Shown: piece by piece, positions 1-58,028 of the stretch
Layout: every line of letters begins with the position of its first letter
Numbering within the stretch: the first letter of the stretch is position 1
NCBI RefSeq assembly: GCF_030691135.1
Contig: NZ_JAUYFA010000103.1
Location: 1-58,028 of the forward strand
Origin: Phreatobacter sp.
GTDB lineage: Bacteria > Pseudomonadota > Alphaproteobacteria > Rhizobiales > Phreatobacteraceae
DNA length: 58,028 nucleotides
Direction: 5' to 3'
Program-made: the position numbers and the translations under genes
The notes under the pieces: model-generated
Seen by the model: only the letters and a program-made list of their open reading frames with translations
The model's database searches: none
What the model was told of the DNA's origin: nothing

Positions 1-307
1 CGGCCTCGGCGGCCGGTTGCACCTTGGCGGCCGGCGCCGGAGCACTGCCGGCGGAGGCGTCCTCGCCGTCCTGCGTCAGCACCGCGATGATCTCGTTCAC
101 CGCGACGTCCTGTGTGCCCTCTGCGACGAGGATCCTGGCGAGGATACCCTCGTCGACCGCCTCCACCTCCATGGTGGCCTTGTCGGTCTCGATCTCGGCG
201 ATGACGTCGCCGGGCTTGACGTTGTCGCCTTCCTTCTTGGTCCACTTGGCAAGGTTGCCCTTCTCCATCGTGGGCGACAGCGCCGGCATCAGGATGTTGA
301 CTGGCAT
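1..307 (-). CDS. pdhB: Pyruvate dehydrogenase E1 beta subunit with N-terminal lipoyl domain (partial, 3' end outside window)
   Basis: Only the first ~102 codons are present; the gene runs off the left edge. They form a complete lipoyl domain (motif MPALSPTMEKGNLAKW at the start, lipoyl-lysine motif ETDKATME with Lys43) followed by the start of an Ala/Pro-rich linker. In alphaproteobacteria PdhB, unlike most E1 beta subunits, carries such a domain. Lying directly downstream of pdhA on the same strand supports PdhB rather than the E2 acyltransferase PdhC, which also begins with a lipoyl domain. The ATG is at 307, 80 bp after the pdhA stop. The E1 catalytic body is outside the window, so the beta-subunit assignment rests on family knowledge and context. 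Confidence 0.8.
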   Translation of the reverse strand, partial: MPVNILMPALSPTMEKGNLAKWTKKEGDNVKPGDVIAEIETDKATMEVEAVDEGILARILVAEGTQDVAVNEIIAVLTQDGEDASAGSAPAPAAKVQPAAEA

Positions 308-387
308 GAAAGGCTTCCGGTCAGGAGGTCAGCAAAAGGGCGATGCGATGAGGATGCCGCGGGCGGTCGAGAATGCCCGCCGGCCCC

Positions 388-1497
388 TCACTTCAGGATG
401 TCGGTCCAGAGCTCGGAGGGATCCGGCTCGGGATCGTTGGTGGCGAATTCGGCGCTCTCGGCGACGATGTCGCGCACGCCGGCATCGATCTTCTTCAGCT
501 CTTCCTCGGAGATCTTCCACTCCAGCAGCAGCCGCTCGCGCACCTGCTCGATAGGGTCGTGCTCGGTGCGCATCTTCTGCACCTCGTCCTTCGACCGGTA
601 CTTGGCCGGGTCGGACATGGAATGGCCGCGGTAGCGATAGGTCTGCATCTCGAGGATGTAGGGACCCTTCCCCGACCGGCACCATTCCATGGCGCGAAGG
701 CCCGCCGCATAGGTCTCGCGGATGTCCATGCCGTCGACCTGCTCGCCGGGAATGTTGAAGGACAGGCCGCGGCGGGAGAAGTCGGTCTGGGCCGAGGCGC
801 GGTTCACCGCCGTGCCCATGGCGTAGCGGTTGTTCTCGATGATGTAGATGACCGGCAGCTTCCAGAGCGCGGCCATGTTGAAGCTCTCGTAGACCTGGCC
901 CTGGTTGGCCGCGCCGTCGCCGAAATAGGTCAGCGAGACGTTGTCGTTGCCGCGGTAGCGGTTGGCGAAGGCGAGGCCGGTGCCGAGCGAGACCTGGGCG
1001 CCGACGATGCCGTGACCGCCGTAGAAATGTTTCTCGGCGGAGAACATGTGCATCGATCCGCCCTTGCCGCGGGAATAGCCGCCGCGCCGGCCGGTCAGTT
1101 CGGCCATGACGCCGTTGGCGCTCATGCCGGTGGCGAGCATGTGGCCGTGGTCGCGATAGCCGGTGATCACCTGGTCGCCGGCCTTCGATGCCATCTGCAT
1201 GCCGACCACGACCGCTTCCTGGCCGATATAAAGGTGGCAGAAGCCGCCGATGAGGCCCATGCCGTACATCTGGCCGGCCTTCTCCTCGAAGCGGCGGATG
1301 AGCAGCATCTCGCGGTAGGCGGAGAGCTCCTGGTCCTTCGTCAGGGCCGGCATCTTGGCCGTCGCGGATTTCGTCGAGGGCGCGCGGCCCGCGGCCTTGG
1401 TGGCGGCCGGTGGACGTGACGCCTTGGCCGAACCTTCCGATGTCTTGCTCGCCGCTTTCACGGCGGCGGGCGCGGCCTTGGTCCGGGTTGCAGCCAT
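388..1497 (-). CDS. pdhA: Pyruvate dehydrogenase E1 component alpha subunit
   Basis: Thiamine-diphosphate-dependent E1 alpha of the pyruvate dehydrogenase complex, which decarboxylates pyruvate and transfers the acetyl group to lipoyl domains. The 369-residue product has an Ala/Lys-rich N-terminal extension (~residues 1-45), then the conserved E1-alpha body. Visible motifs are RRFEEKAGQMYG, the segment IGQEAVVVGM, the TPP-binding stretch FGDGAANQGQVYESFNMAALW, and the phosphorylation-loop-like segment YRYRGHSMSDP. The frame is open upstream to 1611, but that stretch is non-conserved and crosses operator-like dyads, so the ATG at 1497 is preferred. It is followed by pdhB on the same strand. 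Confidence 0.95.
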   Translation of the reverse strand: MAATRTKAAPAAVKAASKTSEGSAKASRPPAATKAAGRAPSTKSATAKMPALTKDQELSAYREMLLIRRFEEKAGQMYGMGLIGGFCHLYIGQEAVVVGMQMASKAGDQVITGYRDHGHMLATGMSANGVMAELTGRRGGYSRGKGGSMHMFSAEKHFYGGHGIVGAQVSLGTGLAFANRYRGNDNVSLTYFGDGAANQGQVYESFNMAALWKLPVIYIIENNRYAMGTAVNRASAQTDFSRRGLSFNIPGEQVDGMDIRETYAAGLRAMEWCRSGKGPYILEMQTYRYRGHSMSDPAKYRSKDEVQKMRTEHDPIEQVRERLLLEWKISEEELKKIDAGVRDIVAESAEFATNDPEPDPSELWTDILK

Positions 1498-1575
1498 CGG
1501 TGTCCCCTTCGCATTGAGTGCTGACCCAACATGTAGCGTCTCCCCCGCCCCCTGGGAAGGGCGCCGCCAGGTCCG

Positions 1576-1612
1576 TTGTGCAATGCACAAACCATTGGCA
1601 TTGCAACGCAAT
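1576..1612. promoter_or_regulatory. Two adjacent operator-like dyads upstream of pdhA
   Basis: Two perfect short inverted repeats lie 80-115 bp before the pdhA start: TTGTGC-AAT-GCACAA at 1576-1590 and ATTGC-AAC-GCAAT at 1600-1612. Both share a TTG(N)GCAA-like pattern with a 3-nt centre and are 23 bp apart centre to centre. Their position in the pdhA leader suggests binding of a dimeric regulator. No regulator is identified and no promoter hexamers were assigned. Confidence 0.35.
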
Positions 1613-1683
1613 CATGGACTTAACCGGAAGTTGGTTCAGGAATGGGCGTCAACCGATTTTCGGTTCACGACGCGGCCAGACGC

Positions 1684-2001
1684 TCAGCGCCGGCCCATGA
1701 TCAGCACGAGATCGCGGGGATCGACGAAATTCAGGATCTCGCGCGCCCTCTCGTCCAGCATGTCGGGATCGATGGCTTCGGCGCGCAGCAGGGAGACGCG
1801 GCGGGCGACGTCGGCCCTCTCCTTACGCAGGGTCGCGAGCTGGCCGCCGAGGTCGTCGATCTGGACGATGAGCTGCTGCTTGGCGTGGATACCGCGCTCG
1901 CCGTGATAGGCGTGGAAGCCGAAATAGGCGATCAGCGCGGCGGCGGCTGCATAGAGCCCCATCGCCTGGAGAATCCGCTGACGTCTCGTGCGCACGACCA
2001 T
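1684..2001 (-). CDS. FtsB/DivIC-family septum formation initiator
   Basis: A 105-residue bitopic membrane protein: short basic N terminus (MVVRTRRQR), one transmembrane helix (~residues 14-30), then a heptad-rich coiled coil (~38-80) in the FtsB/DivIC pattern. FtsB proteins form a divisome complex with FtsL and FtsQ. A gene of this family commonly sits between eno and pdhA in alphaproteobacteria. Here it lies upstream of pdhA on the same strand, but two extra genes (EamA and YbjN) separate it from eno. The family assignment is firm; the exact division role is inferred. Confidence 0.85.
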   Translation of the reverse strand: MVVRTRRQRILQAMGLYAAAAALIAYFGFHAYHGERGIHAKQQLIVQIDDLGGQLATLRKERADVARRVSLLRAEAIDPDMLDERAREILNFVDPRDLVLIMGRR

Positions 2002-2008
2002 GGCGGCA

Positions 2009-2950
2009 TCATGCTCGATCGGCGGTTTCGGGAGCGTTAACGCTTGCTGAAGGGCGGGCCTTGCCGGTGCCGGCTACGGCAGCAATCAGCAGACCGAGGA
2101 CGATGCCGGCGACGCCGAGGGCGGCGAGCGGCGTCGGGATCTCGCCAAGGGCAGGAATGCCGATGAGCGTGCCGAGGACAGGAATCATCGGCGGGAACCG
2201 GGCGGCGACAGCGACGCCGAGCGTGCGGGTGCCATAGGTCCACAGCAACAGGCCGAGCGCGATGTTGAGGACGCCCTGGTTGATCCCGTGGAAGAGCAGG
2301 ATCGGCCAGGTCACGGCGTCGAGGCTCGGCTCGAGGAAGCCGAAATAGATGGGCAGGAAGGCGACCGCCGAGAGGGTCGAGACGATGGAGGCGCCAACCA
2401 CCGACGGCACCTGCCAGCGGCCGCAGAGCCAGGTGAAGATGCCCCAGCCGACGCCGCAGAAGACGAAGATCAGGTCGCCGAGCACGGTCAGCGGTCCCTC
2501 CTGGCCGGAGGAGCCCGCGACGGCGATGGCGGCGAGGCCCGACAGGACTATGGAGAAGCCGATCATCGCCCCGAAGGGCACGCGCGCCCGCATGCCGAGA
2601 TAGGCGAGCGTCGTCGCCGTCACTGCCACCATTCCGGGCTGGATGGCGGAGGCATGGGCCGCCGGCGCATAGTTCAGCCCGATATTGGACAGCACGGTGA
2701 GCGGCACGCCGCCGGTCAGCGCCAGGGCGAGGCCCTTGCCCCAGCCGAGGCCGGCGCAGTCGACGATCCCCGCACGCACGAAGAAGGGTGCCATCACCGC
2801 CGCGGCGAAAATGAAGCGCAGCGCCGCCATGTCGTAGGCCGAGAGGCCGGACTGCAGGCCCCAGCGCACCGAGACGAACTGGCCGCCATAGATGGTGACG
2901 GCCGCGAACATGGCAAGGAGGGCGAGGCGGCGGGGGGCGATCACAGGCAC
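2009..2950 (-). CDS. DMT-superfamily EamA transporter
   Basis: About 313 residues with roughly ten hydrophobic helices in two repeated EamA halves, typical of drug/metabolite exporters of the inner membrane. Visible features include the first-helix segment FAAVTIYGGQFVSVRWGLQSG and the second-repeat stretch LGDLIFVFCGVGWGIFTWLCGRW. A GTG at 2950, preceded by an AGGGTG ribosome-binding-like stretch, gives a short cytoplasmic N terminus before helix 1. The frame stays open to 3271, but that part is basic and low-complexity and would overlap the divergent YbjN gene. The substrate cannot be told from sequence. The stop is 7 bp before the FtsB-like start. Confidence 0.8.
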   Translation of the reverse strand: MPVIAPRRLALLAMFAAVTIYGGQFVSVRWGLQSGLSAYDMAALRFIFAAAVMAPFFVRAGIVDCAGLGWGKGLALALTGGVPLTVLSNIGLNYAPAAHASAIQPGMVAVTATTLAYLGMRARVPFGAMIGFSIVLSGLAAIAVAGSSGQEGPLTVLGDLIFVFCGVGWGIFTWLCGRWQVPSVVGASIVSTLSAVAFLPIYFGFLEPSLDAVTWPILLFHGINQGVLNIALGLLLWTYGTRTLGVAVAARFPPMIPVLGTLIGIPALGEIPTPLAALGVAGIVLGLLIAAVAGTGKARPSASVNAPETADRA

Positions 2951-3152
2951 GGAACACCCTGTGGCGAACCATCGCGCTGCCGCAATGGGTTTGTGTGCAT
3001 CGCAACCATGTGCGCCGGCGGCCAGCGTCGGCCAGCGCATCGCCGGCGCTTGACGCAACATGGTGGCCGCCACTGCGCCACCGCGCGGAAATGCCGGCAG
3101 GCGACCCTGGCCCGATCGCGCCGTCAGGCGCAGCCGCGCCCAGGAGCCGACC

Positions 3153-3833
3153 ATGCCCCGACCCACGTCGCCTCTCGCCCTGTGGGCGACGGTCGCGATC
3201 CTCGCCGCGACCGGTTTCGCCACCGGTGCGCAGGCGCAGAAGCGCCCACCGCGATCCGACATGGCGGCCACGACGCTGGCGCGAATTCAGCCCGACCAGA
3301 TGGCGGCGGTGCTGCGCGATCGTGGCAATCCGGCGGAGGTCATCAGGGAGAACAACCGGACGCGCGTCCGAACGGAGGTCGGCAACCGCCGCACCTCGGT
3401 CCATTTTTATGCCTGCACCGACGAGGGCTGCCAGTCGATCCAGTACCGGACCGTGTTCCGACGCCACGAGCGGTTCACCCTCGCCTTCGTCAATGCCTGG
3501 AACCTCGAGAAGCGCTTCGCCAAGGCCTATCTCGACAGTGACGGCGACCTGATCCTGGAATGGGATGTCGATTTCGACGGCGGCGTGACCGTCGGCTTCG
3601 TGTCCGAATCCGTCGCGACCTTCCAGACCATGCTGACCGCCTTCGACCGGTTCACGCCGCGCAACGATGCGCCGGCCGCCCCCGATGCCGGCAATGGGGG
3701 ACGGTCGCTATCGCCCGGCATGCCTGGTGGCGGGCGATCAACGACGCCTGGATTGACGCCCGCCGTCCCCGGGCAGCCCCAGCCGAGCGGCAAGGGATCG
3801 ACAGGCGACGTGCCAGGCGAGCGCCGCACCTGA
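3153..3833 (+). CDS. Exported YbjN-domain protein
   Basis: 226 residues. The N terminus (~1-29) is a signal peptide ending TGAQAQ. A YbjN domain (~40-165) follows, with the segments VRTEVGNRRTSVHFYAC, FNAW-like FVNAWNLEKRFAKAYLD and LILEWDVDFDGGV. The last ~55 residues are Pro/Gly-rich and probably disordered. YbjN domains resemble type III secretion chaperones in fold; their role in alphaproteobacteria is poorly defined, and a secreted form suggests a periplasmic function. The start was chosen for CAGGAG at 3141-3146, seven bases before the ATG. The gene is convergent with eno. Confidence 0.75.
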   Translation: MPRPTSPLALWATVAILAATGFATGAQAQKRPPRSDMAATTLARIQPDQMAAVLRDRGNPAEVIRENNRTRVRTEVGNRRTSVHFYACTDEGCQSIQYRTVFRRHERFTLAFVNAWNLEKRFAKAYLDSDGDLILEWDVDFDGGVTVGFVSESVATFQTMLTAFDRFTPRNDAPAAPDAGNGGRSLSPGMPGGGRSTTPGLTPAVPGQPQPSGKGSTGDVPGERRT

Positions 3834-3848
3834 ACGGCTGGAACGACA

Positions 3849-3871
3849 ACGGCGGGCACAAGGCCCGCCGT
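3849..3871. terminator. Hairpin between convergent YbjN gene and eno
   Basis: A perfect 9-bp stem (ACGGCGGGC / GCCCGCCGT) with a 5-nt loop lies between the two convergent stop codons. There is no T-tract on either side, so it may act only as a weak bidirectional terminator or an mRNA 3'-end stabiliser. Confidence 0.5.
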
Positions 3872-3909
3872 CAATCACACACCCGACCCGCCGGGCCTCT
3901 GCCGAAGGT

Positions 3910-5271
<1,362 letters not shown>

Positions 5272-5386
5272 TCATGGCTGCCGGGCGCCCTCGCCGCCGG
5301 GTTTTCCATCGTGCCGGCCGATCTGCTATCACGCCTGCCGAACACCCGATGGCCCGCCGATCGCTGGGCCGAACAGGACGACGACC

Positions 5387-5833
5387 ATGGCCGATCTGAT
5401 GCTGGGCAAGACCGTCGGCATTGCCGCCTCTCCGGAGGAAGCCGACCTCGACCGGGTGCCGAACCCGCACCCCGACACCTATTACGTAGCGCGGTTCGTC
5501 GTGCCGGAATTCACCTCGCTCTGCCCGGTGACGGGGCAGCCCGACTTCGCCCATCTCGTTATCGACTATGTGCCGGGCGACTGGCTGGTCGAGTCGAAGT
5601 CGCTGAAGCTCTACCTCTCGGCGTTCCGCAACCACGGCGCCTTCCACGAGGATTGCACCGTGGCGATCGGCAAGCGGCTGCGCGACCTGCTCGGCCCCCG
5701 CTGGCTGCGCATCGGCGGCTACTGGTACCCGCGCGGCGGCATTCCCATCGACGTGTTCTGGCAGACCGGCGCGCCGCTCGACGGCGTCTGGCTTCCCGAC
5801 CAGGGCGTGGCGCCCTACCGCGGGCGGGGGTGA
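5387..5833 (+). CDS. queF: NADPH-dependent preQ0 (7-cyano-7-deazaguanine) reductase QueF
   Basis: Reduces the nitrile of preQ0 to the amine preQ1 in queuosine synthesis. The 148-residue product is a unimodular type I QueF. It has the catalytic motif [14 protein letters not shown] with nucleophile Cys46 and acid Asp53, the NADPH-binding ESKSLKLYL motif (~69-77) and the FHE glutamate (~88). The ATG at 5387 matches family N termini. Tgt and QueA, the next enzymes, are encoded around 45 kb in this window. No recognisable preQ1 riboswitch was found upstream. The gene is divergent from eno. Confidence 0.96.
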
Positions 5834-5975
5834 ACGCCGGGGCCGAAGCCGGCTCCGGAGCCCCGACGTAACGCTAGGGAATTGACTTTTCAGCACGATT
5901 TTCCGTACCGGGGGTCCGCTACAACCTCTGATCCGATGGACGCCGACGGGTCGAATCAGCGAAAGCTGGTCCGTC

Positions 5976-6938
5976 ATGCTGAAGGCAAAACGCGACCAGG
6001 ATGCTCCCGATCTTCCGGTGAGGCTCGACGGGCTGACCGACGAGCCTCCGCCGCCCAATTACGCACGCCTCCTGACATGGGCGGGGGTCGCCCTGCTCGC
6101 CGTTTCCGCCGCCCTTCTCGCGGCGCGCACCGATGCCGGCATCGAGCGCTTCGCCCGGCTGGGAGGACCGGCTCCGTTCGTGCAGCAAGCCCGGACGGAA
6201 CCGCCGCGTCCCGCCGCTTCCGATCCGCTGCTAGTCTATGAGACGCGCCGGCTCGCCGACCAGATCCGCGTCCTCGCGGCGGAACGCGAAACCCTGATGG
6301 ATCGGCTCGCCAGCGTCGAGCGCACGGTCGGCGATGTGACGGCGTCCATTCCCCGCGACGTGACGGCCTCCATTCCCCGCGTCGAGGCGACCGGCGCGCC
6401 GCGCCCCGGCGTTCGGGTCATTGCTCCGGCCGCACCCACGGTTCTGCCGGCGACCGGTCCGGTTTCCAGCGCCTCGGTGTCAGCCGGCACCGCCGCATCA
6501 GGCTCCTTGTCGTCGCCGCCTGTGACAGTTTCTGCGGCGCTGTCGAGCGCACCGGTGCCGGTGCCCTCGCCGCTGGCGCCTGCGACACCGCCGGCCCCGC
6601 CGATCGCAGCAGCACCTGCCGTAACCATGCCGCCCGAGGCTCAGGACTCGACCGCGATCCGGACCGAATTCGGGGTCGACCTCGCCGGCGACCCCTCGAT
6701 CGACGGGCTGCGGAGCCGCTGGCAGCAATTGCGCGCCCAGCACGGGCCGGTTCTCGAGGGCCTTCGGCCGGTCGTCTCCATCCAGGAAGGCGGCGGCACC
6801 GGCGGGCTCGAACTCCGGCTCGTCGCAGGCCCCCTGTCCAACGCCAATGCCGCGGCGCGGCTCTGCGCGACGCTCTCCCTCGCAGGGGTGAATTGCAAAC
6901 CGACGGTTTTCGACGGACAAAGACTGGCTCTGCGCTGA
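5976..6938 (+). CDS. Single-pass membrane protein with C-terminal SPOR-like domain
   Basis: 320 residues: a cytoplasmic N terminus, one transmembrane helix (~31-49, LLTWAGVALLAVSAALLAA), a coiled-coil-prone stretch (~80-115), a long Pro/Ala/Ser/Val-rich linker, and a C-terminal segment (~245-320). That segment fits a SPOR domain, with ELRLVAGPLSNANAAARLCATL resembling the LQAGPF...A..LCA pattern. SPOR domains bind denuded peptidoglycan at septa, so a cell-envelope or division role is likely. A 24-bp tandem duplication makes the octapeptide DVTASIPR occur twice (~residues 114-129). The SPOR call is by pattern and needs a profile search. Confidence 0.65.
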   Translation: MLKAKRDQDAPDLPVRLDGLTDEPPPPNYARLLTWAGVALLAVSAALLAARTDAGIERFARLGGPAPFVQQARTEPPRPAASDPLLVYETRRLADQIRVLAAERETLMDRLASVERTVGDVTASIPRDVTASIPRVEATGAPRPGVRVIAPAAPTVLPATGPVSSASVSAGTAASGSLSSPPVTVSAALSSAPVPVPSPLAPATPPAPPIAAAPAVTMPPEAQDSTAIRTEFGVDLAGDPSIDGLRSRWQQLRAQHGPVLEGLRPVVSIQEGGGTGGLELRLVAGPLSNANAAARLCATLSLAGVNCKPTVFDGQRLALR

Positions 6939-7038
6939 CAGGCACAGGCGGCGGCCCGACGGGCTGCCTCATCGCATCCATATCCGAAGAGCGGACAGCG
7001 GCCCGGCCGTGCAAGTCTGCCGTCAGGGAGGAATTCGC

Positions 7039-8697
7039 ATGGCATCCAGGCCTTTCGCTTGGGAAAAGTCCTACCCAGACGGCGTCCGGTGGGACACGCC
7101 GATCAAGATCACGACCCTCGGCCGGCTGGTTGACGAGGCGACGGATAGCTTCGCCGAGCGTGCCGCCTTCGAGTTCCGTGACAGTGTCATCACCTACCGC
7201 GACCTCGGAGAGCGTGTCCGCGGGTTCGGGGCGGCGCTGCTCGGCGCCGGGCTCGGTGCAGGCGACACCATCGCGCTCTACCTGCCGAACATGCCGACCC
7301 ATCCGATCAGCTTCTTCGGCGCGGCCAAGGCCGGCGTCCGGCTGGTCCATCTCTCACCGCTCGATGCCGAGCGCGTCCTCGCCTACAAGCTGCGCGACGC
7401 CGGGGCGCGCACGCTCGTCACCTCGAACATCGCGCCGCTCTTCGGCATGGCGCTGAAGCTGCACGAGCAGGGCCTGATCGACCGGCTGATCGTCGTCGAG
7501 GATGCGGACTTCGGCACGTCGGGCCTCGCCACCCTGCCGATCCCCGACAAACCGGGCGTCGTGACCTTCGCCGATTTCGTCGCCGGCGCCACCCAGCCGG
7601 ACGCATGGCCGGAGGTCGCGCCGGAAGACGTGGCGCTGCTGCAATACACCGGCGGCACGACCGGCATGCCCAAGGGCGCCATGCTGAGCCACAAGAACAT
7701 CACCTCCGCCGTGTCGATCTACGACGCCTGGCAGGCAGCGCTCCCCTCCGGCGATCCGGCCAAGGACAGGGTTATCCTGGTCCTGCCGCTGTTTCACATC
7801 TACGCGCTGACCAGCGTCATGCTGCGCCAGATCACCCGGGGGTCCTGCATGCTGCTGCGCATGCGATTCGACCCCGACCAGACCTTCGACGATTTCGAGA
7901 AGCGGCGGGCGACGATCTTTCCCGGCGTGCCGACCATGTGGATCGCTCTGGTCAACCATCCGCGTTTCGTGACCGCCGACCTTTCCTCGCTGATCTATGC
8001 CGCGTCGGGCGGCGCTCCGCTGCCGGTCGAGATCGCCCGGCGGTTCGAGGAGCGCGCGGGTTTCCGCCTGACCGGCGGCTGGGGCATGACCGAAACCTCG
8101 CCCTCAGGCACCAACGTGCCGAATTACGGAATGCCGAAGCCTGGCACGATCGGCCTGCCGCTGCCCGGCCTGGAGATGGACATCTGCGCCCTGGACGACC
8201 CGCACAAGGTGCTGCCGACCGGCGAGATCGGCGAGATCCGCATCCGGGGCCCGAATGTAACGCGCGGCTACTGGAACCGGCCGGAGGAGACCGCTGCCTC
8301 CTATGCCGACGGGTGGTTCCTCACCGGCGACATCGGCTACATGGATGAGGACGGGTTCTTCTTCATCGTCGACCGCAAGAAGGACATGATCATCTCCGGG
8401 GGCTTCAACGTCTATCCGCAGATGATCGAGCAGGCCGTCTACGAGCATCCGGCCGTGGCGGAGGTCATTGTCCTCGGCGTGCCGGACACCTATCGGGGCG
8501 AGACCGCCAAGGCCTTCGTCACCCTGCGGGCTGGGGCCAGCCCGTTTTCGCTCGAAGACCTCCAGGCCTTTCTCAAGGACAAGGTCGGACGCCACGAGAT
8601 GCCGCAGGCGCTCGAGTTCCGCGACGCGCTCCCCAAGACCACCGTCGGCAAACTTTCCCGAGCGGAACTGCGGAGTGAGATCCGGACGGCATGCTGA
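7039..8697 (+). CDS. Acyl-CoA synthetase (AMP-forming), long-chain fatty acid or dicarboxylate CoA ligase
   Basis: A 552-residue member of the ANL adenylating family; it activates a carboxylic acid to the acyl-AMP and then to the acyl-CoA. Motifs are the P-loop LLQYTGGTTGMPKGAMLSH (~205), GWGMTETSP (~350), the YADGWFLTGDIGYMDEDGFFFIVDRKKDMIISGGFNVYP block (~425-465), and the C-terminal catalytic lysine in KTTVGKLSR. The N terminus (WEKSYPDGVRWD) resembles FadD/PimA-type ligases of rhizobia. Substrate chain length cannot be fixed from sequence. The start at 7039 has GGGAGGAA just upstream. Confidence 0.88.
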   Translation: MASRPFAWEKSYPDGVRWDTPIKITTLGRLVDEATDSFAERAAFEFRDSVITYRDLGERVRGFGAALLGAGLGAGDTIALYLPNMPTHPISFFGAAKAGVRLVHLSPLDAERVLAYKLRDAGARTLVTSNIAPLFGMALKLHEQGLIDRLIVVEDADFGTSGLATLPIPDKPGVVTFADFVAGATQPDAWPEVAPEDVALLQYTGGTTGMPKGAMLSHKNITSAVSIYDAWQAALPSGDPAKDRVILVLPLFHIYALTSVMLRQITRGSCMLLRMRFDPDQTFDDFEKRRATIFPGVPTMWIALVNHPRFVTADLSSLIYAASGGAPLPVEIARRFEERAGFRLTGGWGMTETSPSGTNVPNYGMPKPGTIGLPLPGLEMDICALDDPHKVLPTGEIGEIRIRGPNVTRGYWNRPEETAASYADGWFLTGDIGYMDEDGFFFIVDRKKDMIISGGFNVYPQMIEQAVYEHPAVAEVIVLGVPDTYRGETAKAFVTLRAGASPFSLEDLQAFLKDKVGRHEMPQALEFRDALPKTTVGKLSRAELRSEIRTAC

Positions 8698-8831
8698 GCC
8701 GGCTTCGGTCACAAGAGCCCGTCACGTTTTTCCACTTTCACCGCGTCCCATGTCGGGGCTGCGCTTGCCCGTTTCGGCCTTCCGTGCTGACAGTGTCGTG
8801 CGGGGCGGAACGCTCGGCCGGAGCATTTTCC

Positions 8832-9809
8832 ATGGCGACATCGAGCGAGGCCAGACGCGCCTATTGGCTGCTGCTCGCCATGCCGCTGTTCTTTTCCTCC
8901 AATCTCGTCATCGCCCGCGCCATGGGTGATGCGGTACCGCCCTTCACCCTCGCCCTGCTGCGCTGGGGCGTCGCCGTGCTCATCCTCCTGCCCTTCACCA
9001 TCGACGGGCTTCGCCATAACGCCGCGACGCTGGCCCTGCACTGGCGACGAATCGCCCTGCTCGGTTTTCTCGGCATGTGGATCTGCGGCGCGGGTGTCTA
9101 TTGGGCACTCGGACTGACCACGGCGACGAACGGAACGCTGATCTATACGACCTCGCCGGTGCTCGTGCTGCTCATCGAGCGCTTCATCCACGGCAAGCCC
9201 CTGTCATGGCTGCGGCTCGCCGGTGTTCTCATCGCCGTCGCCGGCGTCACCGTCATCGTGCTGAAGGGCGATCCCTCCGCCCTCGCCCGGCTCGACCTCA
9301 ATCTCGGCGATCTCGGCATCGCCGCAGCGGCGCTTGCCTGGGCGGTCTATTCGCTGGTGCTGCGGAACGACGGGCTGGCGACCCTTCCGACCATGCCGCT
9401 CTTCACCGCCATCGCGATAGCCGGCGTCGTCGCACTGGCGCCGTTCTCGGCTGCCGAACTCGCAATGGTCGGCGGTTCACCCCGCACGGTCTGGCTCTGG
9501 GCCGGCGTTTTCGGGCTCGCCCTGTTCTCGGCGGTGGGCGCCTTCTCGCTCTACCAGTACGGCGTCAAGATCGTCGGGCCTGCGGTGACCTCGTGCTTTC
9601 TCTATCTGCTGCCCGTCTATGGTGTCGGGCTGTCCGTGCTTTTCCTCGGCGAGGCGTTGCAGCCCCACCATTTCGCCGGCATGGCCCTCGTCCTCGTTGG
9701 GCTGGTGGCCGCCACCGTCCCGCAGGATATCGTCGTCATGGCCCGGCAGACCTTCCGGCGCAAATTTGTCGTGCAGGAGAGCGTTCCTCCCCCCTCGTCA
9801 ACGCCCTAA
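8832..9809 (+). CDS. DMT-superfamily EamA transporter
   Basis: 325 residues with ten predicted transmembrane helices in two EamA repeats. Repeat 1 begins LLLAMPLFFSSNLVIARAMG and repeat 2 begins GDLGIAAAALAWAVYSLVLRN. The C-terminal half contains YQYGVKIVGPAVTSCFLYLLPVYGV, typical of the family. It is an inner-membrane exporter or permease of unknown substrate. The ATG at 8832 places the N terminus directly before helix 1; the in-frame upstream extension is Cys/Arg-rich and was discarded. It is not closely similar to the EamA gene at 2.0-2.9 kb. Confidence 0.85.
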   Translation: MATSSEARRAYWLLLAMPLFFSSNLVIARAMGDAVPPFTLALLRWGVAVLILLPFTIDGLRHNAATLALHWRRIALLGFLGMWICGAGVYWALGLTTATNGTLIYTTSPVLVLLIERFIHGKPLSWLRLAGVLIAVAGVTVIVLKGDPSALARLDLNLGDLGIAAAALAWAVYSLVLRNDGLATLPTMPLFTAIAIAGVVALAPFSAAELAMVGGSPRTVWLWAGVFGLALFSAVGAFSLYQYGVKIVGPAVTSCFLYLLPVYGVGLSVLFLGEALQPHHFAGMALVLVGLVAATVPQDIVVMARQTFRRKFVVQESVPPPSSTP

Positions 9810-9889
9810 TTTGGGCTATAAGGCCGTGCACTCTCACGGTTTACTCCCGAACCTTCATCCGCCCGGAACGCCCTCCGATCGTCGACAAC

Positions 9890-11443
9890 ATGCCGAGCCG
9901 CCGCGCCCTCCTTGCATCTCTCCTGGCCGCGCCGGCAGCTTTGACGCTGACCCGAAACGCGGATGCCCAGTCGTCGCCTCTGCAGGCGTCCCTCGCCGCG
10001 GTGTCTGACGGCCAGCCGATCTCGCGTGACGCTTTGCTGGCCTATGCCCGCGAGGTGTCGCGGGTGGCGCACCAGGCGCCGCGCAACGAGGTGCCACGGG
10101 CGCTGACCCAGCTCACTCTCGACCAGTATCGCCACATCCGCATGAAGCCGGAGCAGCGGATCTGGGCCGGTGAGAATCGCGGCTTCACCCTCGACCTTCT
10201 GCCCACCGGCAACGTCTTCACCAACCCGGTGACGATCCGCACCGTCGACGGCGGCATCATTCGTGACAACCGCTTTGCCGGCGATCAGTATCATTTCGGC
10301 CAGGTTCCGCCGCTGCCCGCCGATGCCGTCGTGCCCTATTCGGGGTTCCGCGCTTTCACCGCCCTCAACGGCGACACGCCGACGGACGAGGCCCTCGTCT
10401 TCCAGGGCGCCAGCCTGTTCCGCGCCCTCGCCAAGGGCCAGGTCTTCGGCATCATGGCGCGGGCCCTGACGCTCAACGTCGCTGAAGCGCAGGGCGAGGA
10501 ATATTCCGCGTTCCGCCATTTCTGGATCGAGCGGCCGGGCCCGGGCGCGGCGAGCATTGTCGTCCATGCCCTGCTCGATTCGGACAGCGTCACGGGCCTC
10601 TACCGCTTCTCGGTGCGGCCCGGTGACACGACGGTATGCGACGTGGAGGTGACGCTGTTCCCTCGCGTCGACCTGCAGCATATCGGCATCGCTCCGATGA
10701 CCGCCAACTACCTGTTCGCGCCGAACGACAGGACCAATATCGACGACGTGCGCGGCGGCGTCCACGAAGCGCAGGGCCTGCAGGTCTGGAACGGCAACGG
10801 CGAGTGGATCTGGCGGCCGGTGACCAATCCGGAGACGCTGCAGGTCTCGGCCTTCGTCGACCAGAACCCGCGTGGTTTCGGTCTGCTGCAGCGCGACCGT
10901 CGGTTCGAGGCGTTCAACGACCTCGACGCACGCTTCGAGCGCCGCCCCAGCGTCTGGATCGAGCCCCTCGGCGAATGGGGCCAGGGTCAGGTGCAACTCG
11001 TCGAGATTCCGGTCAACGACGAGATGAACCGCAACATCCTGGCCTATTGGCGCCCGCGCACACCGCTCGCCCGCGGCGCCGAGCACTTCTTCACCTACCG
11101 GATGCACTGGTGCTGGTCGCCGCCGGAGCGGCCGCCCTTCGCCTTCGTCTCGTCGAGCCGCACGGGCCGGGCCCAGGGCGGCGGGCGCCGTCGTCGCTTC
11201 CTCGTCGATTTTTCCTCCGACGAGTTCGCCGATCCGGCCAGGGCCGGCGGACTGCGGGCCAATCTCACCCACCAGCGCGGCCGCGTCAGCGCGGTCGACG
11301 GCCGGCTCGTGCCGGAGCTCAGGCTCTACCGGGTCAGCTTCGATCTCGACCCCGAGACCAGCAATCAGGTGGAACTCAGGCTCGTGCTGGAGCGCGAGGG
11401 ACAGGCCCAAAGCGAGACATGGCTCTATCGATGGACGCCCTGA
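9890..11443 (+). CDS. opgG: Periplasmic glucan biosynthesis protein OpgG/MdoG
   Basis: 517 residues. A signal sequence with twin arginines (SRRALLASLL...ADAQ, ~1-27) precedes the MdoG domain: an N-terminal beta-sandwich with YRHIRMKPEQRIW and FGQVPPLP, and a C-terminal immunoglobulin-like domain. MdoG acts in the periplasm on osmoregulated periplasmic glucan backbones made by OpgH. The RR motif could also suit the Tat-exported paralogue OpgD, but pairing with opgH favours OpgG. The frame is open far upstream, where it shadows the transporter gene; the ATG at 9890 gives the signal peptide. It overlaps opgH by 25 bp. Confidence 0.92.
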   Translation: MPSRRALLASLLAAPAALTLTRNADAQSSPLQASLAAVSDGQPISRDALLAYAREVSRVAHQAPRNEVPRALTQLTLDQYRHIRMKPEQRIWAGENRGFTLDLLPTGNVFTNPVTIRTVDGGIIRDNRFAGDQYHFGQVPPLPADAVVPYSGFRAFTALNGDTPTDEALVFQGASLFRALAKGQVFGIMARALTLNVAEAQGEEYSAFRHFWIERPGPGAASIVVHALLDSDSVTGLYRFSVRPGDTTVCDVEVTLFPRVDLQHIGIAPMTANYLFAPNDRTNIDDVRGGVHEAQGLQVWNGNGEWIWRPVTNPETLQVSAFVDQNPRGFGLLQRDRRFEAFNDLDARFERRPSVWIEPLGEWGQGQVQLVEIPVNDEMNRNILAYWRPRTPLARGAEHFFTYRMHWCWSPPERPPFAFVSSSRTGRAQGGGRRRRFLVDFSSDEFADPARAGGLRANLTHQRGRVSAVDGRLVPELRLYRVSFDLDPETSNQVELRLVLEREGQAQSETWLYRWTP

Positions 11444-13617
11444 CCGAACGGCCCGCGGTTTCGCCGGTGCAGCGTGACCGCACGGCCATGCCTGCCCCGG
11501 CGCCGCTCGCCATGCCGGCGCAGTCGCTGCGGCGCTGGCGGGACAGCGAGAGGCGTCCGCTGAAGGCTCCCGACCTGTGGCGCACCCCGTGGTTCTCACG
11601 CCTCGTCGCCTTCGGCGGCATGGCGGCGATCACCGCGGCGGGCGGCTGGCAGATGTACAAGGTGGTCGAGGCCGGCGGCGTGACGCTGCTGGAATGGGCC
11701 TTCCTCGTCTTCTTCGTGGTCAACTTCTCCTGGATCGCGCTGGCCTTCACGACGGGCCTGCTGGGGCTGGGCGACCTTCTGCGCCACGGTCTCAACCGCA
11801 AGCCGGTGCTGCCCGCCACCCTGGCGGAGCGGACGGCGGTGGTCATGCCGATCTACAACGAGAGCCCGGCGCGGGTCTTCGGCACGGTCCAGGCGATCGC
11901 CGAAGACGTCGTGGCCACCGGTCACGGGGCCGCCTTCGACTTCTTCTTCCTGTCCGACACCACCGATCCCGACATCTGGATCGCCGAGGAGCGGTCCTAT
12001 CTGGCGTTGCGCGAGCGGTTGCCGGACATCGCCATCCACTATCGCCACCGGCCGAAGAACACGGCGCGCAAGGCCGGCAACATCGCCGATTTCGTCATGA
12101 ACTGGGGCGGCAACTACGCCCATATGATCGTGCTCGACGCCGACAGCCTGATGACCGGCGAGACGATCGTGGCGCTCGCCGACGCCATGGAGCGGGACCC
12201 GGATGCCGGCATCATCCAGACCCTGCCGCGTCTCATCAACCGCAACACGCTGATCGCCCGCCTTCAGCAGTTCGCGGCGCGCGTCTATGGACCGGTCTGT
12301 GCGGCGGGCCTGGCGGTCTGGTCGGGCCGTGACAGCAACTACTGGGGCCACAACGCCATCATCCGGATGGAGGCCTTCGCCTCGTCCGCCGGGCTGCCGG
12401 ACCTGCCGGGCAGGCCACCCTTCGGCGGCCACATCCTGAGCCACGACTTCGTCGAAGCCGGCCTCATCCGCCGGCGCGGCTACGCGGTCTACATGCTCAC
12501 CCATCTCGACGGCTCGTTCGAGGAGAGCCCGCCCTCTCTGATGGACCTCGCCATCCGCGACCGGCGCTGGTGCCAAGGCAACCTGCAGCACAGCCGTGTC
12601 ATCGGCGCCAAGGGGCTGCACTGGGCGACGCGCCAGCACCTGGCCACCGGCATCATGAGCTATGTTTCGAGCCCGTTGTGGCTGATCCAGCTGCTCATCG
12701 GACTGTTCCTCGCCCTGCAGGCGGCGTTCATCCGCCCGGAATATTTCACCAGCCAGTTCACCCTCTTCCCGGCCTGGCCGGTCTTCGATTCCGAGCGCGC
12801 CTTCAATCTGTTCCTGCTCACCATGGCGATCCTGCTGGCGCCGAAGGTGTTCGGCTGGTTCGTAACGCTGGTGAACGGGCCGGCGCGGCGCGGCTGCGGC
12901 GGCGCCATCATGCTGACGCTGTCGACGCTTCTGGAGATCATCCTCTCGGCGCTGATCGCGCCGGTCATGATGCTGATCCAGGCGAGTTCGGTGTCTTCCA
13001 TCATGTCCGGCCGCGATACCGGCTGGAAGACGCAGCGGCGCGACGACGGGTCCATTCCCTTCCGTGCCATCGTCCAGCGGCACTGGCGGCATACGGCGCT
13101 CGGCGTCATCGCGGCGATCGCCGCCTTCTCGATCTCGCCCTATATCTTCGCCTGGATGTCGCCGACAATCATCGGGCTCTGGCTCGCCATCCCGACCTCC
13201 TGGGCCTCGGCCTCGGCGGCGATCGGCTGGAGCCTGCGGCGCCTCAGGCTTCTGCTGATCCCCGAAGAATCGAGCCCGCCGGCCATCGCCGAGCGGGCCT
13301 TCGCGCTCGGGCGCGAGTTCGAGGCCCTGGCGCTCGAGGACGGCAAGGCGCTCGACCTTGTCCATGGCGATCCGGGGTTCCGCGACATGCACCAGCAGAT
13401 CATCCAGGTGCCGCCGCCCCGGGTCCGCGGCAAGGTCGATACCGACCGGGTCATCGCCGAGGCGAAACTCACCGATGCCCAGTCGATCGAGGATGCGCGG
13501 CAATGGCTGTCCGGCCGCGAGGCCATGCTGGTGCTGCACGACCGGGCGCTGATCGCGCTGCTCGCCGCCCTGCCCCACCCGAAACCTGCCGATCCCGAAC
13601 CGGCGCCGCAAAAATAG
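11419..13617 (+). CDS. opgH: Glucans biosynthesis glucosyltransferase OpgH/MdoH
   Basis: Inner-membrane family 2 glycosyltransferase making the linear beta-1,2-glucan backbone of osmoregulated periplasmic glucans from UDP-glucose; 732 residues. Visible features are two N-terminal helices (~60-115), a cytoplasmic catalytic domain with AVVMPIYNESPARVFGT, the donor/metal site IVLDADSLMTGE, an acceptor-site region containing SHDFVEAGLIRRRGY, the processive RDRRWCQGNLQH motif, and several C-terminal helices. The ATG at 11419 lies inside the end of opgG; a second ATG at 11431 is equally possible. The overlap implies translational coupling. Confidence 0.94.
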   Translation: MALSMDALTERPAVSPVQRDRTAMPAPAPLAMPAQSLRRWRDSERRPLKAPDLWRTPWFSRLVAFGGMAAITAAGGWQMYKVVEAGGVTLLEWAFLVFFVVNFSWIALAFTTGLLGLGDLLRHGLNRKPVLPATLAERTAVVMPIYNESPARVFGTVQAIAEDVVATGHGAAFDFFFLSDTTDPDIWIAEERSYLALRERLPDIAIHYRHRPKNTARKAGNIADFVMNWGGNYAHMIVLDADSLMTGETIVALADAMERDPDAGIIQTLPRLINRNTLIARLQQFAARVYGPVCAAGLAVWSGRDSNYWGHNAIIRMEAFASSAGLPDLPGRPPFGGHILSHDFVEAGLIRRRGYAVYMLTHLDGSFEESPPSLMDLAIRDRRWCQGNLQHSRVIGAKGLHWATRQHLATGIMSYVSSPLWLIQLLIGLFLALQAAFIRPEYFTSQFTLFPAWPVFDSERAFNLFLLTMAILLAPKVFGWFVTLVNGPARRGCGGAIMLTLSTLLEIILSALIAPVMMLIQASSVSSIMSGRDTGWKTQRRDDGSIPFRAIVQRHWRHTALGVIAAIAAFSISPYIFAWMSPTIIGLWLAIPTSWASASAAIGWSLRRLRLLLIPEESSPPAIAERAFALGREFEALALEDGKALDLVHGDPGFRDMHQQIIQVPPPRVRGKVDTDRVIAEAKLTDAQSIEDARQWLSGREAMLVLHDRALIALLAALPHPKPADPEPAPQK

Positions 13618-13643
13618 GCTCGCGGCGCGACGCCGCGCCTATT
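13613..13643 (+). terminator. Hairpin at the end of opgGH
   Basis: A 13-bp stem overlaps the opgH stop codon: outer arms AATAGGC / GCCTATT and inner arms GCGGCG / CGCCGC around a CGA loop, with a 2-nt bulge. There is no T-tract, so it is a possible weak intrinsic terminator or 3'-end stabilising structure for opgGH. Confidence 0.45.
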
Positions 13644-13713
13644 CCGGTTGCAGTCGCCGTCGTGCCCGGCGCCCTCCTTCGCAGCACGTCGCCGGTTGCG
13701 GATGGATCGGCGG

Positions 13714-13729
13714 TGGCACCCGCCTTGCA
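13714..13729 (+). promoter_or_regulatory. Sigma-54 (RpoN) promoter upstream of the nirA-like operon
   Basis: TGGCACCCGCCTTGCA matches the sigma-54 consensus TGGCAC-N5-TTGC(A/T) exactly, with the -24 GG at 13715-13716 and the -12 GC at 13727-13728, the required 12-bp spacing. The expected transcription start is near 13740, 55 bp before the NirA-like ATG at 13795. Sigma-54 promoters need an enhancer-binding activator; NtrC is the usual one for nitrogen assimilation. An imperfect dyad (CGCAGCAC...GGTTGCGG) at about 13679-13700 could be an activator site but is weak and close. Confidence 0.75.
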
Positions 13730-13794
13730 TGACCATAGCCAGCTTGCTTAGCCGCCAATGACGCCGGCTCCCTCGCCTTTCGCATGGGGAACGG

Positions 13795-15573
13795 ATGTCA
13801 CAGGACTTCAGCGCGGAACAGAAGCGCTATCTCGAAGGGTTCGTCGCCGGAGCGGCCGCCACGCAGGCGGTCGGTGCCGCCGCGCCCGCGGCAGCCTCCG
13901 TCCCGACCGGGCCCGACGCAGCGCATCTCCTGGCGCAGGACGTCCAGGTCAAGGCCGGCGGCAAGATCGCCGATCCCGAGAAATGGAAGCGCGACGAGAA
14001 CCCGCTCGACGCCTATGGCCGGCTGACCCGCGAGGCGGCGACCGGCAAGCTGCCGGGACCGGCCGACAATTTCCGCTGGCGCTATTTCGGCCTGTTCAAC
14101 GTCGCTCCGGCGCAGGACAGCTTCATGCTGCGCATGCGGCTGCCGAACGGCATTCTCAATGCCCACCAGTTGGCCGGCTGCGGCCGGCTGGCGGAAACCT
14201 ATGGCGGCGGCGTGCTGGCGGTGACGACCCGCGCCAACCTCCAGATGCGCGAGATCCGTCCGGAGAATGCCAAGGCCTTGCTGGAAGAGCTGATGGATCT
14301 CGGCATCGTCGCCCGTGGCTCGGGGGCCGACAATATCCGCAACGTCACGGGATCGCCGCTCGCCGGCATCGATCCGCAGGAATTGCTCGACACCCGGCCA
14401 CTGGCGCGCGACTGGCACTTCCACATCCTCAACACGCGGGTGCTCTACGGGTTGCCGCGCAAGTTCAACGTCTCGTTCGACGGCGCCGGTCTGTCACCCG
14501 CCCTGGAGGAAACCAATGATATCGGCTTCCAGGCAGTCCGCGTGCCGGAGGGTGGCGCGGCGGCCCCCGGTCTCTGGCTGCGTATCGTGCTGGGCGGCAT
14601 TTCGGGCCATCACGATCTCGCCCGCTCGACGGGCGCCTTCTGCCGGCCGGACGAGGCCACTGAGATCGCCGACGCCATCGTCCGCGTCTTCATCGACCAT
14701 GGCGACCGCACCAACCGCAACCGCGCGCGGCTGAAATACCTGCTGGATTCCTGGGGCTTCGAACGCTTCCTCGCAGCCGTCGAGGACAAGCTCGGCCGCA
14801 AGCTGACCCGGATCGCGGAAAGTGACGTGGCGCCGCGCCTGCCGACTGACCGCTACGCCCATGTCGGCATCCATCGGCAAAAGCAGGCTGGCCTGAACTG
14901 GATCGGCGTGGTGATGGCGGTCGGCAAACTGACGCGCCGACAGGCGGAAGGGCTCGCGGCCATCGCGGCCGAATGCGGCGACTGCGATGTCAGGCTGACC
15001 GTCTGGCAGAACCTGATCCTGTCCGGCGTGCCTGACGGTCTTGTGGCGGAGGCGGAGGCACGCATCGCCGCCCTCGGCCTGTCGACGACCGTCACCCCGA
15101 TCCGCGCCGGGCTCGTCGCCTGCACCGGCAGTGCCGGCTGCAAATTCGCCGCTTCCGACACCAAGCGCCACGCGATGGAGATCGCCGACCACGTCGAGGC
15201 GCGGGTGGCCATCGACGTGCCGGTCAACATTCACCTGACCGGCTGCCACCATTCCTGCGCCCAGCACTATATCGGCGATATCGGCCTGATCGGCGCGCGC
15301 GTGCCGGTGAATGCGGAGGGCGACACCGTCGAGGGCTACGACATCGCGGTCGGCGGCGGATTTGCCGAGAATGCCCGGATCGGGCGGACCCTCTGGACAG
15401 GCATCACGGCGGAGGACGCGCCGCGCCATGTCGAGGCGCTGCTGAAGGCCTATCTGAGCCAGCGCGACAGCCCGATGGAGAGCTTCCAGGCCTTCACCAT
15501 CCGGCATGATGCGGCAACGCTCGAATCCCTCGTCGCGCCCCATCTCACCCCGCTCCGGGAGGCAGCGGAATGA
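13795..15573 (+). CDS. NirA-type siroheme/4Fe-4S nitrite (or sulfite) reductase
   Basis: 592 residues of the nitrite/sulfite reductase family, which performs six-electron reduction of nitrite to ammonia or sulfite to sulfide. Two ferredoxin-like halves are visible. The 4Fe-4S/siroheme ligands are CTGSAGC (Cys443, Cys449) and GCHHSC (Cys484, Cys488). Active-site arginine/lysine-rich segments (TTRANLQMREI, NVTGSPLAGID, CKFAASDTK) follow the NirA/CysI pattern. The N terminus carries FSAEQKRYLEGFVAG, also found in the next protein. GGGGA precedes the ATG. The sigma-54 promoter favours nitrite, but sulfite cannot be excluded. The stop overlaps the next start (ATGA). Confidence 0.85.
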   Translation: MSQDFSAEQKRYLEGFVAGAAATQAVGAAAPAAASVPTGPDAAHLLAQDVQVKAGGKIADPEKWKRDENPLDAYGRLTREAATGKLPGPADNFRWRYFGLFNVAPAQDSFMLRMRLPNGILNAHQLAGCGRLAETYGGGVLAVTTRANLQMREIRPENAKALLEELMDLGIVARGSGADNIRNVTGSPLAGIDPQELLDTRPLARDWHFHILNTRVLYGLPRKFNVSFDGAGLSPALEETNDIGFQAVRVPEGGAAAPGLWLRIVLGGISGHHDLARSTGAFCRPDEATEIADAIVRVFIDHGDRTNRNRARLKYLLDSWGFERFLAAVEDKLGRKLTRIAESDVAPRLPTDRYAHVGIHRQKQAGLNWIGVVMAVGKLTRRQAEGLAAIAAECGDCDVRLTVWQNLILSGVPDGLVAEAEARIAALGLSTTVTPIRAGLVACTGSAGCKFAASDTKRHAMEIADHVEARVAIDVPVNIHLTGCHHSCAQHYIGDIGLIGARVPVNAEGDTVEGYDIAVGGGFAENARIGRTLWTGITAEDAPRHVEALLKAYLSQRDSPMESFQAFTIRHDAATLESLVAPHLTPLREAAE

Positions 15574-17159
15574 GCGTGCAGCCGCCCTCCGCCACCTTCT
15601 CGCTGATCCCGGACAACGCGCCGTTCAGTGCCGAACAGCGGCAATGGCTGTCCGGCTTCTTCGCCGCGGCCCTCGGGCCGCTGGCACCCGTCGGCGGCCC
15701 CGGCAGCGGCGCGGCGACAGCGCCGTCCGCCGACCTCGCCTCCAACGACGATGCGCCCTGGCACGACCCGGCCATGCCGCTTGCCGACCGCATGGCGTTG
15801 GCCGATGGCAAGCCCCTCGCGCCGCGCCTTATGGCGGCCATGGCCCAGCAGGATTGCGGTCAATGCGGCTACAACTGCGCCGATTATGCCAATGCACTGG
15901 CGGTGAAGAGCGAGGAGCGGTTCAATCTCTGCGTGCCCGGCGGCAAGGAGACGCTGCGCATGCTCAAGGTGGTGGCGGGCGAGGTTGCCACCAGCAGCCA
16001 TAGTGGCGGCGCCACCGAGCCTGCCGCTGCCATACCGGCCCCGCTCCCGGGCCGCTCGCGCGAGGCGCCGGTCGCCGTCCCCTTCCTGTCGCGACGCCGG
16101 CTGACCGGCGATGGATCGCAGAAGGAAACCCATCACGTCGTCTTCGACCTGACGGCTTGCGGCCTCGACTATGTCGCGGGCGACGCCCTTGGCGTCTTTC
16201 CGACCAATGACCTTGGTCTCGTCGACCAGATCATCGCCATGCTGGGGGCCTCCCATGTCACGCCTGTGCGTGGCCGGACGTTGCGCGCTGTTCTCGCCGA
16301 AGAAGTCTCGCTGGCCCCGGCGCCCGACGGCCTGTTCGAGCTGATCTCCTTCCTCACCGGCGGTGACCAGCGCCAGAAGGCACGGGCCCTGGCGCGCGGC
16401 GACGATCCGGACGGCGATGCGGAGGTCCTCGATGTTCTCGCCGTTCTGACCAAGTTCGCCGGGATCCGGCCCCATCCCGAGGCCTTCGTGGAGGCACTGG
16501 AGCCGCTGCAGCCGCGGCTCTATTCGATCTCCTCCTCGCCGAAGGCCGAACCGGGCCGCGTCTCCCTCACCGTCGACGCGGTGCGCTACGTCGTCGGCAA
16601 GCGCCGCCGGCTCGGTGTCGCCTCCACCTTTCTTGGCGAACGTACCGAGCCCGGCGCCGCAGTCAGGGTCTATGTCCAGCGCGCCCATGGCTTCGCCCTG
16701 CCGGACGACCCGGCCGTGCCGGTCGTCATGGTGGGACCGGGCACCGGCATCGCCCCGTTCCGCGCCTTCCTGCAGGACCGGGCGGCCGACAAGGCACCGG
16801 GGCCGAACTGGCTCTTCTACGGCCACCAGCGACAGGCGACCGACTTCTTCTATGCCGATGAACTCGCGGCGCTGAAGGCCTCCGGCGTGCTGACGCGCCT
16901 GTCGCTCGCCTGGTCGCGTGACGGCAGCGAGAAGGTCTATGTGCAGGACCGGATGCGCGAGACCGGCGCGGAGCTCTGGCGCTGGCTCGACCAGGGCGGG
17001 CATTTCTACATCTGCGGCGATGCCAAGCGCATGGCCAAGGACGTGGAGGCGGCGCTGGTCGACGTCATCGCGACCCATGGCGGCCGCAGCCCCGAGGCGG
17101 CAGTGGCCTATGTCCAGGCGATGAAGAAGGCCGGGCGCTACCAGGCCGACGTCTATTGA
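15570..17159 (+). CDS. NADPH-FAD reductase subunit with Fe-S cluster domain (CysJ-like, lacking the flavodoxin domain)
   Basis: 529 residues. From ~165 it is a CysJ/cytochrome P450 reductase-type module: FAD motif RLYSISSSP (~316-324), NADPH motifs GPGTGIAPFRAF (~390) and FYICGDAKRMAKDVE (~478-492), and C-terminal aromatic Tyr. Instead of an FMN-binding flavodoxin domain, the N-terminal part has DCGQCGYNC...C (Cys96, Cys99, Cys103, Cys121), a 4Fe-4S-type segment. The N terminus (FSAEQRQWLSGFFAAA, ~19-34) mirrors that of the NirA-like partner. Inferred role: NADPH to FAD to Fe-S to the siroheme enzyme. It is translationally coupled to the upstream gene by a 4-bp overlap. Confidence 0.85.
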   Translation: MSVQPPSATFSLIPDNAPFSAEQRQWLSGFFAAALGPLAPVGGPGSGAATAPSADLASNDDAPWHDPAMPLADRMALADGKPLAPRLMAAMAQQDCGQCGYNCADYANALAVKSEERFNLCVPGGKETLRMLKVVAGEVATSSHSGGATEPAAAIPAPLPGRSREAPVAVPFLSRRRLTGDGSQKETHHVVFDLTACGLDYVAGDALGVFPTNDLGLVDQIIAMLGASHVTPVRGRTLRAVLAEEVSLAPAPDGLFELISFLTGGDQRQKARALARGDDPDGDAEVLDVLAVLTKFAGIRPHPEAFVEALEPLQPRLYSISSSPKAEPGRVSLTVDAVRYVVGKRRRLGVASTFLGERTEPGAAVRVYVQRAHGFALPDDPAVPVVMVGPGTGIAPFRAFLQDRAADKAPGPNWLFYGHQRQATDFFYADELAALKASGVLTRLSLAWSRDGSEKVYVQDRMRETGAELWRWLDQGGHFYICGDAKRMAKDVEAALVDVIATHGGRSPEAAVAYVQAMKKAGRYQADVY

Positions 17160-17187
17160 AACGGTGGGTCCGGACCCGGGCTTTGCC

Positions 17188-17215
17188 TTGACAAGGCGGC
17201 ATCGACCTGTCACAT
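17188..17215 (+). promoter_or_regulatory. Putative sigma-70 promoter of rpmG
   Basis: TTGACA at 17188-17193 and TCACAT at 17210-17215 are 16 bp apart, ~92 bp before the rpmG start. The -35 is perfect and the -10 matches the consensus at three positions. Confidence 0.4.
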
Positions 17216-17306
17216 CCGCCGCAACCAGCCGTCGGCGACGCGGCGGGCGTAAGCCCTCTGTCCCCAAGGCACGACCCGATCCAACGACCTTTCGCGAGGA
17301 CTTGCC

Positions 17307-17474
17307 ATGGCCAAAGCCGCCACCATCAAGATCAAGCTGATCTCGACCGCCGACACCGGCTACTTCTACACCGCGAAGAAGAACTCGCGCACCATGACGG
17401 ACAAGCTGTCCATGAAGAAGTACGACCCGGTCGCGCGCAAGCACGTCGAGTTCAAGGAAGCCAAGATCAAGTGA
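17307..17474 (+). CDS. rpmG: 50S ribosomal protein L33
   Basis: A 55-residue ribosomal protein of the large subunit. The sequence begins [18 protein letters not shown] and contains [19 protein letters not shown] and a lysine-rich end (EAKIK), diagnostic of bacterial L33. It lacks the zinc-binding cysteines found in C+ L33 paralogues. GCGAGGA lies about 10 bp upstream of the ATG. It is a monocistronic gene with its own terminator immediately downstream. Confidence 0.97.
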
Positions 17475-17507
17475 TCGTCACGGTCGGCATGGCCGATCAG
17501 TGACTGG

Positions 17508-17532
17508 AACGGCCCCTTCGGGGGCCGTTTTT
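17508..17532 (+). terminator. Rho-independent terminator of rpmG
   Basis: A 9-bp stem (AACGGCCCC / GGGGCCGTT) closed by a UUCG tetraloop is followed by a run of five T (17528-17532), 34 bp after the rpmG stop. It also marks the left edge of the low-GC defence island. Confidence 0.9.
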
Positions 17533-17553
17533 CGTTCCAGGCACCTTCGGCAG

Positions 17554-19233
17554 TCACTTTGTTCTGCTGTTCGGCAGCCTCGGTTTGCCTTTGACCATCC
17601 TGGTCGCGCTGCGGCGTTTCCTGCCTGGTGGAGATTCAGTTGCCTGTTCGGCCGTAGGGTGCGGCGTTTCCATTATGCCTTCAAGCATCGAGCCCGGTAA
17701 CATCACCTTCTTGTCTGCGAACTTGGCAATCAGTTCTTTTAAGTGGTTAACCTCATCAGCAACGTACGAGTCGCCGTACACTTCTAGGCAAGGCAGCGGG
17801 ATCTTCGCCTGCCATTCCATAGCAACACCGGTTGTATCTTTTCGGCGATTTTTCTCAAAAAGGTCGCGGTACCTAAATGGCGCGATGCCAATGAACGGCT
17901 CAAACGACACTTTCCCCTTCTGCGGAGTGTCTTGGCGAGTAAGAACAATGTCGTCCCGATAAAGCTCGTGAGCGTAGCTTTTAGGGTATGGTTCAATATA
18001 GACAACCCGATCTATTCCGGACGAGATTATATGTTTTGCACACAAATGACACGGAAACGTCGTGCAGAACAATGTCGTTCCGTCAAGCGACACTCCTTTG
18101 CGGGCCGCATCTGTAATGGCGTTCATTTCCGCATGTATGATACGCCCATACTCAATAATATCCATCATCAGTAGTTTTCGGTTTAGATCCACCCCCTTTT
18201 CATGTTCCACTTTTGCAATAAATTCTCGGGACCCTAATTTCGCATATTCTTTTGGAAGCAAGTCCGCCTCACACAGCTTCCTAATAATATCCCCAAAAAT
18301 ACGGTGTTTGAACTCGTCGTTTGTATCGGCTCCTGTAACGAATTCGCGCGCGTCACCTTGATCTCCCTCCCAATACGTGCCCCCGAAGGGGCTCGGGACC
18401 TCATTGCAACCTAACACCCGAATTTCGCCCGACTTAGAGAAGACTGCCGCGCCGACCTGACGCGATAAATCAACAGAGCGCAAAGATGCCGACTTTGCGA
18501 TGTACATCCCATACTCTTCGCGAGTTGGAGAATGAAAATTGTGGCCAAAGACAAGACGCAGGAAGCGTTCCGTTGTCTTGCTAATTGTCTCGTTTGACGT
18601 TGCGTCAATGAATACGTCGGCAAGCGGAAACACATCCACAACCCGCTGCCCGTGCAAGAGCGCCGTTTCACTCTCGTCACGATTAACAAGTTCCAACGCG
18701 CTAGGTGCAAAGTCTATTGCTCGGGTTTTTGTGCGATCATGGTCCCGCATTTTCCTCGCGAGGCGTGAGCGCCGCTGCTCAGGATCGGCCCACACCGACA
18801 CCTGAAAGACCTGCTTGCCGTACAGTTGGCGATAGAATCGGATTTCTTCCGGACGCTTCAGCTGTCGGATAATATATGCAATGCCAGGACGATCGCCTTC
18901 GGCGCGCCCGTCTCTCTGTTCCGCGAGTTTTGCGCGCTCAGCGCGAATCTGAAATAGAGATAGGATTGCCATGAGGCGGTCGTCATCGAGGCTTTTGCGA
19001 AGTTCGTTTGCGCCCGATATGAGGCGATCGTAACGCTCAGCGAGCGTATCAAATGGCCCTCCGAGGCTTTCTTTTATGAGGGGAAGAAGTTCGGTGATGT
19101 GGATGTGCACTGCCTTATAATTGTATTGCTGTAACTGAGTTTCAAATCGCTGATTTATTGCATCAAGATCTACGCCGACTGGCCCTGCCAGACAAAAAAA
19201 TAGCTCTGGCCTAGTGATCTTATTTTGTGCCAT
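17554..19233 (-). CDS. Anti-phage dCTP deaminase (AvcD/DCD family)
   Basis: 559 residues. The N-terminal part (~10-230) resembles a P-loop kinase-like domain whose nucleotide loop is degenerate: CLAGPVGVDLD, with no Walker Lys-Ser/Thr. The C-terminal part (~240-430) is a zinc-dependent deoxycytidylate deaminase domain: HAEMNA with His367 and catalytic Glu369, and PCHLC with Cys395 and Cys398. This architecture is that of AvcD-type defence deaminases, which deplete dCTP/dCMP during phage infection and are held inactive by an upstream small RNA (AvcI) in the described systems. The gene is clearly AT-richer than its neighbours (60-bp samples at 18001 and 18241 are 42-43% GC against 73% at 16561), indicating horizontal transfer. 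Confidence 0.88.
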   Translation of the reverse strand: MAQNKITRPELFFCLAGPVGVDLDAINQRFETQLQQYNYKAVHIHITELLPLIKESLGGPFDTLAERYDRLISGANELRKSLDDDRLMAILSLFQIRAERAKLAEQRDGRAEGDRPGIAYIIRQLKRPEEIRFYRQLYGKQVFQVSVWADPEQRRSRLARKMRDHDRTKTRAIDFAPSALELVNRDESETALLHGQRVVDVFPLADVFIDATSNETISKTTERFLRLVFGHNFHSPTREEYGMYIAKSASLRSVDLSRQVGAAVFSKSGEIRVLGCNEVPSPFGGTYWEGDQGDAREFVTGADTNDEFKHRIFGDIIRKLCEADLLPKEYAKLGSREFIAKVEHEKGVDLNRKLLMMDIIEYGRIIHAEMNAITDAARKGVSLDGTTLFCTTFPCHLCAKHIISSGIDRVVYIEPYPKSYAHELYRDDIVLTRQDTPQKGKVSFEPFIGIAPFRYRDLFEKNRRKDTTGVAMEWQAKIPLPCLEVYGDSYVADEVNHLKELIAKFADKKVMLPGSMLEGIMETPHPTAEQATESPPGRKRRSATRMVKGKPRLPNSRTK

Positions 19234-19346
19234 TGGTCTATCCAGCTTTTATTTTCTTGAGGGTGACACTTTTTGGGTGACTTGGCGTTAACTAATTGCT
19301 AGCGTGAATCGCTGAGAATATGCAGGAAATTACGGGAGAAACTGCC

Positions 19347-19541
19347 ATGCCACAGCCAAATAGGGGTTGGCTCGCAATGCAAATGTCCCAAGTGCTTCAC
19401 TCACAAGCTAACGACCATTCTGTAGTAGGCAAACACATTAATAGCGCCGCAGTCAAAATTTACGTAGACACTGTCACTCGCCGTTTTACCCATACTGTTG
19501 ATAGGCCAGAGTCCTGTACCGGAAAAGCCAACCGCTCGTGA
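19347..19541 (+). CDS. Small hypothetical ORF divergent from the dCTP deaminase
   Basis: A 64-codon ORF starting MPQPNRGWLAMQMSQVLH. GGGAGA (19334-19339) is placed eight bases before the ATG at 19347; a longer form from 19320 lacks a comparable site. The product is polar, has no transmembrane segment or signal peptide, and matches no family I recognise. It lies 113 bp from the deaminase start in the opposite direction, so the two could share a regulatory region. It could be a genuine small partner gene, part of a non-coding regulatory RNA, or chance. Composition alone does not decide. Confidence 0.35.
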   Translation: MPQPNRGWLAMQMSQVLHSQANDHSVVGKHINSAAVKIYVDTVTRRFTHTVDRPESCTGKANRS

Positions 19542-20019
19542 AGGAACTGAGTGCGTTCCGAAACTCGCGCTTTGTCCTCAGCTCTGAAAACATGATGTTT
19601 GGTCGCCCGTCTCCTTAGGTTCCTATGGTTGTTTTTATCGGCCGTTGGAAGAACAGCGCCAAACTTCTCAGATGGGCGTCTTAACCAAAATTGCCGTCCT
19701 GTCCGCAACGACAGCATCGAATCCGCCGTTCGCGACTCGCTACGGTTTTCTTTGTAGAACTGAATTACACAAACAAGGTGGCCGGCCGGGCCAACGGCAA
19801 AGCGGAGAGGCCATCCGCGCCGAACCCGACCGGCCTGCCCCACGGTCCCAGGAGATGCGGCGGACCTGAGTGCACGCAGGGTGTCGATCAGACCGACGCA
19901 GATGTCCCGTAAAGGAGATCACGGCCTGATCTGGCGAGACCCTAGAGACCGGGCGGGAAAGCGACAATATCCGCAGACCGAATATGTCGATATACCGTTC
20001 CTTAACCTCAACAAACGCG

Positions 20020-20038
20020 GTTTACCGGCAAGGTAAAC
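20020..20038 (-). terminator. Hairpin downstream of pleD
   Basis: A perfect 7-bp inverted repeat GTTTACC-GGCAA-GGTAAAC lies 11 bp past the pleD stop. Read on the minus strand it is followed by CGCGTTTGTT, a weakly T-rich tail. It is a plausible pleD terminator. Confidence 0.4.
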
Positions 20039-20048
20039 GTGTGTCCGC

Positions 20049-21422
20049 TCAGGCGGCGTCGAGCACGACCCGGTTGCGGCCGTCGCGCTTGGCGCGATAG
20101 AGCGCCTGGTCGGCGCGCTTCAGGATGACGTCTGCATCGGCGTCGCTGCCCTGGCGCTGGGCCATGCCGATGGAGACGGTGACGTCGATGGCGCGGGCGC
20201 CCTTGTGCACGGCGAAGGGATCGCTCGCGACGCGGCTGCGGATCCGTTCGGCGACGATGGAGGCGACGCCGGCATCGGTGTCCGGCATGATGACGACGAA
20301 CTCCTCGCCGCCGAGGCGGCAGACGAGGTCGATGCCGCGCACGCTCTTGCGCAGCCGCTGGGCGAATTCACGCAGCACGTCGTCGCCGGCATCGTGGCCA
20401 TAGGTGTCGTTGACGGCCTTGAAGTAGTCGATGTCGAGCACGAGGACCGACAGCGGCTTGCCGCGCATGGAGGCCTGTTCGACGAGGGTGCCGAGGTGGC
20501 TTTCCATGTAGCGGCGGTTGTGCAGGCCGGTGAGCCCGTCGGTGATGGCCATTTCCATCGATTGCTGCACATTATCCCTGAGGCGGGCGGTGTAGCGCTT
20601 CTTGCGCACCTGGGTGCGCACGCGTGCCGCCATCTCGTTCCGATCGATGGGGCGCATCAGATAGTCGTTGGCACCGATGTCGAGGCTGCGCAGCAGCCGG
20701 GCGTCGTCCTCCGGCTCCGCCACGACCAGGATGGGCAGGCCACGGGTACGGTCGAGCGTGCGGAGCTGGGAACACAGACGCAGCGGGTCGAAATCGGCGA
20801 GGCTGAGGGAGACCATGACGAGGTCGTAGTCGTTCTCGGCCGCCTTGAAGAGGGCCTCCTGGGGGCGCGTCTCGACCTCGACATGGTGCTGGTTGCGCAG
20901 CGCCTGGACGATCCGCTCATGCGACGAGGCGCGATCGTCGACGACGAGGATGCGGCCGTTCAGGCCGGTTTCGGCGGCCGCCTCCGACAGGGCGTCGCGC
21001 ATGCCGATCTCGCGCGAGGTGACGGCGCGCATGCGCAGCTCGTCCTGCATCATCTTCAGCCGGACGAGGGAACGCACGCGCGTCACCAGGGCGAAATCGT
21101 TGACCGGCTTGGTCAGGAAGTCGTCGGCTCCCGCCTCCAGGCCCCTCACCCGATCGGCCGGCTGGTCCAGCGCCGTGACCATGATGACGGGGATGTGGTG
21201 GGTCGCCGGATTGGCCTTGAGCCGCCGGCAGGTCTCGAAACCGTCCATGCCCGGCATCATCACGTCGAGGAGGACGATGTCGCACTGGGCACGCTCGCAG
21301 ATGGACAGCGCCTCCATGCCCGAACTCGCCGTGACCACGTCGAAATATTCCGCCGACAGCCGCGCTTCCAGCAGCTTCACATTGGCGAGGATGTCATCGA
21401 CGACGAGAACACGGGCGGTCAT
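20049..21422 (-). CDS. pleD: PleD response regulator / diguanylate cyclase
   Basis: 457 residues arranged REC-REC-GGDEF. REC1 has the acidic pocket VVDD and phospho-acceptor Asp53 (LLDVMMPGMDG). REC2 (~157-280) is degenerate: the acceptor position falls on Ser205 in LVMVSLS, so it acts as a dimerisation adaptor, as in Caulobacter PleD. The cyclase domain has GGEEF at 371-375 and the product-inhibition I-site R362-G-I-D365. It makes c-di-GMP from GTP and controls the swarmer-to-stalked transition in relatives. It lies directly downstream of divK on the same strand, the conserved arrangement. Confidence 0.95.
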   Translation of the reverse strand: MTARVLVVDDILANVKLLEARLSAEYFDVVTASSGMEALSICERAQCDIVLLDVMMPGMDGFETCRRLKANPATHHIPVIMVTALDQPADRVRGLEAGADDFLTKPVNDFALVTRVRSLVRLKMMQDELRMRAVTSREIGMRDALSEAAAETGLNGRILVVDDRASSHERIVQALRNQHHVEVETRPQEALFKAAENDYDLVMVSLSLADFDPLRLCSQLRTLDRTRGLPILVVAEPEDDARLLRSLDIGANDYLMRPIDRNEMAARVRTQVRKKRYTARLRDNVQQSMEMAITDGLTGLHNRRYMESHLGTLVEQASMRGKPLSVLVLDIDYFKAVNDTYGHDAGDDVLREFAQRLRKSVRGIDLVCRLGGEEFVVIMPDTDAGVASIVAERIRSRVASDPFAVHKGARAIDVTVSIGMAQRQGSDADADVILKRADQALYRAKRDGRNRVVLDAA

Positions 21423-21438
21423 GGCTGGTCGTTGCTCC

Positions 21439-21810
21439 TCAGGCCGTGCCGAGAAAGTGCCGGACGGTCTCGATGAACTTGGTGACGGAGATGGGCTTGG
21501 ACAGATAGGCCTCGCAGCCGCCCGCTCTGATTCGTTCCTCGTCGCCCTTCATCGCGAAAGCGGTGACGGCGATGATGGGAATATGCCGGATCGTCTCGTC
21601 CTCCTTGATCCAGCGCGTCACGTCGAGGCCTGAGACCTCGGGCAACTGGATATCCATGAGGATGAGGTCGGGTCGGTGCTCGCGGACCAGCGACAGCGCC
21701 TCGGTGCCGTTGCGCGTCTGGATCGTCCGATAGCCGTTGGCTTCCAATAGATCGTGGAAGAGCTTCATGTTGAGCTCGTTGTCTTCCACGATCATGACGG
21801 TTTTCGACAT
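21439..21810 (-). CDS. divK: Single-domain response regulator DivK
   Basis: A 123-residue stand-alone receiver domain with acidic pocket VEDNELN, phospho-acceptor Asp53 ([13 protein letters not shown]), Thr/Ala switch AVTAFAM and the Lys in YLSKPIS. In alphaproteobacteria DivK is controlled by PleC/DivJ, feeds DivL-CckA-CtrA and also influences PleD. The start at 21810 ([12 protein letters not shown]) fits family N termini; an in-frame ATG twelve bases upstream is an alternative. The stop is 16 bp before pleD, so they are probably co-transcribed. Confidence 0.95.
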
Positions 21811-21903
21811 CACCACTCGCATGTCCCGGATGGCCGCGGATGGTTGCCGGACCTTGACGGATCGCGCAGAAGGTAACGGCAAATCCTTTCAAAAGGACGA
21901 ACC

Positions 21904-22206
21904 ATGATGTTGCGCCGGAGTGAACAAAACCGGGCCGGAGCGGAGCAGATGGCCGGCGAGGCCCTGGCCTTCCTCGCCGGCGACGACGATCGCCTGCAGC
22001 GCTTCGCCGCGCTGGCCGGAATCGACCTCGGACATATCAGGGACATCGCCGGACAGCCGGAATTCCTTACCGCGGTGATGGACCACCTGATGGGCGACGA
22101 GCCGCTGCTCGTCGCCTTCGCCGCCCATGCCGGGGTCAAGCCGGAGGCGGTGGTGCGCGCCGCTCATGTGCTGGGTGCCGGTCCCTGGGAGCGGGATTTC
22201 GCCTGA
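21904..22206 (+). CDS. DUF3572 family protein
   Basis: 100 residues, mostly helical and acidic, with the signature [29 protein letters not shown] and a C-terminal [20 protein letters not shown]. This family of unknown function regularly sits between divK (divergent) and dinB in Rhizobiales, as here. AAGGACGA lies just upstream of a double ATG at 21904 and 21907. It is cytoplasmic, with no signal or membrane segment. It is followed 49 bp later by dinB and may share its transcript. Confidence 0.8.
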
Positions 22207-22255
22207 TGCCAAAAGCCCTCTTGATGAGGCACCCCATCGCGTCCACGGTCGGTTC

Positions 22256-23518
22256 ATGGCCGCCCTCGCCTTCTGCCGCGACTGTTTGACCGAAGCCGCG
22301 CCGGGCGCCCTGCGCTGCCAGGCCTGCGGATCGCCGCGGATCGCCCGGCATGCCGAACTCGCCGACCTCTCCATCGCCCATGTCGATTGCGACGCCTTTT
22401 TCGCGGCGGTGGAGAAGCGCGACGATCCGAGCCTCGTCGACCGGGCGGTGATCATCGGCGGCGGCCGGCGCGGCGTCGTCTCGACCTGCTGCTACGTGGC
22501 GCGCATCCACGGCGTGCGTTCCGCCATGCCGATGTTCAAGGCGCTGCAGCTCTGTCCCGACGCCGTGGTGATCAAGCCGAACATGGAGAAATATGCCGGC
22601 GTCGGGCGTCAGGTGCGCCAGGCGATGCTGGCGCTGACCCCGCTGGTCGAACCGCTGTCGATCGACGAGGCCTTTCTCGATCTGACCGGCACCGAGCGGC
22701 TGCATGGTGCCGCTCCCGCCGAGGTGCTGGCCCGCTTCGCCAGGGGCGTCGAGCGCGACATTGGGATCACGGTCTCGGTCGGGCTGTCCTACAACAAGTT
22801 CCTCGCCAAGATCGCCTCCGACATGGACAAGCCGCGCGGCTTCGCCGTCATCGGACGTGCCGAGGCGCTGGACTTTCTCGGATCGAAGCCCGTCTCGCTG
22901 ATCTGGGGTGTCGGCCGCGCCACGCAGGAGGCGCTGGAGCGTGAGGGGTTCAGGCTGATCGCCGATCTCCGGCGGCTCGACGAGGGCGACCTCATGCGCC
23001 GCTTCGGCGCCATGGGGCTGAGGCTGTCGCGGCTGAGCCGGGGCATCGACGAGCGGCGTGTCTCGCCGGATGAGGAAACCAAGTCGATTTCGGCCGAGAC
23101 GACCTTCGACACCGACATTCGCGACGCGCGCACCCTCGAGAAGAAGCTGTTCCTGCTCTGCGAGAAGGTCTCGGCGCGGGCCAAGGCTCTTGGATTCGCC
23201 GGAACGACGGTGACGCTGAAGCTAAAGACTGCCGACTTCAGGATCCGCACGCGCTCGCGCGCCCTGCCCTCGCCGACGCTGCTCGCCACCCGTCTGTTCG
23301 AGACCGGCCGCGACATGCTGATGAAGGAGGCGGATGGGACCGCCTTTCGGCTGATCGGCATCGGCATGTCCGAACTCACCGATCCCGGACGTGCCGATCC
23401 GGCCGACCTCGTCGATCCCTCCATCGCGCGCAGCGTCAAGGTCGAGGGCGCGGTCGACGCGCTGAGGACCCGTTTCGGCAAGGCGGCCGTCGTCAAGGGC
23501 ATCACCTTCGACGATTGA
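22256..23518 (+). CDS. dinB: DNA polymerase IV (Y-family translesion polymerase)
   Basis: 420 residues. Catalytic motifs are [19 protein letters not shown] and [13 protein letters not shown], with the acidic metal ligands of Y-family polymerases. A helix-hairpin-helix thumb region ([19 protein letters not shown]) and little-finger domain follow. The extra N-terminal zinc-finger-like module has cysteines 7, 10, 21 and 24 (FCRDC...CQAC) and is common in Rhizobiales DinB. It performs error-prone bypass of DNA lesions. No LexA box was found directly upstream. The ATG at 22256 includes the zinc-finger module. Confidence 0.94.
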
Positions 23519-23532
23519 GGCCGACTACACGT

Positions 23533-24378
23533 TCAGGGGCGCGCGCAGGCGGCTTCCGGCTGCCACTCGAGGCTCGCGAGGTCGCCGCGCAGGGAAAATT
23601 CGCCGTAATGGATGGCGAGCTGGCGCGCCACGCCGTTCTCATAGAGCTCGAAGGCGATGGAATAGACCGGGTTGACGCTGTCGCGGCCTTCCTCGAAATA
23701 GCTGATCGTCACCGGCCAGCGGGCGAGAGCCGCCAGTTTGGTATCGCGGGCGGCGGCCTCGACCTCGCCAGCGCCCGGTGCGATCCGCCGGCCGATGATC
23801 GCCGTCGCATTGTAGAGCTTCTCGCCGGTCTCGGCGCCGTCATAGACCTTCGCCTCAAGAATGGTGCGGCCCTCGCGCGCCGCCTCGACCAGGCGGATGA
23901 GATGTTCGGTCGGAAAGATCGCGGCGCGGTCGATCTGCTTGTTCAGGGGGCGGGGCCGCCGGACGACGACGCTCACCGCGTCCGGCCCGCGCGTCGCTGT
24001 GCCGTCCGTCTCGACCTTGGCGGCGCCGTTCTGGCTCGACTGGGAGGTGAAGCGGAACCCGCTGCCGTCGCCTTCCTCGAAATGCGCGGTGCGGACGTCC
24101 ATGACGACCCGATCACCGTTCATGCTCAGTTCGACCACCTGGCGGAAGGACGTCGTGAAGCCCTCGCAGCGGTTGCCGCCGGTCTCGAACAGGATGCGGC
24201 CGCGGGCCTGGTCGAGGCCACGGGCGGGCCGCCGCGGGTCGAGGCTGAGGTCGTAGACCGCCCGGTGTGGCGAGAGGGCCGCGGGGGCGGCCGTCTGGCC
24301 CGGCGCAGAGGCACCGCCTGACCCGGCAAGGACCAGGCCGGCGACGGCGGCGGCGAGCGCGGTGCGAATGACGGTCAT
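23533..24378 (-). CDS. EipB-family cell-envelope integrity protein (DUF1849)
   Basis: 281 residues: a signal peptide (~1-32), then a beta-rich domain beginning LSPHRAVYDLSLDPRRP and containing GRILFETGGNRCEGFTTSFRQVVELSM, the pattern of EipB. EipB is a periplasmic spiral beta-barrel-like protein that supports outer-membrane integrity in Brucella and is conserved in alphaproteobacteria. Two cysteines (in NRCEG and near the C terminus in AACARP) match those that form a disulfide in the family. CAAGGAG eight bases before the ATG at 24378 fixes the start. It is convergent with dinB. Confidence 0.82.
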   Translation of the reverse strand: MTVIRTALAAAVAGLVLAGSGGASAPGQTAAPAALSPHRAVYDLSLDPRRPARGLDQARGRILFETGGNRCEGFTTSFRQVVELSMNGDRVVMDVRTAHFEEGDGSGFRFTSQSSQNGAAKVETDGTATRGPDAVSVVVRRPRPLNKQIDRAAIFPTEHLIRLVEAAREGRTILEAKVYDGAETGEKLYNATAIIGRRIAPGAGEVEAAARDTKLAALARWPVTISYFEEGRDSVNPVYSIAFELYENGVARQLAIHYGEFSLRGDLASLEWQPEAACARP

Positions 24379-24560
24379 CGGGCGGAACTCCTTGCGGTGG
24401 TTTGCGGGATTCGACCGCGCCCCAGCCTTCGGCATCGCACCATAGAGAGGCCGCGGAAGGGCGACAACGCGGCATGGACGTGTCGCGCGCCCGTCCCTTG
24501 CTCCGACGGACGCATTGGGGCAGGTTCCGCCGCACCCACCCCATCCGCCCGAGGTTCAAG

Positions 24561-25019
24561 ATGTCCACCATTGCCGCCCGTCTCGCCGAACTCGGGATCG
24601 TCCTGCCGAACCCCGTCGCGCCGATCGCCAATTACGTGCCCTTCGTGCGGTCGGGTGCGATGCTCGTCGTCTCCGGCCAGATTTCGCTCGGCCCCGACGG
24701 GCTGATGGCCGGCAAGCTCGGGGGCGGCGTCTCCATCGAAGAGGGGCAGAAGGCGGCGCGGCAGTGCGCCCTCAACGTCATCGCCCAGATCCAGTCCGCG
24801 GTCGGCAATCTCGACAACGTCATCCGCATCGTCCGGCTCGGCGGCTTCATCAACTGCACGCCGGATTTCGTCGACGCGCCGAAGGTCATGAACGGCGCGT
24901 CCGACCTGATGGTCGAGGTGTTCGGCGACAAGGGACGCCACGCCCGTTCGACGATCGGCGTCGCGGCCCTGCCCGCCAATGCCGCAGTCGAGGTCGAGGC
25001 GATGGTCGAGATCGCCTGA
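24561..25019 (+). CDS. RidA-family protein (YjgF/YER057c/UK114)
   Basis: 152 residues with the RidA/YjgF fold signature: PVAPIANYVPFVRSGAMLVVSGQIS, a central RQCALNVIAQIQSAVGNLDNVIRIVRLGGFI, and C-terminal GDKGRHARSTIGVAALPANAAVEVEAMVEI with the arginine that in RidA binds the imine carboxylate. RidA enzymes hydrolyse reactive enamines/imines from PLP enzymes. This longer subgroup is often annotated only as RidA-like, so activity is inferred. The stop overlaps the start of the GDPD gene by one base, implying coupling. Confidence 0.88.
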   Translation: MSTIAARLAELGIVLPNPVAPIANYVPFVRSGAMLVVSGQISLGPDGLMAGKLGGGVSIEEGQKAARQCALNVIAQIQSAVGNLDNVIRIVRLGGFINCTPDFVDAPKVMNGASDLMVEVFGDKGRHARSTIGVAALPANAAVEVEAMVEIA

Positions 25020-25774
25020 TGGCGGGCCGCAGCGACATCGGCTGGCTGACCGCGCGGCCCATCGCCCATCGCGGGCTGCACGGTCTCGCACCCGGCGTCA
25101 TCGAGAACTGCCCGCGCGCCTTCGCGGCGGCGATCGCCGGTGCCTATGCGATCGAATGCGACGTGCAGCCGACGGCGGACGGCGATGCGATCGTCTTCCA
25201 CGACGCCACGCTCGACCGCCTGACGCAGGCGACGGGCCGGGTCGATGCACATGATGCTGCGGCGCTGAAGCGCCTCGCCTTCAAGACGACCGACGACCGG
25301 ATGATGACCCTCGCCGAGCTCTTCGCGCTGGTCGCCGGCCAGGTGCCGCTGGTGGTGGAGATCAAGTCGGATTTCGACGGCAAGCTCGCCCTCACCCGGC
25401 GGGTCGCAGGCCTAGCGGCAGCTTATGCCGGCCCGGTGGCACTGATGTCCTTCGATCCCGAGCCGATCGCCTGGCTGAAGGCCAACGCGCCCGATCTCGT
25501 CCGCGGGATCGTCGCGGAATCGCACTATGCCGGCGCCTACTGGGCGGGCCTGCCGCCGGCCGTGCGTGCCGAACTGGCGACTTTCGCGCATATGGAGCGG
25601 ACCGATCCCGATTTCCTCTCCTGGCGGGTTGCCGACCTTCCGAGCGTCGCCACCGAACGCTATCGCGGCTCGCTGAAGCGGCCCGTCATCTGCTGGACCG
25701 TCCGGACGGATGACGAGCGTTTGATCGCCGCCCGCCATGCGGATCAGGTGACCTTCGAGGGCTATCTCGCCTAA
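25019..25774 (+). CDS. Glycerophosphodiester phosphodiesterase family protein
   Basis: 251 residues of the GDPD TIM-barrel family. The catalytic pattern is visible: PIAHRGLHG with the His-Arg pair, ENCPRAFAAAI, AIECDVQPTADGDAIVFHD with Glu/Asp metal ligands and the second His, and VVEIKSDF. It hydrolyses glycerophosphodiesters to glycerol-3-phosphate and an alcohol. No signal peptide is present, so it should be cytoplasmic. It is translationally coupled (TGATG) to the upstream RidA-like gene and followed 10 bp later by the DUF482 gene, so the three probably form an operon. Confidence 0.9.
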   Translation: MAGRSDIGWLTARPIAHRGLHGLAPGVIENCPRAFAAAIAGAYAIECDVQPTADGDAIVFHDATLDRLTQATGRVDAHDAAALKRLAFKTTDDRMMTLAELFALVAGQVPLVVEIKSDFDGKLALTRRVAGLAAAYAGPVALMSFDPEPIAWLKANAPDLVRGIVAESHYAGAYWAGLPPAVRAELATFAHMERTDPDFLSWRVADLPSVATERYRGSLKRPVICWTVRTDDERLIAARHADQVTFEGYLA

Positions 25775-25784
25775 GCTCCCGTCC

Positions 25785-26966
25785 ATGAGTTCCACGCCCT
25801 TCACGCTCCGCGTCGCGACCAGCGTCGCGGACATCCCGTCCGCCGTGTGGAACGCCTGCGCCGCCGAGACATCGGGCAGCGTCGATCCGTTCCTCGACCA
25901 TGCCTTCTTCCTCAGCCTTGAGGAGTCGCGTTCCGCCGTGCGCGAGACCGGCTGGCTCGGTCATCACCTGATCCTCGAGCGCGACGACGTGGTGGCGGCG
26001 ATCATGCCCTGCTACCTGAAGAGCCATTCGCGCGGCGAATATGTCTTCGACGGCGGCTGGGCCGATGCCTATGAGCGCGCCGGCGGGCGCTACTACCCCA
26101 AGCTTCAGGCGAGCGTCCCCTTCACGCCCGCGACCGGTCGGCGCCTCCTGGTGCGCCCGGGACCCGAGGCCGATCTCGCCCGCACCGCCCTCGTCCAGGG
26201 CGCCGCCCAGGTCGCCGTGCAGGCGGGCGTCTCCTCGCTCCACGTCACCTTCTGCCGGCAGGACGAATGGGAGCTGATGGCTGCGGCCGGCTATCTGCAG
26301 CGCAACGACACACAGTTCCATTTCGAGAACGAAGGCTATGCCGGCTTCGACGACTTTCTCGCCGCCCTTTCCTCGCGCAAACGCAAGGTGATCCGGCGCG
26401 AGAGGCGCGAGGCACTGGAGGGTCGCGGCATCACCATCCGCTGGCTGACCGGCGCCGATCTGACCGAGGCGGTCTGGGACCGGTTCTACGAGTTCTACAT
26501 GGATACCGGCTCGCGCAAATGGGGCCGGCCCTACCTGACCCGCGCGTTCTACTCGCTGATCGGCGCGCGGATGGCCGACCGCATCCTGCTGGTCATGGCC
26601 GAACGGGATGGACGCTACATCGCCGGCGCGATCAATTTCATCGCCGAAGAGGTGCTCTACGGGCGCCACTGGGGAGCGGTCGAGGAGCATCCCTTCCTGC
26701 ATTTCGAAGTCTGCTACTATCAGGCCATCGACTATGCGATCGCCCATGGCCTGAAGCGGGTCGAGGCCGGCGCCCAGGGCGAACACAAGCTGGCGCGCGG
26801 CTACAGGCCGGTGAAAACCCATTCGGCCCATTTCATCGCCGATCGCGGCTTGCGCCGGGCCGTGGACGATTATCTCGCCCGCGAACGCAGCTATATCGCC
26901 GAGGCCATCGATGAGCTCGGCACGATGACGCCGTTCCGACGCGATGCCATGGAAGAGCAGGACTGA
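25785..26966 (+). CDS. DUF482 / FemAB-like GNAT-superfamily acyltransferase
   Basis: 393 residues of the DUF482 family, related to FemAB/GNAT aminoacyl-type transferases. Typical segments are SVDPFLDHAFFLSLEES near the N terminus, YFEGG-like YVFDGGWADAYERAGG, YYPKLQASVPFTPATG, the GSRKWGRPYLTRAFY segment and AGAQGEHKLARGYRPV near the C terminus. There is no signal peptide. The family is widespread in proteobacteria but its substrate is unknown; peptidoglycan or small-molecule modification has been proposed from structure. It is probably the last gene of the RidA-GDPD operon. Confidence 0.82.
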   Translation: MSSTPFTLRVATSVADIPSAVWNACAAETSGSVDPFLDHAFFLSLEESRSAVRETGWLGHHLILERDDVVAAIMPCYLKSHSRGEYVFDGGWADAYERAGGRYYPKLQASVPFTPATGRRLLVRPGPEADLARTALVQGAAQVAVQAGVSSLHVTFCRQDEWELMAAAGYLQRNDTQFHFENEGYAGFDDFLAALSSRKRKVIRRERREALEGRGITIRWLTGADLTEAVWDRFYEFYMDTGSRKWGRPYLTRAFYSLIGARMADRILLVMAERDGRYIAGAINFIAEEVLYGRHWGAVEEHPFLHFEVCYYQAIDYAIAHGLKRVEAGAQGEHKLARGYRPVKTHSAHFIADRGLRRAVDDYLARERSYIAEAIDELGTMTPFRRDAMEEQD

Positions 26967-26991
26967 GGCGGGCAGGATTCGCCGGGCAGGC

Positions 26992-27336
26992 TCACAGGTC
27001 GAGGCCGCCGAGCCCTTCGCCGATGTTTCCCACCACGTCGGCGACGCCGGAGGCGATCGATCCGGCGGTCTCGATCGCGCCCGACGCGATGGCGCCGCCG
27101 GTCTCGAAGGCGCTCGACGTCAATGTGCCTGCCGTCTCGGTGACGGTAGCGGCGGCAGATGCCGTAGCCTGCCCGACCGATGTCGCCGCGCTGCCGACGA
27201 CGTCAATGACTGTCGCGGCGATATCGAACCATCCGCCGGCGTCGGAAGCCGGCTGATCGGCCTTCTTCTGCTCGGCGTCCTGCGCGTTGGTCAGCGCACC
27301 GGCGCTCGTCGCCGCGGACTGGGGATCAATCGCCAT
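26992..27336 (-). CDS. Small alanine/glycine-rich helical protein of unknown function
   Basis: 114 residues. The N-terminal third is polar (MAIDPQSAATSAGAL...KKADQ). The rest (~35-110) is Ala/Gly/Thr/Val-rich with repeating ETGGAIASGAI and ETAGSIASGVA units, resembling apolipoprotein-like or late-embryogenesis-type amphipathic repeats. It has no signal peptide and no clear transmembrane segment, and is net acidic. AGGAGA is seven bases upstream of the ATG at 27336, making expression likely. I do not recognise the family. It is convergent with the DUF482 gene and divergent from the Arg-rich genes. Confidence 0.6.
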   Translation of the reverse strand: MAIDPQSAATSAGALTNAQDAEQKKADQPASDAGGWFDIAATVIDVVGSAATSVGQATASAAATVTETAGTLTSSAFETGGAIASGAIETAGSIASGVADVVGNIGEGLGGLDL

Positions 27337-27551
27337 GATGGTCTCCTGCGAAACCCAGAGGGTGGAGCAGCGCGCCGCCCGTGCGAGATCGCCGCGACGA
27401 CGTGCGTGCGTCCTCATCAGTCTCGCCGGGCCCTGTTTCCGTCCGATGGCGGCCCGTTGTGCGCAATGTGACGCGATGGCTGTTCATGCCGCATTGTGAA
27501 CGCCGCCTAAACCCGCCGATATCGGCAGTTCAGGTCGCGGGGACCAGGATG

Positions 27552-27582
27552 CTGTTCGAACCGGTCGAGACGGTTCGAACAG
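27552..27582 (+). promoter_or_regulatory. 12-bp perfect inverted repeat in the leader of the Arg-rich gene
   Basis: Arms CTGTTCGAACCG and CGGTTCGAACAG are separated by seven bases (GTCGAGA), ending 20 bp before the start at 27603 and just before its AAGGAG ribosome-binding site. It is either a protein-binding operator or a strong 5'-leader hairpin. Confidence 0.5.
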
Positions 27583-27602
27583 GTCCACAAGGAGAAGGTC
27601 CC

Positions 27603-27857
27603 ATGATGCATCGCCGCTCGTTCTTCGCCGCCCTCGCAGCAGGCGTCGCCGCCACCACGCTCGCCGCCGCCGCCCAGGCTGCTCCGCTCGCCGATATGGT
27701 GACGGCTTCGGTTGCGCCGGAAGCAGCCGCCGCCCTCCCCGGTGTCGGCGAGCCGGTCGAAATGCGCCGCCGCGCCCACCGCCGCGTCCGCCGTGTGGTG
27801 CGTCGTCCGCGCCGCCGGGCCCGCCGCGTCATTCGCCGCGCCCGTCGCCGGAGCTGA
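27603..27857 (+). CDS. Small exported Arg-rich protein (paralogue 1 of 3)
   Basis: 84 residues. A signal peptide with a twin-arginine-like start (MMHRRSFFAAL...AAAAQAAP, ~1-27) precedes a short Ala/Val spacer, a conserved GEPVEM motif (~48-53), and a strongly basic tail of about 30 residues that is roughly half arginine (RRVRRVVRRPRRRARR). The ribosome-binding site AAGGAG is well placed. The same layout occurs at 28017-28268 and 42468-42728. No known family was recognised. The mature protein would be a small cationic periplasmic or secreted polypeptide, perhaps binding anionic envelope polymers or nucleic acid. Confidence 0.65.
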   Translation: MMHRRSFFAALAAGVAATTLAAAAQAAPLADMVTASVAPEAAAALPGVGEPVEMRRRAHRRVRRVVRRPRRRARRVIRRARRRS

Positions 27858-28016
27858 CCGCCGTCCAGTCGCCCGGCGACACGACCACCGTCGCCGGGCG
27901 TCGACATTCAGAAACAGTCGCCTGACAATTCTGGAAACGAAGCGAGTTGACGTATCGTCAATCGCGCGCACCGCTCCAAACCGTTGCGCAGTGACACTTT
28001 GCCAGGAGGATTGACC

Positions 28017-28268
28017 ATGATTCACCGTCGTACGTTCTTCGCTGCGGCCGCAGGGGCCGTCGCGGTCGCCGCCGCCGGCAGCGCCGCGCAGGCCGCTCCA
28101 GTTGCTGCCACGGCCGCTGCCGCGGTGGCGCCCGCCGCCGGGCAGCCCACCGAAATGCAGTATTACATCGTCCGCCGGCGTCGCCGCTTCGTCTACCGCC
28201 CGCGCCGCGTCTACTTCGTCCGCCGTCGCTTCGTGCGCCGCCGCTTCGTTCGGCGCTACTACTGGTGA
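28017..28268 (+). CDS. Small exported Arg/Tyr-rich protein (paralogue 2 of 3)
   Basis: 83 residues: signal peptide MIHRRTFFAAAAGAVAV...AAQAAP (~1-28), spacer, conserved GQPTEMQYY motif (~42-50) and a tail of alternating arginine, aromatic and valine residues (YVRRRRRF-, RRRFVRRRFVRRYYW-like). AGGAGG is well spaced before the ATG at 28017. It follows paralogue 1 after 159 bp; that gap holds a TTGACG-TAT-CGTCAA dyad at 27947-27961 that may be regulatory. A hairpin with a short T-tract follows the gene. Function unknown. Confidence 0.65.
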   Translation: MIHRRTFFAAAAGAVAVAAAGSAAQAAPVAATAAAAVAPAAGQPTEMQYYIVRRRRRFVYRPRRVYFVRRRFVRRRFVRRYYW

Positions 28269-28305
28269 CCGGTCGCGCGGCTTGACGCCGCGCCTCGCGA
28301 TTGCG

Positions 28306-28338
28306 ACACCCTCGCGGACCGGTTCGCGAGGGTGTTTT
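28306..28338 (+). terminator. Strong hairpin between the Arg-rich gene and the HIT gene
   Basis: An 11-bp perfect stem (ACACCCTCGCG / CGCGAGGGTGT) with an 8-nt loop is followed by TTTT, ending one base before the HIT-gene ATG at 28340. It reads as an intrinsic terminator of the upstream gene. Its 3' arm also contains GAGGG, the only candidate Shine-Dalgarno for the HIT gene, so it could hide that site in a read-through transcript. Confidence 0.6.
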
Positions 28339-28339
28339 C

Positions 28340-28786
28340 ATGTCGTCCACCGCCTACGATCCCAACAACGTCTTCGCCAAGATCCTGCGTGGCGAGATGC
28401 CGGCCCAGAAGGTCTACGAGACCGACAAGGTGCTGGCCTTCATGGACATCATGCCGCGCGCCGACGGCCACGTGCTGGTGATCCCCAAGACGGCGGCCCG
28501 CAACATCCTCGACATCCATCCCGACGATCTCGCCGATCTCTCCCGCGCCGTGCAGTTCGTCGCCAAGGGCGTGAAGCGCGCCATGGCGGCCGACGGACTG
28601 ACCATCCAGCAGTTCAACGAGAGCGCCGGCGGACAGGTGGTCTTCCACATCCATGTCCACGTGCTGCCGCGCTGGACGGGTGTCGCGCTCCGGCCGCATA
28701 CCGGCGCGATGGAGAATGCCGAAGTGCTGGCCACCCATGCCGCCACCATCCGGGCGGCGCTGGAGGCCATGCAGGCGGGCGGGTGA
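28340..28786 (+). CDS. HIT family protein (nucleotide hydrolase/transferase)
   Basis: 148 residues with the histidine-triad motif FHIHVHVLPRW (~110) preceded by NESAGGQVV, and an N-terminal NVFAKILRGEMPAQKVYETDKVLAFMDIMP typical of the Hint branch. Hint proteins hydrolyse AMP-linked substrates such as adenosine phosphoramidates; the physiological substrate is unknown. The start at 28340 is one base past a strong hairpin. The stop directly abuts the convergent azlD stop, with no intervening base. Confidence 0.93.
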   Translation: MSSTAYDPNNVFAKILRGEMPAQKVYETDKVLAFMDIMPRADGHVLVIPKTAARNILDIHPDDLADLSRAVQFVAKGVKRAMAADGLTIQQFNESAGGQVVFHIHVHVLPRWTGVALRPHTGAMENAEVLATHAATIRAALEAMQAGG

Positions 28787-29137
28787 TTATCTCAGCCCCA
28801 GCCACATGGCGCCGCCGACGATGACGAGTTCGGCGGCGAGCACCCCGAACAGGACCGAGCGACGGCCGATCCAGTAGACCGCCACCCCGGCCACAAAGGC
28901 CCCGATCCGCCAGCCGAGCGGCAGCGTCGCAAGGGCGCCGGCGGGAAAGAAGGCGAGCTTGGCGACGACGGCGGCGAGCGTCGCCGTGGCCACCGCCCGC
29001 ACCCAGATCAGGATCTCGGAGTTCTCGTCGAGGCCGCGGCCGACGACCAGCGCCATCCAGCGCCAGATCTCGCTCGGCAGGAAGCCGACGAGGATGAGGG
29101 CGATATAGGGCGTGAGATCCGAGCCGAAGAGGGTCAA
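28787..29137 (-). CDS. azlD: AzlD family branched-chain amino acid export subunit
   Basis: 116 residues with four hydrophobic helices, the size and layout of AzlD. Segments YIALILVGFLPSEIWRWMAL and IWVRAVATATLAAVVAKL are characteristic. It functions with the larger AzlC (next gene, same strand, 4-bp ATGA overlap) as a two-component exporter related to BrnFE, exporting branched-chain amino acids or analogues. The substrate here is inferred from the family only. Confidence 0.85.
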   Translation of the reverse strand: MTLFGSDLTPYIALILVGFLPSEIWRWMALVVGRGLDENSEILIWVRAVATATLAAVVAKLAFFPAGALATLPLGWRIGAFVAGVAVYWIGRRSVLFGVLAAELVIVGGAMWLGLR

Positions 29138-29874
29138 GCGGCGTCCCTCGCCCGCTTGAGCCGGGCGAGCCCATAGGCGAGCGTTCCGCCGCCCAGACCG
29201 GCATAGAGCAGTTCGAGTCCGTCACCCGCCAGCGCTCCCAGCAGCAGGCCGAAGAAGCCGAAGCCGATGGCGAGCTGGTCGGAGAGCACGCGGGCCGTGG
29301 CGAAGAGTGACAGCAGGAAGAAGATCGGCGTCAGGAACAGCAGCCCGGCCGCGAAGGCGTGCGGGATGATCCCGGCCAGGCCATAGCCGACGACCGTCGC
29401 CGTGGTCGCGGAGGCGAGCAGGCCGGTGCCGAGACCGAGGAAGAAGGGGACGCGGCCCTCGCCGTCGATCTGGGGCAGCAGGCGCAAGCTCTCCACCCAG
29501 ATCGAGATGGCGACCAGATGCGCGCAGACGATCGCCATGACGGGATGGCGGTTCTGCAGCCTCAGATAGGGCAGCAACGAGACGACCATCGGCAGCAGAC
29601 GGACGGAGGAAAGCCCGACGGTGAGGGCGATCGCGAGCCAGGACGCTCCCGAGCCGAGACCACCGACGAGGATGAGATGGGCCGGACCGGCCCAGATCAG
29701 GACGGTGGCGAGGACCGCCCAGGCGAGCGGCATGCCGTAATCGGCGCAGACCGACCCGATGCCGATGAAGGTGGCGGCGAGGATAACGGCTGGAAGCGCC
29801 ACGGCCGCGCGCAGCCCGCGGCGGTAATAGGCGCCCTGGGTCAGCGGTGGCGAAAGGGCGCGTTCAGGGTCCAT
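29134..29874 (-). CDS. azlC: AzlC family branched-chain amino acid permease
   Basis: 246 residues with about seven transmembrane helices. Family features are GLRAAVALPAVILAATFIGIGSVCADYGMPLAWAV, the re-entrant segment LIWAGPAHLILVGGLGSG and LSSVRLLPMVVSLLPYLR. It is the large subunit of the AzlCD exporter and overlaps azlD by 4 bp, so both are made from one message. No Lrp-type regulator gene is adjacent. Confidence 0.87.
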   Translation of the reverse strand: MDPERALSPPLTQGAYYRRGLRAAVALPAVILAATFIGIGSVCADYGMPLAWAVLATVLIWAGPAHLILVGGLGSGASWLAIALTVGLSSVRLLPMVVSLLPYLRLQNRHPVMAIVCAHLVAISIWVESLRLLPQIDGEGRVPFFLGLGTGLLASATTATVVGYGLAGIIPHAFAAGLLFLTPIFFLLSLFATARVLSDQLAIGFGFFGLLLGALAGDGLELLYAGLGGGTLAYGLARLKRARDAA

Positions 29875-29954
29875 CAGGCATCGATCACTCGACCAGACGC
29901 CGGCTCATGGCAAGAGCGATGACGCATGCGGGGCATTCACCCTGCCGAACGACA

Positions 29955-29989
29955 GAGCCCGGCGCGGTCGATGGGACCAGGCCGGGCTC
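29955..29989 (-). terminator. Hairpin downstream of clpA
   Basis: A 9-bp stem (GAGCCCGGC / GCCGGGCTC) with a 17-nt loop lies 22 bp beyond the clpA stop, in the gap before azlC. There is no clear T-tract. The GGGACCAG core also occurs in the palindromic element at 50047-50087. Confidence 0.35.
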
Positions 29990-30010
29990 CGGATGCGCCT
30001 GTGTGGCGGG

Positions 30011-32482
<2,472 letters not shown>

Positions 32483-32551
32483 AGGAACCTCGTCAACTTT
32501 CGCTGTGCGCCGAAGCGCCCAAGAGTGCCGGAAAACCGGCGCTCACAAAAC

Positions 32552-32926
32552 TCATTTCTTTTCCATCACGCATTGCAGCGGATGCTGGTTCTTGCGAGCG
32601 AAGTCCATGACCTGGGTCACTTTGGTCTCCGCCACCTCGTAGGTGTAGACGCCGCATTCGCCGACGCCGTGCTGGTGCACGTGGAGCATGATGCGCGTCG
32701 CGTCGTCGGTGCTCTTGTTGAAGAATTTCTGCAGGATGTGCACGACGAACTCCATCGGCGTGTAGTCGTCGTTCAGCAGCAGAACCCGGTAGAGGCTCGG
32801 CTTTTTGGTCTGCGGGCGCGTCTTGGCGATGACCGAGGTGCCCGGCCCGCCGGGGTCCTGATCGCGCTCGTCGCGTTTTCCGGCCATCGCGACGGTGGCG
32901 GCGCCTTGCGAGACCACCCCCGTCAT
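32552..32926 (-). CDS. clpS: ATP-dependent Clp protease adaptor ClpS
   Basis: Adaptor that binds N-degron residues and delivers N-end-rule substrates to ClpA. The conserved core is [45 protein letters not shown] and a C-terminal [11 protein letters not shown], with the substrate-pocket residues Asn-Asp and Met present. The product is 124 residues from the ATG at 32926; a shorter form from 32887 is possible and lacks a good ribosome-binding site. The N-terminal ~35 residues are flexible, as usual. It probably forms an operon with clpA. Confidence 0.94.
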
Positions 32927-33083
32927 GCCCCTGCCCGCTCTTGCGTCTCGTGTCATTGTCGTGAATTCGTGCCGCATTGACGCCACGCCTGAATAGCCGG
33001 TTCGATCCATGTCCATTCCATGGCGGATATGGACGCCTGCACTGCGGGAATCATGCCGAGCCATACCGCTGGAGGCTAGCCCC

Positions 33084-33112
33084 AAAATAGGCGCGCGGGC
33101 ACGGTCTTGCCA
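33084..33112 (-). promoter_or_regulatory. Putative sigma-70 promoter for clpS-clpA
   Basis: On the minus strand TGGCAA (33107-33112) and TATTTT (33084-33089) are 17 bp apart, giving a leader of about 150 nt before clpS. The 269-bp gap between mfd and clpS holds no other recognised feature. Confidence 0.35.
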
Positions 33113-33195
33113 GTGGTGGTGGACAAAGCCCTGACGATCCCACCGACGCCGCCGTCCCGACGGCCTCAGGCCGCCCTGATCTGATAAAGGCACCT

Positions 33196-36100
33196 TCACG
33201 CCGCCTTCTTGGTTTCGGCAATCTTGACGAGGTTGCGCAGGATGACGGCCGTACCCTTGAGGCGATCGTCGGCCCGCGGCCAGTCGCGGATGAAGACGAT
33301 CTTCTGGTCCGGCCGGACCTTGGCCAGCGATCCCTGTTCGCCGATATAGCGGACCAGACCCGCCGGATTGGCAAATTTCTGGTCGCGGAAAGCCATCACT
33401 ATGCCGCGCGGTCCGGTATCGACCTTCTCGACATTGGCGCGGCGGCAATAGGCCTTGATGACCGCGACCTTGATCAGATGCTCGACTTCCGGCGGCAGCG
33501 GCCCGAAGCGGTCGATCATCTCGGCGGCGAAGGCGTCGATCGCCTCGTCGGTGTCGAGGTCGCCGAGGCGCCGGTAGAGCGACAATCGCAGCCCGAGGTC
33601 TTCCACATAGGTCTCGGGAATGAGAATGGGCGTGCCGACCGTGATCTGCGGCGACCACTTGTCCTCGACGATCTCATCGACGAGGCCGGCCTTCATCATC
33701 GACACCGCCTCTTCCAGCATCTGCTGGTAGAGTTCGTAGCCGACCTCGCGGATATGGCCGGACTGTTCGTCGCCAAGGAGATTGCCGGCGCCGCGGATGT
33801 CGAGGTCGTGCGAGGCGAGCTGGAATCCCGCCCCGAGCGTGTCCAGCGACTGCAGCACCTTCAGGCGCCGCTCGGCCTGCGGCGTCACCGGCTTCTTCTC
33901 GGGCAGCGTGAACAGGGCATAGGCGCGGGTCTTCGCCCGGCCGACGCGGCCGCGCAGCTGGTAGAGCTGGGCGAGGCCGAACATGTCGGCACGCCAGACG
34001 ATCAGCGTGTTGGCACGCGGGATGTCGAGGCCGGATTCGACGATCGTGGTGGAGAGCAGGATGTCGACCTTGCCGTCGTAGAAGGCGCCGATCCGGTCTT
34101 CGAGGTCGCCGGCAGCCATCTGGCCATGGGCAACGATGAATTTCGCCTCGGGCACATGTTCGCGCAGGAAGGCCTCGGCTTCGGCGAGGTCCTCGATCCG
34201 CGGGCAGACGAAGAAGGCCTGACCGCCGCGGTAGCGCTCGCGCAGCAGCGCCTCGCGAATGATGAGCGGATCGAAGGGCGTCACGAAGGAGCGCACCGCC
34301 AGGCGGTCGACCGGCGGTGTCGCGATGATCGACAGGTCGCGCACGCCGGTCATGGCGAGTTGCAGGGTGCGCGGGATCGGCGTCGCGGTCAGGGTCAGGA
34401 CATGGACCTCGGCGCGCAGTTCCTTGAGCCGCTCCTTGTGGCCCACGCCGAAATGCTGCTCCTCGTCGACGATGACGAGGCCGAGATCCTTGAAAGCGAT
34501 CGCCTTGCCGAGCAGCGCGTGGGTGCCGACGACGATGTCCACAGTGCCGTCGGTCAGGCCCTTCTTGGCGGCGGCGAGATCGGCTGCACCGACCATGCGC
34601 GAGGCCTGGGCCACGGTCACAGGCAGACCCTTGAAGCGCTCGGCAAAGGTCTTGAAGTGCTGGCGGGCGAGCAGCGTCGTCGGCACCACCACCGCGACCT
34701 GCTTGCCGCTCAGCACCGCGGCGAAGGCGGCCCTCAGCGCCACCTCGGTCTTGCCGAAGCCGACATCGCCGCAGACGAGACGGTCCATCGGGCGTCCCGA
34801 CCCCATGTCCTCGAGCACGGCGTCGATGGCGCCCGCCTGATCCTCGGTCTCCTCGTAGGGGAAACGGGCGGCGAATTCGTCATAGGCACCGTCCGGCGGC
34901 ACCAGTTTGGGCGCCTCGCGCAGCGCCCGGGCAGCGGCGATCTTGATGAGGCCGGCGGCCATTTCGAGGATGCGCTTCTTGAGGCGCGCCTTGCGCGACT
35001 GCCAGGCACCGCCGCCGAGCCGGTCGAGCTGCGCCTCGGCATCCTCGGACCCGTAGCGGGTCAGGAGCTCGATGTTCTCCACGGGCAGGAATAGCTTGTC
35101 GCCGCCGGCATAGTGGAGCTCGACACAGTCGTGCGGCGCACCGGCCGCGGACACCGTCTTCAGGCCGATGAAGCGCCCGATGCCGTGGTCGACATGCACG
35201 ACGAGGTCACCGGCCGACAGGCTGGTCACGTCGGAGAGGAAATCCTGCGCCCGCCTGCGGCGCTTCTGGGCGCGGACGAGACGGTCACCGAGAATGTCCT
35301 GCTCGCCGATGACGACGAGATCCGGCGTCTCGAACCCCTCCTCGACGCCGAGCACGGCAAGCGCGATCTCGTCGCCGCGCAACGCCTGTGCCGACGACCA
35401 ACTGGCGACCGGCCGCAGGGCCTTCAGGCCGTGATCCTCGAGAATGGGCTGCAGGCGCTCGCGCGAGCCTTCCGACCAGGCGGCGACGAGGACGCGCTTC
35501 TTGTCCTTGCGCAGCGACGCCACATGGGCCGCGACGGCGTCGAAGACATTGGCGTTCTCGTCGGCCCGCTCGGCGGCGAAGGAGCGGCCGCGCCGGCCCT
35601 CGAGATCGATCATCGCCCCGTCGGAGGCGCCGGCGAGTGCGAAGGGCGAGAGCTTGACCACCGCCTCGCCGCCGCGCTGGCGGTCCCAGTCCTGCGCCGT
35701 CAGATAGAGTGCGTCAGGGGGCAGCGGCTTGTAGGAAGCGCTGGAATCCTGTTCCAGCGCGGATCTGCGGGCGTCGTAATAGTCGGCGATCGTCGTCAGA
35801 CGTTCGCGGGCGGCCTCCTCGACCTGGGCGTCGAGGACGATTCCTGAATCGGGCAGGTAGTCGAAGAGCGTGTCGAGGCGGTCGTGGAATAGCGGCAGCC
35901 AGTGCTCGACACCGGGATGGCGGCGGCCTTCCGACACCGCCTCGTAGAGCGCGTCGCCCTTGGTCGAGCCGCCGAAGGCGCGGACATAGGACAGGCGGAA
36001 CTTTACCATGGTCTCGGTGGTGATCTGCATTTCCGCCGTCGGCACGAGATCGAGGCGCCGCAGGTTGCCGGTGGTGCGCTGGGTTTCGGGATCGAATGAG

Positions 36101-36729
36101 CGGATCGATTCCAGCGTGTCGCCGAAGAAATCGAGGCGGATCGGTGCATCGAGACCCGGCGCGAAGAGATCGAGGATGCCGCCGCGCACCGCATATTCAC
36201 CGATCTCGCGCACGGTCGAGGTGCGCAGATAGCCGTTGGTCTTCAGCCAGACCTGCAGGTCGGCCATGGCGATGACGTTGCCGGGCGCCGCCGACAGCGA
36301 CTGTTTTGCCAGGACCGCGCGCGCCGGCACGCGCTGCAGCGCCGCGTTGACCGTTGTCAGGACGATGGCGGGGGTCGCGCGGCCGGTCGTGCGCGCGAGG
36401 CGCGACAGCGTCAGCATCCGCCGCGCCATGACCGCGCCATTCGGCGAGGCGCGATCATAGGGCTGGCAATCCCAGGCGGGGACAGAGAGTATCTCGATAC
36501 CGGGAGCGAAGAAGGCGAGCGCCGTCTCCATCGCCTGCATGCGCGGGCCGTCGTGACAGATCACCAGGAGTTCCGGCGAGGCCTGGTTGCCCTTGGCGTG
36601 GAGCTGGCGGGCGAGGTCGGAGATGACGAGCGCGTCATAGCCCGGCGGGACGCCGGCGAGCGTAAGGCGGCCGCGCGAGGCGACGACGTCGGCAGGCGAA
36701 CGACCGCTCGCTGTAGGAGATTTGGCCAT
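33196..36729 (-). CDS. mfd: Transcription-repair coupling factor Mfd
   Basis: 1177 residues. Mfd displaces RNA polymerase stalled at lesions and recruits UvrA/UvrB. Order: UvrB-homology N-terminal part with [14 protein letters not shown], the RNA-polymerase-interacting domain (~[20 protein letters not shown], ~500), superfamily 2 translocase with Walker [18 protein letters not shown] and DEEQHFGV box, TRG motif region [17 protein letters not shown], and a C-terminal TRCF domain. The start codon overlaps the sdhE stop by one base. The sdhE-mfd-recG neighbourhood is common in alphaproteobacteria. Confidence 0.97.
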
Positions 36730-37028
36730 CAGCCGACCCAGGCTCCTCGGCCCTCGGAATGGAAGGTCTTGAGGGCGCGGAAGACGCTGGTGTCGTAATT
36801 GCCGGGCGTATCGGCCTTGTCGGTGACCCAGGCGAAAAGATCGCGGTCAGGCACTTCGATCAGCCGCTCGAAATCGTCGAGCTCGGCCTCGGTGAAATCG
36901 CCGATATGGACGTCGGCGAAACGGCCCATGATCAGGTCCATCTCGCGCGTGCCGCGGTGCCAGGACCGGAAGAGGATCTTCCGGCGGCGCGGATCGAGAT
37001 CGGCGGAGGAACGGGTGGTTCCGGTCAT
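36729..37028 (-). CDS. sdhE: FAD assembly factor SdhE (succinate dehydrogenase assembly factor 2)
   Basis: 99 residues. The family signature RSWHRGTREMDLIMGRF contains the conserved RGxxE motif needed to promote covalent flavinylation of SdhA. Further conserved segments are LDDFERLIEVPDRDLFAWV and the helical C terminus. It is cytoplasmic. The last base of its stop overlaps the first base of mfd, so the two genes are translationally linked although functionally unrelated. It is divergent from recG across 211 bp with no other feature seen. Confidence 0.94.
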   Translation of the reverse strand: MTGTTRSSADLDPRRRKILFRSWHRGTREMDLIMGRFADVHIGDFTEAELDDFERLIEVPDRDLFAWVTDKADTPGNYDTSVFRALKTFHSEGRGAWVG

Positions 37029-37239
37029 CGACAGGGCCTCGTATCGGGTTGCAGCGCTTCTACGCTCCGCAGGCGGGCCCGGAGCAGGCGCGAATGCAGG
37101 GCAGCTAACGGCAAAAGCCGGGCAGGCCCTTTCGGACGAAACCCGGTGCAGCGCACCCCTAGCAAAGGCGGCGAGCGATTTACAAGCCGCGCGGCGCCAC
37201 GGCCTGTCAGCAAAGGCCGCCGCAGACTAGATTGCCGCG

Positions 37240-39354
37240 ATGCGTCCCGCCCGACTCGATCCCCTCTTTGCGCCGCTGACGACCCTCAAAGGTGTCGGCG
37301 CCAAGCTCGAAGGCCTCTATGCGAAGCTTCTCGCCGTGGAGGGGCCGCCGCGCGTCGTCGATCTCCTGTTCCACGTGCCGAGCGGCCTGATCGACCGCCG
37401 CGCCCGCCCGACGCTGGCGGAAGCCGTGCCGGGCGCCATCGTGACCCTCGCCGTGCTCGTCGAGAAGCACCGCCCGGCCCCACCGGGAAAGTCGCGCGCG
37501 CCCTACAAGGTGCTGGTCTCCGACGAGACCGGCGACCTGACGCTGATCTGGTTCAACGCCCATCGCAGCCGCATCGAGCAGATGTGCCCGGTCGGCGAGA
37601 CGCGGATCGTCTCCGGCCGGATCGAGCTCTTTGACGGGATACGGCAGATGGTGCACCCCGACCGGGTGCTGGCGCCTGACCAGGCGGCGCTGATGCCGCT
37701 GATGGAGCCGGTCTATCCGCTCACCGAGGGGCTGGGATCCGGCCATGTCAGGCGCGCCGCCGAGGCGGCCCTTGCCCGCCTGCCGGCGCTGTCGGAATGG
37801 CTGGACGCGCGGCTGCTCGCGCGCGAGGGCTGGCAGGATTTCGCCACCGCCCTGCGCCGGGTGCATCAGCCGGACAGCCCCGAGACCTTCGCGCCGGATG
37901 GCCCGGCGCGCTCGCGGCTCGCCTATGACGAACTCCTCGCCAACCAGCTCGCCCTCGGGCTGGTGCGCGCCAACCTGAAACGCCCCGCCGGACGGCGCAA
38001 CGTCGGCGACGGGTCGTTGCGCGCGGGGATCGTCGGCGCCCTGCCCTTCACGCTGACGGGATCGCAGACGACGGCCATTGCCGAAATCGCCGCCGACATG
38101 AGCGCACCGACACGGATGCTGCGGCTGCTGCAGGGCGATGTCGGCTCGGGCAAGACCGTCGTGGCGCTGATGGCCATGGCGGCCGCGGCGGAGGCCGGTC
38201 GGCAGTCCGCCCTGATGGCGCCGACAGAGCTGCTGGCCCGCCAGCATGCGCGGACCCTGACGCCGCTTGCCGCCGCGGCGGGCCTCAGAGTCGCCATCCT
38301 CACCGGCCGGGAAAAGGGTCGCGAGCGCGAGGAGATCCTCGCCAGCCTCGCATCGGGGGCGATCCACATCGTCGTCGGCACCCATGCGCTGTTCCAGGAC
38401 CATGTCCGGTTCGCCGATCTCGGTCTCGCCGTGATCGACGAGCAGCACCGGTTCGGCGTGCAGCAGCGGCTGGCGCTGGCGGCCAAGGGCGAGGCGGTAG
38501 ACCTTCTCGTGATGACGGCGACGCCGATTCCGCGGACACTCGTCCTGACCTATTTCGGCGACATGGAAGCCTCCCAGCTGAGAGAAAAGCCGGCCGGACG
38601 CAAGCCGGTCGACACGAGGGTCATCGGCATGGAGCGGCTCGCCGAGGTGGTGGACGGGATCGGCCGGGCGCTCGATGCGGGCCGGCAGGTCTACTGGGTC
38701 TGCCCGCTCGTCGCCGAGAACGAGGAGCCCGACGAGAACACACCGGACCTCGCCGCGGCGGAGGAACGATTCGCCATGCTGCAGGAGCGTTTCGGCGTGG
38801 CGGTCGACATCGTCCACGGCCAGATGAAGGGCGGCGACAAGGATGCCGCCATGGCCCGGTTCTCGGCAGGCGAGAGCCGGCTGCTGGTCGCGACCACGGT
38901 CATCGAGGTCGGGGTCGACGTGCCGGAAGCATCGATCATGGTGATCGACCATGCCGAACATTTCGGCCTCGCCCAGCTTCATCAGCTGCGCGGGCGGATC
39001 GGCCGCGGCGCGGCGGCATCGACCTGCATCCTGCTCTACCGGGGGCCGCTGGGTGAAACGGCGCGCCGTCGTCTCGACATCATGCGCGAGACCGAAGACG
39101 GATTTCGGATCGCCGAAGAGGATCTGACCCTGCGCGGCGAAGGCGATCTCCTCGGCACCAAGCAGTCGGGCATGCCCGGGTTCCGCCTGGCGCGGCTCGA
39201 GCACCACGGGCCCCTGCTGGAGACGGCCCGCAACGATGCCCGGCTGATGATCGAGACCGATCCGGACCTCGCTTCTCCCCGTGGCGCGGCGCTGCGTGAT
39301 CTGCTTTACCTGTTCGGACGCAACGAGGCGATCCGCCTTATCAAGGCCGGCTGA
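37240..39354 (+). CDS. recG: ATP-dependent DNA helicase RecG
   Basis: 704 residues. RecG reverses stalled replication forks and processes Holliday junctions. The N-terminal wedge/OB-fold region (~1-250, with YKVLVSDETGDLTLIWFNAHR) precedes superfamily 2 helicase motifs: Walker [53 protein letters not shown] and the Q-rich LHQLRGRIGRG, then the TRG motif region LTLRGEGDLLGTKQSG. The short form of the N terminus (MRPARLDPLFAPLTTLKGVG) is normal for rhizobial RecG. It is followed 2 bp later by a YbaN-family gene. Confidence 0.97.
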   Translation: MRPARLDPLFAPLTTLKGVGAKLEGLYAKLLAVEGPPRVVDLLFHVPSGLIDRRARPTLAEAVPGAIVTLAVLVEKHRPAPPGKSRAPYKVLVSDETGDLTLIWFNAHRSRIEQMCPVGETRIVSGRIELFDGIRQMVHPDRVLAPDQAALMPLMEPVYPLTEGLGSGHVRRAAEAALARLPALSEWLDARLLAREGWQDFATALRRVHQPDSPETFAPDGPARSRLAYDELLANQLALGLVRANLKRPAGRRNVGDGSLRAGIVGALPFTLTGSQTTAIAEIAADMSAPTRMLRLLQGDVGSGKTVVALMAMAAAAEAGRQSALMAPTELLARQHARTLTPLAAAAGLRVAILTGREKGREREEILASLASGAIHIVVGTHALFQDHVRFADLGLAVIDEQHRFGVQQRLALAAKGEAVDLLVMTATPIPRTLVLTYFGDMEASQLREKPAGRKPVDTRVIGMERLAEVVDGIGRALDAGRQVYWVCPLVAENEEPDENTPDLAAAEERFAMLQERFGVAVDIVHGQMKGGDKDAAMARFSAGESRLLVATTVIEVGVDVPEASIMVIDHAEHFGLAQLHQLRGRIGRGAAASTCILLYRGPLGETARRRLDIMRETEDGFRIAEEDLTLRGEGDLLGTKQSGMPGFRLARLEHHGPLLETARNDARLMIETDPDLASPRGAALRDLLYLFGRNEAIRLIKAG

Positions 39355-39356
39355 AC

Positions 39357-39722
39357 ATGCTCGCCCGACCGCTCCGATTCCTGGTCTTTCTCGCCGGCTG
39401 CCTGTTCACGGTCATCGGCGTGATCGGCGTCTTCCTGCCGGGACTGCCGGGAACGGTGTTCCTGATCCTCGCGGCCTGGTGCTTTGCCCGCTCCTCGCCG
39501 CGCTTCGAATGGTGGATCCTCAACCATCCCCGCTTCGGCCCGCAGGTGCGGACCTGGCGCGAGCGCGGCGCCATCGCTCCGCGCTACAAGGTGATCGCGA
39601 TCGTTTCCATGGGCCTGTCCTGGGGCCTCGTCTGGCTCACAGCCCCGGCGATCGGCATCGCGGTGTCGGGCATCGCCATCGGTGCGAGCGCCGTCTATGT
39701 CGGGACGAGACCCGACGCATGA
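39357..39722 (+). CDS. YbaN family protein (DUF454), inner membrane
   Basis: 121 residues with two or three hydrophobic helices: LRFLVFLAGCLFTVIGVIGVFLPGLPGTVFLILAAWCFA near the N terminus, which carries the DUF454 signature GLPGTVF, then SPRFEWWILNHPRFGPQVRTWRERGAI, and a C-terminal hydrophobic pair. Function is unknown. It starts 2 bp after the recG stop and overlaps the following kinase gene by 4 bp, so it belongs to the recG transcription unit. Confidence 0.88.
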   Translation: MLARPLRFLVFLAGCLFTVIGVIGVFLPGLPGTVFLILAAWCFARSSPRFEWWILNHPRFGPQVRTWRERGAIAPRYKVIAIVSMGLSWGLVWLTAPAIGIAVSGIAIGASAVYVGTRPDA

Positions 39723-40624
39723 CGCCCGGTCCCGCCAAGCGCATCGTCTGTGCCGGCATCACCACGCTCGACATCATCTATGCGCTGGACGCCATTCCGA
39801 CCGTCCCGCTGAAATTCCGCTCCAGCCACATGGTGACCTCGGGCGGCGGGCTCGCCGGCAATGCCGCCACCGCCTGTGCGAGGCTCGGCGCAGCCGTGAC
39901 GCTGGTCGCGCGGTTGGGTGATGATCCTTTCGCCGCGATGATGATCGAGGAGCTGGAGCGCGACGGCGTCGACTGCGCGCTGGTGCGCCGTTGCCCGGGC
40001 TATCGCTCGCCGGTCTCGGCCGTGATCATCGACCGCCACGGCGAGCGGCTGGTGGTGAGCTATTCCGACCCCGACATCCCCTCGGATGCCAGCTGGATCG
40101 ACGCGGGGGTTCTGCGCGGGGCGGATGCCGCCTATGCGGAAACACGCTGGATCGAGGCGGCGCTCGCGCTCCTGCCGCTGGCCCGCGCGGCGGGCCTGCC
40201 CTCCGTCCTCGACGCGGACCGGCGGCCGTCGCGCCCCGAGGTGCTGGGCCTTCCGACCCATGTGGGATTTTCCGCGCCGGCCCTGCGCGACCTGACGGGC
40301 ATGGAGGATCTGGCGGCCGCACTCACCCATGCCTCCCGCAACGCCGCCAACGTCTTCCTCGTCACCGACGGCGATCGCGGCGCCTGGTACATGGACGGGG
40401 GATCGGTCCGACACGAGCCGGCCTTCCCTGTCCGGTCTGTCGATACGCTGGGCGCGGGTGATACATGGCACGGGGCTCTGGCCGTGGCGCTGGCGGAAGG
40501 CCAACCGCTCGCCTTGGCGGTACGCTTCGCCAATGCCGCGGCCGCACTGAAATGCACCGTGTTCGGCGGCCGCAAGGGCATGCCGCGCCGCGACCAGGTT
40601 GACGCGCTGCTGGCCGGGACCTGA
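39719..40624 (+). CDS. PfkB-family sugar kinase
   Basis: 301 residues of the ribokinase/PfkB family. Visible signatures are the N-terminal GGGLAGNAATACARLGA glycine-rich motif and the C-terminal catalytic motif VDTLGAGDTWHGALAVAL, in which the Asp of GAGD acts as base. Phosphate donor is ATP. The substrate is not evident; ribose-, fructose- or ketodeoxygluconate-type kinases share these motifs. It overlaps the upstream YbaN gene by 4 bp (ATGA) and is followed 2 bp later by a hypothetical exported protein. Confidence 0.88.
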   Translation: MTPGPAKRIVCAGITTLDIIYALDAIPTVPLKFRSSHMVTSGGGLAGNAATACARLGAAVTLVARLGDDPFAAMMIEELERDGVDCALVRRCPGYRSPVSAVIIDRHGERLVVSYSDPDIPSDASWIDAGVLRGADAAYAETRWIEAALALLPLARAAGLPSVLDADRRPSRPEVLGLPTHVGFSAPALRDLTGMEDLAAALTHASRNAANVFLVTDGDRGAWYMDGGSVRHEPAFPVRSVDTLGAGDTWHGALAVALAEGQPLALAVRFANAAAALKCTVFGGRKGMPRRDQVDALLAGT

Positions 40625-40626
40625 AG

Positions 40627-41391
40627 ATGTGGGATAAGGTGCAACTCGTGTCGACAAGTTTCAGCTCCCGCCTGTCATCTGCCCTGATCGGGCTTTGTTT
40701 CATCGTCTTCGCGACCTTCGCGGAGGCGCGGACGACGACGGCTCTGATCAATGGCCTCACGCAGGCCCAACTGCTCTATCGCTCAACCACGGTCAGCCTG
40801 AGGAACGGACGCCCCGAGGAGGCCGCAGCTTCCCTCAAGGCACTCATCGCGATGTGGGACGAGACCGCCGCGTTGACGGCCGCCGAGCCGCCCCCGATCG
40901 CTGCGCGGGTCAACCTCTTCGCCGAGGTGATGAAGGGTGGACGCGCCCGTCTGCGCCGTGCGGCCGAGGTGCTGGCCCTGGGGCGACCGGACAGCGCGCT
41001 CGAGGAACTGGCACCGCTCAAGCGCGAATGGATCGGAATGCGCCGCAGCATCGGGCTTTACGGGCTGATCGAATGCCTCGAGGAATCGAGCGAGGCCATC
41101 GAGGCGCTAATGGTCCACCGGCGCCAGCCCGCCGATCTGTCCCGCGGCGAGACGCGCGGCGACATCATCGCCAAGGCAGCCGTCTATCGCTTCGCGCTGC
41201 GCCGCTGCGAGGCCTTCGCGGCGTTGGACCCGATCGGAAACGGCGAGTTCCGCCGGCAGGCCGAGGCGATCGCCGCGGCACTCGACGTGATCGATTCCGC
41301 ACTGCGCCTGCGCGACCCGACCCTGCTCGAGCGCGTGCTCGGCGATCTCAGGACCTTCGATCTGCAACTCTCCCAGCGTTTTGGCGGATAG
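40627..41391 (+). CDS. Exported helical protein of unknown function
   Basis: 254 residues: an N-terminal signal peptide (hydrophobic core LSSALIGLCFIVFATFAEA, cleavage near 34) followed by an almost entirely alpha-helical sequence rich in Ala, Leu, Glu and Arg, with regular heptad-like spacing (for example RRAAEVLALGRPDSALEELAPLKREW). Two cysteines lie in the mature part (IECLEES and LRRCEAFAAL). It has no heme motif and no recognised domain. It begins 2 bp after the PfkB stop and is probably the last gene of the recG run. No function can be assigned. Confidence 0.65.
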   Translation: MWDKVQLVSTSFSSRLSSALIGLCFIVFATFAEARTTTALINGLTQAQLLYRSTTVSLRNGRPEEAAASLKALIAMWDETAALTAAEPPPIAARVNLFAEVMKGGRARLRRAAEVLALGRPDSALEELAPLKREWIGMRRSIGLYGLIECLEESSEAIEALMVHRRQPADLSRGETRGDIIAKAAVYRFALRRCEAFAALDPIGNGEFRRQAEAIAAALDVIDSALRLRDPTLLERVLGDLRTFDLQLSQRFGG

Positions 41392-41475
41392 CTGGCGGCT
41401 GGACAGGGCCGCCGGCGGCATGCCACGACTTCAATCGATTTGAGCCGCAAAGAACGGCGACGACGGGAGGACGGC

Positions 41476-42222
41476 ATGGCGAAGAGGCTGGCGGGCAAGG
41501 TTGCGGTGGTCACCGCGGCGGGACACGGGATCGGGCGGGCCATCGCGGCGGCTTTCGTCGCCGAGGGCGCTCAGGTGATCGCCACTGATCTCGACAAGGG
41601 CAAGCTCGAGGGAATCGCCAAGGCGAAGAAGCTGAGGCTCGACGTCACCTCCACCCGCGCCGTCGAGGCGCTGGCGGCCAAGACCGGGCCGATCGACATC
41701 CTCATCAATGCCGCGGGCTGGGTCCATCACGGCAACGTCCTCGACACGAGCGAGGCGGACTGGGACCGCTCCTTCGATCTCAACGTGAAATCCATGCATC
41801 GGACGATCCGGGCGTTCCTGCCGGGCATGCTGGAGAAGGGCTCCGGCTGCATCGTCAACATCGCCTCGGGGGCCTCGTCGGTCCGCGGCGTTCCCAACCG
41901 CTACGCCTATGGCGCGTCGAAGGCGGCGGTGATCGGTCTGACCAAATCCGTGGCGATCGACTATATCCGCCGCGGCATCCGCTCCAACGCCATCTGCCCA
42001 GGCACCATCCAGTCGCCCTCGCTCGACGAGCGGATCAAGGCGCTGGCGGTCTCGACCGGCCAGTCGGAGGCCGATGCGCGGAAGGCCTTCATCGACCGCC
42101 AGCCGATCGGGCGGCTCGGCACGGCCGAGGAGGTGGCGATGCTCGCGGTCTATCTCGCCTCGGACGAGGCAGCCTATACGACCGGCGCCATCCACATCGT
42201 CGACGGCGGCTTCTCGCTCTAG
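41476..42222 (+). CDS. SDR-family oxidoreductase (DHRS6/BDH2-like)
   Basis: 248 residues of the classical short-chain dehydrogenase family. The NAD(P)-binding motif is AAGHGIGRA (variant of TGxxxGIG), with an Asp after strand 2 (ATDLDKGK) suggesting NAD. NAAG, the catalytic Ser in NIASGASS, YAYGASK with Tyr/Lys, and CPGTIQSPSLDERI complete the active site. The segments AFLPGMLEKGSG and GVPNRYAYGASKAAVIGLTKSVAIDYI strongly resemble DHRS6-type 3-hydroxybutyrate dehydrogenases; bacterial relatives include fuconate-pathway dehydrogenases. GGGAGG precedes the ATG at 41476. Confidence 0.88.
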   Translation: MAKRLAGKVAVVTAAGHGIGRAIAAAFVAEGAQVIATDLDKGKLEGIAKAKKLRLDVTSTRAVEALAAKTGPIDILINAAGWVHHGNVLDTSEADWDRSFDLNVKSMHRTIRAFLPGMLEKGSGCIVNIASGASSVRGVPNRYAYGASKAAVIGLTKSVAIDYIRRGIRSNAICPGTIQSPSLDERIKALAVSTGQSEADARKAFIDRQPIGRLGTAEEVAMLAVYLASDEAAYTTGAIHIVDGGFSL

Positions 42223-42255
42223 GGTCGGAGGCTCAGCGGTTCAAAAAGGGCGGAT

Positions 42256-42330
42256 GGTGAGCGGGGAGGGGATCGAACCCTCGACCACATGATTAAAAGT
42301 CACGTGCTCTACCGCTGAGCTACCCGCCCA
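42256..42330 (-). tRNA. tRNA-Lys (anticodon UUU)
   Basis: A 75-nt cloverleaf on the minus strand, including an encoded CCA. The acceptor stem is GGGCGGG / CCCGCTC (one G-U pair), the D arm GCTCAGCGGTAGAGC, and the anticodon stem-loop ACGTGA-CTTTTAA-TCATGT with anticodon TTT at 42296-42298. The T arm is GAGGGTTCGATCCCCTC. The discriminator is A. TTTTT follows at 42245-42249 on the transcript strand, a possible termination signal. Confidence 0.97.
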
Positions 42331-42467
42331 TCCGGCGGGGGGTTTGGCGGATTGCCGCGGCGAAGTCAACGGCGGGTGGCATCGCGACGCGGACGGGAGG
42401 CATGCGCCCCCTGCCCGCCCCGGAACGGCGAAGCCCGCGCCTGTCGGCGCGAGCCTCGCATGGGCTG

Positions 42468-42728
42468 TTACCAGCCGCGACGATAGGCACGGCGGCGCCA
42501 GTAGCGGCCGCGCTGGCGACGGTTGCGCCAGTCACGGCGATAGGCGCCGCGGCTGCGACGGCGCAGCACACGGCCGCGCGGGGTCTGTTCGGACTGCATC
42601 TCGACCGGAGCGCCGGCAATCGGCGCGGCCTCGAAGGGGGCGGCATGGGCGACGCCCGACAGCCCGCCGGCGGTGGCGAGGGCGGCGAAACCCGCGATCG
42701 TTCCGAAGAACATTCGTCTGCTGGTCAT
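42468..42728 (-). CDS. Small exported Arg-rich protein (paralogue 3 of 3)
   Basis: 86 residues: twin-arginine-like signal peptide MTSRRMFFGTIAGFAALAT...AHAAP (~1-31), then AAPIAGAPVEMQSEQTP containing the conserved G-x-P-V/T-E-M-Q motif, then an Arg/Tyr/Trp-rich tail (RRDWRNRRQRGRYWRRR). CAAGGAGA is well placed before the ATG at 42728. It shares the layout of the two genes at 27.6-28.3 kb, 14 kb away. The nearest gene downstream in its own orientation is tRNA-Lys. Function unknown. Confidence 0.65.
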   Translation of the reverse strand: MTSRRMFFGTIAGFAALATAGGLSGVAHAAPFEAAPIAGAPVEMQSEQTPRGRVLRRRSRGAYRRDWRNRRQRGRYWRRRAYRRGW

Positions 42729-42893
42729 GAGATTCTCCTTGGATGGTCGTGACGATTGCGAAAGCAGTCGTTTGCCGCTCTTGGCGGTAGAACCGGAACG
42801 CATGACGACGGTATTTGTTCAGTTGCCGGCACTGCTCATGTGCCAGGCGCCCTGCCCGCCCCCGCTGGTCACGGAGAGACCCGAGATACCCGC

Positions 42894-43397
42894 ATGATCC
42901 TCCGCAGAATCGTTTTCTTCCTGGCGCTGGTGCTCGGCGTCGTCGCCTCCCAGGTGCCTGAATTCGCCCAGCAGTACCGCCAGAGGCTCGGCGGTGCGGT
43001 GGACGAACTCAACCGCATCATCCGCGAGTTCGACGCCGACGCGGCGCGCATGCAGATGGACCGCGACACCGGGCTCGGCCGGCTCCTCGCCAACCCCGAC
43101 ATCTTCGTCCGCCAGCGCGGCGAACAGATCCGGGACGATGCCGCCCGCGCGGCCCGCCTGGAACTGCAGCTGCAGTCCTATCAGGAGGCGGGGCCGTTCT
43201 GGCGCCTCGCCACCTTCGCCCGCAGCTACGAGCCGGAGATCGCCCGCCGCGCCGCACAGAACTTCGAGCCCGCCGTCCCGGTGACCACGGAGGGGCTCGT
43301 GACCACCGTCATCGGCTTCCTCGTCGGCTGGCTCGGCGGCCGCGCCGCGATCGCTCCGATCCAGCGACGGCGGCGGATCAGGACCGAGCGCGCCTGA
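42894..43397 (+). CDS. DUF2937 family membrane protein
   Basis: 167 residues. An N-terminal transmembrane helix (MILRRIVFFLALVLGVVASQ) is followed by VPEFAQQYRQRLGGAVDELNRIIREFDADA, the DUF2937 signature, then a long coiled-coil-like helical region with LLANPDIFVRQRGEQI. A C-terminal transmembrane segment (TTVIGFLVGWLGGRAAIAP) ends in an Arg-rich tail. The family occurs in proteobacteria with unknown role. The ATG at 42894 follows CGGAGAGACCCG. It is divergent from the Arg-rich gene and convergent with the next one. Confidence 0.85.
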   Translation: MILRRIVFFLALVLGVVASQVPEFAQQYRQRLGGAVDELNRIIREFDADAARMQMDRDTGLGRLLANPDIFVRQRGEQIRDDAARAARLELQLQSYQEAGPFWRLATFARSYEPEIARRAAQNFEPAVPVTTEGLVTTVIGFLVGWLGGRAAIAPIQRRRRIRTERA

Positions 43398-43400
43398 CCA

Positions 43401-43763
43401 TCATTCCATCGCCATCCGTCGGACGCCGTCCCTGATGAAGACGCGGAAGGGCGTCGTTCCCGTGGCGCTGCCGTCCTCCGACCGCCAGCGGCCGTTGGTG
43501 CAGAGGATACCGCCCTGGTGCGGCTCGGCATCGAATTCCACCCTGTTCCGATAGACCGTGCCGTCCGGCGTGGTGGCGGTGAAGCCGGTGGTGCAGCGCC
43601 CGTCGGTGACGACAGGGTCGTAGCCGCCGATCATGATCCCGCCGCCGCCGGTGCTGGGAAAGGGGTCACGCAGCAATGGCCATGAGGCGTAGTCCTCCGC
43701 CGCCATGGCGTTCCCGATGGTCAGAGCCAGCGCCGTGGCGGTGATTGCGATCGTCTTGCGCAT
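43401..43763 (-). CDS. Small exported protein of unknown function
   Basis: 120 residues with a signal peptide (MRKTIAITATALALTIGNAMAA, ~1-22). The mature part is Gly-rich with two cysteines (DGRCTTG and GGILCTNGRW) that could form a disulfide, and ends FRVFIRDGVRRMAME. The pattern of short beta strands suggests a small periplasmic beta domain. GGGAGAAC lies upstream of the ATG at 43763. No known family was recognised. It is convergent with the DUF2937 gene (3-bp gap). Confidence 0.6.
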   Translation of the reverse strand: MRKTIAITATALALTIGNAMAAEDYASWPLLRDPFPSTGGGGIMIGGYDPVVTDGRCTTGFTATTPDGTVYRNRVEFDAEPHQGGILCTNGRWRSEDGSATGTTPFRVFIRDGVRRMAME

Positions 43764-43897
43764 GATCCGTTCTCCCTGTCGCGCGAAGGCGCGCCCGGGT
43801 GGGGAACACCGGAAGACCCGTCGGCGGATGCACGCGGTGCGCTTGCGCTGATGCGGCGGACGCGGGACCATTACGCCCCCCTCTCGCAAGGTGAACC

Positions 43898-44722
43898 ATG
43901 ACGCATTCCTGCCCGAAGCACATGAAGCATCTCGTCGTGTCTCCGGACGACGAGGTGGCGCTCGAATCCATCGATCCGCGCCAGGTCGATTTTCTCGGTG
44001 ACGAGGCGAAAGTGCGCGCCCGCCTCGCCGAGGATGTCGACGCCATCGACCGCCTGCAGGACCGCCTCTACGGCGAAGGCAAGCGCGCGCTGCTCGTGGT
44101 TCTGCAGGGCACCGACACGTCGGGCAAGGACGGAACCATCCGCGGCGTCTTCAACGCCACCGGCCCGCTCGGCGTGACCGTCACCGCCTTCAAGCGTCCG
44201 AGCGAGGAGGACCTGGCGCACGACTTCCTCTGGCGGGTGCATATGGCGACGCCGCGGCGGGGCACGATCGGCCTCTTCAACCGTTCGCACTACGAAGACG
44301 TGCTGGTGGGCCGGGTGCGCAACCTGGCGCCCAAGGACGTGATCGAAGCCCGCTATGACCAGATCAACGCTTTCGAGCGCATGCTGACGCAGAACGGCAC
44401 CGTGATCCTGAAATTCATGCTCCACATCTCGAAGGAGGAGCAGGCCGAGCGGTTGCAGGAGCGGCTCGACGACCCGACCAAGAACTGGAAGTTCAACGCC
44501 GGCGACCTCGAAGACCGCAAGCTCTGGGGCGCCTACCAGAAGGCCTATGAGACCGCGCTCTCCCGCTGTTCAACGGCCCACGCGCCCTGGCATATCGTGC
44601 CGGCGGACCGCAAATGGGCGCGCAACGCGATCGTCGCCGCGATCGTCCGCGACACGCTGGAGACGATGGATCCGAGCTATCCGAAAATGCCGTGGAAACC
44701 CTCGGATTTCAAAATCGTGTGA
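43898..44722 (+). CDS. Polyphosphate kinase 2 family nucleotide phosphotransferase
   Basis: 274 residues with the PPK2 core. Walker A is LQGTDTSGKDGTIRGVF, the lid and Walker B regions are RRGTIGLFNRSHYEDVLV, and the C-terminal part ends with YPKMPWKPSDF. PPK2 enzymes transfer phosphate between polyphosphate and nucleotides. The short single-domain form and the TDTSGKDG pattern resemble polyphosphate:AMP/ADP phosphotransferases, but nucleotide preference cannot be settled by eye. CAAGGTGAA precedes the ATG at 43898. It is convergent with tgt (9-bp gap). Confidence 0.92.
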   Translation: MTHSCPKHMKHLVVSPDDEVALESIDPRQVDFLGDEAKVRARLAEDVDAIDRLQDRLYGEGKRALLVVLQGTDTSGKDGTIRGVFNATGPLGVTVTAFKRPSEEDLAHDFLWRVHMATPRRGTIGLFNRSHYEDVLVGRVRNLAPKDVIEARYDQINAFERMLTQNGTVILKFMLHISKEEQAERLQERLDDPTKNWKFNAGDLEDRKLWGAYQKAYETALSRCSTAHAPWHIVPADRKWARNAIVAAIVRDTLETMDPSYPKMPWKPSDFKIV

Positions 44723-44731
44723 CGGGCGCGG

Positions 44732-45868
44732 TCAGCCCTGCCAGGGGGCAATGTCGCCGCGCGCCCAGCCGTCCCTCACCTCGGCCATGTAGTCGCCGTA
44801 GCGCCCCGCCGCGATGGCGGCGCGGGCGCCGGCCATCAGCTTCTGGTAATAGGCGAGGTTGATCCAGGTGATCAGCATCGAGCCGAGCATCTCCTCGGTA
44901 CGGACGAGGTGGTGCAGATAGGCACGCGAATAGTCGCGGGCCGCCGGGCAGGACGAGGCCTCGTCCAGTGGCCGCGGATCCTCGGCGTGGCGGGCATTGC
45001 GGAAATTGACCTTGCCGAAACGCGTGAAGGCCTGGCCGTGGCGGCCGTTGCGCGTCGGCATGACGCAGTCGAACATGTCGATGCCACGGGCGACGGCGGC
45101 GAGGAGATCGTCGGGCGTGCCGACGCCCATCAGGTAGTGCGGCTTCTCGTCCGGCAGGTGCGGCATCACCGCCTCGATCATGGCGAGCATGACATCCTGC
45201 GGCTCGCCGACCGCGAGGCCGCCGATGGAATAGCCGGGAAAGTCCATGGCCGCGAGCGCCCTGGCACTTGCCACGCGCAAGTCCGGCTGGTCACCGCCCT
45301 GGACGATGCCGAACAGCGCCCTGCCCTCAGGCTGCATCTCGAAGGCGCGCTTCGAGCGCTCGGCCCAGCGCAGCGACAGCTGCATCGCCTTGTCGATGGC
45401 GGCGCGCTCGTTGGGAAGCGCCACGCATTCGTCGAGCTGCATCTGGATGTCGGCGCCGAGCAGGCCCTGGATCTCGACCGAGCGCTCCGGCGTCAGGTCG
45501 AAGCGCGACCCGTCGACATGGCTGGAGAAGGTCACGCCCTGTTCGGTGAGCTTGCGCAGTTTGGCCAGCGACATGACCTGGAAACCGCCGGAATCGGTGA
45601 GGATGGGTCCGGTCCAGCCGCCAAAGCGGTGCAGGCCGCCGAGCTTCGCGATCCGCTCGGCCCCAGGGCGGAGCATGAGATGATAGGTGTTGCCGAGGAT
45701 CACGTCGGCGCCGAGCGCCCTGACCTGATCCATATACATGCCCTTGACCGTCGCCTGGGTACCGACCGGCATGAAGGCGGGCGTGCGGATCGCCCCGCGC
45801 GGCGTCGACACGGTCCCGGTGCGGGCGGCGCCGTCGCGGGCCGCGATGGCGAAGGAAAAACCGGTCAT
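44732..45868 (-). CDS. tgt: tRNA-guanine transglycosylase
   Basis: Exchanges G34 of GUN-anticodon tRNAs for preQ1. The 378-residue TIM-barrel has catalytic motif [33 protein letters not shown], and [20 protein letters not shown] with the second catalytic Asp. The typical zinc motif (C-x-C-x2-C...H) is only partly evident: the segment after [23 protein letters not shown] has one clear Cys and His. It overlaps queA by 4 bp (ATGA) on the same strand. QueF is encoded 40 kb away. Confidence 0.96.
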
Positions 45869-46941
45869 CGCGCATCCTCGCGGAAGAGAAGCGAGCCATC
45901 GCCATAGGAATAGAACCGGTAGCCCGAGGCGATGGCGCGCGCATAGGCCGCCTTCATCGTGTCGAGCCCGGCGAAGGCCGAGACCAGCATGAAAAGGGTC
46001 GAGCGCGGCAGGTGGAAATTGGTCATCAGCACGTCGACGGCGCGGAAGCGGTACCCGGGCGTGATGAAGATGGAGGTCTCGGCGGCGAAGGGATGGATCA
46101 TGCCATCCTCTGCAGCGGCGCTTTCAAGGAGCCGCAGCGACGTGGTGCCGACGGCGACGATGCGGCCACCGGCGGCGCGCACGGCGTTGAGGGCAGCGGC
46201 GGTCTCCGCCGTCACGTGCCCGTATTCCGGGTGCATGCGGTGGCCGGCCGTGTCCTCGCTCTTGACGGGCAGGAAGGTGCCGGCGCCGACATGCAGGGTG
46301 AGGAAGTGCAGGCTGACCCCGCGTGCCTTGAGCCGCTCGAGGAGTTCCGAGGTGAAGTGGAGGCCCGCCGTGGGCGCGGCGACCGAGCCCTCGTCCCTGG
46401 CATAGACGGTCTGGTAGTCGGCCCGGTCCTGTGCATCCTCCGGCCGCTTCGAGGCGATGTAGGGTGGCAGCGGGATATGGCCGACGCGGGCGATGGCCTC
46501 GTCGAGATGGACGCCGGCGAGTTCGAAGGCGAAGACCACGCCATCGTCATCCTTGGACAGGACCTTGGCGTCGACGGTCGAGAGGAGGCAGGCCTCCGGC
46601 GTCTCGCCGAAGCGGACGACGTCGCCGGGATGCAGCTTCTTCGCGCCCTTGACGAAGGCGAGCCAGCGATCGGGCGCCAGGCGACGATGAAGGGTGGCGG
46701 AAATCGAGGCGACCTGCCCTGCCCGCTCGCGGATGCCCTCCAACTGGGCGGGGATGACGCGGGTATCGTTGAAGACGAGCGCATCGCCCGGGCGCAGGAT
46801 GTCCGGCAGGTCGCGGACGATCCGGTCGGCGACCGCCCCACCCGGTCCGACGACCATCAGCCGCGCGGCATCGCGCGGGCTTGCTGGCCGGAGCGCGATC
46901 CGCTCGGCCGGAAGGTCGAAGTCGAAGAGGTCGACGCGCAT
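45865..46941 (-). CDS. queA: S-adenosylmethionine:tRNA ribosyltransferase-isomerase
   Basis: 358 residues. QueA transfers and isomerises the ribosyl group of SAM onto preQ1-tRNA to give epoxyqueuosine. Conserved segments are the N-terminal [30 protein letters not shown]-like [54 protein letters not shown] and [19 protein letters not shown]. It is translationally coupled to tgt. An intrinsic terminator sits only 20 bp upstream of its start, so it relies on read-through from the cyclophilin genes or a promoter overlapping that hairpin. Confidence 0.97.
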
Positions 46942-46960
46942 CGGGGCCGGAGGCTCCTGC

Positions 46961-46996
46961 CAAAAGAAAACGGCGCCCGGATCGCTCCGGGCGCCG
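46961..46996 (-). terminator. Rho-independent terminator after the cyclophilin gene
   Basis: On the minus strand a perfect 11-bp stem (CGGCGCCCGGA / TCCGGGCGCCG) with a 4-nt loop is followed by TTTTCTTTTG. It lies between the cytoplasmic cyclophilin and queA. Confidence 0.85.
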
Positions 46997-47014
46997 CGTC
47001 CCTACCATGGGAAA

Positions 47015-47515
47015 TCAGAGCTTGGCGATGATCTCGCCATAGGTGGCGGCATCGTCTGCCGCGATCTTGGCGACGACGATCTTGTCGGGATCGCGCACGG
47101 GCTCGCCGCGCTTGATGCCGTCGACATTGTCCATGCCGTCCACGACCTTGCCCCAGACGGTATACTGCTTGTCGAGGAAGCGGGCGTCGTCGAAGCAGAT
47201 GAAGAACTGCGAATTGGCCGAATTCGGGTTCTGTGCCCGGGCCATCGAGGTGGTGCCGCGGACATGGGCCTCGGCGTTGAACTCGGCCTTCAGGTCCGGA
47301 TATTTCGAACCGCCCGTGCCGGTACCCTGCGGGCAGCCGGTCTGGGCCATGAAGCCGTCGATGACGCGGTGGAAGACGATGCCGTCATAGAAGCCTTCGC
47401 GGACGAGCTTCTTGATGTGGTCGACATGGCCGGGCGCCAGATCCGGGCGCATGGCGATGACGACGCGACCCTTGGTCGTCTCCAGGATCATGGTGTTTTC
47501 TGCGTCCAGGGCCAT
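47015..47515 (-). CDS. Peptidyl-prolyl cis-trans isomerase, cyclophilin type (cytoplasmic)
   Basis: 166 residues with a complete cyclophilin domain and no signal peptide. Active-site residues are visible in GIVFHRVIDGFMAQTGCPQGTGTGG, the Arg/Phe/Met pocket, MARAQNPNSANSQFFICFDD and YTVWGKVVDGMD. It catalyses proline isomerisation during protein folding in the cytoplasm. An internal ATG eight codons in (MILETTKG) is an alternative start. It is paired with an exported cyclophilin immediately upstream, an arrangement common between coaD and queA in Rhizobiales. Confidence 0.94.
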   Translation of the reverse strand: MALDAENTMILETTKGRVVIAMRPDLAPGHVDHIKKLVREGFYDGIVFHRVIDGFMAQTGCPQGTGTGGSKYPDLKAEFNAEAHVRGTTSMARAQNPNSANSQFFICFDDARFLDKQYTVWGKVVDGMDNVDGIKRGEPVRDPDKIVVAKIAADDAATYGEIIAKL

Positions 47516-47548
47516 CCAGGCCTCCTGTGTTGGTATGCGGGAAGAAAT

Positions 47549-48115
47549 TCAGCGGATGTCGGCGGCGACGCGGACGCGGACCATGCGGTCCGGCTGCGTC
47601 ACGGTGCCGTTGGCGGAGGGGTTGCCGCGCTTGATCTTGTCGACCGCCTCCATGCCGGAGACGACGTTGCCGAAGACCGTGTACTGGTTGTTGAGGAACG
47701 AGCCCTCGGCGAACATGATGAAGAACTGCGAGTTGGCCGAGTTCGGGCTCTGCGACCGGGCCATGCCGAGCGTGCCGCGCACGAAGGGTTCGCGCGAGAA
47801 CTCGGCCTGGACATTGGGCAGCGGCGAGCCGCCCATGCCGGTGCCCTGGGGGTCGCCAGTCTGGGCCATGAAGCCCTCGATGACGCGGTGGAAGACGATG
47901 CCGTCATAGAAGCCCTGGCGGGCGAGTGTCTTGATCCGCTCGACGTGGCGCGGCGCGAGGTCGGGCCGCAGGCGGATGATGACCGGCCCGTCCTTCAGCT
48001 CGATAACAAGCGTGTTTTCCGGGTCGGCGCCGGCAGGCAGGCGGATGGCCTGGGCAGCGGCGGGAGTGGCGGCGGCAAGGGCCAGCGAACTGGCGAGGAA
48101 GGTGCGGCGCTTCAA
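47549..48115 (-). CDS. Peptidyl-prolyl cis-trans isomerase, cyclophilin type (exported)
   Basis: 188 residues: a signal peptide with a twin-Arg start (MKRRTFLASSLALAAATPAAAQA, ~1-23), then a cyclophilin domain with GIVFHRVIEGFMAQTGDPQGTGMGG, RSQSPNSANSQFFIMFAEG and YTVFGNVVSGMEAVD. It is the periplasmic counterpart of the next gene; the two domains are close paralogues, probably a tandem duplication. Gap to the following gene is 33 bp. Confidence 0.93.
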   Translation of the reverse strand: MKRRTFLASSLALAAATPAAAQAIRLPAGADPENTLVIELKDGPVIIRLRPDLAPRHVERIKTLARQGFYDGIVFHRVIEGFMAQTGDPQGTGMGGSPLPNVQAEFSREPFVRGTLGMARSQSPNSANSQFFIMFAEGSFLNNQYTVFGNVVSGMEAVDKIKRGNPSANGTVTQPDRMVRVRVAADIR

Positions 48116-48151
48116 GGGACGTCTCTCCGGTTGGAACGGGACCGCGCGCGG

Positions 48152-48658
48152 TCAGGCGCGGCGCTTGATCTTGGCGCCGAGCGCCTCGGCCACGGCAGGG
48201 GGAACGAAGGAGGTCACGTCGCCTCCCATGGATGCGATCTGGCGGACGAGCGTGGCGGTGATGGGGCGGACCGTGGGCGAGGCCGGTAGAAAGATCGTCT
48301 GCACGCCCGGTTCCATGGCCGCGTTCATGCCGGCCATCTGCATCTCGTAGTCGAGGTCCGTGCCGTCGCGCAGGCCGCGGATGAACAGGCTCGCGCCGAC
48401 ACGACGGGCTGCCCAGACCGCGAGATCGTCGAAGGTGATGGTGCGGAAGCCGCAATCCTCGGCGGCGGCGATCGGCGCACAAACCGTCTCGAGAAGGGCC
48501 AGACGCTCGTCAGACGAGAACATCGGCGCCTTGCCGGGATGGACTCCGACCCCGACCACCAGTTCGTTGGCGAGGCGGCAGGCATGGCGGATGACGTCGA
48601 GATGGCCGTTGGTGACCGGATCGAACGAACCCGTGTAAAGCGCGATGCGTTTCGTCAT
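48152..48658 (-). CDS. coaD: Phosphopantetheine adenylyltransferase
   Basis: 168 residues. CoaD catalyses the penultimate step of coenzyme A synthesis, from 4'-phosphopantetheine and ATP to dephospho-CoA. The nucleotidyltransferase signature [16 protein letters not shown] contains the GH of the HxGH-type motif; [35 protein letters not shown] is the diagnostic central block; the C-terminal substrate segment contains [13 protein letters not shown]. It is the first gene of the coaD - cyclophilin - cyclophilin run. Confidence 0.97.
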
Positions 48659-48833
48659 GGGGCTCCGCCGCGACAGGACCGGCGAGGCTTAGCGAAGGCC
48701 GGGGTCCGGCGCAAGCGAACCCGAGGCGGACACGTGGTCCATCATGGGGCGCATGCGGCGGATCGGTTGCCTCGCAAGGCCTGAGGCTGGAAGAATGGCG
48801 GCACCTGCACCGCCGCTTCGTCGAGGACACGCC

Positions 48834-50000
48834 ATGACCGCACCGACCGAAACCCGCATCACCGAATGGCTCGCGGCGCACAAGGACGCCATGGTCGACC
48901 TGCTGCGCGAGGTCGTCGACATCGATTCAGGCTCCTACGACAAGACCGGTGTGGACGCCGTCGGCGCCCGGTTCGAGCGCTTCTTCGAGGAACACGGCAT
49001 CACGGCCTGGCGGGAGCATCATGACGTCTATGGTGACGCGATCCATGCGCTGGTCGCAGAACCCGGATCAAACGAGAAGCCGATTCTGTTGATGGGCCAT
49101 CGTGATACAGTCTTTCCTAAAGGTGAGGTCTCAAGACGGTCCTTCAGCATCGTGGGGGGCCGGGCCCACGGACCTGGCGTCGCCGACATGAAGGCCGGGC
49201 TGGTGATGAACGTCTTCGTCGCTGCCGCCTTCAAGGCGATGGGCGGCATGCCGTGCCCGATCCGGGTGCTCATCACCTCGGATGAGGAGATCGCCTCGCC
49301 GTCGTCGCGGCCGATCATCGAACGGGAGGGCCGTGCATCGCGAGCGGTCTACAATTCCGAGCCGGGACGACCCTCCGGCAACGTCACCACCGGCCGCAAG
49401 GGCGGCGTCTTCATGCGCTTCGACGTCTATGGAAAAGCCGCCCACTCCGGCGGGAATTTCACGAGCGGTATCAGTGCTATCGGAGAGTTGGCTCACAAGG
49501 TGGTTCAGATTCACGCGTTGACCGATCTCGACAAGGGCATCACCCTGAATGTCGGCCTGGTCTCCGGCGGCCAGTCGGTCAACACCACCGCTCCCCACGC
49601 CGAGGGGCAGATCGATCTGCGCTATATCGATCCGGCCGACAGGGCACGAACCCTCGATGCCATCCGCGGCATCATCGACACGCCGACGGTGGCCGGCACC
49701 ACCGCCAAGCTGGAGATCAAGGGCGAGTTCCTCCCCGTCGTCCAGACGCCGGAGGCGAAGGCGATCTTCACCGCTTACCAGGCGGCGGCGCGCGATGTGG
49801 GGCTTGCAACGCTCGACGGGGAGTTCTCCGGCGGCTGCGCCGATTCCGGCTTCACCGCGAGTGTCGGCACACCGACCATCTGCGGCGTCGGCCCGGTCGG
49901 CGGCAACGCCCATACGGTGGAGGAATATCTGGAGATCTACAGCATCGTGCCGCGGGCCCAGGCGATGGCGCTGGCCATCCTGCGGACGCAGGTGGAGTAG
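48834..50000 (+). CDS. M20 family metallopeptidase (glutamate carboxypeptidase-like)
   Basis: 388 residues of the M20 zinc dipeptidase family. Metal and catalytic residues appear in MGHRDTVFP (His, Asp), GPGVADMKAGL (bridging Asp) and TSDEEIASPSSR (catalytic Glu pair). A dimerisation domain with GKAAHSGGNFTSGISAIGELA follows, and a C-terminal metal His lies in GNAHTVEEYLEI. The closest pattern is carboxypeptidase G2-type enzymes, which release C-terminal glutamate. There is no clear signal peptide from the ATG at 48834. The substrate is inferred only broadly. It is divergent from coaD. Confidence 0.88.
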   Translation: MTAPTETRITEWLAAHKDAMVDLLREVVDIDSGSYDKTGVDAVGARFERFFEEHGITAWREHHDVYGDAIHALVAEPGSNEKPILLMGHRDTVFPKGEVSRRSFSIVGGRAHGPGVADMKAGLVMNVFVAAAFKAMGGMPCPIRVLITSDEEIASPSSRPIIEREGRASRAVYNSEPGRPSGNVTTGRKGGVFMRFDVYGKAAHSGGNFTSGISAIGELAHKVVQIHALTDLDKGITLNVGLVSGGQSVNTTAPHAEGQIDLRYIDPADRARTLDAIRGIIDTPTVAGTTAKLEIKGEFLPVVQTPEAKAIFTAYQAAARDVGLATLDGEFSGGCADSGFTASVGTPTICGVGPVGGNAHTVEEYLEIYSIVPRAQAMALAILRTQVE

Positions 50001-50046
50001 GCCCCCGGTCACCGCTGCCAATGCTTTCGGCAGCAGCTCCTTGCAG

Positions 50047-50087
50047 GGGCATCCAGAACCGCGGATGCCCGGGACCAGCCCGGGCAT
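50047..50087. repeat. Intergenic palindromic element
   Basis: Two overlapping, mutually exclusive stems lie between the convergent M20 and gyrA stops: GGGCATCC / GGATGCCC (50047-50054, 50063-50070) and ATGCCCGGG / CCCGGGCAT (50065-50073, 50079-50087) around ACCAG. The second matches the style of the short GC-rich palindromes dispersed between genes in Rhizobiales genomes and may act as a bidirectional terminator. Confidence 0.5.
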
Positions 50088-50114
50088 AACGCACGACTTG
50101 CCGCGTCCTTCGCC

Positions 50115-52877
<2,763 letters not shown>

Positions 52878-53087
52878 GAGAACTCTTCCGGTGGGGCGGG
52901 CGCGGGGCGCCCGCTGGATGGGCTGTTCTAGCCGATTCCGGCGCTGATCTCCAACCCCAAAGGCGGAATTCCCGCGCGGGATTATCTCGCAGATTCAACG
53001 TCTTGCCGGCATCGGCATCAGGACTGTGGACGGCGCGGGTCGCAAACGCCCACAATCGTCGGCGCCGGACACCGAAACGGGGCGCCC

Positions 53088-53717
53088 ATGACCGTCGAAT
53101 TCATCACCAGCGCACTCGTCACGATGTTCGTGATCGTCGAGCCGATCGCCCTCGTTCCGATCTTTCTGGCCGTCACCCCGGGCTTCTCGGCATCCCAGCG
53201 TCGCCAGGTCGCCTGGCGTGCCTGCCTGATCGCCTTCCTGATCCTGGCGGCCTGCGCCTTCTTCGGCGACTGGCTCCTGCGCATGCTGGGGATCTCGCTG
53301 CCCGCCTTCCGCATCGCCGGCGGCCTGCTGGTATTCTGGATCGCCTTCGAGATGGTGTTCGGGCTGAGGGCGGGCCGCAAGACCGAGACGGCGCGCGAGG
53401 CCATCGACAAGGAACACATCGTCAATGTCGCCGCCTTTCCGATGGCCATCCCGCTGCTGGCAGGACCCGGTGCGATCACCGCGACGCTGCTGCTCGCCGG
53501 TCAGGCGGCCGGCAGTACGGTGATGATGGCGGCGCTGATCGGCGTGCTCGCCGTGGTCATCCTCGTCTCGTGGGCCTGCCTCAACATGGCGGAGACCGTC
53601 AACGCCCTGCTGGGCACGCTCGGCAACGCCGTGGTGTCGCGCCTCCTCGGCATCATCCTCGCCGCGCTGGCGGTGCAGTTCGTCATGGACGGCGTGAGGG
53701 CGGCGCTGCGCGCGTAA
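53088..53717 (+). CDS. MarC family integral membrane protein
   Basis: 209 residues with six hydrophobic helices and the MarC/UPF0056 pattern: FVIVEPIALVPIFLAVTPG near the N terminus, FRIAGGLLVFWIAFEMVFG, AFPMAIPLLAGPGAITATLLL in the second half, and RLLGIILAALAVQFVMDGVR at the end. Despite the name, the family is not proven to be a drug exporter and its transport role is unknown. The ATG at 53088 follows CGAAACGGGGCGCCC. It lies downstream of gyrA's divergent start. Confidence 0.9.
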   Translation: MTVEFITSALVTMFVIVEPIALVPIFLAVTPGFSASQRRQVAWRACLIAFLILAACAFFGDWLLRMLGISLPAFRIAGGLLVFWIAFEMVFGLRAGRKTETAREAIDKEHIVNVAAFPMAIPLLAGPGAITATLLLAGQAAGSTVMMAALIGVLAVVILVSWACLNMAETVNALLGTLGNAVVSRLLGIILAALAVQFVMDGVRAALRA

Positions 53718-53726
53718 GCCGGGTGC

Positions 53727-54122
53727 TCAGCCGCCGAAGACGGCCTGGCCCATGATGCGGCCCGGCAGCAGGGTGAAGAGCCCTGCCACGGCCCAGCCGG
53801 CGGCGATGCCGATCATGTGGGACCTGTGCGCGATGATACGGTTCTGCCGCCGCGCCCGGATGCCGAGATAGAGGTTCGCGAGAGTGAACAGCGACAGCGC
53901 ATGGATGGGGCTGAACGGCCCCACGAGCCTCAGGCCGTGAATCCAGAACGACGAGACCGCCGTCACCGTCATGAGCACGACCCAGGCCCAACCGATCCAG
54001 CGGTGCCAGTCACCGCGCTTCGGGCGCCAGAACTGGATGGCGGTCAGCGGGATCAGGGCCAAAGCCGTCACCACATGCAACTGGACGACGAAGGACGCTG
54101 CGAGGATCGGGGCGAGGGTCAT
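53727..54122 (-). CDS. DUF2306 family four-helix membrane protein
   Basis: 131 residues with about four transmembrane helices. The family pattern is HVVTALALIPLTAIQFWRPKRGDWHRWIGWAWVVLM, with the conserved R..HRWIG motif, then SPIHALSLFTLANL and RSHMIGIAAGWAVAGLFTLLPGR. Conserved histidines across helices suggest possible heme or quinone binding, but this is not established. The frame extends to a TTG at 54146, inside an operator; the ATG at 54122 is preferred. Its promoter carries two repressor-type dyads (separate entry). Confidence 0.75.
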   Translation of the reverse strand: MTLAPILAASFVVQLHVVTALALIPLTAIQFWRPKRGDWHRWIGWAWVVLMTVTAVSSFWIHGLRLVGPFSPIHALSLFTLANLYLGIRARRQNRIIAHRSHMIGIAAGWAVAGLFTLLPGRIMGQAVFGG

Positions 54123-54142
54123 GGTCGGGTCCAGGTGCGATA

Positions 54143-54192
54143 TCAATGTGTTTTACATTGATAATCCGGCATGTCAATGTGCTTTACATTTC
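54143..54192 (-). promoter_or_regulatory. Promoter with two operator dyads upstream of the DUF2306 gene
   Basis: On the minus strand a perfect -35 TTGACA (54172-54177) and a -10 TAAAAC (54150-54155) are 16 bp apart. Dyad 1, TCAATGTGTTTTACATTGA (54143-54161), is perfect (7-bp arms, 5-nt centre) and covers the -10. Dyad 2, TCAATGTGCTTTACATTTC (54174-54192), has the same half-site with mismatches and covers the -35. The dyads are 31 bp apart, about three helical turns. This is the layout of a repressor-controlled promoter; the regulator is not in the window. Confidence 0.7.
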
Positions 54193-54238
54193 CCTCGTAA
54201 AAGTCTCGTCAGGCGCCCGCTGCAGTGCTCCCGGAAGG

Positions 54239-54778
54239 TCAGACCGCAGCAGCCCGCAGCGCCTGCCATTCCGGCCGCAGGGTCGACATCAGCGCGAGGC
54301 TCGCCCTTCGGCCGTCGGCCCGGACGATGCTTTCACGCTGCACCCCCTCCTCGATGAAGCCGACGGCGCGATAGAGGGCGCGGGCGACGGCATTGTCGGT
54401 GAAGACGTCGAACCAGAAGCGATGGCAGGCCGTTTCCGCGAAGGCCCAGTCGGCGAGCGCGACAAGGAAGGCACGGCCGGTGCCCTGGCCGGGTGTCGCG
54501 ATCGAAATGCGCTGGAGCGCGATATTGCCGTGGCGATCGGTCAGGCCGCGCAGGATGGCGTAGCCGAGAGGCCGGCCCTGATCATCGAGCACCAGCCAAT
54601 AGGCGTAGTCCGGATCGCCCAGACAGGCCTCGTGACGCCCCCGCGGCCATTGGCTGATGCGCAGCTCATTGTGGGGCAGGCGTTCGGTGGCGATGACGAA
54701 ATCGAGATCGCCGGCCTCGGCCCGCCGCAGGCGGACCGAACCCGTTTCAGCCTGGGCGCTGCGCCGTTGCCCGGTCAC
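54239..54778 (-). CDS. GNAT family N-acetyltransferase
   Basis: 179 residues. The GNAT acetyl-CoA-binding motif A is IALQRISIATPGQGTGRAFLVALADWAF (Q/RxxGxG/A type), followed by FWFDVFTDNAVARALYRAVGFIEEGVQRE, the typical motif B. It acetylates an unknown amine, perhaps an amino acid or ribosomal protein. It starts at a GTG (54778) with AGGGA eight bases upstream, 14 bp after the ssb stop, so it is probably co-transcribed with ssb. Confidence 0.85.
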   Translation of the reverse strand: MTGQRRSAQAETGSVRLRRAEAGDLDFVIATERLPHNELRISQWPRGRHEACLGDPDYAYWLVLDDQGRPLGYAILRGLTDRHGNIALQRISIATPGQGTGRAFLVALADWAFAETACHRFWFDVFTDNAVARALYRAVGFIEEGVQRESIVRADGRRASLALMSTLRPEWQALRAAAV

Positions 54779-54792
54779 GTTGTCCCTGCACG

Positions 54793-55320
54793 TCAGAACG
54801 GAATCTCGTCATCGTCCATCGGACGACCGCCCGCAGGCGCAGCGGACCGCCGCGGCGCTTCCGCTCGCCCCCCGCTGGAACGGCCCTCGACGGCGCCACC
54901 GCTGAAGCCGCCGGACGCACCGAAGCCCTCGTCGCCGTAATCGGCACCACCGCCGCCGCCACCGCCGCCGCGGCTGTCGAGGAGCACCATCTCACCGCGG
55001 AAGCGCTGCAGCACCACCTCGGTCGAATATTTCTCGACGCCTGCCTGGTCCGTCCACTTGCGCGTCTGGAGCTGGCCCTCGACGTAAACCTTGGAGCCCT
55101 TCTTCAGGTACTGCTCGGCCACTTTCGTCAGATTGTCGTTGAAGATCACGACCTGGTGCCACTCGGTGCGCTCCTTGCGCTCGCCGCTGGCCTTGTCCCG
55201 CCACGTCTCGGTGGTGGCGAGGCGCAGGTTGCATACCTGCTCGCCGTTGTTCAGCCGGCGGACCTCTGGGTCGCGGCCCAGATTGCCGATCAGGATGACC
55301 TTGTTGACGCTACCTGCCAT
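54793..55320 (-). CDS. ssb: Single-stranded DNA-binding protein
   Basis: 175 residues. The N-terminal OB-fold (~1-115) begins [23 protein letters not shown] and includes [39 protein letters not shown] Gly-rich disordered linker (~120-165) is followed by the acidic protein-interaction tip DDDEIPF. Ssb coats single-stranded DNA in replication, recombination and repair. A LexA box lies 146 bp upstream, in the gap shared with the divergent uvrA. The start at 55320 matches family N termini. Confidence 0.97.
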
Positions 55321-55465
55321 CGTCGTTCTCCCCTTCCCCGCAGCCATGGCCCGGGGCGCCTTGCGCTCACATCCAGCCTGACGCTTCCCATGTTCCAGAC
55401 GCCGCGTCACGGTGCCGGCCGGCAATTCGGGGACTATTCCCCAGCTTCGCTTCGTCGGCCCCGTT

Positions 55466-55480
55466 GTTCCTTATTTGTTC
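55466..55480. promoter_or_regulatory. LexA (SOS) box between ssb and uvrA
   Basis: GTTCCTTATTTGTTC is a perfect match to the alphaproteobacterial SOS box GTTC-N7-GTTC. Its position between two DNA-repair genes transcribed in opposite directions suggests LexA repression of uvrA, ssb or both. Confidence 0.85.
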
Positions 55481-55581
55481 TTGCGCCACCAGGCAAGACC
55501 ACATAGGTTCGCATCAGGATTCATCCCGAGCGCCGGACGGACCGCAAACCGGACGGCGATCAAAAAATAGGATCATAGTCC

Positions 55582-55610
55582 TTGACAGCGCAACGCTGGT
55601 GCGGTAGTTT
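55582..55610 (+). promoter_or_regulatory. Putative sigma-70 promoter of uvrA
   Basis: TTGACA (55582-55587) and TAGTTT (55605-55610) are separated by an optimal 17 bp. The promoter lies 102 bp downstream of the LexA box and about 260 bp before the uvrA start. Confidence 0.6.
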
Positions 55611-55869
55611 CCCATCATGTTCGACGATTGCGCCTTGCTGCGACTGGGGGCATGGCTTCCTTCGAGGCGATCAGCGCAGCAGACCGACAGGCGCACGGCT
55701 GACATACTTTCGGACGGCAGGTCTGGTTTTCCTTCGGATGCGTTCTAACTTCGGGTGCGTGGCGCGCGGGCGCCGCCTGCTGACATATTCCTGCCGTGAC
55801 GCTGCCTAGCTAGTCGCGCTGTCCAGAGCCGCGTTGCGGCCTGGTGGTGCTGTCCGAGAGCCCTCTGCG

Positions 55870-58028
55870 ATGACCGATCTGTTCGACAAATTCAGTGGCG
55901 ACGTGCGGCGTCCCGATTCCCGGTTCATCTCGGTGCGCGGTGCCCGCGAGCACAATCTCAAGAACGTCGACCTGACGATCCCGCGCGATTCCCTCGTCGT
56001 GTTCACCGGCCTGTCCGGGTCGGGCAAGTCCTCGCTCGCCTTCGACACGATCTATGCCGAGGGCCAGCGGCGCTATGTCGAGAGCCTGTCGGCCTATGCC
56101 CGCCAGTTCCTCGAGATGATGCAGAAGCCGGACGTCGACCAGATCGATGGGCTGTCGCCCGCCATCTCCATCGAGCAGAAGACGACGTCGAAGAACCCGC
56201 GCTCCACCGTCGGCACGGTCACGGAGATCTACGACTACATGCGCCTGCTCTGGGCCAGGGTCGGCGTGCCCTATTCGCCGGCGACCGGCCTGCCGATCGA
56301 GAGCCAGACCGTCAGCCAGATGGTGGACAAGACCCTCGCCCTGCCCGAAGGCGCACGGCTCTACCTGCTCGCGCCGGCAGTGCGCGGCCGCAAGGGCGAG
56401 TACCGCAAGGAACTGGCCGAGTGGCAGAAGAAGGGGTTCCAGCGCGTCAAGATCGACGGCGCCTTCTACGAGATCGCCGATGCGCCGGTGCTCGACAAGA
56501 AGCTCAAGCACGACATCGATGTCGTCGTGGACCGCATCGTCGTGCGGGCGGACATGGCGACGCGGCTCGCCGACAGCTTCGAGACCGCGCTGAAACTCGC
56601 CGACGGCATCGCGGTCATCGAGTTCGCCGACCAGAAGACCGAAGGTGGCGAGGCGATGCGCGTGCTCTTCTCGGAGAAGTTCGCCTGTCCGGTTTCCGGC
56701 TTCACCATTTCCGAGATCGAGCCGCGGCTGTTCTCCTTCAACAACCCCTTCGGCGCCTGCCCGGCTTGCGACGGCCTCGGCGTCGAACAGACGATCGACC
56801 CCGATCTCGTCATTCCCGACAAGGAACTGTCGCTGCGCAAGGGCGCCATCGGCCCCTGGGCGCGCTCGACCTCCCCCTTCTACACGCAGACGCTCGACGC
56901 CCTGTCGAAGCATTACGGGTTCTCGCTCACCGCTCCCTGGTCGAAACTGCCCGAGAAGGCGCGCCATGCCATCCTGTTCGGAACGGGCGAGGAAACCGTC
57001 AGCTTCAAGTATGACGACGGCCTGCGCTCCTACGAGACGATCAAGACCTTCGAGGGCGTCGTCCGCAACCTCGAGCGGCGGCTCAAGGAGACCGAGAGCG
57101 ACTGGGCGCGTGAGGAAATCTCCCGCTATGTGTCGGACGTGCCCTGCAAGGCCTGCTCGGGCTTCCGCCTGAAGCCGGAGGCGCTGGCGGTCAGGGTCGG
57201 CGGCGTCCATATCGGCGTGGTGTCGCAGATGTCGGTGCGGGCTGCCGGCGCCTGGTTCGCCGCCCTGCCCGACAATCTCAACGCCAAGCAGAACGAGATC
57301 GCGGCGCGCATCCTCAAGGAAATCCGCGAGCGGCTGCACTTTCTCATCGATGTCGGCCTCGACTATCTCACGCTCGGCCGCAATTCCGGGACGTTGTCTG
57401 GAGGCGAGAGCCAGCGTATCCGGCTCGCCAGCCAAATCGGCTCGGCGCTGACCGGCGTCCTCTACGTGCTGGACGAGCCCACCATAGGCCTGCACCAGCG
57501 GGACAATGCCCGGCTCATAAACACTTTGAAGTCCCTGCGCGATATCGGCAATACCCTGCTGGTGGTGGAACACGACGAGGCCGTGATAAGGGCGGCCGAC
57601 CATATCATAGACCTCGGGCCCGGCGCCGGCCTGGCCGGCGGGTATATAGTGGCGCAGGGTTCGCTCGCTGACATAATCAGGAACAAGAAGTCCGTGACCG
57701 GGCCCTTCCTGACAGGCGAGCGTTCCACCGCAGTGAAGCGGGAGCGGCGCGCACACTCCGGAAAATTCCTGGAGTTCACTGGTGCCAGCCAGTTCAACCT
57801 GAAGGGTATCGACGTAAAGATCCCGCTGGGCCTGTTCGTCAGCATCTGCGGGGTTTCCGGCTCGGGGAAGTCCACCCTGCTTTACGAGATAGTCTACAAG
57901 GCGCTGGCCAGGGAGCTCTACAAATCCAAGGAAGTCCCCGGCGCTTTCCGCTCCATGAAGGGGGCCGGGCAGATAGACAAGGTCATCATAGTCGACCAGT
58001 CCCCCATAGGCCGCACGCCGCGCTCCAA
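55870..58028 (+). CDS. uvrA: Excinuclease ABC subunit A (partial, 3' end outside window)
   Basis: The first 719 codons of UvrA, the damage-recognition ATPase of nucleotide excision repair, open to the right edge. Visible features are Walker [15 protein letters not shown] (~residue 47), a zinc finger with CPVSGF...CPACDGLG, the insertion/UvrB-binding region, ABC signature [16 protein letters not shown] (~508), Walker [18 protein letters not shown], and a second Walker [15 protein letters not shown] (~662). The start [10 protein letters not shown] at 55870 matches family N termini. Codon usage changes sharply from about codon 510-538 onwards, so the 3' quarter may not belong to the same genome (see findings). 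Confidence 0.9.
57385..58028 (+). other. Compositional break inside uvrA (possible chimeric join)
   Basis: From about 57484 to the end the reading frame uses ATA for Ile ten times and AGG for Arg three times in 182 codons, whereas I find no in-frame ATA in the preceding 537 uvrA codons. The encoded protein remains UvrA-like but is less alphaproteobacterial in wording. The break falls in the most conserved part of the gene, around the ABC signature, with TTG-TCT-GGA codons from about 57394. Confidence 0.7.

Follow-up and report, generated by a model that had tools for sequence, protein, structure and literature searches.

In Vibrio, the anti-phage deaminase AvcD is held inactive by AvcI, a labile RNA encoded adjacent to avcD, and is freed when phages stop host transcription, whereupon dCTP and dCMP drop (as described in excerpts of PMC10511110 and PMC12409362). 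A second point of comparison is the DCD anti-phage dCTP deaminase, which the NCBIfam model NF041025 and the PADLOC dCTPase model describe as one protein, without a facing small gene. A third is the Type II toxin-antitoxin system, whose genes usually stand in tandem. The locus we investigated lies in a stretch of 58,028 nucleotides from Phreatobacter sp. (contig NZ_JAUYFA010000103.1, positions 1 to 58,028), which we refer to as the window. It resembles the Vibrio AvcID system, as far as the excerpts of PMC10511110 and PMC12409362 describe it, in that a deaminase of the same family is adjoined by a short companion and sits in an acquired island. It differs in that the companion is a divergently encoded ORF of 64 codons, of a kind with codon-type conservation, that no AvcI-like RNA was found in an Rfam search and a fold check made without an AvcI model, and that the promoter gap carries a CcrM site, with CtrA sites in some relatives. 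With the DCD deaminases the locus shares the model score, the catalytic residues and the two-domain architecture, whereas the facing small gene has no counterpart in the models. If the partner inhibits the enzyme, the pairing of an enzyme with a small and diverse protein would also recall a Type II toxin-antitoxin system, but the window genes are arranged head to head rather than in tandem. Among the matches listed, we found no description of a pair of AvcD and facing small gene in the open-access literature. Together, the small gene opposite avcD and a promoter of cell-cycle type appear to set the window system apart from the known AvcD/DCD forms.

The deaminase is encoded on the minus strand at 17554-19233. 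A sequence-only reading of the window had described the 559-residue product as an AvcD/DCD-type deaminase with a degenerate P-loop and intact zinc-binding and catalytic residues, and this description was borne out at each point. The product scores 434.3 bits with NF041025 ("anti-phage dCTP deaminase"), above the equivalog cut-off of 400, and matches the PADLOC dCTPase model with an E value of 5.3e-155 (515.8 bits). The motifs HAEMN and PCHLC are found at residues 367-371 and 394-398, and H367, A368, E369, P394, C395, H396 and C398 are invariant in all 62 aligned sequences, the window included; the HAE and PCxxC residues that make up the zinc and catalytic site are therefore intact in the window AvcD. 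The P-loop region reads GPVGVD and is devoid of the Walker-A lysine, as in the relatives: across the 62 sequences, lysine is not among the six residues found most often at the Walker-A positions. Homologues shorter than 440 aa were left out of this alignment and of the AvcD tree. The AlphaFold model (mean pLDDT 84.6) comprises an N-terminal degenerate P-loop kinase-like domain, a C-terminal dCMP/dCTP deaminase domain and a low-confidence tail at residues 526-559, where pLDDT falls below 50. Foldseek matched the model to dCMP deaminases and to adenylate-kinase-like folds, in a table that gives no aligned ranges; matches to both folds, together with the model, place a P-loop-like domain in N-terminal fusion with the deaminase. 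Judged by profile and residues, the product belongs securely to the anti-phage dCTP deaminase family, and by analogy with the family the enzyme would deaminate dCTP and dCMP and so deplete the deoxycytidine nucleotides available to a phage.

The gene is carried by an island at 17536-19771 (2236 bp), delimited by GC content and by blastn breakpoints against same-genus sites. The low GC content reported from the letters alone was confirmed over the whole island (50.2% against 66.8% across the window), as was its position right after the rpmG terminator, a plus-strand hairpin at 17509-17533 that forms the left edge and has similar hairpins at the same place in several same-genus sites. The same reading had placed the island between rpmG and pleD. 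This holds for the rpmG side, but the immediate right neighbor is the ecpR1 sRNA (19775-19884, minus strand; Rfam RF02500, 77.4 bits, gathering threshold 60), which forms the right edge and is followed by pleD. In Sinorhizobium meliloti, too, ecpR1 is located between divK-pleD and rpmG (excerpt of PMC4414408). From the rpmG stop to the end of ecpR1 the window measures 2302 bp, against 86, 87 and 84 bp in G002, G007 and G010; in the comparison which the sequence-only reading had proposed, these are near-empty sites. The interval spans 102 to 1195 bp in seven further same-genus genomes and about 1.9 kb (by blastn) in an eleventh, G005. Since the interval varies in size and content among same-genus genomes, it is a small variable site within the genus. 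In G005, which belongs to another Phreatobacter species, it holds a 591-codon ORF (L045:335-2110, minus strand) that we named sulfatase/LTA-synthase-like by eye from its sequence; also by eye, the ORF here is a small one of membrane type and about 50 codons in two other same-genus genomes, and a different one of about 90 codons in two more.

The island is acquired DNA, as the near-empty or differently filled sites of same-genus relatives reveal. That the acquisition was recent, as had been proposed, agrees with the two same-genus genomes whose PleD is 98% identical and whose intervals measure 86 and 398 bp against the 2302 bp of the window, and with AvcD matches being limited to two genomes among 12 of the genus; the copy in the second of these, G003 (42% identity), is located at another place. 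The edges are as unmarked as the initial reading had found them: neither a target-site duplication nor a terminal repeat was conspicuous, a Pfam scan of avcD and three small ORFs recognized no recombinase in the island, and the sole tRNA gene detected across the window occupies 42255-42329. A mobile-element insertion with visible ends was ruled out for want of a duplication or repeat at the edges. The island's non-coding DNA was found in one of 101 genomes, the window's own, so that relatives gave no other copy, and plasmid relatives of the island DNA were limited to short avcD stretches in three records. At the left end (window 17500-17544) the island contributes 12 nt whose sequence complements the base of the rpmG terminator (92%), and with this extra arm rpmG and avcD could share a longer terminator that works in both directions. 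At the other end, 230 nt of low-GC island DNA (19542-19771) extend past the small gene with no recognized feature.

Within the order, 23 of 397 genomes have an AvcD match at E 1e-40 or better, and the nearest relative found is that of Salinarimonas ramus (L051, 55% identity). Broken avcD copies occur among L004, L079 and L071; the copy of L079 (genome G103) is split and has an in-frame stop, and that of L071 has one in-frame stop. In L069, a record labelled Frankia sp. RB7, the 620 nt upstream of avcD are identical to contig C106 of G339, a genome from the window's order, and the record is probably mislabelled. In the Sulfidibacter chromosome (L091, L112) the region upstream of an avcD relative contains a divergent ORF, phage-tail-like as judged by eye, and an identical stretch is present in the viral collection.

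The sequence-only reading had seen a single gene in the island. This part is probably mistaken, as avcD genes of the clade to which the window belongs are accompanied by a small divergent ORF whose conservation is of the codon type. In the window, a second, small gene probably lies in the island at 19347-19541 on the plus strand, which would encode 64 aa behind the ribosome-binding site GGGAGA and resembles the small protein facing avcD in S. ramus: the local alignment of the two reaches a z of 8.5, with none of 300 shuffles as high, and the next best of all other counterparts reaches 3.3. We compared the regions upstream of avcD in 81 sources (56 named contigs, six viral-collection contigs, 18 unnamed-genome loci and the window), of which 70 were kept after leaving out loci whose match starts beyond residue 15 or that have less than about 150 nt upstream. 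An ORF counted if it had an ATG and a ribosome-binding site, spanned 40-110 codons, pointed away from avcD and lay 20-180 nt from the avcD start. Such an ORF is present in 32 of the 70 regions, the window included (shuffles: mean 4.75, range 1-7). With the duplicates L112, L113 and L117 dropped from the class counts, it was found in 27/39 alphaproteobacterial loci overall and in 26/31 of those at 36.9% identity or more, in 1/23 non-alphaproteobacterial loci, which are mostly more distant (0/10 at 36.9% identity or more), and in 3/5 viral contigs. Three of the five misses have a facing ORF nonetheless: in L057, which has a GTG start, and in L061 it carries the GWL motif and fails the start rule, and in L101 it is of the RRG type and read from TTG. 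No facing ORF of the small-gene kind was found in L067 and L121.

The third codon position is the least conserved in 10/10 pairs of relatives, which share loci among them, in protein-guided and nucleotide alignments alike; therefore, the small ORF of the relatives looks like protein-coding DNA. In the nucleotide alignment of the window with L051, identities of 0.45, 0.69 and 0.49 at positions 1, 2 and 3 carry no codon signature, and this pair is too diverged for one. On the AvcD tree (57 rows, none of them from L113-L127), the 25 rows with the small-ORF label all fall within a single group of 28 (support 100/97), and the label requires two changes against 18.9 in shuffles. The labels include L101 despite its TTG start; L105 (Verrucomicrobiota), inside the clade, was left unlabelled, as its ORF meets the ATG-plus-RBS rule but is unconvincing by look. 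A search at class level added five AvcD loci with best matches outside the labelled group, one of which (L157) is a copy of L103, and none of the five has an ORF under the ATG-plus-RBS rule.

The facing ORFs span 48-76 codons (proteins of 48-76 aa) and fall into an RRGPYVI-D-DL type, a type with a GWL-type motif, and others. Among 39 small proteins, W[LFV] after G, D, E, N or S is present in 12 and an RG-type motif in 15, with both in four. A profile built from 11 RRG-type proteins has matches at E 0.01 or better in 12 of 397 genomes; the six matches with E below 1e-6 are all beside avcD, and the other six lie inside longer frames. Since four of the six strong-match genomes supplied or duplicate rows of the profile, the independent support consists of G103, G190 and the absence of strong matches elsewhere. 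The facing ORF of Pararhizobium gei is annotated as a hypothetical protein. No Pfam family was found for the window's small protein, whose predicted structure is a weak two-helix model with weakly placed helices (mean pLDDT 68). Because the small proteins are very diverse across loci, one common function is not assured.

The two start codons are separated by a shared promoter gap of 113 nt (19234-19346). On the strand of the small gene, a consensus match to a -10 box, TAGCGT, is found at 19300-19305 after TGC (extended -10 type), and directly after it stands GAATC (19306-19310), an instance of GANTC, the CcrM methylation site. Within 60 nt ahead of the small gene, 25/29 loci carry GANTC (shuffle mean 7.2, maximum 15), which ranks first of the 16 palindromic 5-mers there; the arrangement TANNNT-N0-4-GANTC is found in 15/29 (shuffle mean 0.6, maximum 4). 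For these counts L069 was dropped as a near copy of L070, and the starts of L114 and L005 were moved by hand to an inner ATG. Over the whole gap, with Pararhizobium added, GANTC occurs in 26/30 loci (shuffle mean 11.07, maximum 20) and an exact TTAA-N7-TTAA, which we take to be the CtrA box, in 7/30 (shuffle mean 0.07, maximum 2). Among TTAA pairs spaced N2 to N14, the spacing is N7 in eight of nine gaps, two of these eight being near copies, and N4 in one. Gaps of 50-200 nt before other genes contained GANTC in 15/96 and TTAA-N7-TTAA in 0/96 cases; these came from up to 34 named sources, which coincide only in part with the avcD set, and were unscreened against the avcD gap. A stricter set of 51 gaps, from 21 sources of the same loci with the avcD surroundings left out, gave 12/51 and 0/51, with GANTC in 2/13 of the divergent ones. 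As the motifs had been spotted by eye beforehand, the initial statistics on them are post hoc; the loci, moreover, are related to one another.

The GcrA-type heptamer YGAKTCK (excerpt of PMC7987155) is found on the small-gene strand in 15/29 loci (shuffle mean 1.07, maximum 5) and on the other strand in four; the window's heptamer, TGAATCG, departs from it, and the window is outside the 15. Nor does the window gap contain a full CtrA box, having only GTTAAC. The genome encodes GcrA (181.6 bits) and a protein with a RAMA domain as in CcrM (71.4 bits). In Caulobacter, GcrA binding at promoters depends on methylation (excerpt of PMC3667746). Taken at the level of motifs, the promoter gap seems to be linked with the cell-cycle circuit of alphaproteobacteria, and we infer that CcrM, GcrA and CtrA may control it.

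A subsequent search, which covered 247 genomes from a single family, yielded eight new loci, six of them usable once L162, with insufficient upstream sequence, and L158, a near duplicate of L054, were set aside. The small ORF is present by the rule in four of the six and GANTC in five, where for L163 and L164 GANTC was read in the 200 nt upstream of avcD and not in the 60 nt before the small ORF; L163 has a small-ORF candidate by eye only, and in L164 no recognizable small ORF was found. An exact CtrA box is present in two of the four loci checked by script. Both motifs thus recur in held-out loci. GANTC upstream of avcD is not clade-specific, however, because it also precedes out-of-clade avcD genes, in 3/5 of the class-level loci; it is likewise found upstream of avcD in L121 and not in L067 or L080.

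By a narrow margin of belief, we favor reading the locus as a compact defence unit of the AvcD/DCD kind with a divergent small partner, most likely an inhibitor, and a promoter tied to the cell-cycle circuit. AvcD would deaminate dCTP and dCMP and starve a replicating phage of deoxycytidine nucleotides, and in the uninfected cell it would be kept off by a labile inhibitor. In the window's AvcD clade this inhibitor would be the small protein encoded head to head, instead of or besides an RNA of the AvcI type; once a phage halts host transcription, the inhibitor would decay and AvcD would be freed, as published for AvcID. The small gene would be read from a methylation-marked promoter: most loci have a CcrM site before it, about half have this site closely following a -10-like box, and a minority have a CtrA box in the gap. 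The small gene may then be read during replication, when loss of dCTP would be most harmful to the host. The inhibitor role of the small protein is a guess from layout, diversity and analogy. A more far-reaching version, which we offer tentatively and would sooner doubt than accept, is that the clade's immunity is a two-protein system wired into CtrA-GcrA-CcrM, in which a methylation-sensitive inhibitor promoter would be read at fork passage and protect replicating cells, avcD would be under CtrA in part of the clade, and a phage take-over or the arrival of the island in unmethylated form would upset the balance of the pair and either trigger the defence or delay it.

Other explanations have to be weighed against this unit of deaminase and inhibitor. 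The C-terminal domain of the window AvcD is of the dCMP deaminase kind, as it would be in a housekeeping dCMP deaminase acquired by chance. However, in the profile search that the sequence-only reading had suggested, the ComEB model reached 55.2 bits against a cut-off of 219.45 while the anti-phage model lay above its own, and the presence of AvcD in the order is patchy; we dropped the housekeeping identity on these scores and consider it extremely improbable. An alternative that keeps the enzyme as it is would make the locus an ordinary member of AvcID, with an unrecognized upstream RNA as the inhibitor and the facing small ORF as a bystander. The Vibrio AvcI is such an RNA, encoded adjacent to avcD (excerpts of PMC10511110 and PMC12409362), the 230 nt past the small gene are without an assigned feature, and the small ORF of the window has one strong relative only, L051. 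However, the small ORF recurs across the clade with codon-type conservation in 10/10 pairs of relatives, and the 538-nt upstream stretch folds no better than its shuffles (z 0.62) and has no match in 100 other genomes or in Rfam, which makes this explanation quite unlikely in our judgment. A structured upstream RNA was dropped as a candidate on the fold and Rfam results, no AvcI model having been used, and a conserved upstream stretch that we first read as an AvcI-like RNA proved on inspection to be the facing ORF.

The small protein may also belong to the system in another capacity, as a phage sensor that activates AvcD or as a local regulator of transcription. Divergence around a short shared core would suit a phage-facing sensor as well, and a divergent gene beside its own promoter would suit a regulator, but the window's protein has no Pfam family, and its weak two-helix model decides little; we regard a role other than inhibition as somewhat unlikely. 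As to the promoter, GANTC is a short motif, some out-of-clade avcD genes are also preceded by it, and the targets of GcrA and CcrM vary much across species (excerpt of PMC7987155), as would be expected if the motifs were ordinary promoter make-up and conferred no cell-cycle control. Against this stand the frequencies of GANTC and of the CtrA box in the avcD gaps compared with both control sets, which have no CtrA box, the first rank of GANTC among the palindromic 5-mers, and the N7 spacing in eight of the nine gaps with two TTAA 2-14 nt apart. We therefore deem ordinary promoter make-up an unlikely account of the motifs.

Where we saw the small gene of this clade annotated, it was as a hypothetical protein and nothing more. 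Should the small protein inhibit AvcD, a defence that is otherwise controlled by RNA would gain a protein-controlled branch. If the promoter signals act, antiviral nucleotide depletion would be timed by the bacterial cell cycle, and such timing, if true, would bear on how a cell can carry a dCTP-destroying enzyme without poisoning its own replication.
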